DNA of 64,000 bases, taken from Marinifilum flexuosum. Its GTDB lineage: Bacteria; Bacteroidota; Bacteroidia; Bacteroidales; Marinifilaceae. Shown here piece by piece: positions 1 through 64,000 of this stretch. Within the stretch, counting starts at the first letter, position 1, and each line of letters opens with the position of its first letter. The notes below the pieces were generated by a model. The model ran no database searches, was not told the origin of the DNA, and saw only the letters and a program-made list of their open reading frames with translations. The position numbers and the translations under genes were made by a program. The stretch is taken from NCBI RefSeq assembly GCF_003610555.1, contig NZ_RAPQ01000008.1, forward strand, positions 124,001 through 188,000. Direction: 5' to 3'.

Positions 1-1
1 A

Positions 2-718
2 GACGTATTCTATCTTCACTCAAGATTATTAGAGCGTGCTGCTAAGGTGATTAACTCTGATGAAATTGCTCGTCAGATGAACGATCTACCAGAGAGTTTG
101 AAGAATGCCAAGGATGAAAACGGAGAATCAATCATTAAAGGTGGTGGTTCGTTAACTGCACTTCCAATTATTGAAACTCAGGCGGGTGACGTATCTGCAT
201 ATATCCCAACCAACGTAATTTCGATTACTGATGGTCAGATCTTCTTGGAATCAGATTTATTTAATGCTGGTATTCGTCCTGCAATTAACGTAGGTATCTC
301 AGTATCTCGTGTGGGTGGTAACGCTCAAATTAAATCGATGAAGAAAGTTGCTGGTACCTTGAAACTTGACCAGGCACAGTATCGTGAGCTAGAGGCATTT
401 GCCAAGTTTGGTTCTGATATGGATGCTGCGACCTTATCTGTTCTTGACAAGGGTGCTAAAAACGTTGAGATCTTGAAACAAGGACAGTATTCTCCTGTTA
501 CTGTGGATAAGCAAGTTGCGATTCTGTACTGTGGTACTCAAGGTTTATTGAGAAATGTTCCTACTGATAAGGTAAAAGAATTTGAGCATGATTTCATTCA
601 GTTTATGGAATTAAAGCATAAAGATGTATTGGTAGAACTTGGATCAGGGAAATATACGAAGGAAGCGCAGGATATCATGCGTAAAGTAGCTGAAGAAGTA
701 GCTGCAAAGTATAAATAA
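2..718 (+). CDS. atpA: F1 ATP synthase subunit alpha, C-terminal part
   Basis: Catalytic-hexamer alpha subunit of the F1Fo ATP synthase, on the cytoplasmic face of the inner membrane. The reading frame is open from base 2, so the gene is cut by the window edge and about the last 238 residues remain. The visible part opens with [16 protein letters not shown] and continues through [14 protein letters not shown] and the [13 protein letters not shown] stretch, all hallmarks of F1 alpha near and after the nucleotide domain, then the helical C-terminal domain. The P-loop is upstream of the window. atpG follows on the same strand after a 79-base spacer that holds a hairpin of heptamer repeats. Identity is secure; the true start is not visible. 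Confidence 0.98.
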
Positions 719-788
719 TTATCAATTAACAATTATCAATTAGTAATGAAAATTGCTTTATTACTAATTGTTAATTACTAATTACTAA
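719..788 (+). repeat. Inverted heptamer repeats forming an intercistronic hairpin between atpA and atpG
   Basis: Starting on the base after the atpA stop, 7-base units (TCAATTA, ACAATTA, TCAATTA) run rightwards. After a short spacer the complementary units (TAATTGT, TAATTAC, TAATTAC, TAATTGA) run back towards the atpG start. Bases 737-747 pair perfectly with 760-770 (11 bp), and the stem continues outwards with a few mismatches to 719/788. No U-run follows, so it is not a classical terminator. It could act on alpha/gamma message balance, or be a decayed mobile repeat; both are inference. Confidence 0.75.
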
Positions 789-797
789 TTGAATCAA

Positions 798-1667
798 ATG
801 GCTAATTTAAAAGAAATTCGTACTCGTATTTCGTCGGTTCAGAAAACCAAACAGGTTACTGCAGCGATGAAAATGGTTTCTGCTGCTAAATTGAAAAAAG
901 CTCAGGATGCCATTGTACAAATTCGTCCGTATGCCGATAAATTACACGAGATTCTTTCGAATCTTACAGGAAGCTTAAATCCTGATGATAATTTGTATGG
1001 TGTGCAGCGAAAAGCCGACAAGATATTATTGATCGCCATTACTTCGAATAAGGGACTTTGTGGTGCTTTTAATTCAAATGTAATCAAGCAGGTAAATGTT
1101 CTTACCGAAGGAGTTTATGCCGATCAAAATCAAAAAGGGAATCTTGAAGTGCTCTGTATTGGTAAGCAGGCTAATGAAATACTTAAGAAGACTCATAAAG
1201 TAATTGGTGAACGCAATAGCTTGTACGATGATTTGAGCTTTGAGAATGTTTCGGCCTTGGCAGAATTAATCATGGAAGAATTTGTAGAAGGAAAATACGA
1301 TAAGGTAGAGTTGGTGTACAACCAGTTTAAAAATGCCGGTGTGCAAATTTTAACTACCGAACAATTCTTACCTGTTCAGCAAGATGAGGATGAGAACAAT
1401 GTTCAGTCGGATTACATTTTTGAGCCAAATAAAGAAGAGATTGTTCAGGATTTGATTCCTAAATCGCTAAAAACTCAATTCTTTAAAGCAATGTTGGATT
1501 CGTTTGCTTCAGAGCACGGAGCACGTATGACGGCTATGCATAAGGCAACCGATAATGCTTCTGATTTGATTCAGGAGTTGAACCTAACATACAACAAAGC
1601 TCGTCAGGCTGCAATTACCAACGAAATTTTGGAAATTGTATCTGGTGCGAACGCCTTAGCCCAATAA
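798..1667 (+). CDS. atpG: F1 ATP synthase subunit gamma
   Basis: Central rotor shaft of F1 ATP synthase. The protein begins MANLKEIRTRISSVQKTKQ, the usual gamma N-terminal helix, and ends with NEILEIVSGANAL, the matching C-terminal helix; the two form the coiled coil that turns inside the alpha3beta3 ring. At 289 residues it has the normal family length. A TTG nine bases upstream is in frame, but the ATG is chosen because family members begin exactly there. It lies directly after atpA, as in most atp operons, and is followed by a strong terminator, so this is the end of that atp operon. The beta and epsilon genes are not next to it but about 33 kb further on. Confidence 0.98.
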   Translation: MANLKEIRTRISSVQKTKQVTAAMKMVSAAKLKKAQDAIVQIRPYADKLHEILSNLTGSLNPDDNLYGVQRKADKILLIAITSNKGLCGAFNSNVIKQVNVLTEGVYADQNQKGNLEVLCIGKQANEILKKTHKVIGERNSLYDDLSFENVSALAELIMEEFVEGKYDKVELVYNQFKNAGVQILTTEQFLPVQQDEDENNVQSDYIFEPNKEEIVQDLIPKSLKTQFFKAMLDSFASEHGARMTAMHKATDNASDLIQELNLTYNKARQAAITNEILEIVSGANALAQ

Positions 1668-1704
1668 GCCTAAAAAGTGTCTTAAAAGGGATAAAAAGAC
1701 CATA

Positions 1705-1725
1705 TTTAAAAGATTTATATTGCTG
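1705..1725 (+). repeat. 21-bp direct repeat, left copy, at edge of the mannoside island
   Basis: The 21 bases are identical to 13296-13316. Extending four bases left gives 24/25 identity with a single A/C difference. Both copies end within a few bases of a terminator hairpin, but the two hairpin stems have unrelated sequences. The pair encloses the whole GntR-to-second-GH92 gene set. It could be a target or recombination duplication, or a shared leader of two terminators. Confidence 0.8.
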
Positions 1726-1728
1726 CGA

Positions 1729-1758
1729 AACCTCATCCTGTTTGGATGAGGTTTTTTT
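1729..1758 (+). terminator. Rho-independent terminator of the atpA-atpG operon
   Basis: Ten-base perfect stem AACCTCATCC / GGATGAGGTT with loop TGTTT, then a run of seven T (the last stem bases are themselves T). It ends transcription after atpG. Confidence 0.92.
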
Positions 1759-1798
1759 GTTGATTCAACTTTTATTCTACAAGATTAAAAATTTTTAC

Positions 1799-1819
1799 TA
1801 AATTTGCATGTTCAAACAT
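1799..1819 (+). promoter_or_regulatory. gntR promoter -7 box with overlapping palindromic operator candidate
   Basis: TAAATTTG (1799-1806) is a perfect match to the Bacteroidetes -7 consensus TAnnTTTG. Two bases further on lies the palindrome ATGTTCAAACAT (1808-1819), where the transcript should begin. The same 12 bases recur at 4728-4739, and the following bases are also similar (18 of 21). A repressor bound here would cover the start of transcription, so autoregulation by the adjacent GntR protein is the simplest reading (inference). Confidence 0.6.
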
Positions 1820-1828
1820 ATGTACAAA

Positions 1829-2557
1829 ATGGAATTAAAGATAGATCACAATAGTCCGCTTCCCCTTCATGCGCAAGTCGAAACGTTATTAAGGAAAATG
1901 ATAGAACTTCCTGAATACAAGAATGGAGGCTTCTTACCAAAGGAGGTTGATTTAGCGAAGCGTTTGGGAATTTCCAGAAATACTTTGCGACAAGCCACTA
2001 ATAAGTTGGAGTATGAAGGGTTGTTGATTCGTAAAAAAGGAATTGGAACTAAAGTTGCCGAAAAAGGAATCACAACAAATTTGGATAACTGGCAGAGTTT
2101 TACTCAGGAAATGTCCGATCAGGGAGTTGATTTTGTCAATTTTTTAATTGAGGCCAAATGGGTGAAGGCTACTGCTAAAATTGCTGGTTTCTTAGGTATC
2201 GAGGAGGGAGACAAAACTCTTTGTCTGTCAAGATTGAGGGGCTTTGCAGATGGACCCCTTGTCTATTTTGAAAGTTATTTTCATCCTAGAATAGGTCTGA
2301 CGGGAGAGGAAGATTTCTCAAAACCTCTTTATAGCATTTTGGAAAATAAATACCATGTAGTGCCGTCAATATCTAAAGAGGAAATTAAGGCAAAGTTGGC
2401 ATCAAAGATTACCGCTGATCGTCTTCAGATTAAAAAAGGAGATCCAATTTTAGTTAGAGAGCGCTATGTTTCTGACCCTGGTAATAGGCCGTTAGAATAC
2501 AATATTGGCTTCTACATTGCTGAAAAATTCACCTATTCAATAACCATTACAAGATAG
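1829..2557 (+). CDS. GntR/HutC-family transcriptional regulator of the mannoside operon
   Basis: DNA-binding regulator with an N-terminal winged helix (about residues 5-70, including PKEVDLAKRLGISRNTLRQA) and a C-terminal UTRA effector domain (about 90-240, with LCLSRLRGFADGPLVYFESY and the closing EYNIGFYIAEKF). UTRA domains of this class bind sugars, sugar phosphates or other small ligands. The frame is also open from an ATG at 1808, but that ATG lies in the palindrome where transcription probably starts, so the ATG opening MELKIDHNSPLPLHAQV is preferred; this is also the usual GntR start. It is the first gene of a run of seven same-strand genes with tiny gaps. The likely effector is mannose or a phosphorylated product, an inference from context. 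Confidence 0.9.
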   Translation: MELKIDHNSPLPLHAQVETLLRKMIELPEYKNGGFLPKEVDLAKRLGISRNTLRQATNKLEYEGLLIRKKGIGTKVAEKGITTNLDNWQSFTQEMSDQGVDFVNFLIEAKWVKATAKIAGFLGIEEGDKTLCLSRLRGFADGPLVYFESYFHPRIGLTGEEDFSKPLYSILENKYHVVPSISKEEIKAKLASKITADRLQIKKGDPILVRERYVSDPGNRPLEYNIGFYIAEKFTYSITITR

Positions 2558-2564
2558 AAATAGT

Positions 2565-3500
2565 ATGAAAAATCCTGTCTCTTTGGGAATAGATGTTGGA
2601 GGAAGCCACGCAAGTTGTGCTGCTTTCGATTTGACTGAGAAACGTCTGATTCCTGAAAGCATATCGCATATTCCCTTGAATAATCAGGGAAGTAAAACTG
2701 AAGTTATTGATGGGTTTGCGTCACTCATTCAATCTTGTGTTGATAAGATAAACGCTGACTGTCTTGTTGGTATTGGAATAGCAATGCCAGGACCTTTTGA
2801 TTACGTAAATGGTATTGGCTTATTTACAGGAGAAAATGCCAAATTTCAATGCTTGAATAATGTTAATGTAGAGTTGGAATTAAAGGAGAGGTTGAATTTA
2901 CCTGAAATTCCTGTTCGATTCATAAATGATGCTACTGCCTTTGCTATCGGAGAGTATTTTTTAGGCCAACTAAAGGGGTGTAAACACACTTTGGCGATCA
3001 CCTTAGGAACCGGCCTGGGATCAGCTTTTTTATCAGATGGTGTTCCGGTGATTACCGACGAGAAAGTGCCTGAAAATGGCTGTATTTGGCATTTGCCATT
3101 TGAAAAAGGTATTGCTGATGACTATTTCTCCACAAGGGGATTGGTAAATAGATACTTTGAGCATAGCGGAACAAAGTTGAAAGGAGTAAAAGAGCTTGCC
3201 GATTTGGCCAGGGAGAACTCTCTGGCTATGGAATTATTCCAGGATTTTGGTGAAAAACTGGCTTTGTTCCTTGCCCCCTGGATTAAAAGCTTTCAGGTAG
3301 AAGCCGTTGTGTTTGGAGGTAATATTTCGAAAGCTTCTCATTTGTTCAACGACGCAATGAATGAACAATTGAATAAAGAAGGTCTGCGTGTTCAGATTAA
3401 CTATTCCGAACTGCAGGAATCTGCTGCATTTGTGGGAGGAGCTCAATTGCTAAACAAAGAATTTTGGAACCTTGTAAAGGGTCAATTAAAATATATGTAA
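2565..3500 (+). CDS. ROK-family sugar kinase (probable mannokinase/glucokinase)
   Basis: Cytoplasmic ATP-dependent hexokinase of the ROK fold. It shows the N-terminal phosphate-binding motif GIDVGGSHASCAAFD, the substrate-domain segment GIGIAMPGPFDYVNG, the catalytic aspartate motif NDATAFAIGEY and the second nucleotide motif TLGTGLGSAFLSDG. The cysteine-rich CxCGxxGCxE zinc site of many ROK kinases is absent; the region instead reads VPENGCIWHLPFEKGIADDYFS. It lies seven bases after gntR. Because the operon encodes two GH92 alpha-mannosidase-type enzymes and a phosphomannose isomerase, mannose is the best substrate guess, giving mannose 6-phosphate. Glucose or N-acyl sugars cannot be excluded from sequence alone. 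Confidence 0.87.
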   Translation: MKNPVSLGIDVGGSHASCAAFDLTEKRLIPESISHIPLNNQGSKTEVIDGFASLIQSCVDKINADCLVGIGIAMPGPFDYVNGIGLFTGENAKFQCLNNVNVELELKERLNLPEIPVRFINDATAFAIGEYFLGQLKGCKHTLAITLGTGLGSAFLSDGVPVITDEKVPENGCIWHLPFEKGIADDYFSTRGLVNRYFEHSGTKLKGVKELADLARENSLAMELFQDFGEKLALFLAPWIKSFQVEAVVFGGNISKASHLFNDAMNEQLNKEGLRVQINYSELQESAAFVGGAQLLNKEFWNLVKGQLKYM

Positions 3501-3517
3501 TCAGTTAAGCTACACTT

Positions 3518-4687
3518 ATGAACACATCAAAAACCAACACGATACTCCCTGTTCTTCTTTCCTTTTTTGTAATCAGCTTCGTTGACCTGGTAGGAACTGG
3601 AGTGGATGAATTAAAGCAGAATTCCAAAACGCCTGAATATCTCTTGCAATTAATTCCTTTTGTTGCATTCATTTGGTTCTTTCTTTTGTCAGTGCCCGCT
3701 GGAATCTGGCAAGCTAAAATGGGTAAAAAGAAGGTATTGAATGTTGCCATCCTGATTACAGTGATAGGCTTGTTTGTTCCTGTATTGGGAAATAATTTGC
3801 CTGTAATACTAGTCGCATTCTCCTTATTGGGAGTTGGAAATACAATCATGCAGGTAGCCGCCAATCCTCTTTTGGTCGATGTTGTAGCAGAAAATAAAGC
3901 TTCAAGCTATTTGAGCCTTTCACAGTTTATCAAATCCTTAGGGTCAATGATAGGACCTTTTGTGGCTGCGGTTATAGGTCCATTTCTGGCAAGTTTGTTC
4001 AACTATGAGGGAGAAGGCACCTGGAGATTTGGCTTGTACCTATTTGGCTTGATTTCCCTTTTATCTTACCTGTGGTTGTCTATGACTAAAATAGAGGAAA
4101 AGCCGGTAGGTGAGGATAAAGTGTCCATCTCATCCTGCTTTAAGCTTCTCTCTAACCGATACATTGCCCTAATGGTATTGGGGATTTTTGCAGTTGTGGG
4201 TATCGATGTGGCGCTGAATTCCAATATCGGCACCTTTTTACACCTGAAGATTGGAGTAGGAGAAGAGGCTGCCAAATATGGAAAATCAGTATACTTTTTC
4301 GCTAAAATGATAGGGACATTTGCCGGAGCAATCATCCTTATAAAGTGGAATGCCAAAAAGGTTTTAGGCATTTCAAGTATATTGGCAATCCTTTCTGTTA
4401 TTGCATTATCTATCACTTCAACTGAAATTCTGGCCTGGATTTTTGTTGGAATAATCAGCTTGGGTGTATCTAATATTTTTCCTTTGATTTACTCCATTAC
4501 AGTTCGCAACTATCCTCAAAGAGCAAATGAAATATCAGGCTTAATGATGATGGCTATTTCGGGAGGAGCCTTTTTCCCGTTTTTGGTTGGCCTGTCCATG
4601 GAATATCACCTTAATGGAGGACTCTGGTTAATTCTTGTACTCCTGGTCTTTATCCTCTTCCTGAGAAGAATATCACCTAACAAATAA
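3518..4687 (+). CDS. MFS sugar permease, FucP-like (FHS) subfamily
   Basis: Inner-membrane sugar:proton symporter candidate of 389 residues with about 12 hydrophobic segments. The segment GNTIMQVAANPLLVDVVAE resembles the conserved AANP motif of the fucose/glucose/galactose FHS permeases, and GKKKVLNVAILITVIG follows the first cytoplasmic basic loop. Its position between the sugar kinase and the first GH92 gene suggests import of the monosaccharide released in the periplasm. No SusC/SusD pair is present in the island, so outer-membrane passage must use another route or a porin. Substrate (probably mannose) is inferred only from neighbours. Confidence 0.86.
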   Translation: MNTSKTNTILPVLLSFFVISFVDLVGTGVDELKQNSKTPEYLLQLIPFVAFIWFFLLSVPAGIWQAKMGKKKVLNVAILITVIGLFVPVLGNNLPVILVAFSLLGVGNTIMQVAANPLLVDVVAENKASSYLSLSQFIKSLGSMIGPFVAAVIGPFLASLFNYEGEGTWRFGLYLFGLISLLSYLWLSMTKIEEKPVGEDKVSISSCFKLLSNRYIALMVLGIFAVVGIDVALNSNIGTFLHLKIGVGEEAAKYGKSVYFFAKMIGTFAGAIILIKWNAKKVLGISSILAILSVIALSITSTEILAWIFVGIISLGVSNIFPLIYSITVRNYPQRANEISGLMMMAISGGAFFPFLVGLSMEYHLNGGLWLILVLLVFILFLRRISPNK

Positions 4688-4713
4688 TCAACTCACTTAA
4701 ATCATTGGGAAAA

Positions 4714-7062
4714 ATGCACAAATCCATATGTTCAAACATTAGCACAAACCTGCAGCGTGTTTTATTAGTGCTGATGGTACTGTTTACGTCCTGTTCTTCT
4801 GGTGAAGACCTGGTAAAATATGTTGATCCAAATATTGGAACGGCACATAGCAGGTGGTTCTTTTATACTCCCGCGGCGCTTCCTTTTGGAATGGCTAAGC
4901 CAGCACCTAGTACCAATGGTCATTACGGAAACAAGTGGGGCTGGGAAGCTGTAGGTTACGATGACAGGCATGAATCCATTGAAGGTTTTGCCAATGTGCA
5001 TGAGTTTCAGTTGGGAGGAATTGTATTGATGCCAACCAATGGAAAACTACTTACCACAGCAGGAAAACTGGAACAGCCAGATTTGGGTTACCGATCTCGC
5101 TTTTTGAAAGAGTCCGAAATAGCAAAGCCTGGGTATTATAAGGTTGATTTGGCAGATTACGGCATCAAAGCGGAGCTAACTTCGACCAAAAGAGTATCCA
5201 TTCATCGATATACCTATCCTGCCCATAAAAAGGCAAACTTGTTGTTCGACATTGGAAACCGACAAGGCGAAAGTGGAGCGATTGTAAATGCAGAAGTAAA
5301 AAGGGTGGATGACCATACCGTGGAAGGATGGGTTGAAACAGCCCCCGAATACGTGAAGAAATACCAAAAAGGATCAACGGTTAGCATGTACTTTGTTGCC
5401 AGGCTAAACAAAGCAATGAAAGAGTATGGAACATTTCAGGGTGATTCAATCTTTCCCAATCAGGATAACATATCAGGAAAGGGAGCGGGATTGTACTTTT
5501 CATTTACTCCTGAAAAGTCTGAAAGCATAGAGGTACAGGTGGCCTTGTCCTATACCTCAGTTCAAAATGCTTATGAGAATATGAAAGCCGAAAGCATATC
5601 TTTTGCAGAAGCGAAAAAGCAGGCGAATCGCATTTGGAATACAGAACTGAATAAAATACAGGTACAAGGTGGTTCAGAGACTGACAAGACTAAATTTTAC
5701 ACAGGCCTGTATCATGCCTTGCTGGGCAGGGGATTGGCAAATGATGTGAATGGTGCCTATCCTAAAAATGATGGTAGCATTGGTCAGTTGCCAATGAAGA
5801 GTGATGGAACCCCTCAGTTTAGCTTCTACAATACCGATGCTGTTTGGGGAGCATTTTGGAACCTTACGCAACTGTGGACTTTGGCCTGGCCCGAATATTA
5901 CAACGATTTTGTTCAGACTCATCTGCAGGTATACAAGGATACTGGTTGGTTCAGCGATGGCTTAGCCAATAGCAGGTATGTTTCCGGCGTAGGTACCAAC
6001 TATGTAGGGCTTATCATTGCCTCGGCCTACAATTGCGGAATCAGAAATTACGATACCGATTTTGCTCTTCAGGCTGCCATCGACAATGAATTGGGATGGG
6101 AAGGCCGACCTCTTGGGGCAGGTAAAATGGATGTGAGAAGCTTTGTAGAAAATGGATGTATTGCCCATCAGGAGGAGTGGGGAGATATTCCTGAGGCGAG
6201 CGCATTTTCAGCATCTCATGTGTTGGAATACTCCTTCTCGGCTCATGCTGTCTCTCACTTTGCCAAGCAACTAAAAAGAGGCAAGGAGGCCAAGCAATTG
6301 AAGCAACTTTCGCGTAGCTGGGAAAACATATTCGATTCTTCCACGGGTTTCATTCGACCCAAGTATGAAAACGGAGAGTTCATCTCCAATTTTGATCCTT
6401 TGGAGCCATGGCGTGGCTTTCAGGAAGGAAATGCATGGCAATACAGCTTCTATGTTCCCCATGATGCTGGCAAGCTAGTAGGTAAGATCGGGAAGGAAAC
6501 ATTCAATGAGAGGCTTGATTCTATTTTTCTTACATCCCGAAAGAGCGGTTTTGGTGGTGGAAAGGAAATTAATGCCTTTGCAGGGGTAAAAACCATTTAC
6601 AATCACGGGAACCAACCGAGTTTGCACATTCCGTGGTTATACAACTTCTCAGGGGAACCTGAAAAAACACAATACTGGACAAGAACCATTTGCAATGAGT
6701 TTTATGGAGCCGATCCCATCCATGGCTACGGATACGGACAAGATGAGGATCAGGGACAGCTGGGGGCCTGGTACGTTATGGCTTCCATTGGATTGTTTGA
6801 TGTTGCAGGCTTAACGGGCGAAAACCCAGCCATGCAATTGGGGAGTCCTGCCTTCGATGAAATTAAAATCAAGCTAAATCCTGATTACTATCCTGGCAAA
6901 CACATTCAGATTAAGGTGAAGAATAACACTCCTGAAAGCTTATTGGTGAAATCAGTAAAGCTGAATGGGAAAGTATTGGAAAAACCAGAAGTCTCCTTTC
7001 AAGACCTGGTAAAAGGAGCAAAACTGGAATTTGAAAAGAAGAATACAAACGAACTGTACTAA
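4714..7062 (+). CDS. GH92 family glycosidase lipoprotein (alpha-mannosidase type)
   Basis: Exo-acting, calcium-dependent alpha-mannosidase family enzyme. A lipoprotein signal (hydrophobic LVLMVLFTSC, Cys about residue 26) places it on the periplasmic or outer membrane face. GH92 marks are the early VDPNIGTAHSRWFF and ALPFGMAKPAP segments, the acid-bearing EGNAWQYSFYVPHD near residue 580, and the late GYGQDEDQGQLGAWYVMAS motif. Length, about 782 residues, is normal for the family. The chosen ATG is the first that gives a compact signal peptide; a TTG lies three codons upstream. A copy of the GntR palindrome lies within codons 5-9. The HSRW form of the N-terminal motif is shared with the second GH92 of this operon and may mark a distinct subfamily. 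Linkage specificity is unknown. Confidence 0.9.
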   Translation: MHKSICSNISTNLQRVLLVLMVLFTSCSSGEDLVKYVDPNIGTAHSRWFFYTPAALPFGMAKPAPSTNGHYGNKWGWEAVGYDDRHESIEGFANVHEFQLGGIVLMPTNGKLLTTAGKLEQPDLGYRSRFLKESEIAKPGYYKVDLADYGIKAELTSTKRVSIHRYTYPAHKKANLLFDIGNRQGESGAIVNAEVKRVDDHTVEGWVETAPEYVKKYQKGSTVSMYFVARLNKAMKEYGTFQGDSIFPNQDNISGKGAGLYFSFTPEKSESIEVQVALSYTSVQNAYENMKAESISFAEAKKQANRIWNTELNKIQVQGGSETDKTKFYTGLYHALLGRGLANDVNGAYPKNDGSIGQLPMKSDGTPQFSFYNTDAVWGAFWNLTQLWTLAWPEYYNDFVQTHLQVYKDTGWFSDGLANSRYVSGVGTNYVGLIIASAYNCGIRNYDTDFALQAAIDNELGWEGRPLGAGKMDVRSFVENGCIAHQEEWGDIPEASAFSASHVLEYSFSAHAVSHFAKQLKRGKEAKQLKQLSRSWENIFDSSTGFIRPKYENGEFISNFDPLEPWRGFQEGNAWQYSFYVPHDAGKLVGKIGKETFNERLDSIFLTSRKSGFGGGKEINAFAGVKTIYNHGNQPSLHIPWLYNFSGEPEKTQYWTRTICNEFYGADPIHGYGYGQDEDQGQLGAWYVMASIGLFDVAGLTGENPAMQLGSPAFDEIKIKLNPDYYPGKHIQIKVKNNTPESLLVKSVKLNGKVLEKPEVSFQDLVKGAKLEFEKKNTNELY
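4728..4739 (+). promoter_or_regulatory. Second copy of the GntR-type palindrome
   Basis: ATGTTCAAACAT is repeated exactly from the gntR promoter. The next nine bases agree at six positions, ending ACAAA in both. It lies inside the first codons of the GH92 gene, 40 bases after the MFS stop, so it could be an internal operator or roadblock site. With only two copies, chance cannot be ruled out. Confidence 0.45.
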
Positions 7063-7073
7063 ATGATAAACAG

Positions 7074-8366
7074 ATGAAAAAGTTAATGATTGTTCTTGCT
7101 GCAGTAAGCCTTTTAGTAAGCTGCAAGCCTGGCTCAGAGAAAAATGAGAAATTGAAGAAGTCAGTGATGGAAAATACTGATTTTAAGTTTGTGAAGCAGA
7201 AAGCTCTCGAGGTTGTGAAAACAGGCTTTAATGCGGGGGATGGTTATGGCGAAGTTTGGATTCGCGACTATGCAACCTTTATTGAACTGTCGGCAGAGGT
7301 ATATCCAAAAGAAATTCTAAAGGAGAACTTACGAGTTTTCTTCCGCCTTCAGGGCAGTGATGGGAATATAATTGATGGCTTCATTCCCAAAGAAAAAGCC
7401 GTAAATGTTGAGGGGGGGTACACCTACATCTACAACGATTTGGAGCCAACTTACTGTGGTCACAAGAATACGGTGGAAACCGATCACGAGGCATCACTGG
7501 TGCAGGCGGTTTACAAGTACATTCAGAAAACGGGCGACAAAGACTTTCTTCAGGAGAAGATTGGAGAGAAAAGCGTTCTTGACAGAATGGAATGGTCTCT
7601 GGAATTTCTTTTACAGCGCCGTTGGAGCAAGGAGCATGGAATGATTTGGGGAGCTACTACCTCCGATTGGGGCGATGTGCAGCATTGTCACCCTTGGGGC
7701 GTGTACATTACCGAGGATACCAAATATTGTCTTGACATCTACGACAATGCCATGTTCTTGATTGCCATTGCCGATCTAATGGAACTGGATGCATCCAAAA
7801 AGGAGAAGTGGCAAACGATTCACGATAAGTTGGCTGAAAATACCATGAAATACCTGTGGGACAATCAAAATCAGAAGTTCATTCCTCATGTTTATTTGGA
7901 TGGTTCACCATTCCCAAAAACCTTTAATGAGAATGAGATTTTCTATCATGGGGGAACAGCCGTTGCCATTGAAGCTGGCCTGCTGAGCAAAGATCAAATC
8001 AAAGTTTCTTTGGATAAGATGATTGCCAATATGAAAGCTTCAGGTGCCGGATCCATTGGGCTGACCATGTATCCTCCTTATCCGGAAGGATATTTTGAAA
8101 ACAAGGGAATGTACCCATATGGCTATCAGAATGGGGGAGACTGGACCTGGTTCGGAGGAAGAATGATTCAGCAATTGGTGAAATACGGATTTGTGGAGGA
8201 AGCCTACGAGCAATTGATTCCCATGACAGAGCGCGTGGTGGTGAATGATGGCTTTTATGAGTGGTACACCGAAAAGAATGAGCCAAAAGGATCGGGAACC
8301 TTCCGTGGTTCGGCAGGGGTGTTGTACAAGGCGATTGAAATGTTGGAAGATGCAGTTGAAAAATAG
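7074..8366 (+). CDS. Six-hairpin (alpha/alpha)6 glycosidase-like lipoprotein, family not assigned
   Basis: Secreted lipoprotein of 430 residues (signal ending LLVSC at about residue 17) that looks like an (alpha/alpha)6-barrel glycosidase. Recurrent aromatic/acidic helix-end motifs support this: [60 protein letters not shown] and the C-terminal [20 protein letters not shown]. Such barrels occur in GH15, GH37, GH63, GH78 and relatives, where the catalytic pair is Asp/Glu; D in WIRD, D in SDWGD and E in FYEWY are candidates here. I cannot place it in a numbered family. It lies 11 bases after the first GH92 and just before the isomerase, so it probably removes a non-mannose cap or another residue from the same glycan. 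Confidence 0.75.
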
Positions 8367-8367
8367 A

Positions 8368-10137
8368 ATGGAGATGGAGAACAAAAGAAAATCAGATCAG
8401 TATTTGCTACCTCTTAAAAGAAGTGAATCGGTAGTTGGGAAATACGATCTTTACCCTTCCTTGCAAATGGAAGAGGGGAAGGTTTTTGTAGGGGGGGAAA
8501 CATTGGCACAAGAGCTAAGCAATGAGAAAAACATTGTGATTGATGGTTATGTGGGTGTTTTCTTCGACAAGATAAGGGAGAAGCTGAACGATCAGTTCCT
8601 AAGCCTGGGAAAGAAAGTAAATTGGGTGCCTATTGATGAGGCCCTAAAGGCTGAAGCCGATATTGATACCATGATAGAGCCTTTTCTGGGGGGAGACGAT
8701 CCGATATTTGGTACAAAGGCGACCATTGATCTTGCAGACTTCTTCAATCAGGAGAAACTGGAGAGTTTGCAGCCAATCCCAACTGCTGACCTGAATATCA
8801 TCTATGGTCCGGGAGCTGCCCTGGCCAATTGGGAAGGCAAATTGGTCTATATAGACCTGCCAAAGAATGAGCTGCAATTTAGAGCTCGAGCAAAAAGTAT
8901 TACCAACCTGGGGGCAAGTACAGCCCTTGAGAGCAAACCCATGTACAAGCGCTTCTATTTTGTCGATTGGATTGTTCTGAACAATCACAAGCAGGCGCTT
9001 CTGCCTAAGCTTGATGTTGTAATCGATGAGCAGCGCATCGATGAGGTGACCTGGATGAGGGGAGATGATTTGCGAGATGGCCTACGCGAAATGGCCAATA
9101 ACATTTTCCGTGTTCGTCCATGGTTCGAACCTGGTGCCTGGGGAGGTCAGTGGGTGATGGATAAAATAGATGGTCTGAACAAGGATGTGGTGAATTACGC
9201 CTGGTCTTTTGAGTTGATTGTACCTGAAAACGGCCTGTTGTTCGAAAGCAGTGGAAAGCTTCTGGAGGTTTCTTTTGACTGTATCATGTTTCAGGAAACC
9301 GAAGCAGTCATGGGAAAACATTCACAGGAATATGGCTTTGAGTTTCCCATTCGTTTCGACTTCCTGGATACATTCGATGGGGGAAACCTATCCATCCAAT
9401 GTCATCCACAAACAGAATATATAAACAAGCATTTCGGCGAGAGCTTCACACAAGAGGAGACCTACTACATTCTGGATGCAGGAAAGGATGCCAAATGCTA
9501 TTTGGGCTTTCAGGAAGAGGTTGATCCGAAGGCATTCGAAAGCGACTTGCAATACAGCTATCAGAACAAAAAGGAGATTGATATCACCAAACATGTGCAG
9601 GTTCACGATTCTAAAAAGCATGACCTGTTCCTGATTCCTCCGGGAACCATCCACGGGTCGGGGATAGATAATTTGGTTCTTGAAATCAGTACCACTCCCT
9701 ATATCTTTACCTTTAAGATGTACGATTGGTTGCGTGTAGATTTCGATGGCAAACCTCGTCCGATTAATGTTGAGCGTGGCATGGAAAATCTCTGCTTCGA
9801 TAGAAAAGGGCAGTATGTGAAAGACAAATTGATCTCCCATCCGTATTTATTGAACGAAGGAGCCGATTGGAAACACTATCACCTGCCGACTCATGAAAAA
9901 CATACCTACGATGTTCATCGTTATCATTTGAACACTGAAGTGGATATCGAAACGGAGAACAGATGCAATGTCCTTTCGTTGGTGGAAGGGGAAAGTATTA
10001 TTGTTGAGACACAGAACGGAATGCGAAAGCGCTTTAATTATGCCGAAACCTTTGTGATCCCTGCTGCTGCGGGATTCTATAAAATCATTAATGAATCGGA
10101 AGGTGAAATAATGGTGGTGAAAGCATTCATGAAATAA
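8368..10137 (+). CDS. Large class I phosphomannose isomerase-like protein
   Basis: Predicted to interconvert mannose 6-phosphate and fructose 6-phosphate in the cytoplasm, feeding mannose into glycolysis. The type I (cupin, zinc) signature lies in the C-terminal half: [18 protein letters not shown] gives the Q-x-H ligands, the Glu in [10 protein letters not shown] and the His in [12 protein letters not shown] complete the set. About 280 residues precede this core, more than in classical ManA. That N-terminal part has a uridine-kinase-like look ([19 protein letters not shown]) but no P-loop I can see. The frame is open from 8245, which would overlap the previous gene by over 100 bases; the ATG one base after that gene's stop is preferred. 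No signal peptide. Confidence 0.85.
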
Positions 10138-10155
10138 GCATTAAGTATTAGACGT

Positions 10156-13100
10156 ATGAAGAAAATAGCCTTTTTTACCCTACTCGCAAGTTTGTTTATT
10201 AGTGCCTGTACTCAGGACAAACAGATTCTTTGGCAATTGGGAGAAAACGATAATTCCTGTGCTGAGTTTGCCTTGGCTCCCGGCGGATATAAAGACTATA
10301 TCGCCAATGATTTTGGTTGGGAAGACAAGTACTTCCTGATTGGAAAATCGGATGCAAAAAAGGATTGGCCATACATCATTCCGGGCATTAGCGATACCTG
10401 GGGTGGCACCTGGGGAACAGCCGGGTGGAGGTCCAGCACCCTGAACATCCTCTTTGGAATTGAATCCCTTCCCAAGAGAGGGGATTGGAAACTGACAGTT
10501 GATATTCTGGATTGCAATTCGAAAGATTTGCCCCTTTTCAAGGTCACCGTAAACGGTACATCGTGGAAATACAGCATACCGGAAATCAGCAAGAACTCTT
10601 CTATTGATACTTTGCCGGAAAATCCTTCGGAATACCTCATTGAGATACCTCTGCCTGCCGACCTTATCCGTAAAGGGGGGAACCAGATTAGCATGACTAC
10701 CCTGCAGGGATCATGGTTGAAGTTTGACCAGATTAAGCTGGAAGGACCTGAAAGTGTTCGTTTGGTAGCTGATGACAAAGTGCATATAAGGGGTGTGAAG
10801 GCAGCTGAGTATGAGTTAGACATCGATGGAAAATCGGTCCAGCCCTTGCTGGTGGATGTGGAACACCTGCAGGCAAGGCCCAAGCTGACCGTTATCCTCG
10901 ATGGGAAGGATATCTTTTCGGAGACCGTGGAGCAGGGAAGGTACGAATTTGAAGCGCCCATGCCTGCCGTGAAATCTCGAAAAGAGAGCAACTATGAGAT
11001 ATGGGCCGATGGAGTTAAGATTCAGGAAGGGGAAGTGATACGTTCCGCCCAAAAGAAAAGAACACCAGCTGAATATGTTGATTCGAGAATGGGAAGCGGC
11101 CACTCCCGCTGGATGATTGCTCCAGGACCATGGATGCCATTTAGCATGGTGAAACTGAGTCCCGACAACCAGAATCCAAGCTGGCAGGCGGGCTACGATC
11201 CCAACTTCGAATCAATAGGATGTTTTAGTCATATCCACGAATGGACCATGGCAGGACTGGGAATCATGCCAACCAACGGCCCTTTGCAAATCAAGGTGGG
11301 CGACGAGAAAGATCCGGATAGCGGCTATCGTTCGAGAATCGACAAGGCAACGGAAACTTCGCGCATAGGCTACTACAGTGTCGATTTGACCGATTACAAC
11401 ATTCAGGCGGAGCTGACAGCTTCTACACGATGTGGATTTCAGCGATACACCTTTCCTGATTCCGATGACGCAAGAATCTTAGTAGACCTGCAGATTCCTT
11501 GTGAATACACCTATCAGAACAGGGAGATAGAGCTGAAGCAGGTGAGCGATTACCGAATTGAAGGTTTTAGCCACCAGTTAACGGAGAATACCTGGGCCGG
11601 AGGCATCGATCAGGAGTACACCATTTACTATGTGATTGAGTTCGATCAGCCCATTGGCAAGATGGGAACATGGATAGACGATAAAATTAGCGATGCAAAA
11701 GCCATTCATGCCAAAGATGTTAAGGATGCCGGTTGTTATGTGGAGTTTAGCACCAGGAAAAGCAACCAGGTGCAAGTGCGTACGGGGATTTCCTATGTGA
11801 GCATTGACAATGCTGCTGAGAATTTAAAGACCGAGGTTTCCAATCCTTTCGGTTGGGATTTTGATTCCCTAAGAGCTCATCATGTGTCTGAGTGGAATAA
11901 GCTGTTGGGTCGAATCAATATATCGAGTAACGACCAGCGCGAGAAGATGCGTTTTTACAACAACATGTATCGCTCATTGTGCAGCCGTAATATATTCAGC
12001 GATGTAAACGGAGAGTGGCGAGATGCTGGCGAAAAGGTACGAAAGATGAAGGATCCTTCTTCTCCGGCCTTGGGTTGCGATGCATTTTGGAATACCTTCT
12101 GGAACCTGAATCAGTTCTGGAACCTGGTAACTCCTGAGTGGACCAATCGTTGGGTAAAATCACAACTGGCCATGTACGATTCTAATGGATGGCTGGCAAA
12201 AGGTCCTGCCGGAATGGAATATGTTCCCGTAATGGTGGCAGAACACGAAATCCCTTTGATTGTTGGAGCCTACCAAATGGGGATTCGCGATTACGACGTG
12301 GAAAAAGCCTACGAGGCGGTTCGCAAGATGCAGACAACACCTGCGCAAAAAGTAGGGGGTGGATTTGCCGGTAACCGTGACCTGGTAAGCTACCTGAAAC
12401 ATGGCTATGTGCCCTACGACAAGGGACGTTTTTCCAATTCACTGGAGTACTCCTACGACGACTGGACGGTTTCACAGTTTGCCAAAGCCTTAGGCAAGAA
12501 GGCAGATTACAAGAAGTTCCTTTCGCGAGGCTATTACTGGAAGAACATCATTGATCCAGACCTTGGCTTTGCGCGTATGAAAGATTCGAAGGGAAAATGG
12601 TTGCCCGATTTCGATCCGTACAAATCAGGAGCCAACCACCACTATGTGGAAGGTAACTCGTGGCAGCTAAGCTTTTTCGTTCCCCAGGATGTTCCTGCTT
12701 TGGCTGCAGCCATTGGCAAGGATCGCTTTGTGGAGCGATTGGATTGGGGATTTGGCGAAAGCTATAAAACCAGGTTCAACGGAATGAACGACCTGTACTG
12801 GAACTATCCTGTTGTTCAGGGAAATCAGCAGTCCATGCACTTTGCCTTTCTTTTTAACTGGGTGCAAAAACCTTGGCTAACACAGAAGTGGAGCAGGGCC
12901 ATCATCGATCGTTATTACGGTTATGGCGTTGCCAATGCCTACCTGGGCGATGAGGATCAGGGACAGATGAGCGCCTGGTTCATCATGGCATCCCTTGGCC
13001 TGTTCCAAACCGATGGGGGCTGTCGTGTTGAGCCCGTATATGAAATTGCCAGTCCGCTCTACAAAAAAGTGGAAATTGATTTGGGCAAACGATTTGGCAG

Positions 13101-13281
13101 GGGAGAAAAGTTCGTGATTGAAGCAAAGAACGCCTCCCGCCTGAACAAGTATGTGCAGTCGGCAAAACTCAATGGCAAGCGCCTGCAAGACTTTAAATTT
13201 CCTGCCAGAGAATTACTCAAAGGAGGAAAGTTAGAGCTTGAAATGGGCCCTGAACCTAATCAAAAGTGGGGTGTGCAGTAA
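10156..13281 (+). CDS. GH92 glycosidase lipoprotein with extra N-terminal beta-sandwich module
   Basis: Second exo-alpha-mannosidase-type enzyme, 1041 residues. A lipoprotein signal (LASLFISAC, Cys near residue 18) is followed by a roughly 300-residue module. Its opening ILWQLGENDNSCAEFALAP and later KRGDWKLTVDILD resemble the carbohydrate-binding beta-sandwich attached to rhamnogalacturonan lyases and many Bacteroidetes glycosidases. The GH92 part begins near VDSRMGSGHSRWMIAPG and carries EGNSWQLSFFVPQD and GDEDQGQMSAWFIMASLG, parallel to the first GH92 of the operon. G+C is clearly higher than in neighbouring genes outside the island (30 of 60 bases in 12061-12120). It is the last gene of the mannoside operon, followed by repeat and terminator. 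Confidence 0.9.
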   Translation: MKKIAFFTLLASLFISACTQDKQILWQLGENDNSCAEFALAPGGYKDYIANDFGWEDKYFLIGKSDAKKDWPYIIPGISDTWGGTWGTAGWRSSTLNILFGIESLPKRGDWKLTVDILDCNSKDLPLFKVTVNGTSWKYSIPEISKNSSIDTLPENPSEYLIEIPLPADLIRKGGNQISMTTLQGSWLKFDQIKLEGPESVRLVADDKVHIRGVKAAEYELDIDGKSVQPLLVDVEHLQARPKLTVILDGKDIFSETVEQGRYEFEAPMPAVKSRKESNYEIWADGVKIQEGEVIRSAQKKRTPAEYVDSRMGSGHSRWMIAPGPWMPFSMVKLSPDNQNPSWQAGYDPNFESIGCFSHIHEWTMAGLGIMPTNGPLQIKVGDEKDPDSGYRSRIDKATETSRIGYYSVDLTDYNIQAELTASTRCGFQRYTFPDSDDARILVDLQIPCEYTYQNREIELKQVSDYRIEGFSHQLTENTWAGGIDQEYTIYYVIEFDQPIGKMGTWIDDKISDAKAIHAKDVKDAGCYVEFSTRKSNQVQVRTGISYVSIDNAAENLKTEVSNPFGWDFDSLRAHHVSEWNKLLGRINISSNDQREKMRFYNNMYRSLCSRNIFSDVNGEWRDAGEKVRKMKDPSSPALGCDAFWNTFWNLNQFWNLVTPEWTNRWVKSQLAMYDSNGWLAKGPAGMEYVPVMVAEHEIPLIVGAYQMGIRDYDVEKAYEAVRKMQTTPAQKVGGGFAGNRDLVSYLKHGYVPYDKGRFSNSLEYSYDDWTVSQFAKALGKKADYKKFLSRGYYWKNIIDPDLGFARMKDSKGKWLPDFDPYKSGANHHYVEGNSWQLSFFVPQDVPALAAAIGKDRFVERLDWGFGESYKTRFNGMNDLYWNYPVVQGNQQSMHFAFLFNWVQKPWLTQKWSRAIIDRYYGYGVANAYLGDEDQGQMSAWFIMASLGLFQTDGGCRVEPVYEIASPLYKKVEIDLGKRFGRGEKFVIEAKNASRLNKYVQSAKLNGKRLQDFKFPARELLKGGKLELEMGPEPNQKWGVQ

Positions 13282-13295
13282 GACAAAAAAACATC

Positions 13296-13316
13296 TTTAA
13301 AAGATTTATATTGCTG
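13296..13316 (+). repeat. 21-bp direct repeat, right copy, at edge of the mannoside island
   Basis: Identical to 1705-1725. It lies 14 bases after the second GH92 stop codon and runs directly into the next hairpin, the same arrangement as on the left side after atpG. Confidence 0.8.
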
Positions 13317-13317
13317 T

Positions 13318-13346
13318 AAAGGCTGTCCTAATGGACAGCCTTTATT
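13318..13346. terminator. Hairpin terminator between convergent genes
   Basis: Perfect 11-bp stem AAAGGCTGTCC / GGACAGCCTTT with loop TAAT and a short T-rich 3' flank. It closes the mannoside operon and, being symmetric, may also serve the minus-strand S41 gene whose stop lies 27 bases to the right. Confidence 0.85.
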
Positions 13347-13372
13347 GATAAAACTAAACTATGATTAAGCAA

Positions 13373-14371
13373 TTACAAAATCTCTTGTATTGCTCTTTCT
13401 AAAATTTCATCGGTATTTCTATTGTCCCAATTCATTTGTACATTAATATCAGCTGGAACTCCCTTTTCCCAATATGGACTCATGTTTAAGTTAAGTGCTT
13501 GTGTAATGGAGAATCTGTAGGTCCAGCCATTTGGTAATTGACCACCATTTGGCATACCAAGGCCGCCACCCGTATAATCTCCAACTAATATCATATTATC
13601 AATAGCCTTAGTAGCAAGAGCAGTAAATGAACCAGCACTATAAGTTGATCGGTCAACCAAAACCATAACCTTATTTTGATATCTGATTCCTTCATGTGGA
13701 GTTAATATAGCTGGCTCAGCTTTACCAAAGGCATCATGATCTTTCCCATTTTTTATTCTCGAATAGTACAAAGTGGTTTCTTTTTCAACGAATCGAGCCA
13801 AAAGGTTGAAAATGTCTGTAGCAGCACCGCCACCATTTTCTCTTAAATCCAGAATTAAACCTTTGGTATTTTTATATCGGTTCAAGATGAAATCCAACTG
13901 ATCATCATCTACGGTTCCTGTAAAGGATGGAAATCTGATGTAACCGATTTGATTGTTTTCGATGAAATCGTGCTGGAAAGGACCTGTGATAAGGTAATTT
14001 CGAGGTAAATAGTTGTCTTCAATAATTCTCCAATCAAAATTGTCTTGCGCTTGATATTGCACCCCAAATCGTGAAACATTAAAGTTCGACATTAAGTTGG
14101 TGTGATCATCTTTTAATTCAGAAAGCATCCCACCCAATATGTCAAACAACTGTTCATCTGTGGTTTTATCGGTTATTTTGCTTTCGTATTTGATTTTAAT
14201 TTCGTCCCAGTCAATATCTTTTACATCAAAATAGGAATACTTTTCATTGCATTGTTTCCAAAGGTATTCAAAGTTGGTTTTTGCATCTGTTGACTCCAGA
14301 TCTTTATCCAATATAATTGATTCGCAAGAAGCTAAAAATGGGATGATTAATATTAATAAGTATTTTCTCAT
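13373..14371 (-). CDS. S41-family C-terminal-processing-like peptidase, lipoprotein
   Basis: Extracytoplasmic serine protease of the CtpA/Tsp/tricorn fold. The signal MRKYLLILIIPFLASC predicts a lipoprotein. An S41 N-terminal helical part (about residues 30-110, with LKDDHTNL) precedes the catalytic domain, which has IGYIRFPSF, GLILDLRENGGGAA and the nucleophile motif STYSAGSFTALATKA. The usual lysine about 25 residues downstream is not obvious; GDYTGGGLGMPNGG stands there, as in the tricorn/CRPP-like S41 subgroup. No PDZ domain is visible. Its start lies three bases after the stop of the barrel protein gene, so the two are co-transcribed and perhaps act together on envelope proteins. Confidence 0.87.
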   Translation of the reverse strand: MRKYLLILIIPFLASCESIILDKDLESTDAKTNFEYLWKQCNEKYSYFDVKDIDWDEIKIKYESKITDKTTDEQLFDILGGMLSELKDDHTNLMSNFNVSRFGVQYQAQDNFDWRIIEDNYLPRNYLITGPFQHDFIENNQIGYIRFPSFTGTVDDDQLDFILNRYKNTKGLILDLRENGGGAATDIFNLLARFVEKETTLYYSRIKNGKDHDAFGKAEPAILTPHEGIRYQNKVMVLVDRSTYSAGSFTALATKAIDNMILVGDYTGGGLGMPNGGQLPNGWTYRFSITQALNLNMSPYWEKGVPADINVQMNWDNRNTDEILERAIQEIL

Positions 14372-14374
14372 GAT

Positions 14375-15205
14375 CTATTTGGTTTTAAATAGTAAGGCAA
14401 TTTTTAATTTGTAGTTTGCCATCTCGAACTTGTCAAGATTTCCTCCGGTTTTATAGGCATCAAACCCATATCCCAATCGAATGGCATTTTTGTTTTTCAG
14501 AAAAACAGTGTAGTTCAATTCTGTTCCCAATCTATACCCACTAAACATTTTTAGTTGATGATTATCAAATACATTTGGGTCATTTGTAATACCCGAATTG
14601 TCATTATAGATATAACCATTTCGATAGGTGTTATTCATTAAAGCGAATTTCATCTTAAAAGACAATGCTCTCTTTCTTGGCTTCACATTAAAAAACAGAA
14701 ATTTGGACCTGCTGTCATTGGAAATATCCCAAGACAATTTTCCTGCTGCAAAAAGAGTTGAAAACACCTCTATACCAGTAGCATTGTTTTGAAATGATGG
14801 GTTATTTCGAATATGAAATGAGTTATGCCATTCGCCACCCACTTTTAGGTTCCATTTTTCTTGCTGCCAAATCGGATAAAGTTTTGAGTAGGATAAGTTG
14901 TAAATGGAAACCGTTGAAGATGCAGTATGACTGTTGGTTGAATTGCTAGCTAAACCAGTTGAAACAGAAAAAGACAGATCTCTTTCTTTTCCCTCTTTCC
15001 ATTTTACAAATCCCAATTCAAAATGCTTTAGGCCACCTGTATAAAATAGGGGAGATGTAGCCATATCTCTCATTTTAATGCTGTTTAATCCGGCAGCAAT
15101 TTTTATAAATTTGTCTGAATCCTGATTTTGATTGTCAAAACTTCCCTGGCTATAACTTAGGTTAGCAATCAAAATTCCTGTAAAAACTAATAATATTTTT
15201 TTCAT
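14375..15205 (-). CDS. Predicted outer-membrane beta-barrel protein
   Basis: I do not recognise a named family. The 276-residue product starts with a Sec signal (LLVFTGILIANLSYSQ) and then has alternating polar/aromatic strands typical of Bacteroidetes barrels, such as FELGFVKWKEG, WNLKVGGEWHNSFH and NAIRLGYGFDAYKTG, ending in a strand KLKIALLFKTK. It is the first gene of a pair with the S41 lipoprotein. Likely a structural or transport barrel, or the substrate/partner of that protease (inference). Confidence 0.7.
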   Translation of the reverse strand: MKKILLVFTGILIANLSYSQGSFDNQNQDSDKFIKIAAGLNSIKMRDMATSPLFYTGGLKHFELGFVKWKEGKERDLSFSVSTGLASNSTNSHTASSTVSIYNLSYSKLYPIWQQEKWNLKVGGEWHNSFHIRNNPSFQNNATGIEVFSTLFAAGKLSWDISNDSRSKFLFFNVKPRKRALSFKMKFALMNNTYRNGYIYNDNSGITNDPNVFDNHQLKMFSGYRLGTELNYTVFLKNKNAIRLGYGFDAYKTGGNLDKFEMANYKLKIALLFKTK

Positions 15206-15323
15206 GAAATTTTATTGTGTTTGTGCTATAAATAGCTCATTCTCTTAATTTATTTGATAAATGTTATGCTTGTCTTATGGTAAGACAAAAAGCGTCTGAC
15301 CTACACGTATAGGAAAATGAAAA

Positions 15324-16028
15324 TTATTTCAATTTTTTCCAGCTCGAGTCTATTTTCTGGAGCTCTTCTAATACTCCTTTTTGATGATCAGCACCATACA
15401 TCACAATGATCTTATCATACTTTGAGTTTTGGATGTGTTCTGCAATGACTTTATTGCGATGATTTAAGATGATATCCATTACGCTTTTGTCGTTGCTGAA
15501 ATTGAAATCTCCGTACAATGGCACTTGTAAATCTTCATTATTAAGTAGAATTTCTCCGTGTCTGTTTTCGTATTCCTGAATCAGCTCCTGAGGTGTGATA
15601 TCTACATTAAAATCGAGGGAGTTAACCTGATTCATAAATTGTTCGTTCTCTTGAAAAACCACACCTTCAACCTCTATTCTTTCAATCATTAAACTGTATC
15701 CTTTTTTGGAAGGAATCATACCAACAATTTTCTTTGTTTTTCGAAGCGTAAGAGTATCTGCAGTTTCGTAGTCGATCCATTCATAAAACAGTACATACCC
15801 ATCTTCCTTGTATCTTTTTACCTCCTGGGCTACATTGTCATAAAATTCCTGCTGTCCTAAATGGATCATATCAATAAAGTGAACCGATTTTTTATTAGAA
15901 CTGAAATCAGCAGATTCTACTTTGGTATTCGTTAGTCTTTTATGGAATTGAATGGCATCTTTAAAGCTGCATGAACTCACGATTAGAGCGAGAACGAAGC
16001 CAACTGCTATTTGAATTGATTTGTTCAT
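15324..16028 (-). CDS. TraB/GumN-like lipoprotein
   Basis: Lipoprotein of 234 residues (signal VGFVLALIVSSC, Cys about residue 20). Two motif regions fit the TraB/PrgY/GumN superfamily: HFIDMIHLGQQEFYDNV followed by FYEWID (metal-binding His plus acidic residue), and the distal MYGADHQKGVLEEL, which matches the usual G-x-x-H loop near the C-terminus. Members include Tiki-type metalloproteases and proteins of unknown role, so proteolysis is only a possibility. The gene begins inside the 3' end of the upstream alpha/beta hydrolase gene (68-base overlap), which implies translational coupling. Confidence 0.62.
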   Translation of the reverse strand: MNKSIQIAVGFVLALIVSSCSFKDAIQFHKRLTNTKVESADFSSNKKSVHFIDMIHLGQQEFYDNVAQEVKRYKEDGYVLFYEWIDYETADTLTLRKTKKIVGMIPSKKGYSLMIERIEVEGVVFQENEQFMNQVNSLDFNVDITPQELIQEYENRHGEILLNNEDLQVPLYGDFNFSNDKSVMDIILNHRNKVIAEHIQNSKYDKIIVMYGADHQKGVLEELQKIDSSWKKLK

Positions 16029-17307
16029 TGTTAAGATCTTTTAAAAGTTTAATTCCTTCGTTGATTGCTGAATTGTGTGTGCCTTTATCAACTGATATTA
16101 CTTTGGCTTTTCTCTCTTTTAGAAATTGCACTTCTTTTTCATTTAAGCTTCCAACTTGTTCATCAGTAGTGCCAAACACATAAGTTACTTTTGATAGGTT
16201 TTTGCAGGCCTTTAATTTTGAGGTATATCTGTTATGACCTAAACCTGCAGCTAGTTTGCTCATGTTTCGATCCAGAATATCTTTCTGTTTTTTAATCTTT
16301 ATTTTGAATTCATGGTTTCCCTTATGTAGGAACATGCCGTTTTTTCCCTCGCTAAAGGCATTCCATATCTCTGGATCGATATCAAGTCTTCCAACCATGA
16401 TGTAATAAGCATCTGCTACATCAGTACCATATTGAGCAAGTAATTCCTGGGTCATAAAAGCACCAAATGAAATTCCCAGTACATAAACCTTTTTGCCTTG
16501 TGATTTGAAATAGCTGATCACTTTATGCAAGTTTGCCACACTCACTTTATCAAAATTTTTTGCCTGATCAAAAGTGAACTCCTGATTGGTGAATTTTTCA
16601 GGTTCTTGAGTTTGTACTTGATGCACATTTATATACAATTGATCTTGTAGTTCTGCATTTCGGATTACACTAATAAATTCATCTTCGAAAAGCTCATTTA
16701 CCGGCCCTCCCTGTGTATTTACAATTACAATATCTGATGAAGGATTACCGTAAAACACTGCCAAATCTTTTATGCTGGTAAATTGTGTTGAATCTAATTT
16801 CTGAATGGCAGGAACCATTGTAATTTTCACACTGTCTTTGCCTAAAAATGAGAACTCTTGTGCATTTAGCGAAATGATTTTGGAAGGATTACTTTCAATG
16901 CTGTCACTTGTGTTAAAAACAATTTCATGAGTTTCCGGGAAGTATCTCCAGCTTTGTTTTACTTTCTGATCTGGTAAAAAATAGGTGATACTATCAGATT
17001 CGAACAGTAATTTTGATCCTAGATACACTTCTTTCAGATATTCCTTATAATCACCTTCATTCTTAAGTATTTTGTTCTTCTGTCTTTTTTTAGATGAAGC
17101 TAGAATCTCTTTATAAGCTTTTTGCGACAAATATGTGCTTGATTCCAAAGAGTATTGCCACTCTTTATTTAAAAGGTATTTGATTGAAGCATCTTGATTT
17201 TGTGATACACTATTGTACTTTGCAACAGAAAGCTTCTGTGCAGATCCTTCAAATGCCATACATGCGATAAGTGCAACGATTGCTACAAATAAAATAAGTT
17301 GTCTCAT
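15961..17307 (-). CDS. Secreted alpha/beta-hydrolase-like protein
   Basis: A 448-residue protein with a Sec signal (ILFVAIVALIACMAFEGSAQ) and a C-terminal alpha/beta hydrolase half. The nucleophile elbow is VLGISFGAFMTQ (G-x-S-x-G), a possible acid lies in VFGTTDEQVG, and the catalytic His candidate is in SVDKGTHNSAINEG. The first 190 residues are lysine-rich and look like a separate beta domain. Substrate is unknown. The last 22 codons overlap the start of the TraB-like lipoprotein gene in another frame. A membrane AraC-type regulator lies just upstream on the same strand, with an inverted repeat in the gap, so that regulator may control this pair. Confidence 0.66.
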   Translation of the reverse strand: MRQLILFVAIVALIACMAFEGSAQKLSVAKYNSVSQNQDASIKYLLNKEWQYSLESSTYLSQKAYKEILASSKKRQKNKILKNEGDYKEYLKEVYLGSKLLFESDSITYFLPDQKVKQSWRYFPETHEIVFNTSDSIESNPSKIISLNAQEFSFLGKDSVKITMVPAIQKLDSTQFTSIKDLAVFYGNPSSDIVIVNTQGGPVNELFEDEFISVIRNAELQDQLYINVHQVQTQEPEKFTNQEFTFDQAKNFDKVSVANLHKVISYFKSQGKKVYVLGISFGAFMTQELLAQYGTDVADAYYIMVGRLDIDPEIWNAFSEGKNGMFLHKGNHEFKIKIKKQKDILDRNMSKLAAGLGHNRYTSKLKACKNLSKVTYVFGTTDEQVGSLNEKEVQFLKERKAKVISVDKGTHNSAINEGIKLLKDLNNEQINSNSSWLRSRSNREFMQL

Positions 17308-17365
17308 TTTTTCTCCTTAATTTGGTTTGATACCTACAAAGGAGATGAGAAAAATTTGGTATGGG

Positions 17366-17394
17366 TTCCGAAATGTCGTTAGAGCACTTCGGAA
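17366..17394 (-). promoter_or_regulatory. Inverted repeat between AraC-type regulator and hydrolase genes
   Basis: TTCCGAAATG and CACTTCGGAA pair in 9 of 10 positions around a 9-base centre. It lies 59 bases before the hydrolase start and 15 bases after the regulator stop. No U-run follows at once, so an operator is as likely as an attenuator; AraC proteins more often bind direct repeats. Confidence 0.4.
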
Positions 17395-17408
17395 TTCTGA
17401 AAAGACTA

Positions 17409-18527
17409 TTAAATTCCTAAATTCGAATTTTTTAAAAATTGTAATGGAGTGATATTCAGTTCATTTTTAAAAGCACTGTAAAAAGAGCTGTTACTATTAA
17501 AACCAGCCTCAAAACCGACACCTTCCATGTTTAAGTGTTCTGAACTTTTATTTTGTAAGAGCTTTTTGGCTTCTTCAACACGGTATCTATTGATAAAACG
17601 GTTGAAGTTTACATTGCAAATGCCATTAATACTTCCGGAAACAAGGCGAGGGTGCTCTCCAATTTTATCGGCAATGTGAACAATGGTCAAATCGCAATTC
17701 AAATACAATTTTTCTTCACTTAAGAGTTCTTTTATTTTTGTTACAACTTGATTTTGCTTCTCCTTTTTATCATCTACCGATAGACTTTTTGCAGCATCTC
17801 TTGGTTTGCTTGTAAGATTGTTATCAACACTAACCAGATTGATAGAAGTTTGTTGAAGCAAACCATTGTAAGCAATCCAAAATGTAATGAACAAGCCCAG
17901 TAAGGATTGAAATAAATCAGCGATAAAGCCAGAAAATACAATCTCTGAAACAATAGCAAATACAAAAGATATGATAATGGTTAAAATGGCTGTGTGTAAC
18001 CATTTTAATTCTCGGTTTTCAATGGAACTGTATTGGTTTTTTATCAGTTTTGAATGCTTTCGAATCTTTCTGAAGATGAGTACTATTAAAGTTAAGCCAA
18101 AAAGAACTCCCATCAATTCGAATAGAGCATAGGCAAGCGATTCTTCAATCGCCGTTTTCATTTGAAGAGGCAATAGGAACTTGCCGGTATTGAGAATGAA
18201 ATCAATACCTCCTGGAATTAAAAGATAATAGCTCGATTTCTTCGTTTCTTCAATTGAAACTCTCTCAACATACAAGTACAAAAGAGTAGGAAGAAGCCAT
18301 AAGAAATTAAAGGACAAGATATCCAGGAAAGGATTCTTCATATAGGCGTTGAAGAAATCAAATATTTCGGATAAGGCGCTTAATCCTGAAACTACAAGAA
18401 AAATACCCAACAATAGTAAAGAGTTTTTCTTTTTGCTGTTTAAAATTAGAAGAAACAAACCCACAGAAATGGCTTGCCACATGTCAATGGTATCCAATAA
18501 AAGAATGAAAATCTTATCCAGTTCCAT
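17409..18527 (-). CDS. Membrane-anchored AraC-family transcriptional regulator
   Basis: Combines about seven N-terminal transmembrane segments (residues 1-225, for example SLLLLGIFLVVSGLSALSEIF and FLWLLPTLLYLYV) with a C-terminal AraC double helix-turn-helix (about 265-372). The DNA-binding part shows LTIVHIADKIGEHPRLVSGSI for the first helix-turn-helix and the signature VGFEAGFNSNSSFYSAFKNE followed by TPLQFLK. This layout is common in Bacteroidetes and suggests direct membrane sensing. The next gene on the strand is the secreted alpha/beta hydrolase, a probable target. The signal sensed is unknown. Confidence 0.86.
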   Translation of the reverse strand: MELDKIFILLLDTIDMWQAISVGLFLLILNSKKKNSLLLLGIFLVVSGLSALSEIFDFFNAYMKNPFLDILSFNFLWLLPTLLYLYVERVSIEETKKSSYYLLIPGGIDFILNTGKFLLPLQMKTAIEESLAYALFELMGVLFGLTLIVLIFRKIRKHSKLIKNQYSSIENRELKWLHTAILTIIISFVFAIVSEIVFSGFIADLFQSLLGLFITFWIAYNGLLQQTSINLVSVDNNLTSKPRDAAKSLSVDDKKEKQNQVVTKIKELLSEEKLYLNCDLTIVHIADKIGEHPRLVSGSINGICNVNFNRFINRYRVEEAKKLLQNKSSEHLNMEGVGFEAGFNSNSSFYSAFKNELNITPLQFLKNSNLGI

Positions 18528-18675
18528 ATTTTAAGTTTCAGTGTTTAAGCTATAAAAGTATAGTTTTGATTACTATAATCGTATGTTGCAAAATACTGCT
18601 TATTTCGGTTAGATTGGATACGTGTAAGTGGGTATTTGGTTGTCGTTACTTCTTGATGTAAAATACTTATACTGT

Positions 18676-18708
18676 AAACGCCCCATTCGAAAGAGTGGGG
18701 CGTTTTTT
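18676..18708. terminator. GC-rich terminator hairpin
   Basis: Stem AAACGCCCCA / TGGGGCGTTT with a 10-base loop and flanking A and T runs on both sides, so it can act on either strand. It most likely ends the minus-strand zinc-ribbon transcript (stop 28 bases away), separating it from the AraC-type gene. Confidence 0.8.
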
Positions 18709-18736
18709 GTATTAAGCGTAGTTGACATTTAAAGTT

Positions 18737-18946
18737 TTACACTGTACCTACATGTGTTTTTTTGGTACTACCACAATGTGGACAAGCTATGTCCGAGCTA
18801 AATAAACCCGGTTTAGTGTTTCTACATTGAGCACAATATTGTCTACCACATTTATTGCATCTCCAAGCAGCATAAGACAGCAATCCACCACTTGATGTAC
18901 CACAATTTTCACATGCATTAATTTTGTTTCTTCCAAAAAATCCCAT
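18737..18946 (-). CDS. Small zinc-ribbon protein
   Basis: 69-residue protein made almost entirely of zinc-ligand motifs: CENCG near the start, CNKCGRQYCAQC in the middle and CPHCG near the end, enough for two zinc ions. No signal peptide or membrane segment, so cytoplasmic. Function unknown; such proteins often bind nucleic acid or protein partners. It lies downstream of the CsgG-like gene on the same strand with an 83-base gap and has its own terminator. Confidence 0.75.
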   Translation of the reverse strand: MGFFGRNKINACENCGTSSGGLLSYAAWRCNKCGRQYCAQCRNTKPGLFSSDIACPHCGSTKKTHVGTV

Positions 18947-19029
18947 AAATAATAGTTTTAAAAGTTATTGTTTTTGTGTATTAACTGTATTTGCATTAAT
19001 ATTTTGAATATCTATTCATAAATGAAAAT

Positions 19030-20700
19030 TTAAGTACTCTTCAAACCAATAATATGTTTGTATGAGATATTCTTTGTCTTAGATTTCACAATTCCATCCT
19101 CTTCAAAATCATATTCAATTTTCACTGTACCATTGGCGTTAATTGGTTCAATCACTTTGGCATAATAGAATGTTCCATGAAGAAACAATAGACAAATTTT
19201 ACCGCATTTTAATTGAGATGGATTAAGTTCCAATTCATTTTCAGTTTTGTAAGGAAAAAATGAGTCAATACTTAAAAACTCCTTTTCTTCAGAATTCCTG
19301 TATTGAATTTGAACTTGATTTCTTTCTGGTAAAATATGCTTTATCGAACCTAGAATGATTTGATTTCTAACTTTACCAGTTACATTATCATTTAGGTGGT
19401 AGGTTATGGTGCAAAATTCTTTGTCTTTTACAATTTGTCGTTCAAAGGTTGTGTTAGGGTTATATTGAAAAACTAAATGGCTATTAATTAGTTCAATACT
19501 ACCATCATCTAGTTTTACTTGATATTGTTTGCGTTTTTGATGTAGACCAATTATTTTCCCTTCTCGAAAGCCTATATACTTATTAGAGCCTGGGTTTGAT
19601 TCGTCATAAAAATGAATCCTATCATTTATGGCATATTCAAACTGGAACTCTTCCTTTGATTTCTTTTTCTTGCTTTTGTTTTTGGCATCTATATAATTTC
19701 CCTTAAAGCTCTTATCCGTTATGCTTCCATCAAAATAACCATCTATGTATCCTGATAAGTTACCTAGTGCTTTTTGAACAGCTTGCCCAGTTACAGTATT
19801 AACAAATGCTGTTGATCCTCCTTGTACTTTTAATCCTCCCAGAAAACTCTTTTCTAAAGAGATATCACTTTTGCCAACAGCCTCTTGCATTTCGGTACAA
19901 ATAAATTTGATTTCACCTGTTCGAATGTCCACAACTCTTAGCGTAATTTTAACAATGGCTTTTAACTTTTTAAATTTTACATCAGAAACATATTTAGAAC
20001 CAAGGTTCTGACCACTAATGGTTTCTGCTAACTGAAGAGCACCTTTTAATGGAATACCTGATGATACCTGCACAACATCAGGTTCATGCATTGTTCCAGT
20101 TATTAAATAGTCAACACCGGCCATTCTGCCAACTCCCATTAATTTTGAATCTGTAAATCCATCCTGATTTAATGCCACTTCATCCATTTGTAATCCAAGA
20201 GTTTCTCTATCTATGATCTTATATTTGTCTTGAGCAAATAAATTTTCAGTAAGCAGGTCGCTGATGTAGATACCCAAATACCCTCCAGTTGCACTTGTTA
20301 CTTTTAAGGGATGCACAGATAAAGATTTACGTAAAAGAGAATAATTGTTCGATTCTTCACTTGATAACTCAAATGCTCTCATTCCTTTTTTTAGTGCTTG
20401 CAACGATGAGGCTGGATATGCTCTGGCGACAGAGTAATCAGAATTAACTTCTGTAACTTCAAGAGTTGAGATTACTTCATCTTTCTTTTTGATTTTCTTA
20501 CCTGAAATAGGATGAGTAAAATAGTCTCCCTCCTTAATTACACTTAATGAACAACCAATTTTACAATTGCTAGAATTTAAGTCTAAATAGACTTGATTTC
20601 CTTCAATAGCAAGAATATAACTTGAATTGTTTGTGGTTTGAGAAAAACTAAAGTTGACGGATAATATGAGTACAATAAAAAGTAGTTGGAATTTTTTCAT
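19030..20700 (-). CDS. CsgG-domain secreted protein with C-terminal beta-domain repeats
   Basis: 556-residue exported protein (signal LLFIVLILSVNFSFSQ). The middle (about residues 125-330) matches the CsgG fold: SLSVHPLKVTSATGGYLGIY, SDLLTENLFAQDKYKIIDRE, then MGVGRMAGVDYLITGTM and ITLRVVDIRTGEIKF. CsgG-type proteins form outer-membrane channels or periplasmic assemblies, but here there is no lipobox. The remaining 220 residues are beta-rich modules with repeated 'KIIGLHQKRKQYQVKLDDGS'-type strands, reminiscent of SH3/Tudor-like barrels, after a lysine-rich linker. No curli genes lie nearby. The function is open; envelope stress or secretion support are guesses. Confidence 0.72.
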   Translation of the reverse strand: MKKFQLLFIVLILSVNFSFSQTTNNSSYILAIEGNQVYLDLNSSNCKIGCSLSVIKEGDYFTHPISGKKIKKKDEVISTLEVTEVNSDYSVARAYPASSLQALKKGMRAFELSSEESNNYSLLRKSLSVHPLKVTSATGGYLGIYISDLLTENLFAQDKYKIIDRETLGLQMDEVALNQDGFTDSKLMGVGRMAGVDYLITGTMHEPDVVQVSSGIPLKGALQLAETISGQNLGSKYVSDVKFKKLKAIVKITLRVVDIRTGEIKFICTEMQEAVGKSDISLEKSFLGGLKVQGGSTAFVNTVTGQAVQKALGNLSGYIDGYFDGSITDKSFKGNYIDAKNKSKKKKSKEEFQFEYAINDRIHFYDESNPGSNKYIGFREGKIIGLHQKRKQYQVKLDDGSIELINSHLVFQYNPNTTFERQIVKDKEFCTITYHLNDNVTGKVRNQIILGSIKHILPERNQVQIQYRNSEEKEFLSIDSFFPYKTENELELNPSQLKCGKICLLFLHGTFYYAKVIEPINANGTVKIEYDFEEDGIVKSKTKNISYKHIIGLKST

Positions 20701-20951
20701 AGCTTAATTGGTTAGCTTTAATAAATGATTGTATTTCAGAAGGGAAGTTTCATTATTGAGTTATTCTAACAGGTACATATTAATAGATGATTAAAAGAGG
20801 CTTTTTCCGAACTTACACATAGATTTCACAGAAAAGTCAAGAATCAAAAGATCTAAAATATTTGTAAAGTGTAGCTGGTAAAGTCCATCCAGTTTGCTGA
20901 CAACCTTACAATTTTCGATTAATATTCATTTACTGCTTTTTTGATGATGAA

Positions 20952-21542
20952 TTAAAGCTTGAATCGAAAACCAATAGAGCCTCCAAAATGTTTAGATTTC
21001 TCAATGTTATATTTTTTTGAGTCTTTGATTAACAAATAATTAAATTGAAAGAAAAACCATTTAACTCCTGTAGTTAATGAAATTTCTCCCTTACCAACGG
21101 GGATGTCACCTGATTCAATAACCCATGATTTTGGTTCAATAAACTCATATTTAAAAAGGCTAATTGATGGTATTATGTAGAATTTGGAATAGTTATTAAG
21201 AACATTATATCCGAGTTCAACATAGGGTGTCACTGAATTGTCCTTATTGGCAGCATCACCTTTATATCTTGCTCCTAGACCCACGTGGAATTTGTTAATT
21301 CTATAACTTGCACCTAAGGCAGGAACAGGTTGATTATCATAAAAGGAAGTTTTTGCAATTAAATGCCATTTGGCAACTTTATTGGGTACTGAATTTGATT
21401 GTACACCAGGTAGAGAAAAGTTTGAAGCTGCCTTATATATTAATTCCTCTTTGTTATTGAGAATCTTATCATTGTTGTGTGCCAATGATTGAAAATGTAT
21501 TAACAAGGAAAGTACAAATAGAGTAGTGTAAATTTTTTTCAT
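20952..21542 (-). CDS. Predicted outer-membrane beta-barrel protein
   Basis: 196 residues with a Sec signal (TLFVLSLLIHFQSLAH) and strands rich in alternating aromatic and glycine residues (FHVGLGARYKGD, TPYVELGYNVLN, GGSIGFRFKL at the extreme C-terminus, a typical barrel end). No named family recognised. It is about 250 bases upstream of the CsgG-like gene on the same strand and may share its transcript. Confidence 0.66.
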   Translation of the reverse strand: MKKIYTTLFVLSLLIHFQSLAHNNDKILNNKEELIYKAASNFSLPGVQSNSVPNKVAKWHLIAKTSFYDNQPVPALGASYRINKFHVGLGARYKGDAANKDNSVTPYVELGYNVLNNYSKFYIIPSISLFKYEFIEPKSWVIESGDIPVGKGEISLTTGVKWFFFQFNYLLIKDSKKYNIEKSKHFGGSIGFRFKL

Positions 21543-22004
21543 ATTAATAATTTTAAAGATAGTTGTATCATTTTCTTATTGTACAATTCTTCTTCAAACA
21601 TTAATGTTATTTGTAGAAGAAGAAAATTTAACGAATCATTAATGAAAAATGCCTGATAGTTTATTTAATTCGGTTTATTAATTGTTGTTCAATTATTGGT
21701 TCATAATGATTAAAGTGATATTTAGGTTTTACGAGTACGATGTAAAGAAAATATCATGTGAAAAAAGATAGAATAGCACTTAGTGCTACACTTTTAGTTT
21801 AATATATTTTGTTTGCGTAATTCGACCTACTGTATAACATTACACAAATCAATATGCAGGGGATGATAAAAAGACAAAGGGAGAGAGGTGTTGTTTATTA
21901 TGATTCTTAATTGTAGTAATTATTTAAGCATGGATATTTTTAACTACATTCGTTAGTCATAAAAAGAAGATATTAGCAATTGCAAACTAAAACTATCCCA
22001 CTAC
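21543..22004. other. Divergent intergenic region, 462 bases
   Basis: Very AT-rich spacer between the barrel gene (minus) and the response regulator (plus). A possible weak -7 box TACATTCG lies at 21945-21952, about 53 bases before the regulator ATG. No gene, RNA or repeat that I can support. Confidence 0.5.
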
Positions 22005-22655
22005 ATGAATGTTGTTATTGTTGAGGATCATTCTGTTCTCTTATATGGGTTGACCGACATATTAGAGAACAAATTAGATGATCCATTAATTAAAGGATTT
22101 TGCACGCCTGCAAAGGCAGAATTGGAAACCAACTGGGCAGAGATTGATCTGTTAATTACCGACCTCGAATTTAAGAATGATGAGAGTGGTTTGGATTTGA
22201 CAAAGCGCTTAAGGTCTCAATTTCCCAAACTTCGGATTATTGCTTATTCTACTCACAAGATTCTTTCTGTTCTTAACGGATTAAAAAAGAATGGTTTCAA
22301 CTCCTATGTTTGCAAAGAAATGCCAGTAAAAGAGTTGTTGGTTAGTATAGATAAGGTAATGCAGCAATCTCCAAAAGTATTTTACGAGAGCAATTCTTAC
22401 AAAACTTTTATGCATGAACGTAAACTTGTTGAGGAGAAGATGTTCGCATCTAGTTATGAACGAAATGTTTCCCTAACTCCAACGGAGAAGTTAGTGTGTA
22501 AGAAGATATCTCAGAATACACAAATTACAAATCTGGATTTGGCCATTGATTTAAAAATGGAACTCAATACCTTAAAGAAACACATCACCAGTATATACAA
22601 GAAATTGGGGGTGAAAAGTAAGGAAGGAATTATATTTAGCAGCAGTTCGGATTAA
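22005..22655 (+). CDS. NarL/LuxR-family response regulator
   Basis: Cytoplasmic response regulator of 216 residues. The receiver domain has the acidic pair E7/D8, the phosphoacceptor Asp53 in LLITDLEF, a Ser/Thr pair near 82-83 and Lys104 in VCKEMPV. The C-terminal LuxR-type helix-turn-helix begins at LTPTEKLVCKKISQNTQ and includes LKKHITSIYKKLGVKS. The gene is 52 bases before the TPR sensor kinase, whose catalytic core is of the HisKA_3 type that normally partners LuxR-type regulators, so the two form a pair. Targets are unknown. Confidence 0.92.
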   Translation: MNVVIVEDHSVLLYGLTDILENKLDDPLIKGFCTPAKAELETNWAEIDLLITDLEFKNDESGLDLTKRLRSQFPKLRIIAYSTHKILSVLNGLKKNGFNSYVCKEMPVKELLVSIDKVMQQSPKVFYESNSYKTFMHERKLVEEKMFASSYERNVSLTPTEKLVCKKISQNTQITNLDLAIDLKMELNTLKKHITSIYKKLGVKSKEGIIFSSSSD

Positions 22656-22707
22656 AAGAATAAATTATTGTCCTTTAAAAATTATAATAAACAAATATTT
22701 TAACCCT

Positions 22708-25179
22708 ATGAATCACTCCTTATCCTTAAAGGCAGTAGTATTATTTATTGGCTTATTTCCAGCTATATTATTTGCACAACAGCCAAATATAAAATCATTA
22801 AATGAATCACTTTCCAAGGCTGAAAACCTTAGTGATACCATAAAAATAAGAGGGAATTATGCGATAAAAATATTCTCAAAAGATCAAGAAAGAGGCATTA
22901 AGCTCCTTAAAGAAAATACTAGTATTGAAACTCATGGAGATGAAAAATTAATAAAATTAAAAGGAGATTGTTTTCTAGCTTTAGCTGACATTTATAAAAG
23001 AATTGATTTAGATACATGCCTAATGTATTCTGATAGTGCAATTAACATCTTAGATAAATATAAGATGCGTGCATTAACACATGCTGTTAGTATAAAGGCT
23101 GAAGTGCTATACAGAGGTAAAGATGAAAAAGAGAAGGCGTGTGATTTAATGAAGAAAGCAGTTGCTGAAAGTCAATTTGTAATTGATAAGATGAAGTTAA
23201 GAGGTAGTTGGGCTAATTACGTGAAACTTGATGATCCCCTCGAGGGAATTAGAATTGCGAAGGCGAATACTCAACTAAAAAGCGCCCCTGATACCGCCTT
23301 GTTTATTCAATACAAAGGAATGTCCTATAGGCTTATTGCTCAATGTTACGAATCTATTGATGCCAATAAGTGTTTACAGTATACGGATAGTGCAATACAT
23401 GTTTTAGAGTCGAGTACGTATACAGAAGCTCTTTTAAATGCCTTAACGGATAAAAGTAGTATTTTAGCTACGTTAGGTAAAACAAAAGAGAGTCTTAAAA
23501 CTTACGAGTATGCCTTTACTAAAATAGATAGCACTGTTTCTAAGAGTTCAATAAATTATATAAAAGCATGTTATGCAAATACATTATTACTAACAGGGGA
23601 AATTCAAAAGTCAATTAAGATTAGTGAAGAAATTGTACAATATTATGATCAAACTAAACGATATCATAATGCTGTTGAGGGAATGCGGATTATGTCGGGG
23701 AGTTATAGGGGGATTGATGTTTATAAAGCAATTTCCATAATTTACGAAGCTATAGAGTATGCAAAAACGCATCAATTACCTGCAGAACGAAACTTTTCTC
23801 TTTACCACAGTCTAGGTTGTTATTATGAAGATTTAGGTGATTTGGAAAATGCTAAAAAGTATTATAGATATTCAATTGAATGCTCAAGGAAATGTAACAG
23901 GTTCTCGACTGAAGCTTTGGCTAGTAGTTCGTTGGCATGTGTGTATTATAAGGAAAAAAACATACAAAAAGCTGAAATTCTATATAAGGAAGCTATTGAG
24001 ATTGGGAAAAAAGTAGGTTATGATAGCGCAATTGGTGAGGCCCTATTGGGACTTGGCCGTATTTATGCAGAAAAGAAAGAATATTCTAAGGCTCAAACTT
24101 ACATGCATAATGCATTAACTAAATTTGTAAGAACCGATATTGAAGAGAATGTTGTTGAGACAAGAATTGCTTTAGCTAATCTATTGAAGGATAGAAGAGA
24201 TTTTATTAATGCGAAAAAACATATTATTAAAGCATTACAATCATGTAACAATCTTAAATCAAAGATTCAATTCTATAAAAGTTATAAATTATTGTCTGAA
24301 ATTTATGATGAAGAAAATGATACGGGCCAATCTTTAAGGTATTTGAAGAAATCAGTTCTTTATAAAGATTCGGTATTCATGGATGAGAAAAGAACAGAGA
24401 TCAATCGTTTGGAGACCAAATATGAGACAGAGAAGAAGGAGCAACAGATAGAGTTATTGGAAGTCACAACTCAGAATCAGCAATTAAGCCTTGACAAAGC
24501 AGAACAAGAAAGAAACATGATGTTTGCAGGACTGGGCTTGTTGGTTTTACTAGTTGTTCCAGTAGGCTTTTATACCCGTCAGCGCAATAAAAATAAAGTG
24601 TTAGAAGCTCGCATAAACAGTGAGAACAAGGAGTGTACCCGCATCGCAAAAGAGTTGCACGATAGTGTCTCGGGTAGCTTAACCACCATTCGTTACCTGT
24701 TGGAATCGGGAACAGAAGGCAACAGTTTGGTAGAGAATATCGAATCGGTAAGCAAAGAGGTGAGAGGTATATCGCATAAATTGAACATGAGCGCGTTGGC
24801 CAATCAAGGCATTAAAGAAGCCGTTTACGATGCGTTAATGCTGAACCAATTCCCCAAAGACATTCAGCTTGCCATCAACATGCCGGAAGGGTTTGAAGTA
24901 AAAGATTTCGAGGTGAAGATCAATTTTATTAGAATTCTGCAGGAGTTGGTGCAGAACACCATTAAATATGCCGAGGCAAGTAGTGTAGAAATTAGTTTCG
25001 AGCAAGAAAAGCAAAACATAGTACTCACATACCAGGACAATGGAAAGGGCTGCGACATGGAGCAAATTTCCCTTGGCAATGGCCTACGAAATATTAAAGA
25101 TCGAGTGAAATATATTAAAGGTACACTAGAATTCGATAGTCAGCCTGATAATGGTTTCTATTGCTGTATAAAAATTTAG
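22708..25179 (+). CDS. TPR-containing sensor histidine kinase (HisKA_3 type)
   Basis: Sensor kinase of 823 residues: signal peptide (about 1-23), a long periplasmic array of TPR-like helical repeats (about 30-560), a coiled coil (KYETEKKEQQIELLEV and following), one membrane helix (MFAGLGLLVLLVVPVGFY), then a dimerisation helix with the phosphoacceptor His651 in ARIAKELHDSVSGS-like context (ECTRIAKELHDSVSG). The ATP-binding domain shows ELVQNTIKYAEAS (N box), DNGKGCDM (G1) and GNGLRNIKDRV (G2). This architecture is common in Bacteroidetes two-component systems. Partner is the LuxR-type regulator immediately upstream. The 3' part encoding the kinase core is less AT-rich than the TPR part. Confidence 0.93.
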   Translation: MNHSLSLKAVVLFIGLFPAILFAQQPNIKSLNESLSKAENLSDTIKIRGNYAIKIFSKDQERGIKLLKENTSIETHGDEKLIKLKGDCFLALADIYKRIDLDTCLMYSDSAINILDKYKMRALTHAVSIKAEVLYRGKDEKEKACDLMKKAVAESQFVIDKMKLRGSWANYVKLDDPLEGIRIAKANTQLKSAPDTALFIQYKGMSYRLIAQCYESIDANKCLQYTDSAIHVLESSTYTEALLNALTDKSSILATLGKTKESLKTYEYAFTKIDSTVSKSSINYIKACYANTLLLTGEIQKSIKISEEIVQYYDQTKRYHNAVEGMRIMSGSYRGIDVYKAISIIYEAIEYAKTHQLPAERNFSLYHSLGCYYEDLGDLENAKKYYRYSIECSRKCNRFSTEALASSSLACVYYKEKNIQKAEILYKEAIEIGKKVGYDSAIGEALLGLGRIYAEKKEYSKAQTYMHNALTKFVRTDIEENVVETRIALANLLKDRRDFINAKKHIIKALQSCNNLKSKIQFYKSYKLLSEIYDEENDTGQSLRYLKKSVLYKDSVFMDEKRTEINRLETKYETEKKEQQIELLEVTTQNQQLSLDKAEQERNMMFAGLGLLVLLVVPVGFYTRQRNKNKVLEARINSENKECTRIAKELHDSVSGSLTTIRYLLESGTEGNSLVENIESVSKEVRGISHKLNMSALANQGIKEAVYDALMLNQFPKDIQLAINMPEGFEVKDFEVKINFIRILQELVQNTIKYAEASSVEISFEQEKQNIVLTYQDNGKGCDMEQISLGNGLRNIKDRVKYIKGTLEFDSQPDNGFYCCIKI

Positions 25180-25229
25180 TTATCCTTATTCCCTTTGTTG
25201 GATATGTATTACGATAGGTTTCAAAAGTA

Positions 25230-25260
25230 AAATCCCCACTTCCATGAAAAGTGAGGATTT
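25230..25260. terminator. Terminator hairpin after the TPR kinase gene
   Basis: Stem AAATCCCCACTT / AAGTGAGGATTT, 11 of 12 pairs, loop of seven bases; the 3' side runs into ATTT...TCATTT. It separates the kinase from the convergent HU-like gene. Confidence 0.75.
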
Positions 25261-25282
25261 ACTTTCATTTATTACCTTATAG

Positions 25283-25350
25283 CACTTTGACTCAACAACT
25301 GTATACACTTTGAGTCGACAACTGCATACACTTTGACACTCAAAGTGTAT
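25283..25350. repeat. 23-bp tandem repeat ending in a perfect hairpin
   Basis: CACTTTGACTCAACAACTG-type unit: copy 1 at 25283-25305 and copy 2 at 25306-25328 agree at 20 of 23 bases. A third unit begins CACTTTGA at 25329 but is then inverted: ATACACTTTGA (25326-25336) pairs perfectly with TCAAAGTGTAT (25340-25350) around CAC. It lies 28 bases beyond the stop of the HU-like gene, between convergent genes. Confidence 0.8.
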
Positions 25351-25377
25351 GTACTCAAACACTCAGTAGGCAGTTTA

Positions 25378-26076
25378 TTAACTAATGGTCAATGAAAACT
25401 TACTTGTAGTTTCTTTAATTCCTTTGGTTGTATATGCTCCAAATGTACTTTGTGTTTTTATTCTAATTCTATACTTACCAGCAGTAAGATCAGGAACCAA
25501 ACCAACGATTTTCTTCTGTCCGTTGTCAGCAATTTGTGCTACCATTGTTTCACTGCCATCTTCTGCCACAAAGAAAAGACCTATGCTAGCATCTTCACCC
25601 GCTATTTTTAGGCGTTTACCATGAATTTCGAATAAGCTATTTGGAGTAAGTTTATCGTTTTTACTTTGGGTAGCAATATCGATAAAGCTTGTAATTGCAG
25701 GATCGGTTTGTACACTGTCTACTTTTGTTAACTCAATTTGCTCAACGGCTTTCTTAACTTGTATTCCATTGCTAAGATTTACATTAATTTGATGCTTCTC
25801 AGGATCGAATAAATCTGTATCATCTTCGAATACACCTGTGATGGAGTAACCAAGGTTAAAGATGGGAAGATTGATGTTCTCGCCACGCTGAATGCATTCT
25901 TCTACAATTTGGAAAAAAGCTGTGAAAACAGCGGCAATATCTGTTTTACTGATTACACTTCTTTTCTCCAACATCAAACGAATGATTCCGTCTAAATCGT
26001 GAGATTCTTTGGTTAAAACGCGAGCTGCATAATTAAAATCTTCGGTTAGTTGGTTTTCCTTCAAATAATAATTCAT
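25378..26076 (-). CDS. HU/IHF-like DNA-binding protein with DUF4469-type C-terminal domain
   Basis: 232-residue cytoplasmic protein without signal. The N-terminal about 110 residues fit the Bacteroides HU-like domain (SKTDIAAVFTAFFQIVEECI and GENINLPIFNLGYSITGVFED), whose relatives bend DNA. The C-terminal part (about 130-232) is a beta-sandwich resembling DUF4469: FEIHGKRLKIAGED, GLFFVAEDGSETMV and LTAGKYRIRIKTQ. Such proteins are frequent in Bacteroidia and their role is not settled. It stands alone between convergent and divergent neighbours, next to an unusual tandem/inverted repeat. Confidence 0.78.
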   Translation of the reverse strand: MNYYLKENQLTEDFNYAARVLTKESHDLDGIIRLMLEKRSVISKTDIAAVFTAFFQIVEECIQRGENINLPIFNLGYSITGVFEDDTDLFDPEKHQINVNLSNGIQVKKAVEQIELTKVDSVQTDPAITSFIDIATQSKNDKLTPNSLFEIHGKRLKIAGEDASIGLFFVAEDGSETMVAQIADNGQKKIVGLVPDLTAGKYRIRIKTQSTFGAYTTKGIKETTSKFSLTIS

Positions 26077-26198
26077 CTCTATTGCTTTTTGGGGTTTAAC
26101 AAATACAGAGATAAAATTATGTCATGAGATTATGCTGATCAATAGCTGTTTTTAACTATTTTTATAAGAGATGACTACAAGCTTAAAGCTTTACTATA

Positions 26199-26948
26199 AT
26201 GACAGATAATTTTGTTGATAGGGTATTAAAATATTACCATGAGTATGAAATAAGCGAAGGTGATATTGATTTAAATAAACGAAAGGAGTATCAAGAATTA
26301 TTCAATACGATTGATCCCATAAGTCAATGCTTTTTTCTCATTAAAGATTACCATCGAAACAACTGCTTGTTTATTTCGGAGCGAATGAAGTCCATGCTTA
26401 AGATCGATTCTTGCTCAACGGAAGCATTGCTACAAAACTTCCAGATACATCCCGATGATCGTATGATTATTGATTCGTTAAACCAGGCCCGAAAGTACAT
26501 CTGTAAGCAACGAAAAGAGGAGAGAAAGAATTACAAGTTGGTCAACAACTTTAGAATCTGCAGTGAGGCGAATCAGTGTTTTCGTATTGATGTGCAACAT
26601 TCGGTATTGGAGATGGATAAACAAGGCAATATTTGGTTAGGATTAAGGGTAATCCATCTCGATCCTGATCAGGAAAGCGATAGGCCGGCAAGTTCTTTTT
26701 TGCAGCATGTATATCGCAACGAGATTATTTATTCCATTTACGGGGATAGCGAAAGCGGTACCATATCGCGTAGGGAGAGAGAAGTTCTCGAATTGATATC
26801 GGAAGGCTATGTGAGCAAAGAAATTGCCGAGAAACTCTTCATCAGCGAGTTTACCGTAAACAATCACAGAAAAAGTATTCTTAACAAGCTGAATGCAAAC
26901 AATGCCTCTGAGGCCATTAAAAAGGCGGTAAAGTTGGGGATAATTTAG
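26199..26948 (+). CDS. PAS-like/LuxR-type transcriptional regulator
   Basis: 249 residues, cytoplasmic. The N-terminal about 170 residues look like a PAS sensor fold (ISQCFFLIKDYHRNNCLFIS, IHPDDRMIID and WLGLRVIHLDPD), and the C-terminal 65 are a LuxR helix-turn-helix: TISRREREVLELISEGYVSK, EIAEKLFISEFTVNNHRKSI and LNKLNANN. There is no receiver aspartate, so control is probably by direct ligand or partner sensing. This layout is frequent in Marinilabiliales and Bacteroidales. The gene is monocistronic; the repeat field starts 45 bases downstream. Confidence 0.86.
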   Translation: MTDNFVDRVLKYYHEYEISEGDIDLNKRKEYQELFNTIDPISQCFFLIKDYHRNNCLFISERMKSMLKIDSCSTEALLQNFQIHPDDRMIIDSLNQARKYICKQRKEERKNYKLVNNFRICSEANQCFRIDVQHSVLEMDKQGNIWLGLRVIHLDPDQESDRPASSFLQHVYRNEIIYSIYGDSESGTISRREREVLELISEGYVSKEIAEKLFISEFTVNNHRKSILNKLNANNASEAIKKAVKLGII

Positions 26949-26992
26949 GAGGGGATTCTCTAAACGTATTACCAAATAAACTACCCCAAAAA

Positions 26993-27060
26993 TACCCCAA
27001 ACCCCTAAAGGGGCTTAATTAGTGCAGGTGTTGAAGTCCCCTATAGGGGATTTAGGGGGG
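26993..27060 (+). repeat. TACCCC/GGGGTA palindromic repeat, copy A
   Basis: About 68 bases beginning TACCCCAAACCCCTAAAGGG and ending CCTATAGGGGATTTAGGGGG. Two inner hairpins (CCCCTAAAGGGG and CCCCTATAGGGG) are enclosed by outer arms CCCCTAAA.../...TTTAGGGG. It is preceded by a partial copy of its own left end (CTACCCCAAA). The 90 bases to its right (27061-27150) are also related to those after copy C. Confidence 0.85.
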
Positions 27061-27142
27061 ATCGAGAGGAATTTGTGCAATTACCTTTCAATAGTTGAGC
27101 GGTATTCTCATGGAAATTCTTACATATAATACGTTGGTTACA

Positions 27143-27208
27143 TACCCCAAACCCCTAATGGGGCTTAATTGGTGCAGGGTTGAGGTCCCCTTTAGGGGAT
27201 TTAGGGGT
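27143..27208 (+). repeat. TACCCC/GGGGTA palindromic repeat, copy B
   Basis: Same orientation and layout as copy A, with CCCCTAATGGGG and CCCCTTTAGGGG as the inner hairpins. It ends 106 bases before the DUF559 start codon. Confidence 0.85.
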
Positions 27209-27314
27209 AAAAGTCGTAGAAGGTGCACAAAGGTTACTTTTGAGACATCTTATTTAGAGGTATCTACAAAGAATTCAGTAAGTTTAAGAGTGATTAAGAT
27301 AATTCTATTAAGTA

Positions 27315-27725
27315 ATGAGTATTAGTGATCAGGTTACAATGTTCTACAATGCAAAGCCTCATATTTTTGAAAAGGCAAAATCGCTTCGACAAAATATGAC
27401 GGAAACAGAGTTGAAATTGTGGGATCGTTTGAAGGGGAAAAAGATACAAGGTTTGCGATTTAGAGCACAACACCCTATCGATATCTTTATTGCTGACTTT
27501 TATTGTCATTCTATAAAGTTGGTAATTGAATTAGATGGAGGCATGCACTTGTCTAAGGAGCAAAAAGAGTATGATATTGGTAGAGAGGCAGAAATTAATC
27601 ATTGGGACATTAAAGTCATTCGTTTTACAAATGACGAAGTAGCAGCAGACATAAATACGGTTGTTCTTACCATTAATGAGTTTTGTACTAAGCGAATAAA
27701 GGAATTAACTACCCCAAACCCCTAA
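27315..27725 (+). CDS. DUF559-type PD-(D/E)XK endonuclease-like protein
   Basis: 136-residue protein of the DUF559 family, related to very-short-patch-repair-like endonucleases. Visible: AKSLRQNMTETELKLWDRLK, then GLRFRAQHPIDIFIADFYCH, the catalytic-core strand KLVIELDGGMHLSKEQ (E-x-D spacing typical of the family) and the final IKVIRFTNDEVAADI. No signal peptide. An alternative start is the Met eight codons later (MFYNAKP). The last residues TTPNP and the stop codon are encoded by repeat copy C, so the repeat was either inserted at the 3' end or is part of the unit. It is bracketed by repeats B and C, which hints at a repeat-associated nuclease (inference). Confidence 0.88.
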   Translation: MSISDQVTMFYNAKPHIFEKAKSLRQNMTETELKLWDRLKGKKIQGLRFRAQHPIDIFIADFYCHSIKLVIELDGGMHLSKEQKEYDIGREAEINHWDIKVIRFTNDEVAADINTVVLTINEFCTKRIKELTTPNP

Positions 27726-27778
27726 AGGGGCTTTAAAATACAGCAGGGCTTGAGGTCCCCTATAGGGGATTTAGGGGT
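27710..27778 (+). repeat. TACCCC/GGGGTA palindromic repeat, copy C, overlapping the DUF559 stop
   Basis: CTACCCCAAACCCCTAA supplies the last codons and the TAA of the DUF559 gene. The right end GATTTAGGGGTGATTGAGAG continues into about 90 bases homologous to the flank of copy A: GAGAGGAATTTGTGCA, then TTACCTTTCAAT, and finally TTGGTTACATACCC. Confidence 0.85.
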
Positions 27779-28002
27779 GATTGAGAGGAATTTGTGCATT
27801 TACCTTTCAATGACTGGGCAATAAAATTTTGGTACTGATACCTTCTTATAAGGGATTGGTTACATACCCTAAACTTTGCGATTTGTTGGGACAGGTTCTA
27901 AAGGTTCTTAGTTGTGTACTGTTTGTTAGGTCGTGTTCTTACTTTGAGGAAGCTGTGATTGTGGGGATATGATAAAAAACTACCCTAAACCCCTAAATGT
28001 AG

Positions 28003-28070
28003 TACCCCAAACCCCTAAGGGGGCTTAATTGGTGCAGGACTTGAAGTCCCCTATAGAGGATTTAGGGGTG
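28003..28070 (+). repeat. TACCCC/GGGGTA palindromic repeat, copy D
   Basis: Same orientation as A-C, inner hairpins CCCCTAAGGGGG and CCCCTATAGAGG. A truncated left end (TACCCTAAACCCCTAAATG) stands directly before it, as at copy A. The stretch from the DUF559 stop to the Na/Pi gene (541 bases) contains copies C and D plus the 72-base palindrome and no gene. Confidence 0.83.
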
Positions 28071-28124
28071 GATTGAGATAGAATGTACATATCCCTCAAT
28101 ACTTTAGGATGACTGCAAAATCTG

Positions 28125-28196
28125 GTCATCCTGAACGAAGGAACGAAGTGAAGGATCTTTATCCAAGAATGAGATCCCTCGGTTCTTCGGGATGAC
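28125..28196. repeat. 72-base imperfect palindrome (GTCATCCTGAACGAAG family)
   Basis: Begins GTCATCCTGAACGAAGGAAC and ends GGTTCTTCGGGATGAC, with GAAGGATCT and AGATCCCTC as inner arms. This dispersed repeat type is widespread in Bacteroidetes intergenic DNA (family knowledge); only one copy is in this window. Confidence 0.7.
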
Positions 28197-28211
28197 AACA
28201 ATCAAGCCCAC

Positions 28212-28242
28212 AAAAAATCCCCATCCAATTAGGATGAGGATT
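28212..28242 (-). terminator. Terminator of the Na/Pi cotransporter gene
   Basis: Read on the minus strand, AATCCTCATCC pairs with GGATGGGGATT (one G-T pair) around a 5-base loop and is followed by a run of six T. It lies 25 bases after the cotransporter stop. Confidence 0.88.
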
Positions 28243-28266
28243 CTCAATATCTAAAGAAGTAAAAAC

Positions 28267-29958
28267 TTATTTTACTTCGTTCATTGCTTCACTTACGTTG
28301 ATACAATAGTCACCTATTTTTTCACATTCGCAGAACATGTCGTTGTAGATGATACCAGCTTGGTACTTGTATTTTTTCTCCTCAACATTTGCAAGGTGTT
28401 CTGTTTTAAGAGCAGTACGATAATCGTTGATTTCACGCTCAATTTCCCAGGCTTTCTTCACGTTTACTTCAGAGAAATCTTTGGTAGTATTGTCAAGCAT
28501 CATATCCAAGGCATTGTCAATCAAATCGAACATCTTGTTGATATTGTCTCTCAATTCCTGAGGGAACCAAGCTTTTTGATCACGTTTACGCTTCATGGCT
28601 TTGGCCAGGTTTAATGCTGAATCACCAACACTTTCAATATCGCTAACCATTTTAAAGTAAGCACGCACGCGTTCCGAATTCTCTTTGCTCAAGCGAGTCT
28701 CAGAAACCGAAGTCAGGAAGTTTGCAATTTCTACCTCCATGTCATCACTTTCGTCTTCACGCTGATTGATCTTATCGAATAGTTTGTTGAAAGACTTATC
28801 GTTGGTTTCGTTAAAAGCCTGTTTGGCGTAACCGAACATCTTTTTCGTACTCTTGGCATAGGTGCTAATTTCTTTTTTAGCAAGGAATAGGTTTGCTTCA
28901 GGAGTAGATAAAGTACCGGTCTTGATGTGTTGTAGTTTAAATTCTTCTTCAACATCTTCGCGCACAGGAACCAATGTAGTTACCACTTTTACAATGAATT
29001 TGGCAAACCAGATCATTACCAATACATTCAGGATATTAAACCCAGTGTGGAATAATGATAAAGTTACTGGAACAGCTGCAGCATCGGTAAATGCATCGCC
29101 TTGTCCAAAGAAGTTTTGGCTAACCCAGGCTGTTGCATCTAAAAAATAAGGCAATACTAATAGCATCCAGATCACACCAATCGAGTTAAAGATAAGGTGG
29201 GCACGAGCAGCACGTTTGGCTGATGTATTGGCAATCATGGCTGCCAGGTTAGCAGTAATGGTTGTACCAATGTTTTCACCCAATACCATTGCGGCTGCAA
29301 TTTCGAAACTAATCCATCCCGAATTACACATTACCAATGTAAGTGCCATGGTAGCCGATGAAGACTGAATCAAAATGGTTAGCAAGGTACCAATACCCAT
29401 AAACAATAGGGTAGTGGCAAAGCCCATATCGGTATAATTAGTCAGGAAGTTAAGGATTTCCGGGTTGTTCTTGATATCTGGCATAGATGTTTTCAAGAAC
29501 TGTAGGCCGATGAATAATAAAGCGAATCCCATGATTAACTCACCCCAATTCTTTTTGCTACGATTCTGAGAGAATAAGAATGGTAGTCCCAAACCAATTA
29601 ATGGTAGTGAAATGGCACTCATGCTTACTTTAAACCCAAGAATCGAGATCAACCATGCGGTTACGGTAGTACCAATGTTGGCACCCATAATCACACCAAC
29701 CGATTCAACTAGTGAAAGCAATCCTGCATTCACAAAACTTACTACCATTACTGTAGTTGCCGATGATGATTGAATTAAAGCTGTAATCAGAACTCCGGTG
29801 AAAACACCTTTTACCCTGTTTGAGGTCATAGCTGCAAGAATCGATCTCATTTTATCTCCAGCTACTTTTTGAAGAGCCTCACTCATTAGTTTCATTCCGT
29901 AAAGGAATAATCCAAGAGAACCAATAAGCCTTAAAATATCGGCTAATCCATAATCCAT
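28267..29958 (-). CDS. Na+/phosphate cotransporter family protein with PhoU-like tail
   Basis: Inner-membrane protein of 563 residues, NptA/YjbB type (sodium-coupled phosphate transport or export). Two inverted transporter repeats each carry the QSSSAT signature: ITALIQSSSATTVMVVSF with VGVIMGANIGTTVTAWLI, and LLTILIQSSSATMALTLV with MVLGENIGTTITANLAAM. About residues 350-563 are soluble and helical, resembling PhoU (SEAMNEVK end, RLSKENSERVRAYFKMVSDI). It is monocistronic with its own terminator. Whether it imports or exports phosphate cannot be told from sequence. Confidence 0.93.
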   Translation of the reverse strand: MDYGLADILRLIGSLGLFLYGMKLMSEALQKVAGDKMRSILAAMTSNRVKGVFTGVLITALIQSSSATTVMVVSFVNAGLLSLVESVGVIMGANIGTTVTAWLISILGFKVSMSAISLPLIGLGLPFLFSQNRSKKNWGELIMGFALLFIGLQFLKTSMPDIKNNPEILNFLTNYTDMGFATTLLFMGIGTLLTILIQSSSATMALTLVMCNSGWISFEIAAAMVLGENIGTTITANLAAMIANTSAKRAARAHLIFNSIGVIWMLLVLPYFLDATAWVSQNFFGQGDAFTDAAAVPVTLSLFHTGFNILNVLVMIWFAKFIVKVVTTLVPVREDVEEEFKLQHIKTGTLSTPEANLFLAKKEISTYAKSTKKMFGYAKQAFNETNDKSFNKLFDKINQREDESDDMEVEIANFLTSVSETRLSKENSERVRAYFKMVSDIESVGDSALNLAKAMKRKRDQKAWFPQELRDNINKMFDLIDNALDMMLDNTTKDFSEVNVKKAWEIEREINDYRTALKTEHLANVEEKKYKYQAGIIYNDMFCECEKIGDYCINVSEAMNEVK

Positions 29959-30395
29959 AATAGACTAATTTTGTTTGTATTCAATTTGTTAGTTTGATAA
30001 GGTGGGCAAAAATAGAATATTTTAAATGTAAAGCAAATGTTAAGAAATAGAAAAGTAAAGGTTATGAGATTAATTAGATTCGTTCGATTTAAGGATTTTT
30101 AACTTATATATATTATGCAGTGAATCAGTGGAATATAGATACGATGTGAATTTGAGAGCAAATATTTTAATACCACACTTAACGATAATTGAAGAGGAAG
30201 TTGACAAGAATAATAATGTTTTGTAATTAATTATTTAAATCTCAGAAGGTTTGGCGCTTTTTCCTTAATTTTATGTCATTGCCTTAATTGATAATACTAA
30301 GGAAGGCTTGAAGCAAGTTTGTATCTTTTGAAAAAATGATTTTAAGTCGTATTTTCGCCGAACTCTAAAAGAAACAGGGAAATAAATAGAATAGT
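29959..30395. other. Divergent intergenic region, 437 bases
   Basis: Holds the promoters of the Na/Pi gene (minus) and the RND exporter gene (plus). Apart from the exporter promoter listed separately, I see no conserved structure or gene. Confidence 0.5.
30327..30357 (+). promoter_or_regulatory. Bacteroidetes-type promoter of the RND exporter gene
   Basis: TTTG (30327-30330), 19 bases, then TATTTTCG (30350-30357), 7 of 8 to TAnnTTTG. Spacing is the family norm. Predicted leader about 33 bases. Confidence 0.7.
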
Positions 30396-32819
30396 ATGTG
30401 GAATAGGATTGCAGGATTAATTCTGAGAAATAGAATTTTACTTTTGGTGGTAGTTGGGCTTGTAACATCATTTATGGCTTATAAGGCTCAATTTGTGGAA
30501 ATGTCCTATACCTATGCGGCCCTGCTTCCTGATGATGATCCTGCTTCTATTGAATATGAGAAGTTCAAGAATACTTTTGGGCAAGAAGGAAACATGATGT
30601 TCTTTGCCGTGCAAGACCCTGACTTCTATGAGTTGGATAAATTCAACGATTGGATTGCACTTGGCGATAGCCTTAATTCATTGGATGGTATCGATGCAGT
30701 AGTATCTATTGCACACACTTGGAACATCAATAAGAATAAGAAACAGAAACGATTCGAATTTGGAACCATATTTCCGCACAAGGTAAAAACGCAAGCCGAA
30801 CTGGATAGTTTGGCAGCAATTGCAGAAGCATTGCCATTTTACCACGGAAGCTTAATCAACAAAGAAAGCAATACCTATTTAATGGGAATTACGGTTAATG
30901 CAAAAATCATTAACTCAAAGGCCCGTGAGCCAATGGTTGCCAAGGTTCGTGAAATTACCGATGCTTTTACCGAGAAGTATGGTCTGAACATGAAATATTC
31001 GGGTTTGCCTTACATTCGAGTAGTAACCGCTCAAATGATTAAGGGCGAGATGAACATGTTTATCTATCTTTCGCTTTTGGTAACTGCAGTTATCCTTTTC
31101 ATGTTCTTCCGATCGTTTAAAGTGGTGTTTTTCTGTATGCTTGTGGTTGGACTAAGTGTGATATGGGCAGTAGGTTCCATGGTGCTGTTCGATTACAAAA
31201 TTACATTGCTTACCGCGATGCTTCCTCCGCTTTTGGTGGTAATTGGGATTCCAAACTCGGTCTTCCTGATTAATAAGTATCATGGGGAGTACATTCGCCA
31301 CAACAACAAAATAAAGGCACTGCAAAGGGTAGTTGCAAAAATTGGAAATGCAACTTTCCTTACCAACCTTACAACGGCATCGGGCTTTGCAACATTTATT
31401 GTTACTTCCAGTCAGATTTTAAAAGAGTTTGGTGTTATTGCTGCCTTAAATATCATGGTGGTATTTGTTCTATCACTACTATTGATCCCTATTATTTTTA
31501 GCTTTTTAGCTCCGCCAGATCAGAAGGCTACCAAACACCTTGATAATAAGATGACCGTTTGGTTTGTTGGTAAATTAGAGAAGATCGTGTTGAGCCATAG
31601 AAGTTTGGTTTATGCCGTTGCCATTACACTTTTGGTTCTTGGGGGATATGGCATTAGTAAAATAAAGAGCACAGGTTATATGGTAGATGATTTGCCACAC
31701 GATAACGAAATTTATCAGGACCTGAAGTTCTTCGAAAACAACATGGATGGCATCATGCCTTTAGAGGTAATGGTAGAAACCAGGAAAAAAGCAGGTGTAC
31801 TAAAAACTTCCACCTTAAAACGTTTAAATAAGCTAAATGATTCTTTACGAGCTTATCCTGAAATATCAGGATCTGTATCGGTAGTAGAAGCGGCAAAGTT
31901 TGCCAACCAGGCTTATTTTAACGGAAAAGAAAAGTACTATAAACTACCAAGTAATCAGACCAAGGATATTATTCTTTCCTATTTGGCAAAGGCCGAAACA
32001 GGTGCCGATTCCAAAGTATTGGAAACTTTTGTTGATTCAACTCAATCTATTACCAGAATGAGTTTTAGAATGAAAGATATCGGAACTACCAGGATGGCCG
32101 AAATGGAAAAAACCATTTTGGGACATGTGAATGAGATCTTCCCTAAAGACAAATACACGGTGCATGTAACAGGATCGAGTATAGTCTTTTTTAAGGGAAC
32201 TCAATACTTAATCAAAAACTTATTTTTGAGTTTGGCATTGGCAATTTTCTTGATTGCTTCCTTCATGGCATGGATGTTCTCATCCAAACGAATGGTTATG
32301 GTAGCATTAATACCAAACCTATTGCCTTTGATCGTTACTGCGGCTCTAATGGGCTATTTTGGGATTCCTATTAAGGCATCTACCATATTGGTATTTAGTA
32401 TTGCTTTTGGGATTTCGGTGGACGATACCATTCACTATTTGGCAAAGTATCGCCAGGAACTAAAAGCAACCAACTGGAGCATTCGTTCATCGGTTGTTTT
32501 GGCACTGCGCGAAACAGGTCAAAGTATGATGTACACTTCAATTATTCTTTTCTTTGGATTTAGCATTTTCGCATTGTCTGAGTTTGGAGGAACCGTATCA
32601 TTGGGGGTTTTGGTTTCCATCACATTGCTTTCTGCAATGCTTTCAAATTTGGTGCTATTGCCATCATTGTTGCTAACTCTTGAAAAAGCAATTACCAACC
32701 GATCGTTTAAGGAACCTCTTCTTCAAATTTTCGATGAGGAAGAAGATATTGAATTGGGTGATCTTCGAATTGCAGTAATTGAAAATAAAGAAGAGGAAAA
32801 AGAATCTGCGGCTAGTTAA
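30396..32819 (+). CDS. RND-superfamily (MMPL/hopanoid-exporter-like) transporter
   Basis: 807-residue inner-membrane exporter with two duplicated halves. Each half has one N-terminal helix (LLLVVVGLVTSFMAYKA; LVYAVAITLLVLGGYGI), a periplasmic domain of 150-200 residues, then five helices with the conserved LLPPLLVVIGIPNSVFLINKY and VFSIAFGISVDDTIHYLAKY stretches. This is the size and layout of the 'predicted exporter' RND clade (lipid, hopanoid or MmpL-like), not the larger drug-efflux HAE1 pumps. The C-terminus is acidic. No periplasmic adaptor gene is adjacent. Substrate unknown, possibly a lipid. Confidence 0.9.
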   Translation: MWNRIAGLILRNRILLLVVVGLVTSFMAYKAQFVEMSYTYAALLPDDDPASIEYEKFKNTFGQEGNMMFFAVQDPDFYELDKFNDWIALGDSLNSLDGIDAVVSIAHTWNINKNKKQKRFEFGTIFPHKVKTQAELDSLAAIAEALPFYHGSLINKESNTYLMGITVNAKIINSKAREPMVAKVREITDAFTEKYGLNMKYSGLPYIRVVTAQMIKGEMNMFIYLSLLVTAVILFMFFRSFKVVFFCMLVVGLSVIWAVGSMVLFDYKITLLTAMLPPLLVVIGIPNSVFLINKYHGEYIRHNNKIKALQRVVAKIGNATFLTNLTTASGFATFIVTSSQILKEFGVIAALNIMVVFVLSLLLIPIIFSFLAPPDQKATKHLDNKMTVWFVGKLEKIVLSHRSLVYAVAITLLVLGGYGISKIKSTGYMVDDLPHDNEIYQDLKFFENNMDGIMPLEVMVETRKKAGVLKTSTLKRLNKLNDSLRAYPEISGSVSVVEAAKFANQAYFNGKEKYYKLPSNQTKDIILSYLAKAETGADSKVLETFVDSTQSITRMSFRMKDIGTTRMAEMEKTILGHVNEIFPKDKYTVHVTGSSIVFFKGTQYLIKNLFLSLALAIFLIASFMAWMFSSKRMVMVALIPNLLPLIVTAALMGYFGIPIKASTILVFSIAFGISVDDTIHYLAKYRQELKATNWSIRSSVVLALRETGQSMMYTSIILFFGFSIFALSEFGGTVSLGVLVSITLLSAMLSNLVLLPSLLLTLEKAITNRSFKEPLLQIFDEEEDIELGDLRIAVIENKEEEKESAAS

Positions 32820-33142
32820 CATGAGTTCGGAGTAAAATTTGTCCACAGTTTGATCTGGTTTTGAGTAGAAATTTTCACAAATTCGTGTAGGAATATCGAG
32901 ATATTTTAAATGGATTTGGGGAAATTTATGCCAAAAACAGTCAAACCATTTAAGGAAAGTTCTTTTTACGACATCTTCACATCAAAAACTTATCAAAATA
33001 GCCCGCTATTCTTTCAAAATTTTTAATGCAAATCTATCGCAATTATAACTTTCTGTGGATAAAATTTTACACCGATCTCATGTTAGGTAATTTTTTATAA
33101 TTTAGTGAGCTGTAAAAATTACACACTAAACTTATAGCTCAC
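32820..33142 (+). other. Intergenic region, 323 bases, with a hairpin at the next start codon
   Basis: Mostly unstructured AT-rich DNA. At the right end GTGAGCT (33105-33111) pairs with AGCTCAC (33136-33142), whose last base touches the ATG of the polyprenyl synthase gene. Inside the loop TGTAA (33111-33115) can alternatively pair with TTACA (33119-33123). The structure would occlude the ribosome site. Confidence 0.5.
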
Positions 33143-34117
33143 ATGTATAGTTTCAAAGAACTCCAGGATGTAGTGCAGAAAGAAATTGATGGACTGGAGT
33201 TTTCTACACCACCAGAAGGATTGTTCGAACCCATGAAGTATATTCTTGGGATTGGTGGCAAGCGCCTTCGTCCGATTTTGGTATTGCTAAGTGCCAATTT
33301 ATTTAAAGAAGATTTAAAGAAAATTTATCTACCGGCAATCGGAATAGAGGTATTTCACAATTTTACCCTATTGCACGATGATGTAATGGATAATGCGCCA
33401 ATCCGAAGAAGCAAGGCTACGGTTCACGAAAAGTGGAACAACAATGTGGCAATTCTTTCTGGTGATGCCATGTCTATTAAGGCATATCAATACATTGTAA
33501 GTTGTGAAGATCGCCACTTACGTGATGTACTTACCGTTTTTAACCAAACAGCTCTTGAGGTTTGTGAAGGACAGCAGTTCGACATGGAATTCGAGGATAG
33601 AAGTGATGTTCAGATCGATGAATATTTGGAAATGATTCGTCTGAAAACCGCGGTACTTCTTGGTGGAAGTTTAAAAATGGGAGCGGTAATGGGCGATGCT
33701 GATGCCAAAGATGCTGAGTTACTTTACCACTTTGGAGTAAATCTAGGCATGGCTTTCCAATTACAAGATGACTTTCTTGATGTTTTTGGCGATGAAGAAG
33801 TTTTCGGTAAGAAGATTGGTGGAGATATTCTTTGTAATAAAAAGACTTTTTTGTTGATAAAAGCATTTGAGTTGGCAAAAGGCGAAGATAAAAAGGAATT
33901 GGAAGAATGGGTTTCAGCCAAAGATTTTAATGCGGAAGAAAAAATTATTGCAGTTAGGTCTATATACGAAAAACTAAAGGTGAAAGATCAATCGCAAGCG
34001 AAGATCGATGAGTATTTTAGCCTTTGTTTAGAGTATTTGGATAAGGTGAATGTACCTGCTGAAAAGAAAAAGGAATTGTACACTTTGGTGAAGAAATTAG
34101 TAAATCGTTCCGTTTAA
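33143..34117 (+). CDS. Trans-polyprenyl diphosphate synthase
   Basis: Cytoplasmic isoprenoid chain elongation enzyme (farnesyl/geranylgeranyl/octaprenyl class). The first aspartate-rich motif DDVMD is at 79-83 and the second, QDDFLD, at 208-213; GGKRLRP near residue 40 binds pyrophosphate. 324 residues is the normal length. The fifth residue before the first motif is Phe74 (NFTLLHDD), a feature associated in the family with chain-length control, which suggests a fairly short product; this is weak evidence. It precedes the atpDC operon but has no clear link with it. The product could serve quinone or carotenoid synthesis. Confidence 0.93.
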   Translation: MYSFKELQDVVQKEIDGLEFSTPPEGLFEPMKYILGIGGKRLRPILVLLSANLFKEDLKKIYLPAIGIEVFHNFTLLHDDVMDNAPIRRSKATVHEKWNNNVAILSGDAMSIKAYQYIVSCEDRHLRDVLTVFNQTALEVCEGQQFDMEFEDRSDVQIDEYLEMIRLKTAVLLGGSLKMGAVMGDADAKDAELLYHFGVNLGMAFQLQDDFLDVFGDEEVFGKKIGGDILCNKKTFLLIKAFELAKGEDKKELEEWVSAKDFNAEEKIIAVRSIYEKLKVKDQSQAKIDEYFSLCLEYLDKVNVPAEKKKELYTLVKKLVNRSV

Positions 34118-34164
34118 GTGTGTTAAAATTTAAGATAAGATTCTCCTTTATTCGTAAAAAATTT

Positions 34165-34172
34165 TAAATTTG
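34165..34172 (+). promoter_or_regulatory. Promoter -7 box of atpDC
   Basis: TAAATTTG, a perfect TAnnTTTG box, 39 bases before the atpD ATG. No good -33 TTTG is seen at the expected distance. Confidence 0.6.
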
Positions 34173-34211
34173 TCATCACGCGATATTAATGATCCAAAAA
34201 TTTAATAGTAA

Positions 34212-35723
<1,512 letters not shown>

Positions 35724-35745
35724 TAAGTATCTTAAACTTGAAAAT

Positions 35746-35985
35746 ATGCATTTAGAAATCGTAACACCGGAAAAAAGTCTTTATTCAGGCGAGGTTGTTT
35801 TGGTTCAACTTCCTGGTAAGGATGGATCTTTCGAAATACTGAAAAATCACGCTCCGATTGTATCCACTTTGGAAAAAGGGACGATTAAATTGAGACCATA
35901 TGAAGGAGATGATCTTTTCTTCGAGATTGGTGGAGGAGTCGTTGAATGCAAGAAGAATGTAATTTCAGTATTGGCTGATAGTTAG
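35746..35985 (+). CDS. atpC: F1 ATP synthase subunit epsilon, short form
   Basis: 79-residue epsilon subunit consisting only of the N-terminal beta-sandwich (MHLEIVTPEKSLYSGEV, PGKDGSFEILKNHAPIVS, GGGVVECKKN). The C-terminal two-helix hairpin that inhibits ATP hydrolysis in E. coli and Bacillus is absent. Short epsilon subunits are usual in Bacteroidetes. It lies 22 bases after atpD and is followed by a strong terminator. Confidence 0.96.
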   Translation: MHLEIVTPEKSLYSGEVVLVQLPGKDGSFEILKNHAPIVSTLEKGTIKLRPYEGDDLFFEIGGGVVECKKNVISVLADS

Positions 35986-36033
35986 ATATTAATATTTAGT
36001 ACAGAGTAGTGCTTTGTGCTAACAATAGATATT

Positions 36034-36071
36034 AAAAAGAGACTTTGGAGTTAAATCAAAGTCTCTTTTTT
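36034..36071 (+). terminator. Terminator of atpDC
   Basis: 13-bp perfect stem AAAAAGAGACTTT / AAAGTCTCTTTTT with an 11-base loop; the descending arm provides the T run. Confidence 0.9.
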
Positions 36072-36177
36072 CGTTTTTTACAATGCATTGGTATTCCATC
36101 AAATGCTAATATCAAGGTATAAATGGTATTAATAAGAATATGAACCATTCATAGTTCAGTGTTAAGCAAAAATTTTT

Positions 36178-36185
36178 TACTTTTG
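36178..36185 (+). promoter_or_regulatory. Promoter -7 box of the GT9 gene
   Basis: TACTTTTG, a perfect TAnnTTTG, giving a leader of about 65 bases. The -33 region is poor. Confidence 0.5.
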
Positions 36186-36257
36186 TCTATTTGAAATAAA
36201 ATTATCAAAAGTGTAAATCATCTCGGTACTAGTTACGAAATACCTGATAAGATAAAA

Positions 36258-37295
36258 ATGCCAAAAAAATTCCTAATCATTCGATTTAGTTCCATTGGAG
36301 ATATCATTCAATGCATGACAGCTGTTGACGGTATTTTGAACCATTATCCTGATGCAGAGATTCATTGGATTGCAAGAAAAGATATGTCCTCTTTTTTAGC
36401 TATGGATCAACGAATTCATAAGGTTTGGGGATTTGATCGACAAGATGGATTTAAAGGCATTCTGCAGCAAGCAAAGCAGCTTAAACAGGAAAAGTTCGAC
36501 TATGTATACGATGCACACTCAAATATCCGCTCTCTCATTCTAAAGACTGTTTTGGCTCCAATTTGGAAACGCTGTTTTGGAATAGGTCCAAAGTTTACAA
36601 TGAGAAGTAAGAATCGAATCAAAAGAGTCTTGCTCTTCAAATTTGGAATTGATTGTTTTCCAATGCCTTTTAAAGGGATGCTTTCTTTTCGTAAGCCTCT
36701 GGAAAAATGGGGAATTACGAATTACTCTAAGGTAAATGAAGATTGGTATTTTCCTCTTGATTTAAAAGAGAAGATAAATCAGCAAGTTTTTGAGAGCCTA
36801 AAAGGTGAAAAGAGCAAGTTGATAACAATGGTTCCTTCTGCTGCCTGGCAAATGAAAAGATGGCCTGTGTCACACTGGCAAAAACTTGTGAATTTACTTC
36901 CTGATTATCACTTTATGATTCTGGCTGGTCCGGATGATGTATTCTGCAAGGAAATTGAAGAAGTTGCTCCCGACCGAGTGCTTAATCTGAGTGGAAAAAC
37001 CAATTTGTTGGCATCTTGCTACCTGGTTCAAAAATCAAATTTGGTTATATCTGGAGATACAGGGTTCTTGCATGCCGCAGATAAATTTAAAATACCAGCT
37101 CTTTCTTTAATGGGACCAACTGCATTTGGGTTTACTACGGGTGATCACATTAAAACATTGGAAGTTGATATGAAATGTCGTCCATGCACAAAGGATGGAT
37201 CTGGCAAGTGCAAAATGAATATTTACCAGCAATGTATGGTGGATATTACTCCTGAGTGGCTGGCTGATGAGGTGAAAATGTTAATGGAATCTTAA
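36258..37295 (+). CDS. Glycosyltransferase family 9 (heptosyltransferase-like)
   Basis: 345-residue cytoplasmic/peripheral-membrane GT-B enzyme of the GT9 family that transfers heptose or a related sugar during LPS core assembly. It has the N-terminal FLIIRFSSIGDIIQCMTAV motif, the linker MVPSAAWQMKRWPVSHWQKL and the C-terminal donor-site motif ISGDTGFLHAADKFKIPALS followed by MGPTAFGFTTG. A Cys cluster near the end (CRPCTKDGSGKCKM) also occurs in other GT9 proteins. It has its own promoter box; the next gene is unrelated. Confidence 0.92.
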   Translation: MPKKFLIIRFSSIGDIIQCMTAVDGILNHYPDAEIHWIARKDMSSFLAMDQRIHKVWGFDRQDGFKGILQQAKQLKQEKFDYVYDAHSNIRSLILKTVLAPIWKRCFGIGPKFTMRSKNRIKRVLLFKFGIDCFPMPFKGMLSFRKPLEKWGITNYSKVNEDWYFPLDLKEKINQQVFESLKGEKSKLITMVPSAAWQMKRWPVSHWQKLVNLLPDYHFMILAGPDDVFCKEIEEVAPDRVLNLSGKTNLLASCYLVQKSNLVISGDTGFLHAADKFKIPALSLMGPTAFGFTTGDHIKTLEVDMKCRPCTKDGSGKCKMNIYQQCMVDITPEWLADEVKMLMES

Positions 37296-37374
37296 ATCAG
37301 ACTAATAAGTATTTTAATTTTTCCTACTTCGTATTTTTAATGATATCTTAGTTTTTAAATCAAAACAAGAATTC

Positions 37375-38040
37375 ATGAAAAAAATTGCATTACTACTAAT
37401 GGTTTTGGTAGGAGTTTATACTAGCCATACAATTGCCCAAAACAAAGAGACAAAAGAATGTAAGAAAGAATGCTGTTCTAAAAAGAAATGTGAAAGCAAA
37501 AGTTTTTACAGCTATAAAATGAGCTCTCTGCAGGGCGAAGAGGTAAAACTCAAGAAATATAAAGGAAAAGTGGTTTTGGTGGTTAATACGGCAAGTAAAT
37601 GCGGATTAACACCACAATACAAAGGTTTGGAAGCCATGTACCAAAAGTACAAAGATCAAGGATTGGTGATCTTGGGTTTTCCTTGCAATCAGTTTTTAGA
37701 ACAGGAACCCGGAACGGCTAGGGAAATTGGAGAGTTTTGTCAGAAAAACTACGGCGTAAGTTTTCCAATGTTCGATAAAATTGAAGTTCGTGGCGAGAAT
37801 GCCCATCCGCTTTATAAAATGCTAACTTCAGAAAAATCATTCAAAGGCTTTGATGATTCAGAATCAGGACAGAAATTCAAGGGCTTTTTAAGTCAGAAAT
37901 TTCCGGAAATTTACGAGGGAGATGGTGTGAAGTGGAACTTTACAAAATTCTTAATCGACAGAGATGGTAAGGTGGTTCAGAGAATTGAACCAAATATTAC
38001 ACCTGAAAGTATGGAAGAGGATATTAAGAAATTACTATAA
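37375..38040 (+). CDS. Exported glutathione-peroxidase-family thiol peroxidase (Cys type)
   Basis: Periplasmic peroxide-reducing enzyme. After a Sec signal ([17 protein letters not shown]) comes a short Cys/Lys-rich stretch [11 protein letters not shown] (29-39), then the GPx domain: [14 protein letters not shown] with peroxidatic Cys76 (codon TGC, so not selenocysteine), GFPCNQF with the structural Gln, and [13 protein letters not shown] with the Trp-Asn pair. Bacterial Cys-GPx proteins normally use thioredoxin-like reductants. The cysteine-rich insert before the domain is unusual and might bind metal or take part in disulfide exchange (inference). Confidence 0.93.
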
Positions 38041-38042
38041 AG

Positions 38043-38072
38043 AAAAAGAGCTCCAATTTGGAGCTCTTTTTT
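38043..38072. terminator. Bidirectional terminator
   Basis: 12-bp perfect stem AAAAAGAGCTCC / GGAGCTCTTTTT around AATTT, with A and T runs on both sides; it lies between convergent stop codons of the peroxidase and lipid kinase genes. Confidence 0.92.
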
Positions 38073-38077
38073 GTTAT

Positions 38078-38953
38078 CTACGAAAGTATTTTAAGACTAT
38101 TTGCATCTACCTTTAATTTGATTTTTTCACCAATAACAATTGGTTCTCCATCTACATGTCCGAGTTGAGAGGCATGAACAATTTCTACTTCATCAAACTT
38201 AAACTCTTTGAACAAAGAGGAGCTTTCGATTTTCCTCGTAAAAGTTTTAATGGTTAAAGATGGGATTTGATACCACTTTGGTTTCTGCAACAGACAAAGG
38301 TTTAATTTTCCATCATCAATTTTAGCAGAAGGAGCGATGAATGCATTGTTGCCAAATTGAGATGAATTACAAAAACTCAACATCATGCCTTCTTCAATAC
38401 ATAAACGGTTGTTGGTTGTTAATTTGAATTTTTGACATTTAAATGTTCGGAAACTTGTTAAAACAGCCTTTATGTAGGAAGTAAATCCTCGAGAATTCAT
38501 ATTGGCAAACTGGTGAGAAATAAGCGCATCAAATCCAATACCCGCTACATTCACAAAACGATACTCATTGATACAAGCAGTATCCATTGATTTGATTTTA
38601 GCCTTATTAAGGTGTTGAATTGCTTTTTTTGCATTCATAGGAATACCAAGATGTCTTGCTAATCCATTACCTGATCCACAAGGAATAATACCCATGGCAA
38701 CATTGGAGAATGTCAAGGCACTAGCTATCTCATTAATTGTTCCATCTCCTCCTATTGCAATTACCAGATCAAATCCATTCTCTATGGCTTTTTTTGTAAG
38801 CTCAGATGCATGACCTGCATATTGGGTCATTTCAATTGTTAATTGAAATTTGGATTCGTCTAAATGTTGCTTTAGCAGATTTTTGATATGTTTTTGTTTG
38901 CCATTCCCAGAAATTGGATTGATAATGGCAAGTGTATTTAATTTGTCTTGCAT
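38078..38953 (-). CDS. Diacylglycerol kinase-family lipid kinase (DagK/YegS type)
   Basis: 291-residue soluble lipid kinase. It carries IINPISGNGKQ at the start, the nucleotide-binding GGDGT at 68-72 in AIGGDGTINEIASAL, IPCGSGNGLARHLGIP, and the C-terminal HVDGEPI motif. The family phosphorylates diacylglycerol or related membrane lipids. It lies downstream of the phosphotransferase gene on the same strand (about 170-base gap). LTA-synthase-type enzymes release diacylglycerol from phosphatidylglycerol, so recycling of that product is a plausible link (inference). Confidence 0.92.
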   Translation of the reverse strand: MQDKLNTLAIINPISGNGKQKHIKNLLKQHLDESKFQLTIEMTQYAGHASELTKKAIENGFDLVIAIGGDGTINEIASALTFSNVAMGIIPCGSGNGLARHLGIPMNAKKAIQHLNKAKIKSMDTACINEYRFVNVAGIGFDALISHQFANMNSRGFTSYIKAVLTSFRTFKCQKFKLTTNNRLCIEEGMMLSFCNSSQFGNNAFIAPSAKIDDGKLNLCLLQKPKWYQIPSLTIKTFTRKIESSSLFKEFKFDEVEIVHASQLGHVDGEPIVIGEKIKLKVDANSLKILS

Positions 38954-39121
38954 TCTGTTATTTTAGTGTTCTGATAGCGTTCAACTAACGTGACAAGTCT
39001 TGTTCTTTATATGTTATTACTTCCCAAAAATAAACCAATAATTTCGACTTATCCACCATTTGAATATAGACTTGACACAGATTCGATTATCAAGTATTTA
39101 AAAGGAAACTCATATCGAGAC

Positions 39122-41032
39122 TTACTTGTTAAAATTGTACCCTTTGTGGTGAAACAAATAGCTGGCTGTTTGATAATATGTAATCGCATCTTTCAGTTCA
39201 GATTTGTTTAGTTTACAGGCCTTTTGATCACCATTTTCAATTGAATAGGATTCAATTCGTTTTGTTGGCAACTGAACGGTGAGTAAATTATTTTTTAGCA
39301 AGCCAATTTTCTGATAAGTTCCAATTAAAGCTCTATCAGGATGATCTAAGAGAATATCTTTACCGAAAAATTTAGATGTATAATCCATATTCAATAATCC
39401 CATAACGGTTGGGGCAAAATCAATTTGAGAAGCCATTGTTTTTACTTCTCTGGCTTTAATAATTCTCGGAGCGTAGATCATAAGTGGGATATGATATTTT
39501 TTTACTGGCAAAGAGGTTTTTCCAGCACTTGAAGCACAGTGATCAGCTACAATTACAAATAAAGTGTTGTTGAACCACTCATGTTTTCTTGCTTCACGTA
39601 GGAATTTGGCAATTGCATAGTCGGTATATTTTACTGCACCTTTTCTTCCGGTATGTGAAGGAATATCAATCTTACCTTCGGGGTAAGTATATGGCCTGTG
39701 ATTCGAGGTTGTCATGATAAAATTGTGGAATGGTTTCCCTGAATGATGGGCTTTGTCAGCAACCTGCATTGCTTTTGCAAAAAGATCTTCATCGCAAACA
39801 CCCCATGCATTTTCGAAAGTGATTTCTTCTTTTTTGAAATCTGATTTATCCACAATATTGTAACCACTGTTCCCGAAGAAATAGTTCATATTGTCAAAAT
39901 AACCATTCCCTGCATAAATGAAATTGGTATTGTAACCTTTCGATTTTAAGACATTACCCAAAGTAAACATTCCTTCATTTTTTGGACGCTTTACAATAGA
40001 GTACCCGGGTGTTGGAGGCAAAGAAAGCGTTAGGGCTTCCATGCCTCGAACAGTTCTTGTTCCCGTTGCATAAAAGTTGGTGAAAAACAATGATTGTTGA
40101 GCAATGGTATCCATGTTTGAAGTAATATTATCAGTTCCACCAAATTTAGTAAAGAATGATCCGCTCAAACTCTCTACAGTAATCATCATTACATTGTAAT
40201 TTTTGTCTTCACCCGGGTAAGTGATTTTTCGAGTTACATCAAATACATCATTACTGATAAATTCACTGTTTGAAGTTTTAATAAGCTTTCTCAAATTGGA
40301 AAAAGCTTCCTTATCATCCATTGATTCGTAGAACGATTTGTAATCCAACTCGTTGTTTCTGAAAGCTGAAAATACCTGATATATGCCATTATGAGCCAAT
40401 TCATTTGAATAAGTGTTCTCTGGGATTTCAGCCGAGGTTTTATCAATTGTAAGAAAGGCTATTGTTGGGATCATCCAAAGTACAACACTGGTGATTAATC
40501 GCTTTACAAATTTGGATTCGGAGTTAATACATTGGTCAAACTGCCTTTTAACCAAAGCAAAGATTCCTCCCGAAAGTACAAGCATTCCAAAAATAATAAT
40601 TGGCATTGGATAAGATTCTTTAATATTGGAAATCACCTCGTGTGTATAAATCAGGTAATCCACCGCAATGAAGTTGTATCTTACGCTAAACTCTTCCCAG
40701 AAAAACCATTCTCCAATTCCAGAAAACACAAGAATCCCAATGCTAATTGTGAAGAAAGCATATGATATCCAACGGTGAATTTTGCTGTTGAAGATTTTGT
40801 CAGGAATGATTAAAAGATACAATACAAATGGAATGATGAAGTACGATATGGCAATCAAATCGTAGAACAGACCGAATGTATAGATTTTAAAGAATCGAAT
40901 GACGCTTAACTCAACATTCTGAAAATCTTTAATTAAAAGAATAGTTCTTACCAAAAAAGATAAGGCAATGAAAATTAAACTGAATATGGCCAAACCACCA
41001 TAACGACTTTGTAGGATGTTTCTGAACTTCAT
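39122..41032 (-). CDS. LTA-synthase-family membrane phosphotransferase (sulfatase fold)
   Basis: 636-residue inner-membrane enzyme: five N-terminal helices (IFSLIFIALSFLVRTILLI through GMLVLSGGIFALV) and a periplasmic alkaline-phosphatase/sulfatase-type domain from about residue 250. Metal and nucleophile motifs are MMITVESLSGSFFTKFGG, the Thr-containing TGTRTVRGMEALTLSLPP, and IVADHCASS. Family members move phosphoglycerol or phosphoethanolamine from lipids to glycans or proteins. The frame is open 57 bases further upstream, but the ATG opening MKFRNILQSRYGG is preferred. The identical 18-bp direct-repeat operator found before the GT2 gene lies 50 bases upstream, tying it to that regulon. 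Confidence 0.9.
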   Translation of the reverse strand: MKFRNILQSRYGGLAIFSLIFIALSFLVRTILLIKDFQNVELSVIRFFKIYTFGLFYDLIAISYFIIPFVLYLLIIPDKIFNSKIHRWISYAFFTISIGILVFSGIGEWFFWEEFSVRYNFIAVDYLIYTHEVISNIKESYPMPIIIFGMLVLSGGIFALVKRQFDQCINSESKFVKRLITSVVLWMIPTIAFLTIDKTSAEIPENTYSNELAHNGIYQVFSAFRNNELDYKSFYESMDDKEAFSNLRKLIKTSNSEFISNDVFDVTRKITYPGEDKNYNVMMITVESLSGSFFTKFGGTDNITSNMDTIAQQSLFFTNFYATGTRTVRGMEALTLSLPPTPGYSIVKRPKNEGMFTLGNVLKSKGYNTNFIYAGNGYFDNMNYFFGNSGYNIVDKSDFKKEEITFENAWGVCDEDLFAKAMQVADKAHHSGKPFHNFIMTTSNHRPYTYPEGKIDIPSHTGRKGAVKYTDYAIAKFLREARKHEWFNNTLFVIVADHCASSAGKTSLPVKKYHIPLMIYAPRIIKAREVKTMASQIDFAPTVMGLLNMDYTSKFFGKDILLDHPDRALIGTYQKIGLLKNNLLTVQLPTKRIESYSIENGDQKACKLNKSELKDAITYYQTASYLFHHKGYNFNK

Positions 41033-41081
41033 GTTTTTTGAATTGCGGGATTTGTAATAGGATTCAAAAAAACTGAGCGTT

Positions 41082-41099
41082 TCTAACAAAAATCTAACA
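41082..41099 (-). promoter_or_regulatory. Direct-repeat operator candidate, site 1 (two TGTTAGA, 11-base period)
   Basis: On the minus strand TGTTAGATTTTTGTTAGA, identical over 18 bases to 47136-47153. Heptamer direct repeats with an 11-base period are the usual binding pattern of dimeric OmpR/PhoB-class regulators. It stands 50 bases before the phosphotransferase start codon. No clear -7 box follows at the expected place. Confidence 0.65.
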
Positions 41100-41138
41100 A
41101 TTGGTTTAGATGTCTGAAAAAGAATATTAAAAAATCTT

Positions 41139-41172
41139 AAAAGCTCACTTTTACAGTTATAAGTGAGCTTTT
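41139..41172 (-). terminator. Terminator of the Fe-S protein gene
   Basis: 12-bp perfect stem AAAAGCTCACTT / AAGTGAGCTTTT with a 10-base loop, T-rich on both sides, 11 bases past the stop of the minus-strand Fe-S gene. It separates that gene from the operator and start of the phosphotransferase gene. Confidence 0.88.
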
Positions 41173-41182
41173 AAAGAATGTT

Positions 41183-42529
41183 CTATTGAAACAATGATGA
41201 AATAGGACCAATTAAAAATATCACAAGATGGAAAAGGATAGTGATATAGAGAATCCATTTACCTGGGTCGGTTTTACTTACTTTTTTTACAGATATATAT
41301 GTCGCATAACAAAGCCCCAAAATTCCCAAAACAAGAACCAGGTTGTTCACCCAAGCTAACGGATTGAGAGCAATTTCCTTATTGAAAATTAGATTTGCAT
41401 ATTGCAAACCATCTGGTTGTTCGAGGGCATATTGCCAATATGGAATTCTTGAACTGGTTTTTAACAAGGCTTTGAATACATGTCCAAATGCTACCAATGG
41501 CAAAAGATGAATGGCAAGTTTTTGAAGGCTTTGTTTCCATGAAGTTTTTCCATTTACTTTAAGTAGGAAAGAGATGAATCCCATAAAAATAGCAGGAACA
41601 AGAAGGAAGAGAATCAATGCTTCAAACAAGCCGTATGGAATAGCCTCACTACCGATTAATTTGTTGAGGTGTGAAGGAATGAAACGAATAATGGTATTAC
41701 TTGTTTCCCAAGATGAAAGGTTCTCATAGCAAACAAAACCAAGAAGTACCATCAACATTCCTATTTCAGACCATAAAAGCTTTTTTAAGTCGAAATTTTG
41801 GTAAGAACTTTTAATTCTTTTGAGAGTGATATTGTTGTTTGAGCAGGATTTTACACATTGAGTACAAAGAATGCAAGTTCTGTTATCGGTAATGTTAGCT
41901 GGATACAAGTTTGAAGAACACGATCTTCCAATCAATTTGTATTGATTTTCTTTTGAGATACAATCCTTGGTTTTACATGAATGGCAAGTGACCTGATTCT
42001 TAACTCTTATGCCAAAGTGAGACAGAAGAGAATACAATCCTAATAGTTTACCTACAGGACATAAATAGGAACAAAAGGCTCTTTTTTCATAAATGATTGA
42101 CAAGATTACAGCCAAGCCCATTAGTGATAAAAGATAATAAGCCATAAGGTTAGGATAACGATGAATTCCCCAAGTATGTATGGCAACTATGGCAATAAAT
42201 GCGTAGAAAATGGTAATCATCCATCCTGATTTCAGGAATTTGGGAACTTTTCGCTTCAAACCAATACGATTAGCAATTGCTGATAAAAGTTCAATTGGGC
42301 AGATGCTACACCAATGTCGTCCGAAAAATACGGCAGTTAACACAATTACAGGCCACCAATACGACCATACAATTAAATTGGATAAGTTGGTATTTCGCAA
42401 TTGTTTTACAAGAGCAGGATCACTGGTTGTAACATTAATTGCTCCTAAAACAAGAAGTGTAAATATTAGAAGTGATAGGATCTGAAATACAAGAGGGTAG
42501 AGTTTAGATTTATATAATTTTTCAATCAT
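41183..42529 (-). CDS. NapH/NosR-like polytopic 4Fe-4S membrane protein
   Basis: 448 residues with about ten hydrophobic segments and several cysteine motifs. Two C-x3-C-P sites (RHWCSICPIELLSA and FCSYLCPVGKLLGLYS) of the NapH/NosR/CcoG type sit at membrane edges, followed by a cytoplasmic ferredoxin-like part (CHSCKTKDC ... CILCTQCVKSC) that can hold two 4Fe-4S clusters. Relatives pass electrons across or along the membrane. The gene sits 69 bases after the small secreted protein gene and ends the lipid-modification operon at its terminator. Why a redox protein belongs there is unclear; it may drive a redox step on the sugar or be unrelated. Confidence 0.8.
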   Translation of the reverse strand: MIEKLYKSKLYPLVFQILSLLIFTLLVLGAINVTTSDPALVKQLRNTNLSNLIVWSYWWPVIVLTAVFFGRHWCSICPIELLSAIANRIGLKRKVPKFLKSGWMITIFYAFIAIVAIHTWGIHRYPNLMAYYLLSLMGLAVILSIIYEKRAFCSYLCPVGKLLGLYSLLSHFGIRVKNQVTCHSCKTKDCISKENQYKLIGRSCSSNLYPANITDNRTCILCTQCVKSCSNNNITLKRIKSSYQNFDLKKLLWSEIGMLMVLLGFVCYENLSSWETSNTIIRFIPSHLNKLIGSEAIPYGLFEALILFLLVPAIFMGFISFLLKVNGKTSWKQSLQKLAIHLLPLVAFGHVFKALLKTSSRIPYWQYALEQPDGLQYANLIFNKEIALNPLAWVNNLVLVLGILGLCYATYISVKKVSKTDPGKWILYITILFHLVIFLIGPISSLFQ

Positions 42530-42598
42530 TTTTTCATTTGTAATTTAACATGAGAATTGGGAATCAATAGGCATACTGATTCGTAGAAATTGGATGTG

Positions 42599-42961
42599 TT
42601 AAATTAATGAAGGTGGGGATAATGAATTATTCAAATATAAAAAGCGATCTGATTTAGATGATATTAAGTTGTTGTGAGTAAGAATTTCAAATTCATAAAA
42701 AACAGAGGAGCAGTTACAGTTTTTAGTCTCTGTGAATTCTAAGTGTGGAAAGGGAAGTTTTAGGTCACTATCCTTAAAGGATAGGTAAAAAACAGCATGT
42801 AATAATTCGTCAGTATTTTTCTCTTCGTTTTTAGAATTGCGGCTCTGTAAAAATTCAAATACCTCTCCTGTTTCAGCATGAATATCATGTTTATGTGGAA
42901 TAATCCTTTCCGAAATAGAGGAAAGAAATGCGAGTAATAATATGAATTGCAGAGTTCTCAA
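42599..42961 (-). CDS. Small secreted hypothetical protein
   Basis: 120 residues with an N-terminal hydrophobic segment (LQFILLLAFLSSIS) that may be a signal peptide. It then has a His-containing RIIPHKHDIHAET and a CNCSS pair. No family recognised. Translation starts eight bases after the epimerase stop, so it belongs to the same operon. A role as accessory or metal-binding protein is a guess. Confidence 0.6.
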   Translation of the reverse strand: MRTLQFILLLAFLSSISERIIPHKHDIHAETGEVFEFLQSRNSKNEEKNTDELLHAVFYLSFKDSDLKLPFPHLEFTETKNCNCSSVFYEFEILTHNNLISSKSDRFLYLNNSLSPPSLI

Positions 42962-42969
42962 TCTAATGA

Positions 42970-43971
42970 TTATGCAACGATTTCTCTAACATTTATTTTC
43001 TTATACCATTCTACGAAAAGTTTAATCCCTTCTTCAAATGAAACTTTAGGAGAATATTCAATAAGTTCTTTGGCTTTGTTTATATCAGCAAATGTTCGAT
43101 TTACGTCGCCAGCTTGCATTGGAAGACGGTTGATGTTTGGGATAATTCCAGAAGCTTTAGAGATGGCTTCTATCATTTGATTTAAGGGTATTGGATAACT
43201 GTTACCAAGGTTAATAGTTTCAAATACATTTTCGCTTTTAAAAAGGAACTCACAAACTTTAACAATTCCATCAACAGTATCATCTACAAAGGTATAATCT
43301 CTTGCTGTACTTCCATCTCCAAATACAAGAATGGGTTCTTCATTCATCATCAATCTCAGAAATTTGTGAATTGCCAGATCTGGTCGCTGACGAGGACCAA
43401 AAACAGTAAAGAATCGCATGTTAACGATATCTAGATTATACAGATGATGATAGGAATGATTTAAGATTTCACAAGCTTTTTTTGAAAAGGCATAGGGAGA
43501 AATCACATGATCGACATTTTGATCTTCAGCGAATGGAACTGTAGAATTGTTTCCATACACCGATGAGGATGATGCAAAGGCCAGTTTTTTAATTCCTTTT
43601 TCATTCATGAAATCAAGGATGTTTCTAGTAGCTGTGATATTACTATCGATATAACTTTGAGGAGCTTCTATTGACGGTCGAACACCGGCTTTGCCTGCCA
43701 AGTGGACAATGAGAGATACATTTTCCTGTATCATGTTTAATACACCAGTTTGGCAAAGGTCTAATTGGTAAAATTTAAAAGCTTTGTTTCTTTTAAATCC
43801 TTCCATATTCTCCATCTTTAAATCTATGGAATAATAGGGATCAAAATTATCGACACCTACAACCTGATAACCCAGATTTAAAAGCTTTTCACACAAATGC
43901 GAACCAATAAATCCAGCACATCCTGTTACAAGAATGCTTTCTTTTAATCTGTTTTCTTGTTTAATTTCCAT
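42970..43971 (-). CDS. NAD-dependent epimerase, UDP-glucuronate 4-epimerase-like
   Basis: 333-residue extended-SDR nucleotide-sugar epimerase. The Rossmann motif GCAGFIGSH is at the start, the active-site Ser in FASSSSVYG and the Y-x3-K as YAFSK. FDPYYSIDLK and the MRFFTVFGPRQRPDLAI segment are characteristic of UDP-glucuronate 4-epimerases (UDP-GlcA to UDP-GalA; LpsL/GAE type). The reading frame overlaps the end of the ArnT-like gene by 11 bases. It would supply the uronic acid donor for the lipid-linked sugar pathway encoded beside it. Substrate assignment is by motif and context only; UDP-glucose 4-epimerase activity is the main alternative. Confidence 0.87.
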   Translation of the reverse strand: MEIKQENRLKESILVTGCAGFIGSHLCEKLLNLGYQVVGVDNFDPYYSIDLKMENMEGFKRNKAFKFYQLDLCQTGVLNMIQENVSLIVHLAGKAGVRPSIEAPQSYIDSNITATRNILDFMNEKGIKKLAFASSSSVYGNNSTVPFAEDQNVDHVISPYAFSKKACEILNHSYHHLYNLDIVNMRFFTVFGPRQRPDLAIHKFLRLMMNEEPILVFGDGSTARDYTFVDDTVDGIVKVCEFLFKSENVFETINLGNSYPIPLNQMIEAISKASGIIPNINRLPMQAGDVNRTFADINKAKELIEYSPKVSFEEGIKLFVEWYKKINVREIVA

Positions 43972-45700
43972 AGTCCTTTGTTTTATTCATTTCTATAGCG
44001 GTAGCTTCTGAAAATGTTTTGTCAGCAATTGAAATGGGACTTACCAAACTGACATATTTCTTAAAATGTTCTTTGTATCGATTTTTCCCAAACCTGTTCT
44101 TATTGTTATCGTATTGACCTATAATGTCAAGTTTAATTTTGTTCATTTGGGCTTTGGTAAACAAAGCTTTTGGGTTTTCAGTTGAGATGACCAAAAAGGG
44201 TTTCTCTTCAGGTAGATCAGGTTTTTCCAAGGTATTCCATTGTTTTACCTCTTTACCTATTTCATAAACCAATTCAATTGCGAGATGATCTTCACCTATA
44301 CTATAATAGTTGTATTCATGGAAATTAGTGAGTTTTCTAATCTCAGCTATGCTCTTGAAATGAGGATTTCTATTTAAGATTCCACCTGTGTGGGGAATAA
44401 TGAAGATTACAACGATTAGGAACAATGCTGTTGTGCTGAGTACCATGCCTCTTACATTTCGATTGATCCAACAGATTGCCATAAGCATTGCAATGATCTC
44501 TGAAAAAATAGAGAAAAGTGCGAAAGAATGAATTGATATCAAGTTCTCCCTTAGAAACATTACAAAAACAATAACTGGCATCGAAAAAGCGACAATGGCA
44601 ATGATCCATGTATTAATCCCAAATAAAATATGGTCTGCTTTTTTAGCGCTGTCATTCTTAAAAGCAAGGTATAGATGATGAAACAGCTGTCCTGCCAATA
44701 ACGCGCTTGGAATTAATACAGGCAAAAGATATCTGTCTTTTTTCTCAGGGATTAATGAAAGAAGAACCACAGATGATAAAGTCCATATCAATGCAAATTT
44801 GTATTCCTCTTTTGCCTTGAAATTTTTGATTGCGTAGGGAAATAGTAAACTGGTAAAAATGGCTATTGTCCAAACTCCAGATTGAATAGGAAAATTCCAA
44901 TAGTAATAGAAAGGACGAACATGGCGATTCATCCAAGAACCAGATTCCAGTTTAGCAACAGCGGCAGCTTCTTGAGCATGTGCAATTGAAATGTAAATTG
45001 GCCACCAAAAACTAATGATTGCAAATATAAGCAGACAAAGAGCAATGGGTTTCCAGTATTGTTTTAAGTTTATTTTCTTATAAACTGAGAAATACGCAAT
45101 TAAAAAGGGTAGAAGGAGAGCAAAAAATGCCACTGGACCTTTACTTAGAAAGGACAATCCTAACAAAACGCCGGCGAACGAAAACTTAATCCATAAACTA
45201 TCATTGTTATGATGATTAAAGGCGCTGTAAATAATCCAGATGGCACCCAACATGAAGCTGTGACAGAATATATCCCAAGTTCCTGTTCTGCTCATATAAA
45301 GTACATAAAAGCTGCTAACAAGAATTAGGCAGTTTGTTAAAGCTTTTATTCTATTTCCGTTTAAACTAAGGGTAAATTGGTACATAAACAATACCATCAA
45401 TGAGCCCATTATTCCAGCCGGAAACCTAAGCATACTTAAATTTTCCATGCCAAATATGTTCCCGAATATTGCGGTAATCCAAGTGGGAAATGGAGGCTTT
45501 GCCAATCGCAACTCTCCGTTCATTGTTGGTACAAGCCAATTGCCTTTTTCAATTATTTCTCGAGCGGTAACAAAGTTTCGCGCCTCCATGATATTTACAA
45601 AGAACTCATCATTAAACAGGAAAAATGAGAGGTAGCAAATAATAATTAGCAAAATGGCATGCCCATATCGATTGTTATCTAGTATTGATTGGATATTCAT
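43961..45700 (-). CDS. ArnT/PMT-type integral membrane glycosyltransferase
   Basis: 579-residue GT-C enzyme with about 12 membrane helices and a C-terminal periplasmic part. The first periplasmic loop has the acidic and KPP motifs of the ArnT/RgtA/PMT group: NIMEARNFVTAREIIEKGNW then NGELRLAKPPFPTWITAIFG. Such enzymes take a sugar from a polyprenyl phosphate carrier and attach it to lipid A, LPS core or protein. It lies five bases after the LAB_N gene and overlaps the epimerase gene, between the donor-making and carrier-loading enzymes. Lipid A or core uronic acid addition is the best prediction. Confidence 0.87.
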   Translation of the reverse strand: MNIQSILDNNRYGHAILLIIICYLSFFLFNDEFFVNIMEARNFVTAREIIEKGNWLVPTMNGELRLAKPPFPTWITAIFGNIFGMENLSMLRFPAGIMGSLMVLFMYQFTLSLNGNRIKALTNCLILVSSFYVLYMSRTGTWDIFCHSFMLGAIWIIYSAFNHHNNDSLWIKFSFAGVLLGLSFLSKGPVAFFALLLPFLIAYFSVYKKINLKQYWKPIALCLLIFAIISFWWPIYISIAHAQEAAAVAKLESGSWMNRHVRPFYYYWNFPIQSGVWTIAIFTSLLFPYAIKNFKAKEEYKFALIWTLSSVVLLSLIPEKKDRYLLPVLIPSALLAGQLFHHLYLAFKNDSAKKADHILFGINTWIIAIVAFSMPVIVFVMFLRENLISIHSFALFSIFSEIIAMLMAICWINRNVRGMVLSTTALFLIVVIFIIPHTGGILNRNPHFKSIAEIRKLTNFHEYNYYSIGEDHLAIELVYEIGKEVKQWNTLEKPDLPEEKPFLVISTENPKALFTKAQMNKIKLDIIGQYDNNKNRFGKNRYKEHFKKYVSLVSPISIADKTFSEATAIEMNKTKDYGN

Positions 45701-45705
45701 TGATG

Positions 45706-46350
45706 TTAGTTTTCAGAGTTTAGTTGGAGTTTCTTTTTTCGGATTAAAATGATATTTCGTGTATAAACTATCATTCCGAATCCTTGTCCGATAAACAATA
45801 CCGGATCTGTTCGATAGACTGCATAGGACAAAATCATACATGATCCGATAATGCTTATGATCCAAAATCCTATAGGGAGACAGGATTCACCTTTTTGTTC
45901 GGAATAAACCCATTGATAAATGAACCGGAAGGTGAAAATAATTTGTCCGGCAATTCCCCAAATCAAGAGCAAAACAGGAATGTCATCATTCTTAAATAAA
46001 AGATTTTGATGCAATTCCCAATTGAATATGATGTTTGCAATTGCAAAAATCGGAGTACCAAGAGCCAGAATTCGCGTTACTAAAGGCAATTTTTTCCAGC
46101 GTTTTTGTAATTGTAGGTTACGGATATAGATTGTATAAGCAATGATTTGACCTAAGATGATCGCAAAATCATTGCGCAATAATCCATACATAAACAACAG
46201 CCAGGAAGCCAATATGCTCAACTGCCAGAATATTGCGGGTGAAAGAGAATCACCAGCTTTCTCAGATTTTACCCATTGAACAATTAGGCGGGCCGAAAAA
46301 AGGGCTTGTGCCAGAAAACCAATGGCATAAATATGGTAGCTTTCCATCAT
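45706..46350 (-). CDS. Lipid A biosynthesis N-domain (LAB_N) membrane protein, two repeats
   Basis: 214 residues, six to seven membrane helices made of two LAB_N repeats: GFLAQALFSARLIVQWVKSE then KAGDSLSPAIFWQLSI, and again QIIFTFRFIYQWVYSEQKGE followed by FWIISIIG. LAB_N occurs at the N-terminus of some LpxB proteins and as stand-alone membrane proteins near GT2 and ArnT genes; it is distantly like SWEET/PQ-loop carriers. Its start overlaps the GT2 stop by four bases (ATGA type), so the two are translationally coupled. It may help move the polyprenyl-phosphate sugar across the inner membrane (inference). Confidence 0.85.
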   Translation of the reverse strand: MMESYHIYAIGFLAQALFSARLIVQWVKSEKAGDSLSPAIFWQLSILASWLLFMYGLLRNDFAIILGQIIAYTIYIRNLQLQKRWKKLPLVTRILALGTPIFAIANIIFNWELHQNLLFKNDDIPVLLLIWGIAGQIIFTFRFIYQWVYSEQKGESCLPIGFWIISIIGSCMILSYAVYRTDPVLFIGQGFGMIVYTRNIILIRKKKLQLNSEN

Positions 46351-47075
46351 CCCTGGTTTGAGATTTCATAATTGATGTATCGTTTTTTCATCCAACGGTA
46401 GGCAAAACAATCTTTAAACGGACCAATCATTCGGTTGAATAAATGGTATTTTGCTTCGCCGGCAATTCGAGGAAAATGACGAACGGGAATTTGTTTCATT
46501 TCCCCGTTTTGCAACATGATTAAGGCAGGAATAAATCGGTGCATGCCAGTAAAGAATGGAATCTTCCTGGCATATTTTGTTTGCATGATTTTTAAAGGAC
46601 AACCCGTATCAATGGCTTTATCCTTGGTCATGAATCGACGAAAGTTGTTGGCTATTGTCGAGCTCAGGTTTTTTACAAAACGGTCTTTTCGATCCTTTCG
46701 ATAGCCAGTAACCAATGCATAATCATTGCGGTATTCCATCAGGAAATCAAAATCAAAAGGAGTTGTCTGTAAATCGGAATCAATATAGCCTACAAATTCG
46801 GTGTCAGCATGATCAATTCCAGCTTTAAGGGCAGCACTCAACCCCATGTTTTGATTTAATTCGATGTATTGATATCGATCGGAGCTTTTGCAAATCTTTT
46901 CAATCATCATTTGACTGTAATCAGATGATCCATCATTTACAAATAAAACCTTTGAGCGATAGGGAGATTGGGAAAAGTAAGCGTTGAATTCCACTTTTAC
47001 TCGTGCAAGGTTATCTTCCTCATTGTATACGGGAACAACAATGGTAAGCTCAAATTTTGGATGCGATAAATTCAT
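46347..47075 (-). CDS. GT2 polyprenyl-phosphate glycosyltransferase (ArnC/RgtE/DPM1-like)
   Basis: 242-residue cytoplasmic GT-A enzyme. TIVVPVYNEEDNLARV opens the nucleotide-binding domain, FVNDGSSDYS follows, and ELNQNMGLSAALKAGI, FVGYIDSDLQTTP (DxD motif) and the C-terminal RHFPRIAGEAKYHLFNRM (related to the R-x2-G-x-SKY loop of DPM-type enzymes) complete the family pattern. No C-terminal membrane helices, unlike ArnC, so it resembles DPM1. The frame is open to 47132, but the ATG opening MNLSHPKFELT is preferred because an operator and probable -7 box lie in the upstream part. It is the first gene of the envelope-modification operon. Confidence 0.9.
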   Translation of the reverse strand: MNLSHPKFELTIVVPVYNEEDNLARVKVEFNAYFSQSPYRSKVLFVNDGSSDYSQMMIEKICKSSDRYQYIELNQNMGLSAALKAGIDHADTEFVGYIDSDLQTTPFDFDFLMEYRNDYALVTGYRKDRKDRFVKNLSSTIANNFRRFMTKDKAIDTGCPLKIMQTKYARKIPFFTGMHRFIPALIMLQNGEMKQIPVRHFPRIAGEAKYHLFNRMIGPFKDCFAYRWMKKRYINYEISNQG

Positions 47076-47101
47076 GATATGATCTGTTAGTTCTTCCATT
47101 C

Positions 47102-47153
47102 CAAATAAAAACATGGAACAAAAGTCCGTCACTGATCTAACAAAAATCTAACA
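47102..47153 (-). promoter_or_regulatory. Promoter with direct-repeat operator candidate, site 2
   Basis: The operator TGTTAGATTTTTGTTAGA occupies 47136-47153 (minus strand) and overlaps the stop codon of the upstream sensor kinase gene. Twenty-six bases downstream is TTTATTTG (plus-strand 47102-47109), 7 of 8 to the -7 consensus, with no -33 TTTG at the right distance. An operator in place of the -33 element suggests activation by the OmpR-type regulator. Confidence 0.6.
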
Positions 47154-48404
47154 AGCTGGGAATTGAAAAGTAAAAGTATGTTTAAAATTCTTAAATGAGT
47201 AATTGATCTGCATGTTGTAATGATCGGTAATCTTCTTTACAATGGCCAAACCAATGCCTGTTGATTCTTTACCATCACTTTCTTTATAGAATCGTTTAAA
47301 TATTTGGTCTGGATTTTTAATCTTCTCCTCTCCATAATTACTGAAAACAAGCTGATTTTTTTTAAGCTCAATTTCAAGGTCTTTATGGTTAGGAGAGTGT
47401 TTAATGGCATTCACCAGTACATTTTGTATCCATAACAATACCAGCCTTTTGTCCATGTATACAACACAATCATTTTCAGATGTAAACTTGACATTCAGGT
47501 TGCGATCTTCAATAATTTCCCTGTAGAAATTTATTTTATCAGAAATTATTGATTTGAGGCAAATCTTTTTTTCTTCGTTGAACTGACCATGATCAATTTT
47601 TGCAAGAAGTAGCAATGCTTTCGTTATGCCGGACAAACGATCTGTAGAAACAAAAATTTCGCGAATAGACTGGATGGTATCGGAAGACAAATCATCTTTT
47701 GAAAAAAGAGATTCACATTTGGTTCTGATTACAGCTAAAGGTGTTTGAAGCTCGTGAGCTGCATTGGCAGAAAATTCTTTGGATGCTTGATAATCTTTTC
47801 CTAATCGATCCGACATTTTGATCAAAACCCGGTTTAAATCATCAAATTCATCAACATTTGTAGTTTGGAGTTGAAGTCTTTCTTTAGAAGTAAATGAATA
47901 TGATTTTAATGTATCCAAATTGTCTTTAAAATCCTTCCAAAGGCTTTCGCTCATGTATTTGTTATAATACATCATTACTAAAAATATTGAACCAAGAAAT
48001 ATACTGATGATGGGAGTTATGTCGATAAATAACTCCCAAAAACTCTCTGCAAAGTGCCTGTGAACAATTAGATAATTAGTCCCATTTATTTTTTGTGAAA
48101 ATTGATATTCCCTAAATTCATCCATGGTTTGATCTTCAGGATCAAACATGATTGTGTCTTTAAATAATCCGGGAACAGAGTCTTGAATATCGATAATTTT
48201 AACGGAGTAAGTGGGTTGTATTTCAGGAAAATGTCCATGAACTTTAATAATTTTAGCAACTTCCATTGCACCATACCGGAGTTCTTGTTCTGTATCTAAT
48301 TTTTGAATCTGAGAAATCATAGAAATGATAATTAAATCAGCAATGAAAAATACAATTAAACCATATTTGAAATAGTTTTTGTTGATTTTGGTAAGAAGTT
48401 TCAT
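47148..48404 (-). CDS. Sensor histidine kinase, first of two paralogues
   Basis: 418-residue inner-membrane kinase: helix 1 near residues 14-33, a periplasmic domain of about 95 residues, helix 2 near 128-147, then HisKA with His217 in SANAAHELQTPLAVIRTKC and the ATPase domain (NAIKHSPNH, IKNPDQIFKRFYKES, STGIGLAIVKKITDHY). Length, helix positions and the phosphoacceptor position match the neighbouring kinase exactly, so the pair arose by tandem duplication. It is third in the regulator-kinase-kinase set and is followed directly by the operator of the GT2 operon. Confidence 0.92.
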   Translation of the reverse strand: MKLLTKINKNYFKYGLIVFFIADLIIISMISQIQKLDTEQELRYGAMEVAKIIKVHGHFPEIQPTYSVKIIDIQDSVPGLFKDTIMFDPEDQTMDEFREYQFSQKINGTNYLIVHRHFAESFWELFIDITPIISIFLGSIFLVMMYYNKYMSESLWKDFKDNLDTLKSYSFTSKERLQLQTTNVDEFDDLNRVLIKMSDRLGKDYQASKEFSANAAHELQTPLAVIRTKCESLFSKDDLSSDTIQSIREIFVSTDRLSGITKALLLLAKIDHGQFNEEKKICLKSIISDKINFYREIIEDRNLNVKFTSENDCVVYMDKRLVLLWIQNVLVNAIKHSPNHKDLEIELKKNQLVFSNYGEEKIKNPDQIFKRFYKESDGKESTGIGLAIVKKITDHYNMQINYSFKNFKHTFTFQFPAC

Positions 48405-48482
48405 ATATGAAGCTTTTTCAATTCGTAATTGCAGTAATTAATCAATGTATGAGTACAAAGTAGAATCTATTTGTTTGAAATT

Positions 48483-49736
48483 TTATTTTGGAAATCTATA
48501 TTCGAAAACGTGTTTAGAATTCTTAAAATGATATTCAAACTCTATCTTATAATGATCTATTATTTTTTTTACGATTGCCAGTCCTATGCCTGAAGAACCA
48601 ACCTGCTCTGATTCTTTGTAAAAACGATTAAAGATTTGTTCAGGATTTGTTATTGCTTTTTCTCCAAAATTTGAAATGGATAATTGCTTGTCATTTACTT
48701 GAATATTAACTTGATCTCCTTTGGGTGAGTACTTGATAGCATTAATGATGATATTTTGAATCCATAGGTTGGCAAGTCTTTTATCAATATTAATGATACA
48801 ATCGCCAGTAGAATGAAAGTTTATTTTTAGATTTTTATCCTCCAGGATTTCCTTAAGTGAATCTATTTTTGAATTAATAAATTGATTCAAATTAATCTGT
48901 TCATTTTTGTTGAATTGTCCGTGATCAATTTTAGCCAATAAAAGAAGAGCTTTGGTTATTCCAGATAACCTGTCTGTCGAGACATAAATTTCATGTATGG
49001 AATTGATCACCTTTTCATTTAAATCCTGATAAGAAAACAAATCCTCACACTTATTTCTAATTATAGAGAGAGGGGTTTGTAATTCATGTGCTGCATTGGC
49101 CGAAAACTCTTTGGATGCTAAGTAATCTTTTTCCAATCGATCAGACATTTTCTTGAGCACTTGATTTAAATCATCGAACTCATCAATACCAGTATTGTCT
49201 AACTTCAATTGATTATTGGAACTGAAGGAATGTTCTTTTAATAAATCAACATTTTTATTAAAAGTTCCCCAAAGGATGGTATTCATTTTTTGTGTAAAAA
49301 GAAGAACGAGCACAAAAATTAAACCCAGAACCGTAGAAATTAATGCCGTGTAAAGAGAAAAAATATCATCAAATTCCATTAGCATTTGGCGGGTGATAAT
49401 TTGGTAATGCTTTCCGTTAATTGATTTGAAAGTGCTTAATTCCCTGTATGGAACAAGATCATCATGTTTTGAATCATATATTACTGTATCTTTTGTTGTT
49501 TCTTTGCTAATTTCAGAGTAGGAAATTTCTTCAACAATGTCAGTCGGGTAAACACTTAGAAAATTACCTTTCTGTTCAACGGTTTCGGCAATTAACTCAG
49601 CTTCTAGCAATAGTTGCTGATCTATCTCTTCCTTTAGAATGAAATTACTCATCAGAATAATTACCACATCTGCAATTAAAAATACAAGGATACCATACCT
49701 AAAATAGGTGCGGTTAATTTTGCTTAGAAGCTTCAT
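48483..49736 (-). CDS. Sensor histidine kinase, second paralogue
   Basis: 417-residue kinase with the same plan as the adjacent paralogue: opening MKLLSKINRTYFRYGILVFL against MKLLTKINKNYFKYGLIVFF, periplasmic sensor, helix 2 near 128-147, His217 in the identical SANAAHELQTPL context, ATPase motifs NAIKYSPKG, ITNPEQIFNRFYKES and SSGIGLAIVKKIIDHY. Divergence is greatest in the periplasmic segment (residues 45-125), so the two may sense different signals while feeding one regulator. It begins three bases after the regulator stop, so this one is the more tightly coupled partner. Confidence 0.92.
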   Translation of the reverse strand: MKLLSKINRTYFRYGILVFLIADVVIILMSNFILKEEIDQQLLLEAELIAETVEQKGNFLSVYPTDIVEEISYSEISKETTKDTVIYDSKHDDLVPYRELSTFKSINGKHYQIITRQMLMEFDDIFSLYTALISTVLGLIFVLVLLFTQKMNTILWGTFNKNVDLLKEHSFSSNNQLKLDNTGIDEFDDLNQVLKKMSDRLEKDYLASKEFSANAAHELQTPLSIIRNKCEDLFSYQDLNEKVINSIHEIYVSTDRLSGITKALLLLAKIDHGQFNKNEQINLNQFINSKIDSLKEILEDKNLKINFHSTGDCIINIDKRLANLWIQNIIINAIKYSPKGDQVNIQVNDKQLSISNFGEKAITNPEQIFNRFYKESEQVGSSGIGLAIVKKIIDHYKIEFEYHFKNSKHVFEYRFPK

Positions 49737-49738
49737 GT

Positions 49739-50422
49739 TTAATGAATTTCAAGTTTATAGCCAAAGCCATGAACGGTTTTGATATAGTTCTCGCCAGTAT
49801 GCTGTTTAAGTTTTTTCCTGAGACGGTTGATATGAGTATATATGAAATCAGAGTTGTCCATGAAAACAGAATTTTCTCCCCATACATGCTCAAACAAACT
49901 TTCCTTAGTCAAAACTCTGGTTTTGTTCTCAATAAAGTATAGCAAAAGATTATACTCTTTTTTACTAAAGCTCACCACCTGCCCAGATATTTTTACTTCG
50001 TTATTAAGGGGATTGATTTCAATATCTTCAAACTGAATAGAACAAGAGTTTGCATGAAAATTTCTCCTTAGAAGTGCATTGATACGAGCATATAATTCCG
50101 ATAAATGAAATGGTTTTACCAAATAATCATCAGCCCCAAGGTTTAATCCATCCACACGATCTTCCAGTTTATCACGTGCCGAAATGATGATAACACCAGT
50201 TTCATTCCAAATGGACTTGATAAATGGAATACAATCCAAGCCATCGCCATCAGGCAAACCCAAATCGAGTAAAACGATAGGGTAAAACTTCTTATCGAAA
50301 AGTTGTTTTCCTTCTTTTATGCTTGTGGCACAAATACATTTAAAACCTGATGAGTTTAAAAAGTCAGCAACGGTCTTTTGCAGGCTTAAATCATCTTCAA
50401 TCAGTAAAATATCTTTATTCAT
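49739..50422 (-). CDS. OmpR/PhoB-family response regulator
   Basis: 227 residues. Receiver domain with acidic D10/D11 in LLIEDDLSLQ, phosphoacceptor Asp53 in LLDLGLPDGDGL, Thr/Ser in VIIISARDK and Lys in DDYLVKPFHLSEL. The C-terminal winged helix has VSFSKKEYNLLLYFIENKTR and IYTHINRLRKKL, closing with IKTVHGFGYKLEIH. It heads the operon regulator-kinase-kinase. Winged-helix regulators of this class bind tandem half-sites 11 bases apart, the pattern of the two TGTTAGA operators found in this region; these are its likely targets (inference). Confidence 0.94.
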   Translation of the reverse strand: MNKDILLIEDDLSLQKTVADFLNSSGFKCICATSIKEGKQLFDKKFYPIVLLDLGLPDGDGLDCIPFIKSIWNETGVIIISARDKLEDRVDGLNLGADDYLVKPFHLSELYARINALLRRNFHANSCSIQFEDIEINPLNNEVKISGQVVSFSKKEYNLLLYFIENKTRVLTKESLFEHVWGENSVFMDNSDFIYTHINRLRKKLKQHTGENYIKTVHGFGYKLEIH

Positions 50423-50488
50423 GGGGGCTGAAATTAAGAAATGGGGTCGTTATACTGCAAATAAACGTGAATTTGCTCGAAATCTTGC

Positions 50489-51571
50489 CTATTTCATAAA
50501 CAGATTGGCAATTTCATGACTGAAGCTAAGGAACCTTACATTTGAAAGATTGGTTAAAACCACTACACAAACTTCTTCTTTAGGATAAATGATCATGTGT
50601 GTAGTTGCTCCAATCGATCCCCCTGAATGACCATAGTAATAATGCCCTTTATGATCTGTTCCGCTCGCCCAGCCAATTCCATACTCGGTTAGGTTTCCTT
50701 TTGTTGTTTTCTGGGAACGGGTCAACTCATCAATCTGCTTTTGACTTAGGTATCCTGTTTTGCAATGCGCTTTGGCAAATCGCATGATATCTTCCGATGT
50801 AGACAAAAAGCCTCCACCTGCCCATTTAATGCTATTGTCAACAAAAGGTCCATTTACGATTCGATTATCCCTGGTTCTTTGATAAAATCCTGTACGATTG
50901 ACAATGATACTATCAGTATGATCGGCTATCGTATTGTTCATTTCCAATGGATTAAAAACATGCTTTTGCATGTAGGTAAGAAACTCTTCTCCCGAAGCTT
51001 TCTCAACAATTCGACTTAACAAGTTCCAGCCATAACTTGAATAGTGGAACTCTTTACCAGGATAAGAGATCAAAGAATCATTCTTGAAGATTTCAAGTGC
51101 ATCATCAATATTGTTATAGTGTTTGGCACTTAAAAACTCATTTCCCTTGTAATGACGAATACCTGCCAAATGACCAGCTACCATTCTGCTGGTAATTTTA
51201 GCTTGTTTCTTTGGAAAGTCAGGCAAATAGTATTGAATGGATGAATCCAATTGTAGTTTGTTTTGATCCCACAATTGAATGAGAGCATCGGCACTAACAG
51301 GCTTTGAAATACTACCAATGCGAAACTTTGTTATAGCAGGATCAACTTTAGCCTGAGATTCCAGGTTTCCATACCCAAATCCTTTGGAAAGAACATTTTT
51401 ACCTTTAACCGAAACGGTAATGGCTAAGCCAGGAATTTGATTCTTCGCGATAAAGTCATTGGTCAATTCAATGGCTTGCTCAATAGACTTATCATACTTT
51501 GATTTTTGACTCTGACATGATAATGATAAAAGAACAAAAAGACATGCCAGTAAAGATTTTGTGAAATTCAT
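50489..51571 (-). CDS. Beta-lactamase-fold serine hydrolase lipoprotein (class C type)
   Basis: 360-residue penicillin-binding/beta-lactamase-related serine hydrolase. The lipobox signal LACLFVLLSLSC gives a lipoprotein. The nucleophile motif is S87-I-S-K90 in RIGSISKPVSADAL, the second motif is the Tyr-Ser of HYSSYGWNLLS, and the third is HSGGSIGATTHM, with HSG in place of KTG, typical of the DD-peptidase/esterase-like subgroup rather than true beta-lactamases. The frame is open 87 bases further upstream, but the ATG before the signal peptide is preferred. It lies 66 bases after the regulator start, divergent from BrkB, and is probably independent of the two-component locus. Confidence 0.88.
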   Translation of the reverse strand: MNFTKSLLACLFVLLSLSCQSQKSKYDKSIEQAIELTNDFIAKNQIPGLAITVSVKGKNVLSKGFGYGNLESQAKVDPAITKFRIGSISKPVSADALIQLWDQNKLQLDSSIQYYLPDFPKKQAKITSRMVAGHLAGIRHYKGNEFLSAKHYNNIDDALEIFKNDSLISYPGKEFHYSSYGWNLLSRIVEKASGEEFLTYMQKHVFNPLEMNNTIADHTDSIIVNRTGFYQRTRDNRIVNGPFVDNSIKWAGGGFLSTSEDIMRFAKAHCKTGYLSQKQIDELTRSQKTTKGNLTEYGIGWASGTDHKGHYYYGHSGGSIGATTHMIIYPKEEVCVVVLTNLSNVRFLSFSHEIANLFMK

Positions 51572-51715
51572 AAGTGTTGTTTTGATGGATGATGATTTAA
51601 AATTATAAAATAATTCAAATATGATTGTATTGATTAAGCCATGTTTAGCATTTGTCAAATCATATGCTTTTGATTAATTTGCGAACTATAAAATCTATTA
51701 TAAAAAGCTTTGTTG

Positions 51716-53053
51716 ATGAGTAAAATTCGCGAATATTTTGACCTGACAATGAACTTCCTGAGTAGAGGAGTATGGAACATGCGTTTGAAAGATTTATCGG
51801 GACACCGTTATTTCCTGATCAGGCAATTGCGAATTTACCTGTTGGCAGTGAAAGGATTTTATGAAGACAAATGCCAGTTGAGAGCTTCTGCGCTTACATT
51901 TTACTCATTGCTTTCGGTAGTTCCGGTTTTGGCAATGGGATTTGGTATTGCAAAAGGATTTAATCTGGAAGCGAAGCTTGAGGCAGAGCTAAAAGCCAAT
52001 TTAGCTGGTCAGCAAGAAGTATTGACTTGGTTGATAGAATTTGCCAATAAAATGCTGGAAAATACCAAGGGATCATTAATTGCAGGATTGGGATTTGTGA
52101 TCTTGTTTTGGTCGGTGGTAAAGGTTTTAAGCAATATCGAGGAATCGTTTAATGATGTTTGGCGCATTAAAAAGCCAAGAACCTGGGGACGAAAGTTTAG
52201 CGATTATACTGCTTTGATGATATTTGCCCCGATTCTTTTGATCGGATCCAGTGGAGTAACCGTGGTACTAAAAACCATGATTGAACAAATCACTCAAGGA
52301 AGCGGCCTAATGGAAACTGTAGGTCCATTTCTTACCTTCCTGATCAATTTGGCACCTTTCTTCCTGGTGTGGGTATTGTTTACGCTGCTTTATACATTCA
52401 TGCCAAACACGCATGTGAAGTTTAAATCGGGATTGATTGCCGGTATTATAGCAGGAACCATCTATCAGTTGTTCCAGGTGTTGTACATCGAGTTTCAGGG
52501 AATGGTAACAACCTATAATGCAGTCTACGGTAGTTTTGCTGCCTTGCCTTTGTTCCTAATGTGGTTGCAACTAAGTTGGTTGGTGGTGTTGTTCGGAGCG
52601 GAAATTTCCTTTGCAGAGCAAAATGTGGAGAACTACGAGTATGAAGCTGAAACCACAGAGATATCTTACGATTACAAAAGACTATTGAGTTTGTATGTTT
52701 TGAATCTCATTGTTCAAAACTTTAAACAAGATAACAAGCCATTGTGTTCTCAGGAAATATCACATCAGCTGGAAATGCCAATAAGATTGGTACGGGAGAT
52801 TCTTTTTAATTTGCTAAGTGCAGGACTTATTTCGGAGTTAACCACTGACAAGGACAAACAAATGGCTTATCAACCAGCCTTTGATATTAATGAGATGACG
52901 GTTAGTAAGGTGATTGATTTATTGGAAAAGTCTGGATCTGATAATATCCCGGTTTTGGAAACAGAAGTCTATGCCGACCTTAAACTCATTGTGGCAGAGT
53001 ACAGGAAATCATTCTCGGTAGAGGGAAGGGAAATTCTACTGAAAGACATTTAG
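51716..53053 (+). CDS. YihY/BrkB-family membrane protein with C-terminal winged-helix-like domain
   Basis: 445 residues. Six membrane helices between about 55 and 300 carry the family motifs RASALTFYSLLSVVPVLAMG, NDVWRIKKPRTWGRKF and VYGSFAALPLFLMWLQLSWL. The last about 130 residues (LCSQEISHQLEMPIRLVREI, LFNLLSAGLISELT) look like a winged helix, an extension common in Bacteroidetes members. The family function is unsettled; the name ribonuclease BN attached to it was an error. A TTG and codon before the chosen ATG are in frame. A composite repeat begins on the first base after the stop. Confidence 0.9.
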   Translation: MSKIREYFDLTMNFLSRGVWNMRLKDLSGHRYFLIRQLRIYLLAVKGFYEDKCQLRASALTFYSLLSVVPVLAMGFGIAKGFNLEAKLEAELKANLAGQQEVLTWLIEFANKMLENTKGSLIAGLGFVILFWSVVKVLSNIEESFNDVWRIKKPRTWGRKFSDYTALMIFAPILLIGSSGVTVVLKTMIEQITQGSGLMETVGPFLTFLINLAPFFLVWVLFTLLYTFMPNTHVKFKSGLIAGIIAGTIYQLFQVLYIEFQGMVTTYNAVYGSFAALPLFLMWLQLSWLVVLFGAEISFAEQNVENYEYEAETTEISYDYKRLLSLYVLNLIVQNFKQDNKPLCSQEISHQLEMPIRLVREILFNLLSAGLISELTTDKDKQMAYQPAFDINEMTVSKVIDLLEKSGSDNIPVLETEVYADLKLIVAEYRKSFSVEGREILLKDI

Positions 53054-53192
53054 ACAGTGAACAGTGAACAGTGAACAATGATCAATGAACAGTTATCAAT
53101 TAACAATTAGGAGGTATGAGTTTCCAATTTATAATGAAGTAGATTTGTTGTTCTCTCCCTTTCAGGGGAGATCCCGACAGGGAGAGGGGTGT
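53054..53192 (+). repeat. Composite repeat: eight heptamers plus REP-like double hairpin
   Basis: Immediately after the BrkB stop come eight 7-base units: ACAGTGA three times, then ACAATGA, TCAATGA, ACAGTTA, TCAATTA and ACAATTA (53054-53109). Next is GGTATGAGTTTCCAAT, and from 53153 TCTCCCTTTCAGGGGAGAT, the small hairpin around CCCGAC and the tail GGGAGAGGGGTGTT. The same order recurs after the regulator gene at 56426. Confidence 0.88.
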
Positions 53193-53240
53193 TGTGGAAA
53201 ACAATTAACAATATTTGATATTTAAAATTCTAGCAAAAAT

Positions 53241-53474
53241 ATGATCTTCATCTTCGGAGCCAACGATAAAGTAGTTGAAAAACAACAGCAGTACGCACAA
53301 GAGCATTGCTACAATTGTAATAATACGTCTAATTGGATATTGGAAAAGAATGCCACTTATGCCAGTTTGTTCTTTATTTCGGTTTTTCCAATTAAAACCA
53401 GGTACATCTACTATTGTCCGATTTGCAGGAATGGAAGGCAGTTGGAGAAAGAGGAATATGAAAGAATGAGATAA
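53241..53474 (+). CDS. Small zinc-ribbon protein
   Basis: 77-residue cytoplasmic protein with two Cys pairs, CYNCNN near residue 23 and CPICRNG near 59, separated by a hydrophobic strand SLFFISVFPIKTRYIYY. This is the zinc-ribbon pattern of short proteins seen in many bacteria, often of unknown role. A start 17 codons in is not available, so the first ATG is used. It lies after the composite repeat and is convergent with the next gene. Confidence 0.68.
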   Translation: MIFIFGANDKVVEKQQQYAQEHCYNCNNTSNWILEKNATYASLFFISVFPIKTRYIYYCPICRNGRQLEKEEYERMR

Positions 53475-53487
53475 CAAATAAGCTTAA

Positions 53488-53512
53488 AGGTCGATTTTCA
53501 AAAAATCGACCT
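53488..53512. terminator. Hairpin between convergent genes
   Basis: 11-bp perfect stem AGGTCGATTTT / AAAATCGACCT with a three-base loop. It lacks a strong U tract on either strand, but its position between two converging stops fits a bidirectional terminator. Confidence 0.65.
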
Positions 53513-53523
53513 GCATGTAATTC

Positions 53524-54237
53524 CTATTTGAATATTCTGTATTCACCTTGCTTTAAGGGAGGCAGACCTATTTCTTTTCTGGCTTTATTGGTTTCTTTAA
53601 TGTTTTCAATCATCGGAGGAAGAAGCATTTTGCTTTTAGGATCGAATTGCTGATTTGTACCATAAAGCTGAGGTTCTCTCAAGATTTTCGCTTGCATGTT
53701 GTCATAAAAGTTTGCGAAATCTTTAGCAGGCATACGACCTACCTTTATTTCATGTAAAAACAGCTTTGAATAAGTTTTTTGATACAATCTTACATCCCAA
53801 TCTTTCGGAGGGTGAAGCAATAGTAGTACTTGTATATAGTGTTTTTCCTTTAATATTGATTTGGGTAAATAGCCATATGTATTAAGCATTCCACGCAGTA
53901 AAAGATGATTTTCGAAATCCAATTGATGTTGCAATTGCCATAACGAATCACTTACTTGCTTATCAAGTGATAAGTTTAGAGATGACCTGTAGGATAATCC
54001 TTCTTGCATTCCATGCTTGTCAAAAACGGAATCGATTTTAGCAATGATTTGATCATCCAATGTCTTATTCGCTATGTAGTTTCTGTACTTCTGATCGTTG
54101 CATGCTATTTTTTCAGAAAGCTCCTGAAGGTAGGCAATTTCATCATTGCTTAAATCTGTTTCTTTAATTAATGTTTGGCCTATAACCGAAAAACTTTGGA
54201 TTACAAGTAGAATGACAATTAGATAAATTCGTTCCAT
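53524..54237 (-). CDS. Secreted hypothetical protein, DUF6624-like C-terminus
   Basis: 237 residues with a Sec signal (YLIVILLVIQSFSVIGQ). The C-terminal part (QLYGTNQQFDPKSKML then ETNKARKEIGLPPLKQ) resembles the DUF6624 pattern seen in other Bacteroidetes secreted proteins; the assignment is tentative and no catalytic motif is evident. It is divergent from the kinase-regulator pair, so the operator region between them may control both. Confidence 0.55.
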   Translation of the reverse strand: MERIYLIVILLVIQSFSVIGQTLIKETDLSNDEIAYLQELSEKIACNDQKYRNYIANKTLDDQIIAKIDSVFDKHGMQEGLSYRSSLNLSLDKQVSDSLWQLQHQLDFENHLLLRGMLNTYGYLPKSILKEKHYIQVLLLLHPPKDWDVRLYQKTYSKLFLHEIKVGRMPAKDFANFYDNMQAKILREPQLYGTNQQFDPKSKMLLPPMIENIKETNKARKEIGLPPLKQGEYRIFK

Positions 54238-54283
54238 AATGAGTTGATTTTGTTGTTATATCTCAAAGGAACAAAGAGTGTAT

Positions 54284-54316
54284 AAACACTTTTGATATCG
54301 ATATATTAAAGTGTTT
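54284..54316. promoter_or_regulatory. Perfect 9-bp inverted repeat in divergent promoter region
   Basis: AAACACTTT (54284-54292) and AAAGTGTTT (54308-54316) around 15 AT-rich bases. It is nearer the minus-strand secreted-protein gene and may be its operator or a leader hairpin. Confidence 0.45.
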
Positions 54317-54334
54317 AAACAAAAACTTAAATAA

Positions 54335-54386
54335 CTTAATGAAAACTTAAGAAGGGATAAATAAGTCTTAAATATTTCTATTTTTG
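54335..54386 (+). promoter_or_regulatory. PmrA-like box and -7 element of the second kinase-regulator operon
   Basis: CTTAATGAAAACTTAAG (54335-54351) is an exact match to YTTAAK-N5-YTTAAK, the PmrA/BasR consensus. Further CTTAA half-sites lie at 54326 and 54367. Twenty-eight bases downstream is a perfect -7 box TATTTTTG (54379-54386), and there is no -33 TTTG between, so activator-dependent autoregulation is likely. The start of transcription would fall at or next to the ATG, implying a nearly leaderless message. Confidence 0.6.
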
Positions 54387-54390
54387 ATAA

Positions 54391-55743
54391 ATGATTCCTT
54401 CTAAAAAGTACTATTTGGTTCTAAGTTCAATTGCCTTGGCAATAATGATTCTTCTCATCGTTATTCAGGTAAATTGGTTTACTTCAACTGTTGATTATCA
54501 AAAGAAAGAAACGCATCAAAAGCTGAAGGAGTTGGCTCCCCTTGTAGCTATGGAGGTAAATGGTATTGATCACAATTTATTTCATGGACAGAATATTATT
54601 GTTGATGATTTACCCGGAGAGAAGATTACAAATAAAATCGATTCGATTTTAAAGCTTAATGGTTTTCATGGAGCAGTATACTTTGCGATATACCAAAATC
54701 AACCAGATGGGATATTTTTAAGCAATACCAATAAGTATAAGACAGAGCTCTTATCATCAGATATAAAATCATGTATAAGTGATATTGTTTCTTTTTCTGT
54801 AGTTAAAGATGGAACAAGCAAAGGGGAAGGAGAGTCTAAAGAAGAGTTTCAGTCAAGGATATATAGAGAGTCAAGTTTTCAATACTTTAGTCCTGTTAAA
54901 GGATTGAACCAATCAGATGAGAATGATTTATGGATTTCTTTATATCAGGAAGAAAAGTTATCTGATGTCATGATCACATTGATGTGGCAATTTAGTTTAA
55001 GTCTTGCTTTATTGATTATTCTGTTTGGGCTATTAATTTATTTATTAAGATCCTTAGCAAAGCACAAGAAAATGAGTCAAATAAAAACAGATTTTTTTAA
55101 TAATCTGTCTCATGAATTTAAGGTGCCTATTGGATCAATACGTTTGGCTTCAAAGGTTTTAAGGCAATCAAATAATCCGGAGAAGAATAAATCTTACCAC
55201 AAGATTATAGAGGACGAAAGTGAACTGTTAGAAAAGCAAGTAGATAAACTGCTTCGAATTTCGATGTTTGAAAGTGAGTTTTCACAAATTAAGTATCAAG
55301 AACTGGATCTTCATGAAATCATTGAAAGTATTCCTGAGAAACTGAAGATATTAATTGAGAGAAATGCAGCCAAGATTGAATTTAACTTAGGCTCTAATCA
55401 ATCCTTAATTTATGGAGACAAAGATATGCTCACAAGTGGTTTTGTGAATATCGTGGAGAATAGTTTGAAGTATTCTCAAGAAGGGGTTTGCGTTCTTATT
55501 ACAACAATGGATGATGGGCAACAAAGGACGATTAGAATTAAAGACGATGGTCCGGGAATAGATCCTAGATATGAAGACCAAATCTTCGATCGTTTTTTTA
55601 GGGCAAATCAAGGAAATCAATACAAGGGCAAAGGATTTGGCATTGGATTGAGTTATGTGAAAAGTATAGTTGAAGGACACAAAGGAAATATTGAACTGGT
55701 AAATCATTATCCAAATGGTTGTGAGTTTGTTATTAAGCTATAA
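54391..55743 (+). CDS. Sensor histidine kinase
   Basis: 450-residue membrane kinase: helix 1 at about 8-30, periplasmic sensor of about 165 residues, helix 2 at about 200-220, phosphoacceptor His241 in FFNNLSHEFKVPIGSIRLAS, and ATPase motifs NSLKYSQEG, DDGPGIDPRYEDQIFDRF and GKGFGIGLSYVKSIVEGHKG. It is two bases upstream of the response regulator gene and clearly its partner. This kinase/regulator type is abundant in Bacteroidetes, usually tied to envelope or stress responses; the signal is unknown. Confidence 0.93.
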   Translation: MIPSKKYYLVLSSIALAIMILLIVIQVNWFTSTVDYQKKETHQKLKELAPLVAMEVNGIDHNLFHGQNIIVDDLPGEKITNKIDSILKLNGFHGAVYFAIYQNQPDGIFLSNTNKYKTELLSSDIKSCISDIVSFSVVKDGTSKGEGESKEEFQSRIYRESSFQYFSPVKGLNQSDENDLWISLYQEEKLSDVMITLMWQFSLSLALLIILFGLLIYLLRSLAKHKKMSQIKTDFFNNLSHEFKVPIGSIRLASKVLRQSNNPEKNKSYHKIIEDESELLEKQVDKLLRISMFESEFSQIKYQELDLHEIIESIPEKLKILIERNAAKIEFNLGSNQSLIYGDKDMLTSGFVNIVENSLKYSQEGVCVLITTMDDGQQRTIRIKDDGPGIDPRYEDQIFDRFFRANQGNQYKGKGFGIGLSYVKSIVEGHKGNIELVNHYPNGCEFVIKL

Positions 55744-55745
55744 GA

Positions 55746-56426
55746 ATGAAAAGAATTTTACTATTAGAAGATGATCAAAGTTTTGGATACATACTATCTG
55801 AGTATCTAACAATGCAGGAATTTCATGTGGTATGGGTCAAGACAGCTGAAGAAGTATTGAACTTATTAGAGAATGAAAATTTTAATTTGGCACTTTTAGA
55901 TATCATGCTTCCTGGTATTGATGGATTTGAATTGGCGAAAGTTATGATGAAAAAACATGATGACCTTCCATTCATATTTCTTAGTGCTAAATCGTTGAAG
56001 ATCGATAAACTAAAAGGCTTTAAATTAGGAGCGATTGATTATATTACCAAACCGGTTGATGAAGAATTGTTGGTTGCTAAGATTAATGCAATTCTGAGCC
56101 AAAACAAAAATAGTGAAAGCGAAAATGATAGTATTGAAATAGGTACTTATGAATTTAAACCTAAACTATTCCAATTAAAATATCAGGATGAACTTATAAA
56201 GCTAACAAGCAGAGAGGCTGAATTGCTTTTCATGTTATGTGAGCATAAAAATAACTTGCTTTCAAGGAAGAAAGCCTTGAATGAGATTTGGGGACTAAAT
56301 GATGAATTTAGCAGGAAGAGTATGGATGTTTTTATTTCAAAATTGAGAAAGTATTTGGCTAAAGATCCTAGCATAAGCATTGACAATATTCATGGAAAGG
56401 GATTTATTTTTACAATTAGCCATTAA
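55746..56426 (+). CDS. OmpR/PhoB-family response regulator
   Basis: 226 residues with receiver Asp52 in LALLDIMLPGIDGFE, acidic pair in LLLEDDQSFG, Ser in FIFLSAKS, Lys in DYITKPVDEELL, and a winged helix containing KLTSREAELLFMLCEHKNNL and VFISKLRKYLAKD. It shares an operon with the kinase in front. The PmrA-like repeat before the kinase gene is a likely binding site. The stop codon overlaps the first base of a heptamer repeat unit. Confidence 0.94.
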   Translation: MKRILLLEDDQSFGYILSEYLTMQEFHVVWVKTAEEVLNLLENENFNLALLDIMLPGIDGFELAKVMMKKHDDLPFIFLSAKSLKIDKLKGFKLGAIDYITKPVDEELLVAKINAILSQNKNSESENDSIEIGTYEFKPKLFQLKYQDELIKLTSREAELLFMLCEHKNNLLSRKKALNEIWGLNDEFSRKSMDVFISKLRKYLAKDPSISIDNIHGKGFIFTISH

Positions 56427-56544
56427 CAATGATCAATTAAAAGGTATCAGTTTCCAATAAACAAACCAGTAAATTTGTTGTTTTCTCCCTTTCAGAGCCT
56501 GTCCCGACAAAATCGGGAGGAGATCCCGACAGGGAGAGGGGTGT
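56426..56544 (+). repeat. Composite repeat, second copy
   Basis: ACAATGA begins inside the regulator stop codon, then TCAATTA, then GGTATCAGTTTCCAAT and, from 56483, TTCTCCCTTTCAGAG, an additional hairpin GTCCCGACAAAATCGGGA, AGATCCCGACAGGGAGAGG and the tail GGTGTT. It differs from 53054-53192 in having fewer heptamers and one extra hairpin. Confidence 0.87.
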
Positions 56545-56693
56545 TTTAAGAATGAACCATGATCAATCAAGAAAGTGCACCTTAATAATTAACTGATTTC
56601 ATCCATCGAATCGCATTAATCACTATTTTTACCAAAGTTTGCATTGACTAAGGTATCCCAAAAGCCAAATCTGAGTACCTAAATTTCAAATTA

Positions 56694-58253
56694 ATGAACA
56701 ACAAGTCTGTTATCGCGATCTTTGCATTGTGCATGCTTTTAATCTCATCATGTGCGAAGAAAGAGAAAAAAGATCTGCCTAAAATTGCCATTGCAGGATT
56801 CTGGATTGAGTCGAGTACCTTTTCGCCTGCCAAAAGCGATGTGAACTCCTTTAAGCAATTAAGAGGAGATGAGATATTCAATTACTATCCATTCTTTGGT
56901 GTGGATTCTACCTTAAGAAAGCAAGCCAAATGGGTTCCAACCCTAAGAGCTCGCGCCATTCCTGGTGGGGTAGTTACCAAGGAAACCTACGAAACTTTCG
57001 TAAGCGAAATATTGGAAAAACTAAAGGTAAACGGTCCTTTCGATGCCATGTTTTTAGATGTTCACGGAGCGAGTAGTGTGGAAGGAATGGATGATCCCGA
57101 AGGTGATTTAATCACACGCATTAGAAAAGTGGTTGGAACGGACTGTATGATTTCTACCAGCATGGATTTACACGGAAATGTAACTCCTGAATTGGTGAAG
57201 CATTCCGATTTAATTACCTGTTTCCGTTTGGCTCCACACGAGGATGCCATGGAGACTAGAAGAAGAGCCGTGAAGAACCTTTTGGATCGTTTAGAGAGCG
57301 GAAAAGGGAAACCAAAATACAAAGCATGGATTCCGGTTCCGGTTTTATTGCCGGGAGAGAAAACCAGTACCCGTATTGAGCCGGGAAAAAGCCTGTATGC
57401 TAAAATCGATCCTTTAACCAAGCAGGAAGGTGTAATTGATGCTGCCATTTGGGTAGGTTATGCATGGGGCGATGCACCAAGAAACACTGCTACGGTTACC
57501 GCTTATGGCGACAGCAAGGAAGAGGTTGCCAAAGCAGCCGAATACCTGGCAAAAAGTTTCTGGGATGTAAGAAAAGAATTCGAGTTTGTAGCACCGGTAG
57601 CCAGTTTGGATGAAAGTTTAAAGGCAGCCATTAAAAGCGATAAGAAACCTTTTATCATTAGTGATATGGGTGATAATCCAACTGCAGGTGGTGCGGGTGA
57701 TGTAACCTGGACTTTGGCAGAGCTTTTAAAGAGACCAGAATTTAAAAAGGCAGGCGGACCATCTTTGATTTACGCATCGATTCCTGGACCGAAATTCGTT
57801 GAAAAGGCTGTGAAGTTAGGAGAGGGAGCCATGATTGAGGCAGAAGCCGGGGCAAATGTAGATTCACGCTACTCGGGACCTGTAAAACTGAAAGGAAAGA
57901 TTGAAAAGATTAGACATGGCGACAAGCATGCCGAAACCGAAGTGGTAGTGAAGGTAGGAAGCATGCATGTAATTGTAACCAAAATCCGTAAACCATACCA
58001 CCACGAGGCTGATTTTACCAATTTGGGATTGAATCCTAGAGAATCGGATATTGTGATGGTGAAGATAGGTTACCTGGTGCCTGAATTGTACAACATGCGT
58101 GGCGATTGGCTAATGGCTCTTACGCCAGGAGGAGTTGATCAGGATTTGATCCGTTTGGGACACAAACGCATTAAACGACCAATGTTCCCATTCGATGCCG
58201 ATATGGAAAATCCAGATCTATCAGCTCGAATGATTCCTTTATCGAACGAATAA
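56694..58253 (+). CDS. M81-family metallopeptidase-like lipoprotein (MlrC type)
   Basis: 519-residue secreted enzyme of the M81 (microcystinase C) family, with a lipoprotein signal (FALCMLLISSC). Metal ligand and active-site regions are AMFLDVHGASSVEGMDDPEG, STSMDLHGNVTPELVKH, APHEDAMETRRRAV and SDMGDNPTAGGAGD. MlrC acts on small peptides; in other bacteria the family is linked to unusual amino-acid derivatives. Cytoplasmic members are more common, so a lipoprotein form is less usual. It stands alone before a strong terminator. Confidence 0.9.
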   Translation: MNNKSVIAIFALCMLLISSCAKKEKKDLPKIAIAGFWIESSTFSPAKSDVNSFKQLRGDEIFNYYPFFGVDSTLRKQAKWVPTLRARAIPGGVVTKETYETFVSEILEKLKVNGPFDAMFLDVHGASSVEGMDDPEGDLITRIRKVVGTDCMISTSMDLHGNVTPELVKHSDLITCFRLAPHEDAMETRRRAVKNLLDRLESGKGKPKYKAWIPVPVLLPGEKTSTRIEPGKSLYAKIDPLTKQEGVIDAAIWVGYAWGDAPRNTATVTAYGDSKEEVAKAAEYLAKSFWDVRKEFEFVAPVASLDESLKAAIKSDKKPFIISDMGDNPTAGGAGDVTWTLAELLKRPEFKKAGGPSLIYASIPGPKFVEKAVKLGEGAMIEAEAGANVDSRYSGPVKLKGKIEKIRHGDKHAETEVVVKVGSMHVIVTKIRKPYHHEADFTNLGLNPRESDIVMVKIGYLVPELYNMRGDWLMALTPGGVDQDLIRLGHKRIKRPMFPFDADMENPDLSARMIPLSNE

Positions 58254-58275
58254 ACACAATTAAAAAATATACAGT

Positions 58276-58306
58276 AGAGACGTACGGCCGTACGTCTCTT
58301 TTTTTT
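58276..58306 (+). terminator. Palindromic terminator of the M81 gene
   Basis: AGAGACGTACGG / CCGTACGTCTCT is a perfect 24-base palindrome followed by eight T. The GTAGAGACG...CGTCTC type recurs as an intergenic repeat in several phyla, so this may be a repeat that serves as terminator. Confidence 0.9.
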
Positions 58307-58405
58307 ACCACGAACAGATCCCTACGTGATTTGGTTATGACCCAGATTGAAATGATGATTAGGATGAACCCAGATAGGGCATCACTGACAACGGATAACC
58401 AACAA

Positions 58406-58780
58406 CTATTTCTTCTTTTTAAAATGGCTAATTACAAAAAGCACACCCACAAGAATAAAAGGAAAAGTGATCATTGCAATCACCGTTAAACTCATCACAA
58501 CCGAGTGATTCATGTTATAGTTGTGCATAAATATGATGGGAGAAAAAACTATCCCAATCATTCCCAAAATAATTCCTCCAATCAATTCCCATTTCCAGGC
58601 TATGATCAAGAGTGCAGTTAACACAAATGAGGGAAGCATATGCATTAAAAAGTCAAGGATTTGCTTGCCAATGGGCAAAGCAGGATTGAATGCATCAAGA
58701 GCAAACAGGCTAATAAATAAGATTGCCAATATGCAGATTACTCTTGGAGTCCAGTGCAGAAGTTTTAACGAGCCAGTCAT
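58406..58780 (-). CDS. Small polytopic membrane protein
   Basis: 124 residues, four hydrophobic segments (VICILAILFISLFAL, MLPSFVLTALLIIAW, LIGGIILGMIGIVFS, FPFILVGVLFVISHF) and a lysine-rich C-terminus that fits the positive-inside rule. It resembles short uncharacterised membrane proteins of Bacteroidetes; no function can be given. Confidence 0.65.
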   Translation of the reverse strand: MTGSLKLLHWTPRVICILAILFISLFALDAFNPALPIGKQILDFLMHMLPSFVLTALLIIAWKWELIGGIILGMIGIVFSPIIFMHNYNMNHSVVMSLTVIAMITFPFILVGVLFVISHFKKKK

Positions 58781-58904
58781 GGTTTCTTATATCATTAAAA
58801 TTAAAAATGATTGAGATATAATGCCGATAGATATTTAAAGATCAATAACAAATAGCTTGTTCCGATTTTTTTCGGGGAAGTGATGTTATCGATCATTTTA
58901 AATA

Positions 58905-59360
58905 CTAATCGGTATTAGGGATTGGTGTAGAATGACCCAAAATAAGCTTCCATTCTCCGTTTATCTTGTGAAAAATGAGACTTTCCCGCCAATGGATAGG
59001 AAAAGTTGTGTCGGAAGAACTTACCATGGCATTGTTTTCGTAATACATCCAGGCCATGGAGGCATTCACTTCGGTTTTAATCAGGTTAAACTTATAACGA
59101 ACATCGAAATCAGCCCATTTGTTATCCATGGCGTGTATGAGACTGTCGTTGGTCCAGTGCAATCCATCTTCAACAAGAATGAAGTTACTGGTAGAACAAC
59201 TTTTCAATAGGTCCCAATTCCTGGTTTCAAGTGCCGTAAAGAAATCTTGCATCACTTGGTGTACTGCTTCTTTTTCTTTGGCGATATCGGGTTTGTTCTC
59301 TTGAGGCTGGCAGGCACAAAGAGCCAGCAGCATTAAAAGTATTAGGCTTGTTGTTTTCAT
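58905..59360 (-). CDS. SnoaL/NTF2-like lipoprotein
   Basis: 151-residue lipoprotein (LILLMLLALCAC). The mature part fits the NTF2-like cone fold of SnoaL/DUF4440-type proteins: VHQVMQDFFTALETRNWDLL, a central FILVEDGLHWTND and the final WRESLIFHKINGEWKLILGH. Such domains bind small ligands or act as hydrolases or isomerases; no specific activity is implied. It probably has its own promoter. Confidence 0.8.
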   Translation of the reverse strand: MKTTSLILLMLLALCACQPQENKPDIAKEKEAVHQVMQDFFTALETRNWDLLKSCSTSNFILVEDGLHWTNDSLIHAMDNKWADFDVRYKFNLIKTEVNASMAWMYYENNAMVSSSDTTFPIHWRESLIFHKINGEWKLILGHSTPIPNTD

Positions 59361-60332
59361 GGTGGATTGATGTTTAAGGGTATAAAGTTTTTTTATAGAT
59401 AGAAGAGGATAGAAGCGCCGATAGATAGGATTAATACAAAGTTAGGGCATTGGCTTGTGAAAGGCCAGAAAACTTCTTGTAAACGGCTTATACCGATTAT
59501 TAATTTGTATAAGCCATTAGTACGCTTCTCTACTAATGGCTAACAAATTATAGATCGGCATTATACCTAAGCTATTCGAGAGCTTAAAATAGCTCTCTAT
59601 TTGTTTATCTATGGTATTAAAAGGCATTGCGAGGAGCTTTGTAATGTCTGCATATAACACAAAGCTTTGCCGGAATGGAATGAAAAGAATAGGAATGTAG
59701 CTTTGTAGGTTTAAGAATAGACCGCAAACAGGTTTGGGAGAAGCCATAAGCTTCTGGAAAATACTACTGCTTCGTTGTAGACTAAAGGAGAGAATTGAGA
59801 AACAAAGTCAAGGGATTAAGAGAAGAATCATGAGCCCAAAGAAATGCCTTTAGAGAAAAATGAAATTATTTATAAAGCATTAAAAAACTTATTGTTACCT
59901 TAGTAATTGCATGTAAGCAAAGAAAAAATGCCATTAGGCCTTTTGTTTTTCGATTTGGCCATGATGGAAATGATGGTTTCGAACTTAGAAATAATGTATG
60001 AAGAGAAATAAACAAGCTTAAGGCCTACAGAAATTAATCAGAAGAGAAACGAGAAGGCATAGCTTTAAAACGAGTAGGTAAAGGAGAATAACGCGGAGGT
60101 AAACTGTTGCAGTGCGAATGTCTTTGTGCATGGCGCGAAAGGATGGCTTTTAAAAGCAGGAGTCTATGATTTAAAAGCGAAATCCTATGTGTGCTGAGCG
60201 AATGTTGATGATTTGCTTGCGCAAGCAAGGTGTTGAAGAGTAAGGGGTGATGATTGGTGTGCTTGTGTAAGTGTGCGAAAAGAAGAAGCAATACATCAAG
60301 TCAAAATAAACCCAGATACTCAAATAAACACC
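59361..60332. other. 972-base region without a convincing gene
   Basis: No frame gives a protein with a signal, domain or good start. A 27-codon plus-strand frame at 59928-60011 (opening MPLGLLFFDLAMMEM) is the only one with any appeal. The stretch 60010-60290 is less AT-rich than typical spacers here. It contains a perfect 16-base palindrome TTGCTTGCGCAAGCAA (60213-60228). It may be a decayed gene, an untranslated RNA or a long leader of the next gene. Confidence 0.4.
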
Positions 60333-61241
60333 ATGGACAAAGCCCAATACCGAATATTCAAACAAGCTGTACTTTTGCAACATTTTGGAGCAGAAAGCTC
60401 AGTCTTACAAAACGATTCATTCTATCAGAAAGCTCACCAAAAACTCTTACATCTGGTAACTCAACTCGAAGAGCTAAATATAAATCAGGACCGAAGCAAG
60501 AGTAAAATAGCTTACAAGAAACAGGATAGCCGTGAACAATTGGAATCTCATTGTTTTCAGGTGGCCAGTTTATTGAAAAGCTATGGTAACTTTCATGAAT
60601 TCATTCCTTTTGCTTCCTTAAAAGGCTTTGGCAAGAACCAGCTTTACAAATACTCAGGAATAAATTTATTAATAAATTCAGAGAAACTAAAGGGAATTCT
60701 TGATGAATATCCTGATGAAAGTATAAAGGCCAAAGTTGGGAGTGCATTGAAAGAAGCCTTGATGAACAGCATTGCCTTGTTCGATGATTTGTTGGAGGAT
60801 CCGAAAAGGAACAAGAAAAAATTAAAGAATACTGGTAAGAAAATACAGGAAAGTCTAAAAGAATACCAAAACTTGCTGAATGATGTGATCATTCCCTATG
60901 TAAAGGGGAAGTATGCTGGTGAAAATCCCAAGTTGGTTTCTAGAATGGAAAGTGTATTGAAGTACAATAAGATTCCTAGGAGGAAGATTAGTCTGGCAGG
61001 AACAATAAAGGATGAGGAAGGCCGTCCAATACATCGGCCAAGACTTTCTGTAGACCAAAAAAAGCCAATGGTGAAACGAGGTACAAAGGGCAATTATTTC
61101 ATCAAGAATCTAACGAGTGGACAGCATAGCCTGATCTTTACTTGCAAGAACTATAAAACGGTTAAAAAGGCAGTGATGATTACAAACGATTCTGTGTATA
61201 GGTTAGATGTAGTAATGATAGCGGTGAAGAGTGAACAATGA
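60333..61241 (+). CDS. Hypothetical protein with C-terminal carboxypeptidase-regulatory-like domain
   Basis: 302 residues without a signal peptide. About residues 1-210 are helical and Lys-rich and unfamiliar. From about 215 a beta domain RKISLAGTIKDEEGRPIHRP, NYFIKNLTSGQHSLIF and CKNYKTVKKAVMI fits the CarboxypepD_reg/CNA-B-like repeat common in Bacteroidetes. The frame is open 60 bases upstream, but the ATG giving MDKAQYRIFKQAV is preferred. The last codons and stop (SEQ-TGA) lie in heptamer repeats. Confidence 0.6.
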   Translation: MDKAQYRIFKQAVLLQHFGAESSVLQNDSFYQKAHQKLLHLVTQLEELNINQDRSKSKIAYKKQDSREQLESHCFQVASLLKSYGNFHEFIPFASLKGFGKNQLYKYSGINLLINSEKLKGILDEYPDESIKAKVGSALKEALMNSIALFDDLLEDPKRNKKKLKNTGKKIQESLKEYQNLLNDVIIPYVKGKYAGENPKLVSRMESVLKYNKIPRRKISLAGTIKDEEGRPIHRPRLSVDQKKPMVKRGTKGNYFIKNLTSGQHSLIFTCKNYKTVKKAVMITNDSVYRLDVVMIAVKSEQ

Positions 61242-61254
61242 TCAGTTATCAGGG
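61228..61254 (+). repeat. Short heptamer repeat at the gene's 3' end
   Basis: AGAGTGA, ACAATGA, TCAGTTA and the start of TCAGGGA run through the stop codon TGA (61239-61241). Fewer and more degenerate units than at 53054; followed by GGGAGGGG, possibly a remnant of the REP-like tail. Confidence 0.6.
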
Positions 61255-61310
61255 AGGGGTTGTAAGGATAATGAAATATTATATTTTATAAATGAGTGAT
61301 GAGTTGAATA

Positions 61311-61318
61311 TAATTTTG
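61311..61318 (+). promoter_or_regulatory. Promoter -7 box
   Basis: TAATTTTG matches TAnnTTTG exactly and would give a leader of about 70 bases for the EreA/TraB-like gene; the -33 region is not convincing. Confidence 0.45.
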
Positions 61319-61393
61319 TAGGTTTGGGATACTATAGAGTTTACAAAAACGGAGTTTAATCTGAATCATTAGTAGAAGACCAATAACAAAAAA

Positions 61394-62488
61394 ATGAAGA
61401 CATTATTAACCCTATCACTTGCTTTGTTATCAATTGCAATCAAAGCACAAAACCCATATGTAGATTTTTTGAAACAGAGTAGTTCGTCACCAATAGATTA
61501 CCTGGAATCTTTGTTTCAAGAGAAAGATCTGGTAATGATTTGTGAAAGAGATCATCGTGAAATTACTCAGTATGATTTGTTGTATGATATTGTTTCTCAA
61601 GATTGGTTTTCTGAAGAAGTGGGAAATATCATTTTTGAAAGTCCATCGGTAAGTATTCAAAATGAATTGGATGATTTGCTGTTGGCAAATGATTTAACGG
61701 ATGATCAAATTGAGGCAAAAACAAAGCATATCTATCAGAACTTAAGTTTCGATGTATTATGGGAAAAAACAAATCTCTATTCATTTATTATGAGAGTTGC
61801 TCAATTGAATGGAAATCGTAGCCTTGAAAAGAAAATTAGGATTATAGGTGCTAATATGAAGTTTTCGTGGAAGGATATTAAAACGAAGGATGATTATCAG
61901 AATTTTAAAGCAACATTAAATGATAGAGATCGGGTTATGGCTAAGAACATTAGCAATTGGTATCTATCACACAAAAATAGCAAGGCATTAATAATTATGA
62001 ATTATAGACATGCCTACGGGAACATATACTGGAAGAAGAACAGGAAAACAGACAATGTAGGAAGGTATTTGAAAGAAGAGTTTCAAGATGAATTAACAAA
62101 TGTATTTTTAAATAGTTATACCGAACGACGTTATACTGGCAAAGGTAAATTTCATGCACATAAAAAATGGGATCTGGCATTTGAAGCAAATGATGATAAA
62201 CCTGTAGCCTTTTCATTGAAAGATTCGCCATTTGGAAATGATCGTTTTGATGATTATCCGTACATCAGAATCAAATTGAAATGGCATGAGGTTTTTGATC
62301 ATTTTATTTTTTACAATCCTTTATCTGAACATATGATTTCATGGGGTATGGACAACATTATTGATTCGGAATTTCGAAAAGAATTGGAAAGAAGGTATCT
62401 GATTATTGGTAAGGAGTTGACGCAGGGACGTATCAACTCTATGAATAAAACAATAGTTTACCATGATAAAAATACTCCAAGTTTATAG
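61394..62488 (+). CDS. Secreted EreA/TraB/ChaN-superfamily-like protein
   Basis: 364 residues with a Sec signal (LLTLSLALLSIAIKAQ). The pattern of the erythromycin-esterase/ChaN/TraB superfamily can be followed: LVMICERDHREITQYDLL (acid and His), IIFESPSVSIQNELDDLL, DRDRVMAKNISNWYLSHK (compare the conserved RDR-x-MA-x-N helix of EreA) and ALIIMNYRHAYGNIYW (His loop). It lacks the long EreA insertion domain. Substrate unknown; the resemblance does not imply antibiotic resistance. It is the second protein of this broad superfamily in the window, after the lipoprotein at 15.3 kb. Confidence 0.6.
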   Translation: MKTLLTLSLALLSIAIKAQNPYVDFLKQSSSSPIDYLESLFQEKDLVMICERDHREITQYDLLYDIVSQDWFSEEVGNIIFESPSVSIQNELDDLLLANDLTDDQIEAKTKHIYQNLSFDVLWEKTNLYSFIMRVAQLNGNRSLEKKIRIIGANMKFSWKDIKTKDDYQNFKATLNDRDRVMAKNISNWYLSHKNSKALIIMNYRHAYGNIYWKKNRKTDNVGRYLKEEFQDELTNVFLNSYTERRYTGKGKFHAHKKWDLAFEANDDKPVAFSLKDSPFGNDRFDDYPYIRIKLKWHEVFDHFIFYNPLSEHMISWGMDNIIDSEFRKELERRYLIIGKELTQGRINSMNKTIVYHDKNTPSL

Positions 62489-62791
62489 TGATTTATGAAG
62501 TGAATTTCTTTTTCTGAATAAATCTAGTGAGGTTCGTAATTAATGCGAATCAAGGATTGAAAAGATAGATTAAAAATAATGGAAAGGTTTATTTAGGAAT
62601 TCTTCCCTTCCAGGGAAGATGGCGAAAGCCAGAAGGGTGTATTTTTGATTATATTGTTCTTATTTCACCCTTTTCCCTGCCGGGATTTTCCCTAAGAGGG
62701 AAAAACTCAACTTGAAAAAGCGATGAGATTCATTCTTGTCTAATCAATACAGTTATTTTAACCATAATCAACCAATCAAAAACAAAACACA
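62489..62791. other. 303-base spacer
   Basis: Contains an inverted pair of REP-like hairpin elements (62601-62705, listed separately) and otherwise AT-rich sequence without a gene. Confidence 0.6.
62601..62705. repeat. Inverted pair of REP-like double hairpins
   Basis: Plus-strand element TTCCCTTCCAGGGAAGATGG, then GGCGAAAGCC and tail AGAAGGGTGT (62603-62640); minus-strand element TTTCCCTCTTAGGGAAAAT, CCCGGCAGGGAAAAGGGTG (62666-62705). Each has the same plan as the tails at 53153 and 56483: a CCCTnnnAGGG hairpin, a second small hairpin, and GGGTG. Head-to-head pairing recalls BIME/REP pairs. Confidence 0.75.
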
Positions 62792-63637
62792 ATGAAGAAA
62801 TCGATATTCTTATTCTTGCTTTTTGCTTCGATGATTACTTCCTGTCATCAAGCTGATAAGTCAAATGGAATTTCAGCTTTTTCTGAAATGGCCGATGAGG
62901 AAATGATCCCTATCACACGACAGCAAGGTGGTGCACCGCTAATGCCTATAGACAACAAGGAAGTCGTAAAAAAGAAAATCATAAAAGATGGAAGAATCGG
63001 TCTAAAGGTTACAAATGTTGATGCTGCCAAGGCAAGAGTCGATTCTATTGTGAAATTATACGGTGCGTATTATTCCAATGAAAACTTGAATAATACAGAT
63101 TGGGAAACCACTTATAGCTTAACAGTTAGAATTCCTTCTGTGCATTTTGAAAGTTTTATAAGTGCAATTGAACAGGGTAAGGGAGAGGTTTTGTATAAAG
63201 AAATTGATGCCAGAGATGTAACGGAACAGTTTATTGATTTGGAAACAAGACTTCAGAACAAACGAGCGTATGCGAAGAAATATAAGGACCTGTTAAAAAG
63301 GGCAAAAACTGTAAAGGAAATACTGGAAATAGAAGAGAAAATTCGTCGCATAGAAGAGGAAATTGAAAGCACATCGGGTCGATTGAAGTATTTAGGTGAT
63401 TTGGTTGATTACAGTACACTTACCCTAAACATTCACAAGAAAAAAGACTTTAAATACAATCCAGCTAAACGTGACAAATTCTCAGAAAGAATCAAGCAAT
63501 CCTTATCGAAAGGATGGTATGGATTTGTTGAGTTCCTATTAGACCTGGTAATGATTTGGCCATTCTGGATTATAGTTGTCTTGATTATCTATTTCTTTAA
63601 AAAACTGAGAAGAAAGAAAAAACAAAATAAAGAGTAG
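62792..63637 (+). CDS. DUF4349-domain lipoprotein with C-terminal membrane anchor
   Basis: 281 residues. Lipoprotein signal (FLFLLFASMITSC), then the DUF4349 domain: KIIKDGRIGLKVTNVDAAKA, LTVRIPSVHFESFISAIEQG, RDVTEQFIDLETRLQNKRAY, a coiled coil (ILEIEEKIRRIEEEIESTSG) and YSTLTLNIHKK. It ends with a membrane helix (IWPFWIIVVLIIYFF) and a Lys/Arg-rich tail. This is the normal order for the family, whose role in the envelope is unknown. Followed by a strong terminator. Confidence 0.9.
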   Translation: MKKSIFLFLLFASMITSCHQADKSNGISAFSEMADEEMIPITRQQGGAPLMPIDNKEVVKKKIIKDGRIGLKVTNVDAAKARVDSIVKLYGAYYSNENLNNTDWETTYSLTVRIPSVHFESFISAIEQGKGEVLYKEIDARDVTEQFIDLETRLQNKRAYAKKYKDLLKRAKTVKEILEIEEKIRRIEEEIESTSGRLKYLGDLVDYSTLTLNIHKKKDFKYNPAKRDKFSERIKQSLSKGWYGFVEFLLDLVMIWPFWIIVVLIIYFFKKLRRKKKQNKE

Positions 63638-63646
63638 TTCAACAAG

Positions 63647-63675
63647 TTGCTAAGCATTTTCTAAATGCTTAGCAA
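63647..63675 (+). terminator. Terminator of the DUF4349 gene
   Basis: 13-bp perfect stem TTGCTAAGCATTT / AAATGCTTAGCAA with a three-base loop, then TCTTTATATTT. Confidence 0.85.
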
Positions 63676-63840
63676 CGTCTTTATATTTACAAGAAATCAG
63701 CCCTAATCATAAAGCATCATAATGATCTGCGTCTAAATCATTCCTCATAACAGCTAATTGCCAATTCAAAATAAAATTCATTTTCAGATAGGGTATTCTT
63801 TCATTTAATCATCATACTAATACACACAAAACACAAAAAG

Positions 63841-64000
63841 ATGAAGAGACTACCTATTATTCTGATCTTTCTGGGGGTATTTATGGTATCCTGTCAGCAA
63901 AAGACTACAAAAAATGATGCATCTCAAGTATCTGAAACTGAAAAGAAAGTTGAGTATCCGAAAGTAGTGAAATTTCCATCTTTGGATTCTTTGATGATTA
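63841..64000 (+). CDS. Lipoprotein, N-terminal part only (cut by window edge)
   Basis: The 53 visible codons open with a clear lipoprotein signal (MKRLPIILIFLGVFMVSC) followed by a Lys/Thr-rich linker. VVKFPSLDSLMI at the end resembles the first strand of dienelactone-hydrolase-like alpha/beta hydrolases of Bacteroidetes, but that is only a hint. The gene continues beyond the window. Confidence 0.75.
   Translation, partial: MKRLPIILIFLGVFMVSCQQKTTKNDASQVSETEKKVEYPKVVKFPSLDSLMI

Follow-up and report, generated by a model that had tools for sequence, protein, structure and literature searches.

The locus lies on contig NZ_RAPQ01000008.1 of the marine bacterium Marinifilum flexuosum (genome 5.17 Mb), within a stretch of 64,000 nt that we analysed as a whole and call the window. 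An earlier note had placed a response regulator, two kinases, a GT2 enzyme, a LAB_N protein, an ArnT-like transferase and an epimerase between 41183 and 50422. These are real minus-strand ORFs at that place, Pfam and NCBIfam back each of the labels, and the ORF list bears out their tight packing, with overlaps or small gaps between them. The range itself needed correction: it also holds two genes that had gone unlisted (42599-42961 and 41183-42529), and it ends before an LtaS-family phosphotransferase (39122-41089) and a lipid kinase (38078-38953). The full locus runs from 50422 to 38078, from regulator and kinases through the sugar genes and an accessory pair to the LtaS-family phosphotransferase and the lipid kinase:

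50422-47148, minus: block of the regulator and two kinases
49739..50422, minus: response regulator, receiver plus winged helix, OmpR/PhoB type (PF00072, PF00486)
48483..49736, minus: sensor histidine kinase 1, periplasmic sensor of ~93 aa (NCBIfam PorY-family kinase)
47148..48404, minus: sensor histidine kinase 2 (NF052314, 357 bits, cut-off 350)
47137..47152, minus: GTTAGATTTTTGTTAG, predicted regulator box in front of GT2, exact genomic copy 1 of 2
47119..47122, minus: TTTG, 14 nt past the GT2 box with conserved spacing, predicted -7 promoter element of Bacteroidota type
47132-42970, minus: block of GT2, LAB_N, ArnT-like and predicted UDP-GlcA 4-epimerase genes
46347..47132, minus: GT2, DPM/ArnC-like putative polyprenyl-phosphate sugar synthase without membrane anchor (PF00535)
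45706..46350, minus: double LAB_N protein, predicted flippase or partner for polyprenyl-phosphate-sugar (PF07578 twice)
43961..45700, minus: ArnT-like GT-C glycosyltransferase (AF2 model, pLDDT 84)
42970..43971, minus: predicted UDP-glucuronate 4-epimerase (UDP-GlcA to UDP-GalA), nearest PDB chains 5u4q, BcUGAE and MoeE5
42599..42961, minus: accessory small secreted protein, 120 aa, matching no known family
41183..42529, minus: accessory NapH-like 4Fe-4S membrane protein (PF12801; NapH/MauN below NCBIfam cut-off)
41136..41175, minus: intrinsic-terminator-like hairpin 3' of the NapH-like gene, 15-bp stem and T run
41089-38078, minus: block of the LtaS-family phosphotransferase and lipid kinase
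41083..41098, minus: GTTAGATTTTTGTTAG, predicted regulator box in front of the LtaS-like gene, exact genomic copy 2 of 2
41065..41068, minus: TTTG, 14 nt past the LtaS-like box, predicted -7 element
39122..41089, minus: LtaS/OpgB-family periplasmic phosphotransferase (PF00884)
38078..38953, minus: YegS/DAGK-type lipid kinase (PF00781, TIGR00147 above cut-off)
38043..38071, minus: terminator closing the locus, common to a convergent gene

The order regulator, kinase, GT2, LAB_N, ArnT-like, epimerase is kept in all Marinifilum and Labilibaculum loci that we fetched on a contig covering it, and the arrangement is therefore not due to chance; one contig (L014) ends within the ArnT-like gene and stands outside the full comparison. 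Kinase number varies among relatives, one in some and two in others, and kinase 1 is a duplicate of kinase 2 with a divergent sensor. The small secreted protein is present in some Marinifilum only, and the NapH-like protein has no PDB relative. In G650 the regulator, kinase, box, LtaS-like and lipid kinase genes occur without the sugar module, and L097 carries a regulator-kinase-LtaS-lipid kinase unit. Many family genomes retain the GT2-LAB_N pair without the locus-type epimerase or the regulator, so the sugar handled by the module may vary.

Identity of the epimerase as a UDP-GlcA 4-epimerase, proposed earlier, is supported in silico by its PDB neighbours, its substrate residues and its linkage to the module. 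Read against BcUGAE positions 126-128, T178 and R185, the protein carries SDR catalytic and carboxylate-binding residues (S126/S127/S128/T178/R185 and Y149/K153; residue roles from PMC7984243 and PMC12338863), and its T126-to-S change is also found in 5u4q. As a control, the genome's own UXS-like enzyme reads E128/N178/N185 instead. A UDP-glucose dehydrogenase is encoded in the genome. We consider it unlikely that the sugar is other than GalA, with the epimerase serving another pathway and GT2 using UDP-GlcA, UDP-Glc or a UDP-pentose. The locus-type epimerase is indeed absent from 18 of the 31 LAB_N-bearing family genomes, and some neighbourhoods (L016, L028, L039, L053) hold a different epimerase type with an LRLYSV motif. 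Yet in all 13 family genomes that have the locus-type subfamily it adjoins GT2-LAB_N-ArnT, and it occurs only there; in other families, too, an epimerase homologue sits between the LAB_N and ArnT genes, in the order gt2-lab-epim-arnT (L041, L049, L051).

The GT2 is supported in silico as an enzyme like polyprenyl-phosphate-sugar synthases: ArnC is its best PDB match. Eight relatives have no TM segments. The LAB_N protein consists of two triple-helix repeats with a linker, the SWEET/PQ-loop layout, and shows homology to SemiSWEET (profile E 8e-4). In structural comparison by VIA-align, SemiSWEETs scored Z 9.2-9.4 and PnuC 11.9; a Foldseek search returned no match at E 0.001, and the fold call is based on the profile and VIA-align evidence. 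In one lineage (L047) LAB_N is fused to a PMT/ArnT-like domain. Because of this fold and this fusion, LAB_N is probably a flippase or partner rather than a lipid A synthase, and flipping or handing over the donor is more likely than a part in lipid A synthesis; that the cargo is a polyprenyl-phosphate-sugar is read from genomic association and the fusion.

The ArnT-type identity of the transferase is supported in silico by its predicted fold. Its model best matches ArnT 5f15 (Z 31.0, 499 residues aligned, model residues 5-556; Foldseek E 1e-13), and the match spans the C-terminal periplasmic domain. Next in structural similarity come PMT-type O-mannosyltransferases of the GT-C class (Z 24-26). 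The RYA and YFEKP motifs needed for ArnT function (PMC5377068) read RNF and RLAKP here; in all 24 relatives Lys is retained and Tyr lost, and the position of CmArnT Asp55 is Met. Given these changes, the donor or the acceptor may differ from that of ArnT. The protein misses the NCBIfam ArnT equivalog cut-off (77 vs 567 bits), and its subfamily has invariant motifs of its own, IMEARNF and PFYYYWNF. These motifs and the PMT-type matches speak for an exported protein, capsule or another periplasmic glycan as acceptor of the uronic acid, in place of lipid A or core LPS, with the donor pathway unchanged. ArnT nevertheless remains the best match, periplasmic domain included, and the genes co-regulated with it, for a head-group transferase of the LtaS family and a lipid kinase, suggest that the acceptor is a lipid or LPS. 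We judge an acceptor of the other kinds improbable.

The LtaS-like protein (3lxq in the PDB, E 7e-75) is of the LtaS/OpgB type, with five N-terminal TM segments, a sulfatase-fold domain, a catalytic Thr and metal ligands; E287, T327, D497 and H498, numbered from ATG 41032, are invariant in six relatives. An EptA/MCR phosphoethanolamine transferase was considered and rejected: the protein has PF00884 only, and its PDB matches at E 0.001, comprising VP1736, LtaS-type proteins and a sulfatase, include no EptA/MCR.

Two-component control of the locus, as the earlier note had it, gains sequence-level support from a predicted box found nowhere else in the genome. The box is a direct repeat, GTTAG-N6-GTTAG, 14 nt upstream of the TTTG promoter element. 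Exact copies of GTTAGATTTTTGTTAG number only two in the 5.17-Mb genome, both in the locus, against 0.016 expected. Across 39 family genomes there are 19 exact copies (reversed control, 0), and every one is placed: 11 directly ahead of the LtaS-like gene and 8 at the kinase-GT2 junction. The pattern of box, 14-nt gap and TTTG occurs in 12 of the 39, exactly those with an orthologue of the response regulator. Since the predicted promoters overlap the GT2 and LtaS ORFs, the annotated starts are probably too far upstream; GT2 probably begins not at GTG 47132 but at ATG 47099 or 47075, and the LtaS-like protein not at TTG 41089 but at ATG 41032. The fuller 16-mer is what is informative: GTTAG-N6-GTTAG alone, with one mismatch allowed, occurs at chance level in the window. 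A scan for sigma-70-type promoters was uninformative, with 60 sites vs 59 expected from shuffles.

The repeat could also be no regulator site but a by-product of the coding sequence at the kinase 3' end, spread by rearrangement. The first GTTAG of the GT2 box includes the stop codon of kinase 2, and the sequence upstream of the Marinifilum LtaS-like gene resembles a decayed kinase end. However, flanking sequence varies among the LtaS boxes (L057, L066, L075) while the fixed bases and the 14-nt spacing to TTTG stay intact, and presence of the box goes with that of the regulator (12 of 12 genomes). We regard the by-product explanation as quite unlikely.

The predicted regulator site precedes the sugar-transfer set as well as the head-group transferase, which gives the locus a PmrAB-like design. 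That likeness, drawn in the earlier note, holds for the design of the regulon and fails for family membership. The regulator misses the PmrA equivalog cut-off of NCBIfam (168 vs 330 bits), its top NCBIfam models all falling under their cut-offs, and the kinases miss that of PmrB (kinase 2, 65 bits; kinase 1, 76; vs 314). Both kinases barely exceed the PorY-family cut-off (kinase 1, 365 bits, cut-off 350), a likeness to PorXY of Porphyromonas; the adjoining regulator, however, is of the OmpR type and not of the PorX type as generally known, and the PorY-family name should not be transferred as a function of the Marinifilum kinases. A metal- or redox-response locus, with CusS/CzcS-like kinases and the NapH-like Fe-S and small HKHD proteins as its core and the glycan genes as passengers, is very unlikely, for although a heavy-metal kinase model is the kinases' second NCBIfam match and the Fe-S protein lies within the operon, the NapH-like and small genes have no box of their own and are missing in most relatives, where regulator, kinase, GT2, LAB_N, ArnT and epimerase stay. 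The signal could be a metal ion even so.

Our best reading is a PmrAB-like regulon made of other parts in Bacteroidota. We put at roughly 0.6 the probability that the locus forms a two-module regulon which modifies the envelope in response to a stimulus, with one module for GalA and one for a head-group phosphotransferase. Both neighbouring gene sets appear to answer to a single sensor-regulator system that switches them on, probably for remodelling of the outer membrane. We infer the following course. The kinases would sense a signal, and the regulator would bind the tandem GTTAG repeats beside the two promoters and turn on both modules. The epimerase would convert UDP-GlcA to UDP-GalA, the soluble GT2 would pass the sugar of UDP-GalA to undecaprenyl phosphate, and the SWEET-fold LAB_N protein would carry or present the lipid-linked sugar across the inner membrane, where the ArnT-like enzyme would transfer GalA in the periplasm to lipid A or an inner-core acceptor. 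From a phospholipid, the LtaS-family enzyme may move the head group (phosphoethanolamine or phosphoglycerol) onto an acceptor of the same class; the diacylglycerol set free in this step would be recycled by the lipid kinase.

The PmrA regulon of enteric bacteria combines an OmpR-type regulator and a direct-repeat site of 11-bp period in control of the arn operon and eptA/pmrC. The Marinifilum locus likewise has an OmpR-type regulator, an 11-bp-period repeat, an ArnT-type sugar set and a head-group phosphotransferase. In contrast, it lacks ArnA, ArnB, ArnD, ArnE/F and EptA-type genes and has an epimerase, LAB_N, an LtaS-family enzyme, a lipid kinase, a different repeat and two kinases. As in the L-Ara4N pathway (ArnC-ArnE/F-ArnT), a GT2, a small membrane protein predicted to flip the donor and an ArnT-type enzyme would act one after another, and ArnC and ArnT are the closest solved GT2 and transferase fold; unlike there, the GT2 has no TM anchors, LAB_N replaces ArnE/F and the ArnT motifs are altered. 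L-Ara4N lowers surface charge, whereas GalA is acidic and would not, and this counts against our best reading. L-Ara4N synthesis as such was set aside, the other genes of that pathway being absent at the locus. LpsL is the UDP-GlcA epimerase of the rhizobial GalA pathway. In rhizobia and Caulobacter, RgtE, RgtD and RgtF add GalA to lipid A by means of a GT2 bactoprenyl-phosphate GalA synthase and a PMT/ArnT-like transferase (PMC7663294). By gene type, Marinifilum has the same epimerase, synthase and transferase; unlike the Rgt genes, they stand in one regulated locus with LAB_N and the LtaS-family module. The FlmF-FlmK system, which places GalN on lipid A in Francisella, also pairs a GT2 with an ArnT-like enzyme for one polyprenyl-linked sugar. 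It needs the NaxD deacetylase and GalNAc, whereas the Marinifilum locus has no deacetylase; with its other genes absent at the locus, this candidate too was set aside.

MPDU1 is required for all known mammalian monosaccharide-P-dolichol-dependent transfers (PMC3281891), and Any1, another PQ-loop protein, scrambles lipids (PMC11893163). LAB_N falls in the same clan as MPDU1 and the PQ-loop/SWEET proteins; unlike MPDU1 it is bacterial, operonic and fused to a transferase in one lineage, and is known here from sequence and genes. We tentatively suggest, at somewhat less than even odds, that in bacteria the double LAB_N protein does the work of eukaryotic MPDU1: with its SWEET fold it would flip or present polyprenyl-phosphate monosaccharides, together with a GT2 that has no anchor and a transferase of the ArnT type. 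On this view the two-site, PmrAB-like regulon that controls them would have evolved separately in Bacteroidota. In the literature searched, mostly papers open without subscription, we found no described counterpart of LAB_N, of Bacteroidota lipid A with GalA or of a PmrAB-like circuit, and LPS of Marinifilum or Labilibaculum had no structure reported there; the accessible part of one account describes lipid A of Zunongwangia profunda as having a 1-phosphate only and no uronic acid.

If the regulon reading holds, Bacteroidota have found a way of their own to remodel the outer membrane under regulation, with the logic of PmrAB (one regulator for both sugar and head group) but other enzymes. The LAB_N domain, whose name misleads, would gain a function, and a bacterial operon would be at hand for genetic tests of what PQ-loop proteins such as MPDU1 do when lipid-linked sugars are used, a role long unexplained. 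The predicted regulator site has just two targets in the genome, so the circuit would be easy to test. A relaxed search for the box (two mismatches, six genus genomes) yielded a few scattered sites beyond the locus, and none was accepted as an extra regulon member. One recurring, near-identical site among the scattered ones resembles conserved coding sequence.

All seven genes named in the earlier note (a response regulator, two sensor kinases, a GT2 glycosyltransferase, a LAB_N protein, an ArnT-like transferase and a UDP-GlcA 4-epimerase) lie on the minus strand, overlap as described there and encode the expected domains. They lie within the proposed range, 41183-50422, but an LtaS-family phosphotransferase gene and a YegS/DAGK-type lipid kinase gene past 41183 had been missed, and a NapH-like and a small secreted protein within the range were left off the list. 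This accessory pair (41183-42961), a 4Fe-4S membrane protein and a protein with an HKHD stretch, follows shortly after the epimerase gene in three Marinifilum lineages. In Marinifilum, but not in Labilibaculum, the regulator is immediately preceded by a same-strand gene for a beta-lactamase-like serine hydrolase (50489-51658).

The locus has its closest relatives in Marinifilum species (97% for the ArnT-like protein of M. breve). The order regulator, kinase, GT2, LAB_N, ArnT-like transferase, epimerase is retained in the fetched Marinifilum and Labilibaculum loci as far as contigs reach, with one or two kinases, variably present NapH-like and small genes, and the ltaS-like gene, if present, either downstream of the epimerase or in the kinase-GT2 interval. 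Comparison of intergenic regions revealed a common direct repeat, GTTAG-N6-GTTAG, here in the form GTTAGNTTTTTGTTAG, of which the genome has exactly two copies against 0.016 expected (third-order Markov estimate):

Predicted regulator boxes, both exact genomic copies of GTTAGNTTTTTGTTAG
41083-41098, box 1, 5' of the LtaS-like gene
47137-47152, box 2, kinase-GT2 junction

Across 39 family genomes the 17-mer box has 19 copies, 11 immediately 5' of ltaS and 8 at the kinase-GT2 junction, and the reversed control has none. The box followed by a fixed 14-nt gap and the predicted promoter element TTTG marks 12 genomes of this sample, exactly those with a regulator orthologue; the simple odds of this coincidence, 2.6e-10, overstate the independence of genomes that are related. 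A one-base variant 5' of ltaS in a genome without the orthologue (G656) is probably a relic. By its position, the predicted site suggests an activator overlapping the -33 region, which would place the GT2 and LtaS-like start codons later. A terminator-like hairpin (41136-41175) divides two transcription units. One genome (G650) has regulator, kinase, box, ltaS and lipid kinase with the sugar module absent, so two separable modules appear to have been brought under one regulator. In a Labilibaculum locus, a short kinase 2 match directly 5' of GT2 (L006:6493-6640), bearing a second box, looks like the remnant of a kinase lost from the ltaS-GT2 interval.

Among solved structures, the epimerase comes closest to 5u4q, the B. 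cereus UDP-GlcA 4-epimerase and MoeE5. It conserves the residues by which the B. cereus protein holds the carboxylate (PMC7984243, PMC12338863), with a Thr-to-Ser change at position 126 common to 5u4q; as a control, the genome's own UDP-xylose-synthase-like protein has E128, N178 and N185. Epimerases of this type (64% or more) occur in 13 family genomes, in 13/13 beside the GT2-LAB_N-ArnT-like module, and three genomes from other families (L041, L049, L051) carry a homologue between their LAB_N and ArnT-like genes. A UDP-glucose dehydrogenase encoded elsewhere in the genome can supply UDP-GlcA. Together, the retained residues, the tie to the module and this dehydrogenase make UDP-GalA the likely donor.

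ArnC is nearest to GT2 among solved structures, and a membrane anchor was absent from GT2 in 8/8 relatives. The LAB_N protein comprises two LAB_N domains in tandem and resembles SemiSWEETs by profile; structural comparison gave Z 9.2-9.4 against SemiSWEETs and 11.9 against PnuC, and Foldseek alone was weak. Strong double LAB_N is sparse (11/296 genomes in a phylum sample, 14/395 in a class sample), and the double domain occurs in 31/39 genomes of the family sample. GT2-LAB_N adjacency persists in many genomes with the ArnT-like gene elsewhere or not seen, and in one locus (L047) LAB_N and a PMT/ArnT-like domain are fused in a single 753-aa protein; both fit a role for LAB_N as a donor-handling partner. 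The gene for this natural fusion (L047:7809-10070) has GT2 before it and a response regulator and other-type kinase after. MPDU1, a eukaryotic protein of the same clan, is required in mammals for all known monosaccharide-P-dolichol-dependent transfers (PMC3281891), and the PQ-loop protein Any1 scrambles lipids (PMC11893163).

The modelled ArnT-like protein matches CmArnT (Z 31.0, 499 residues), with PMTs ranking below. By its motifs the enzyme is a distinct subfamily, since RNF replaces the functional RYA of ArnT and its relatives have Met throughout at the position of CmArnT Asp55. The LtaS-like protein groups with LtaS/OpgB-type enzymes, VP1736 being nearest, and its catalytic Glu, Thr, Asp and His are invariant. 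EptA/MCR enzymes release diacylglycerol upon phosphoethanolamine transfer (PMC12658134); by analogy, the adjoining lipid kinase would fit a role in diacylglycerol recycling.

The earlier observation holds, and its interpretation is supported in part: comparison supports well the predicted donor pathway and two-component control; the acceptor, lipid A or LPS, and the signal we infer. The PmrAB regulon shares the logic of design, whereas the members of the Marinifilum locus differ. Beyond Marinifilum and Labilibaculum, GT2-LAB_N-ArnT-like modules lacking the regulator were seen in Flavobacteriia and other Bacteroidia. In another family genome (L090:6032-12377), the neighbours of LAB_N and GT2 are a distant LtaS-family gene (26%), a GT39 and a further GT2; sugar and phosphotransferase modules may have been paired independently there. 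A PAP2 phosphatase adjoining the module (L018:12251-12820), in an arrangement common to several Flavobacteriia and with a homologue within the Labilibaculum locus (L006, 9806-10522), might act on lipid A or undecaprenyl pyrophosphate.
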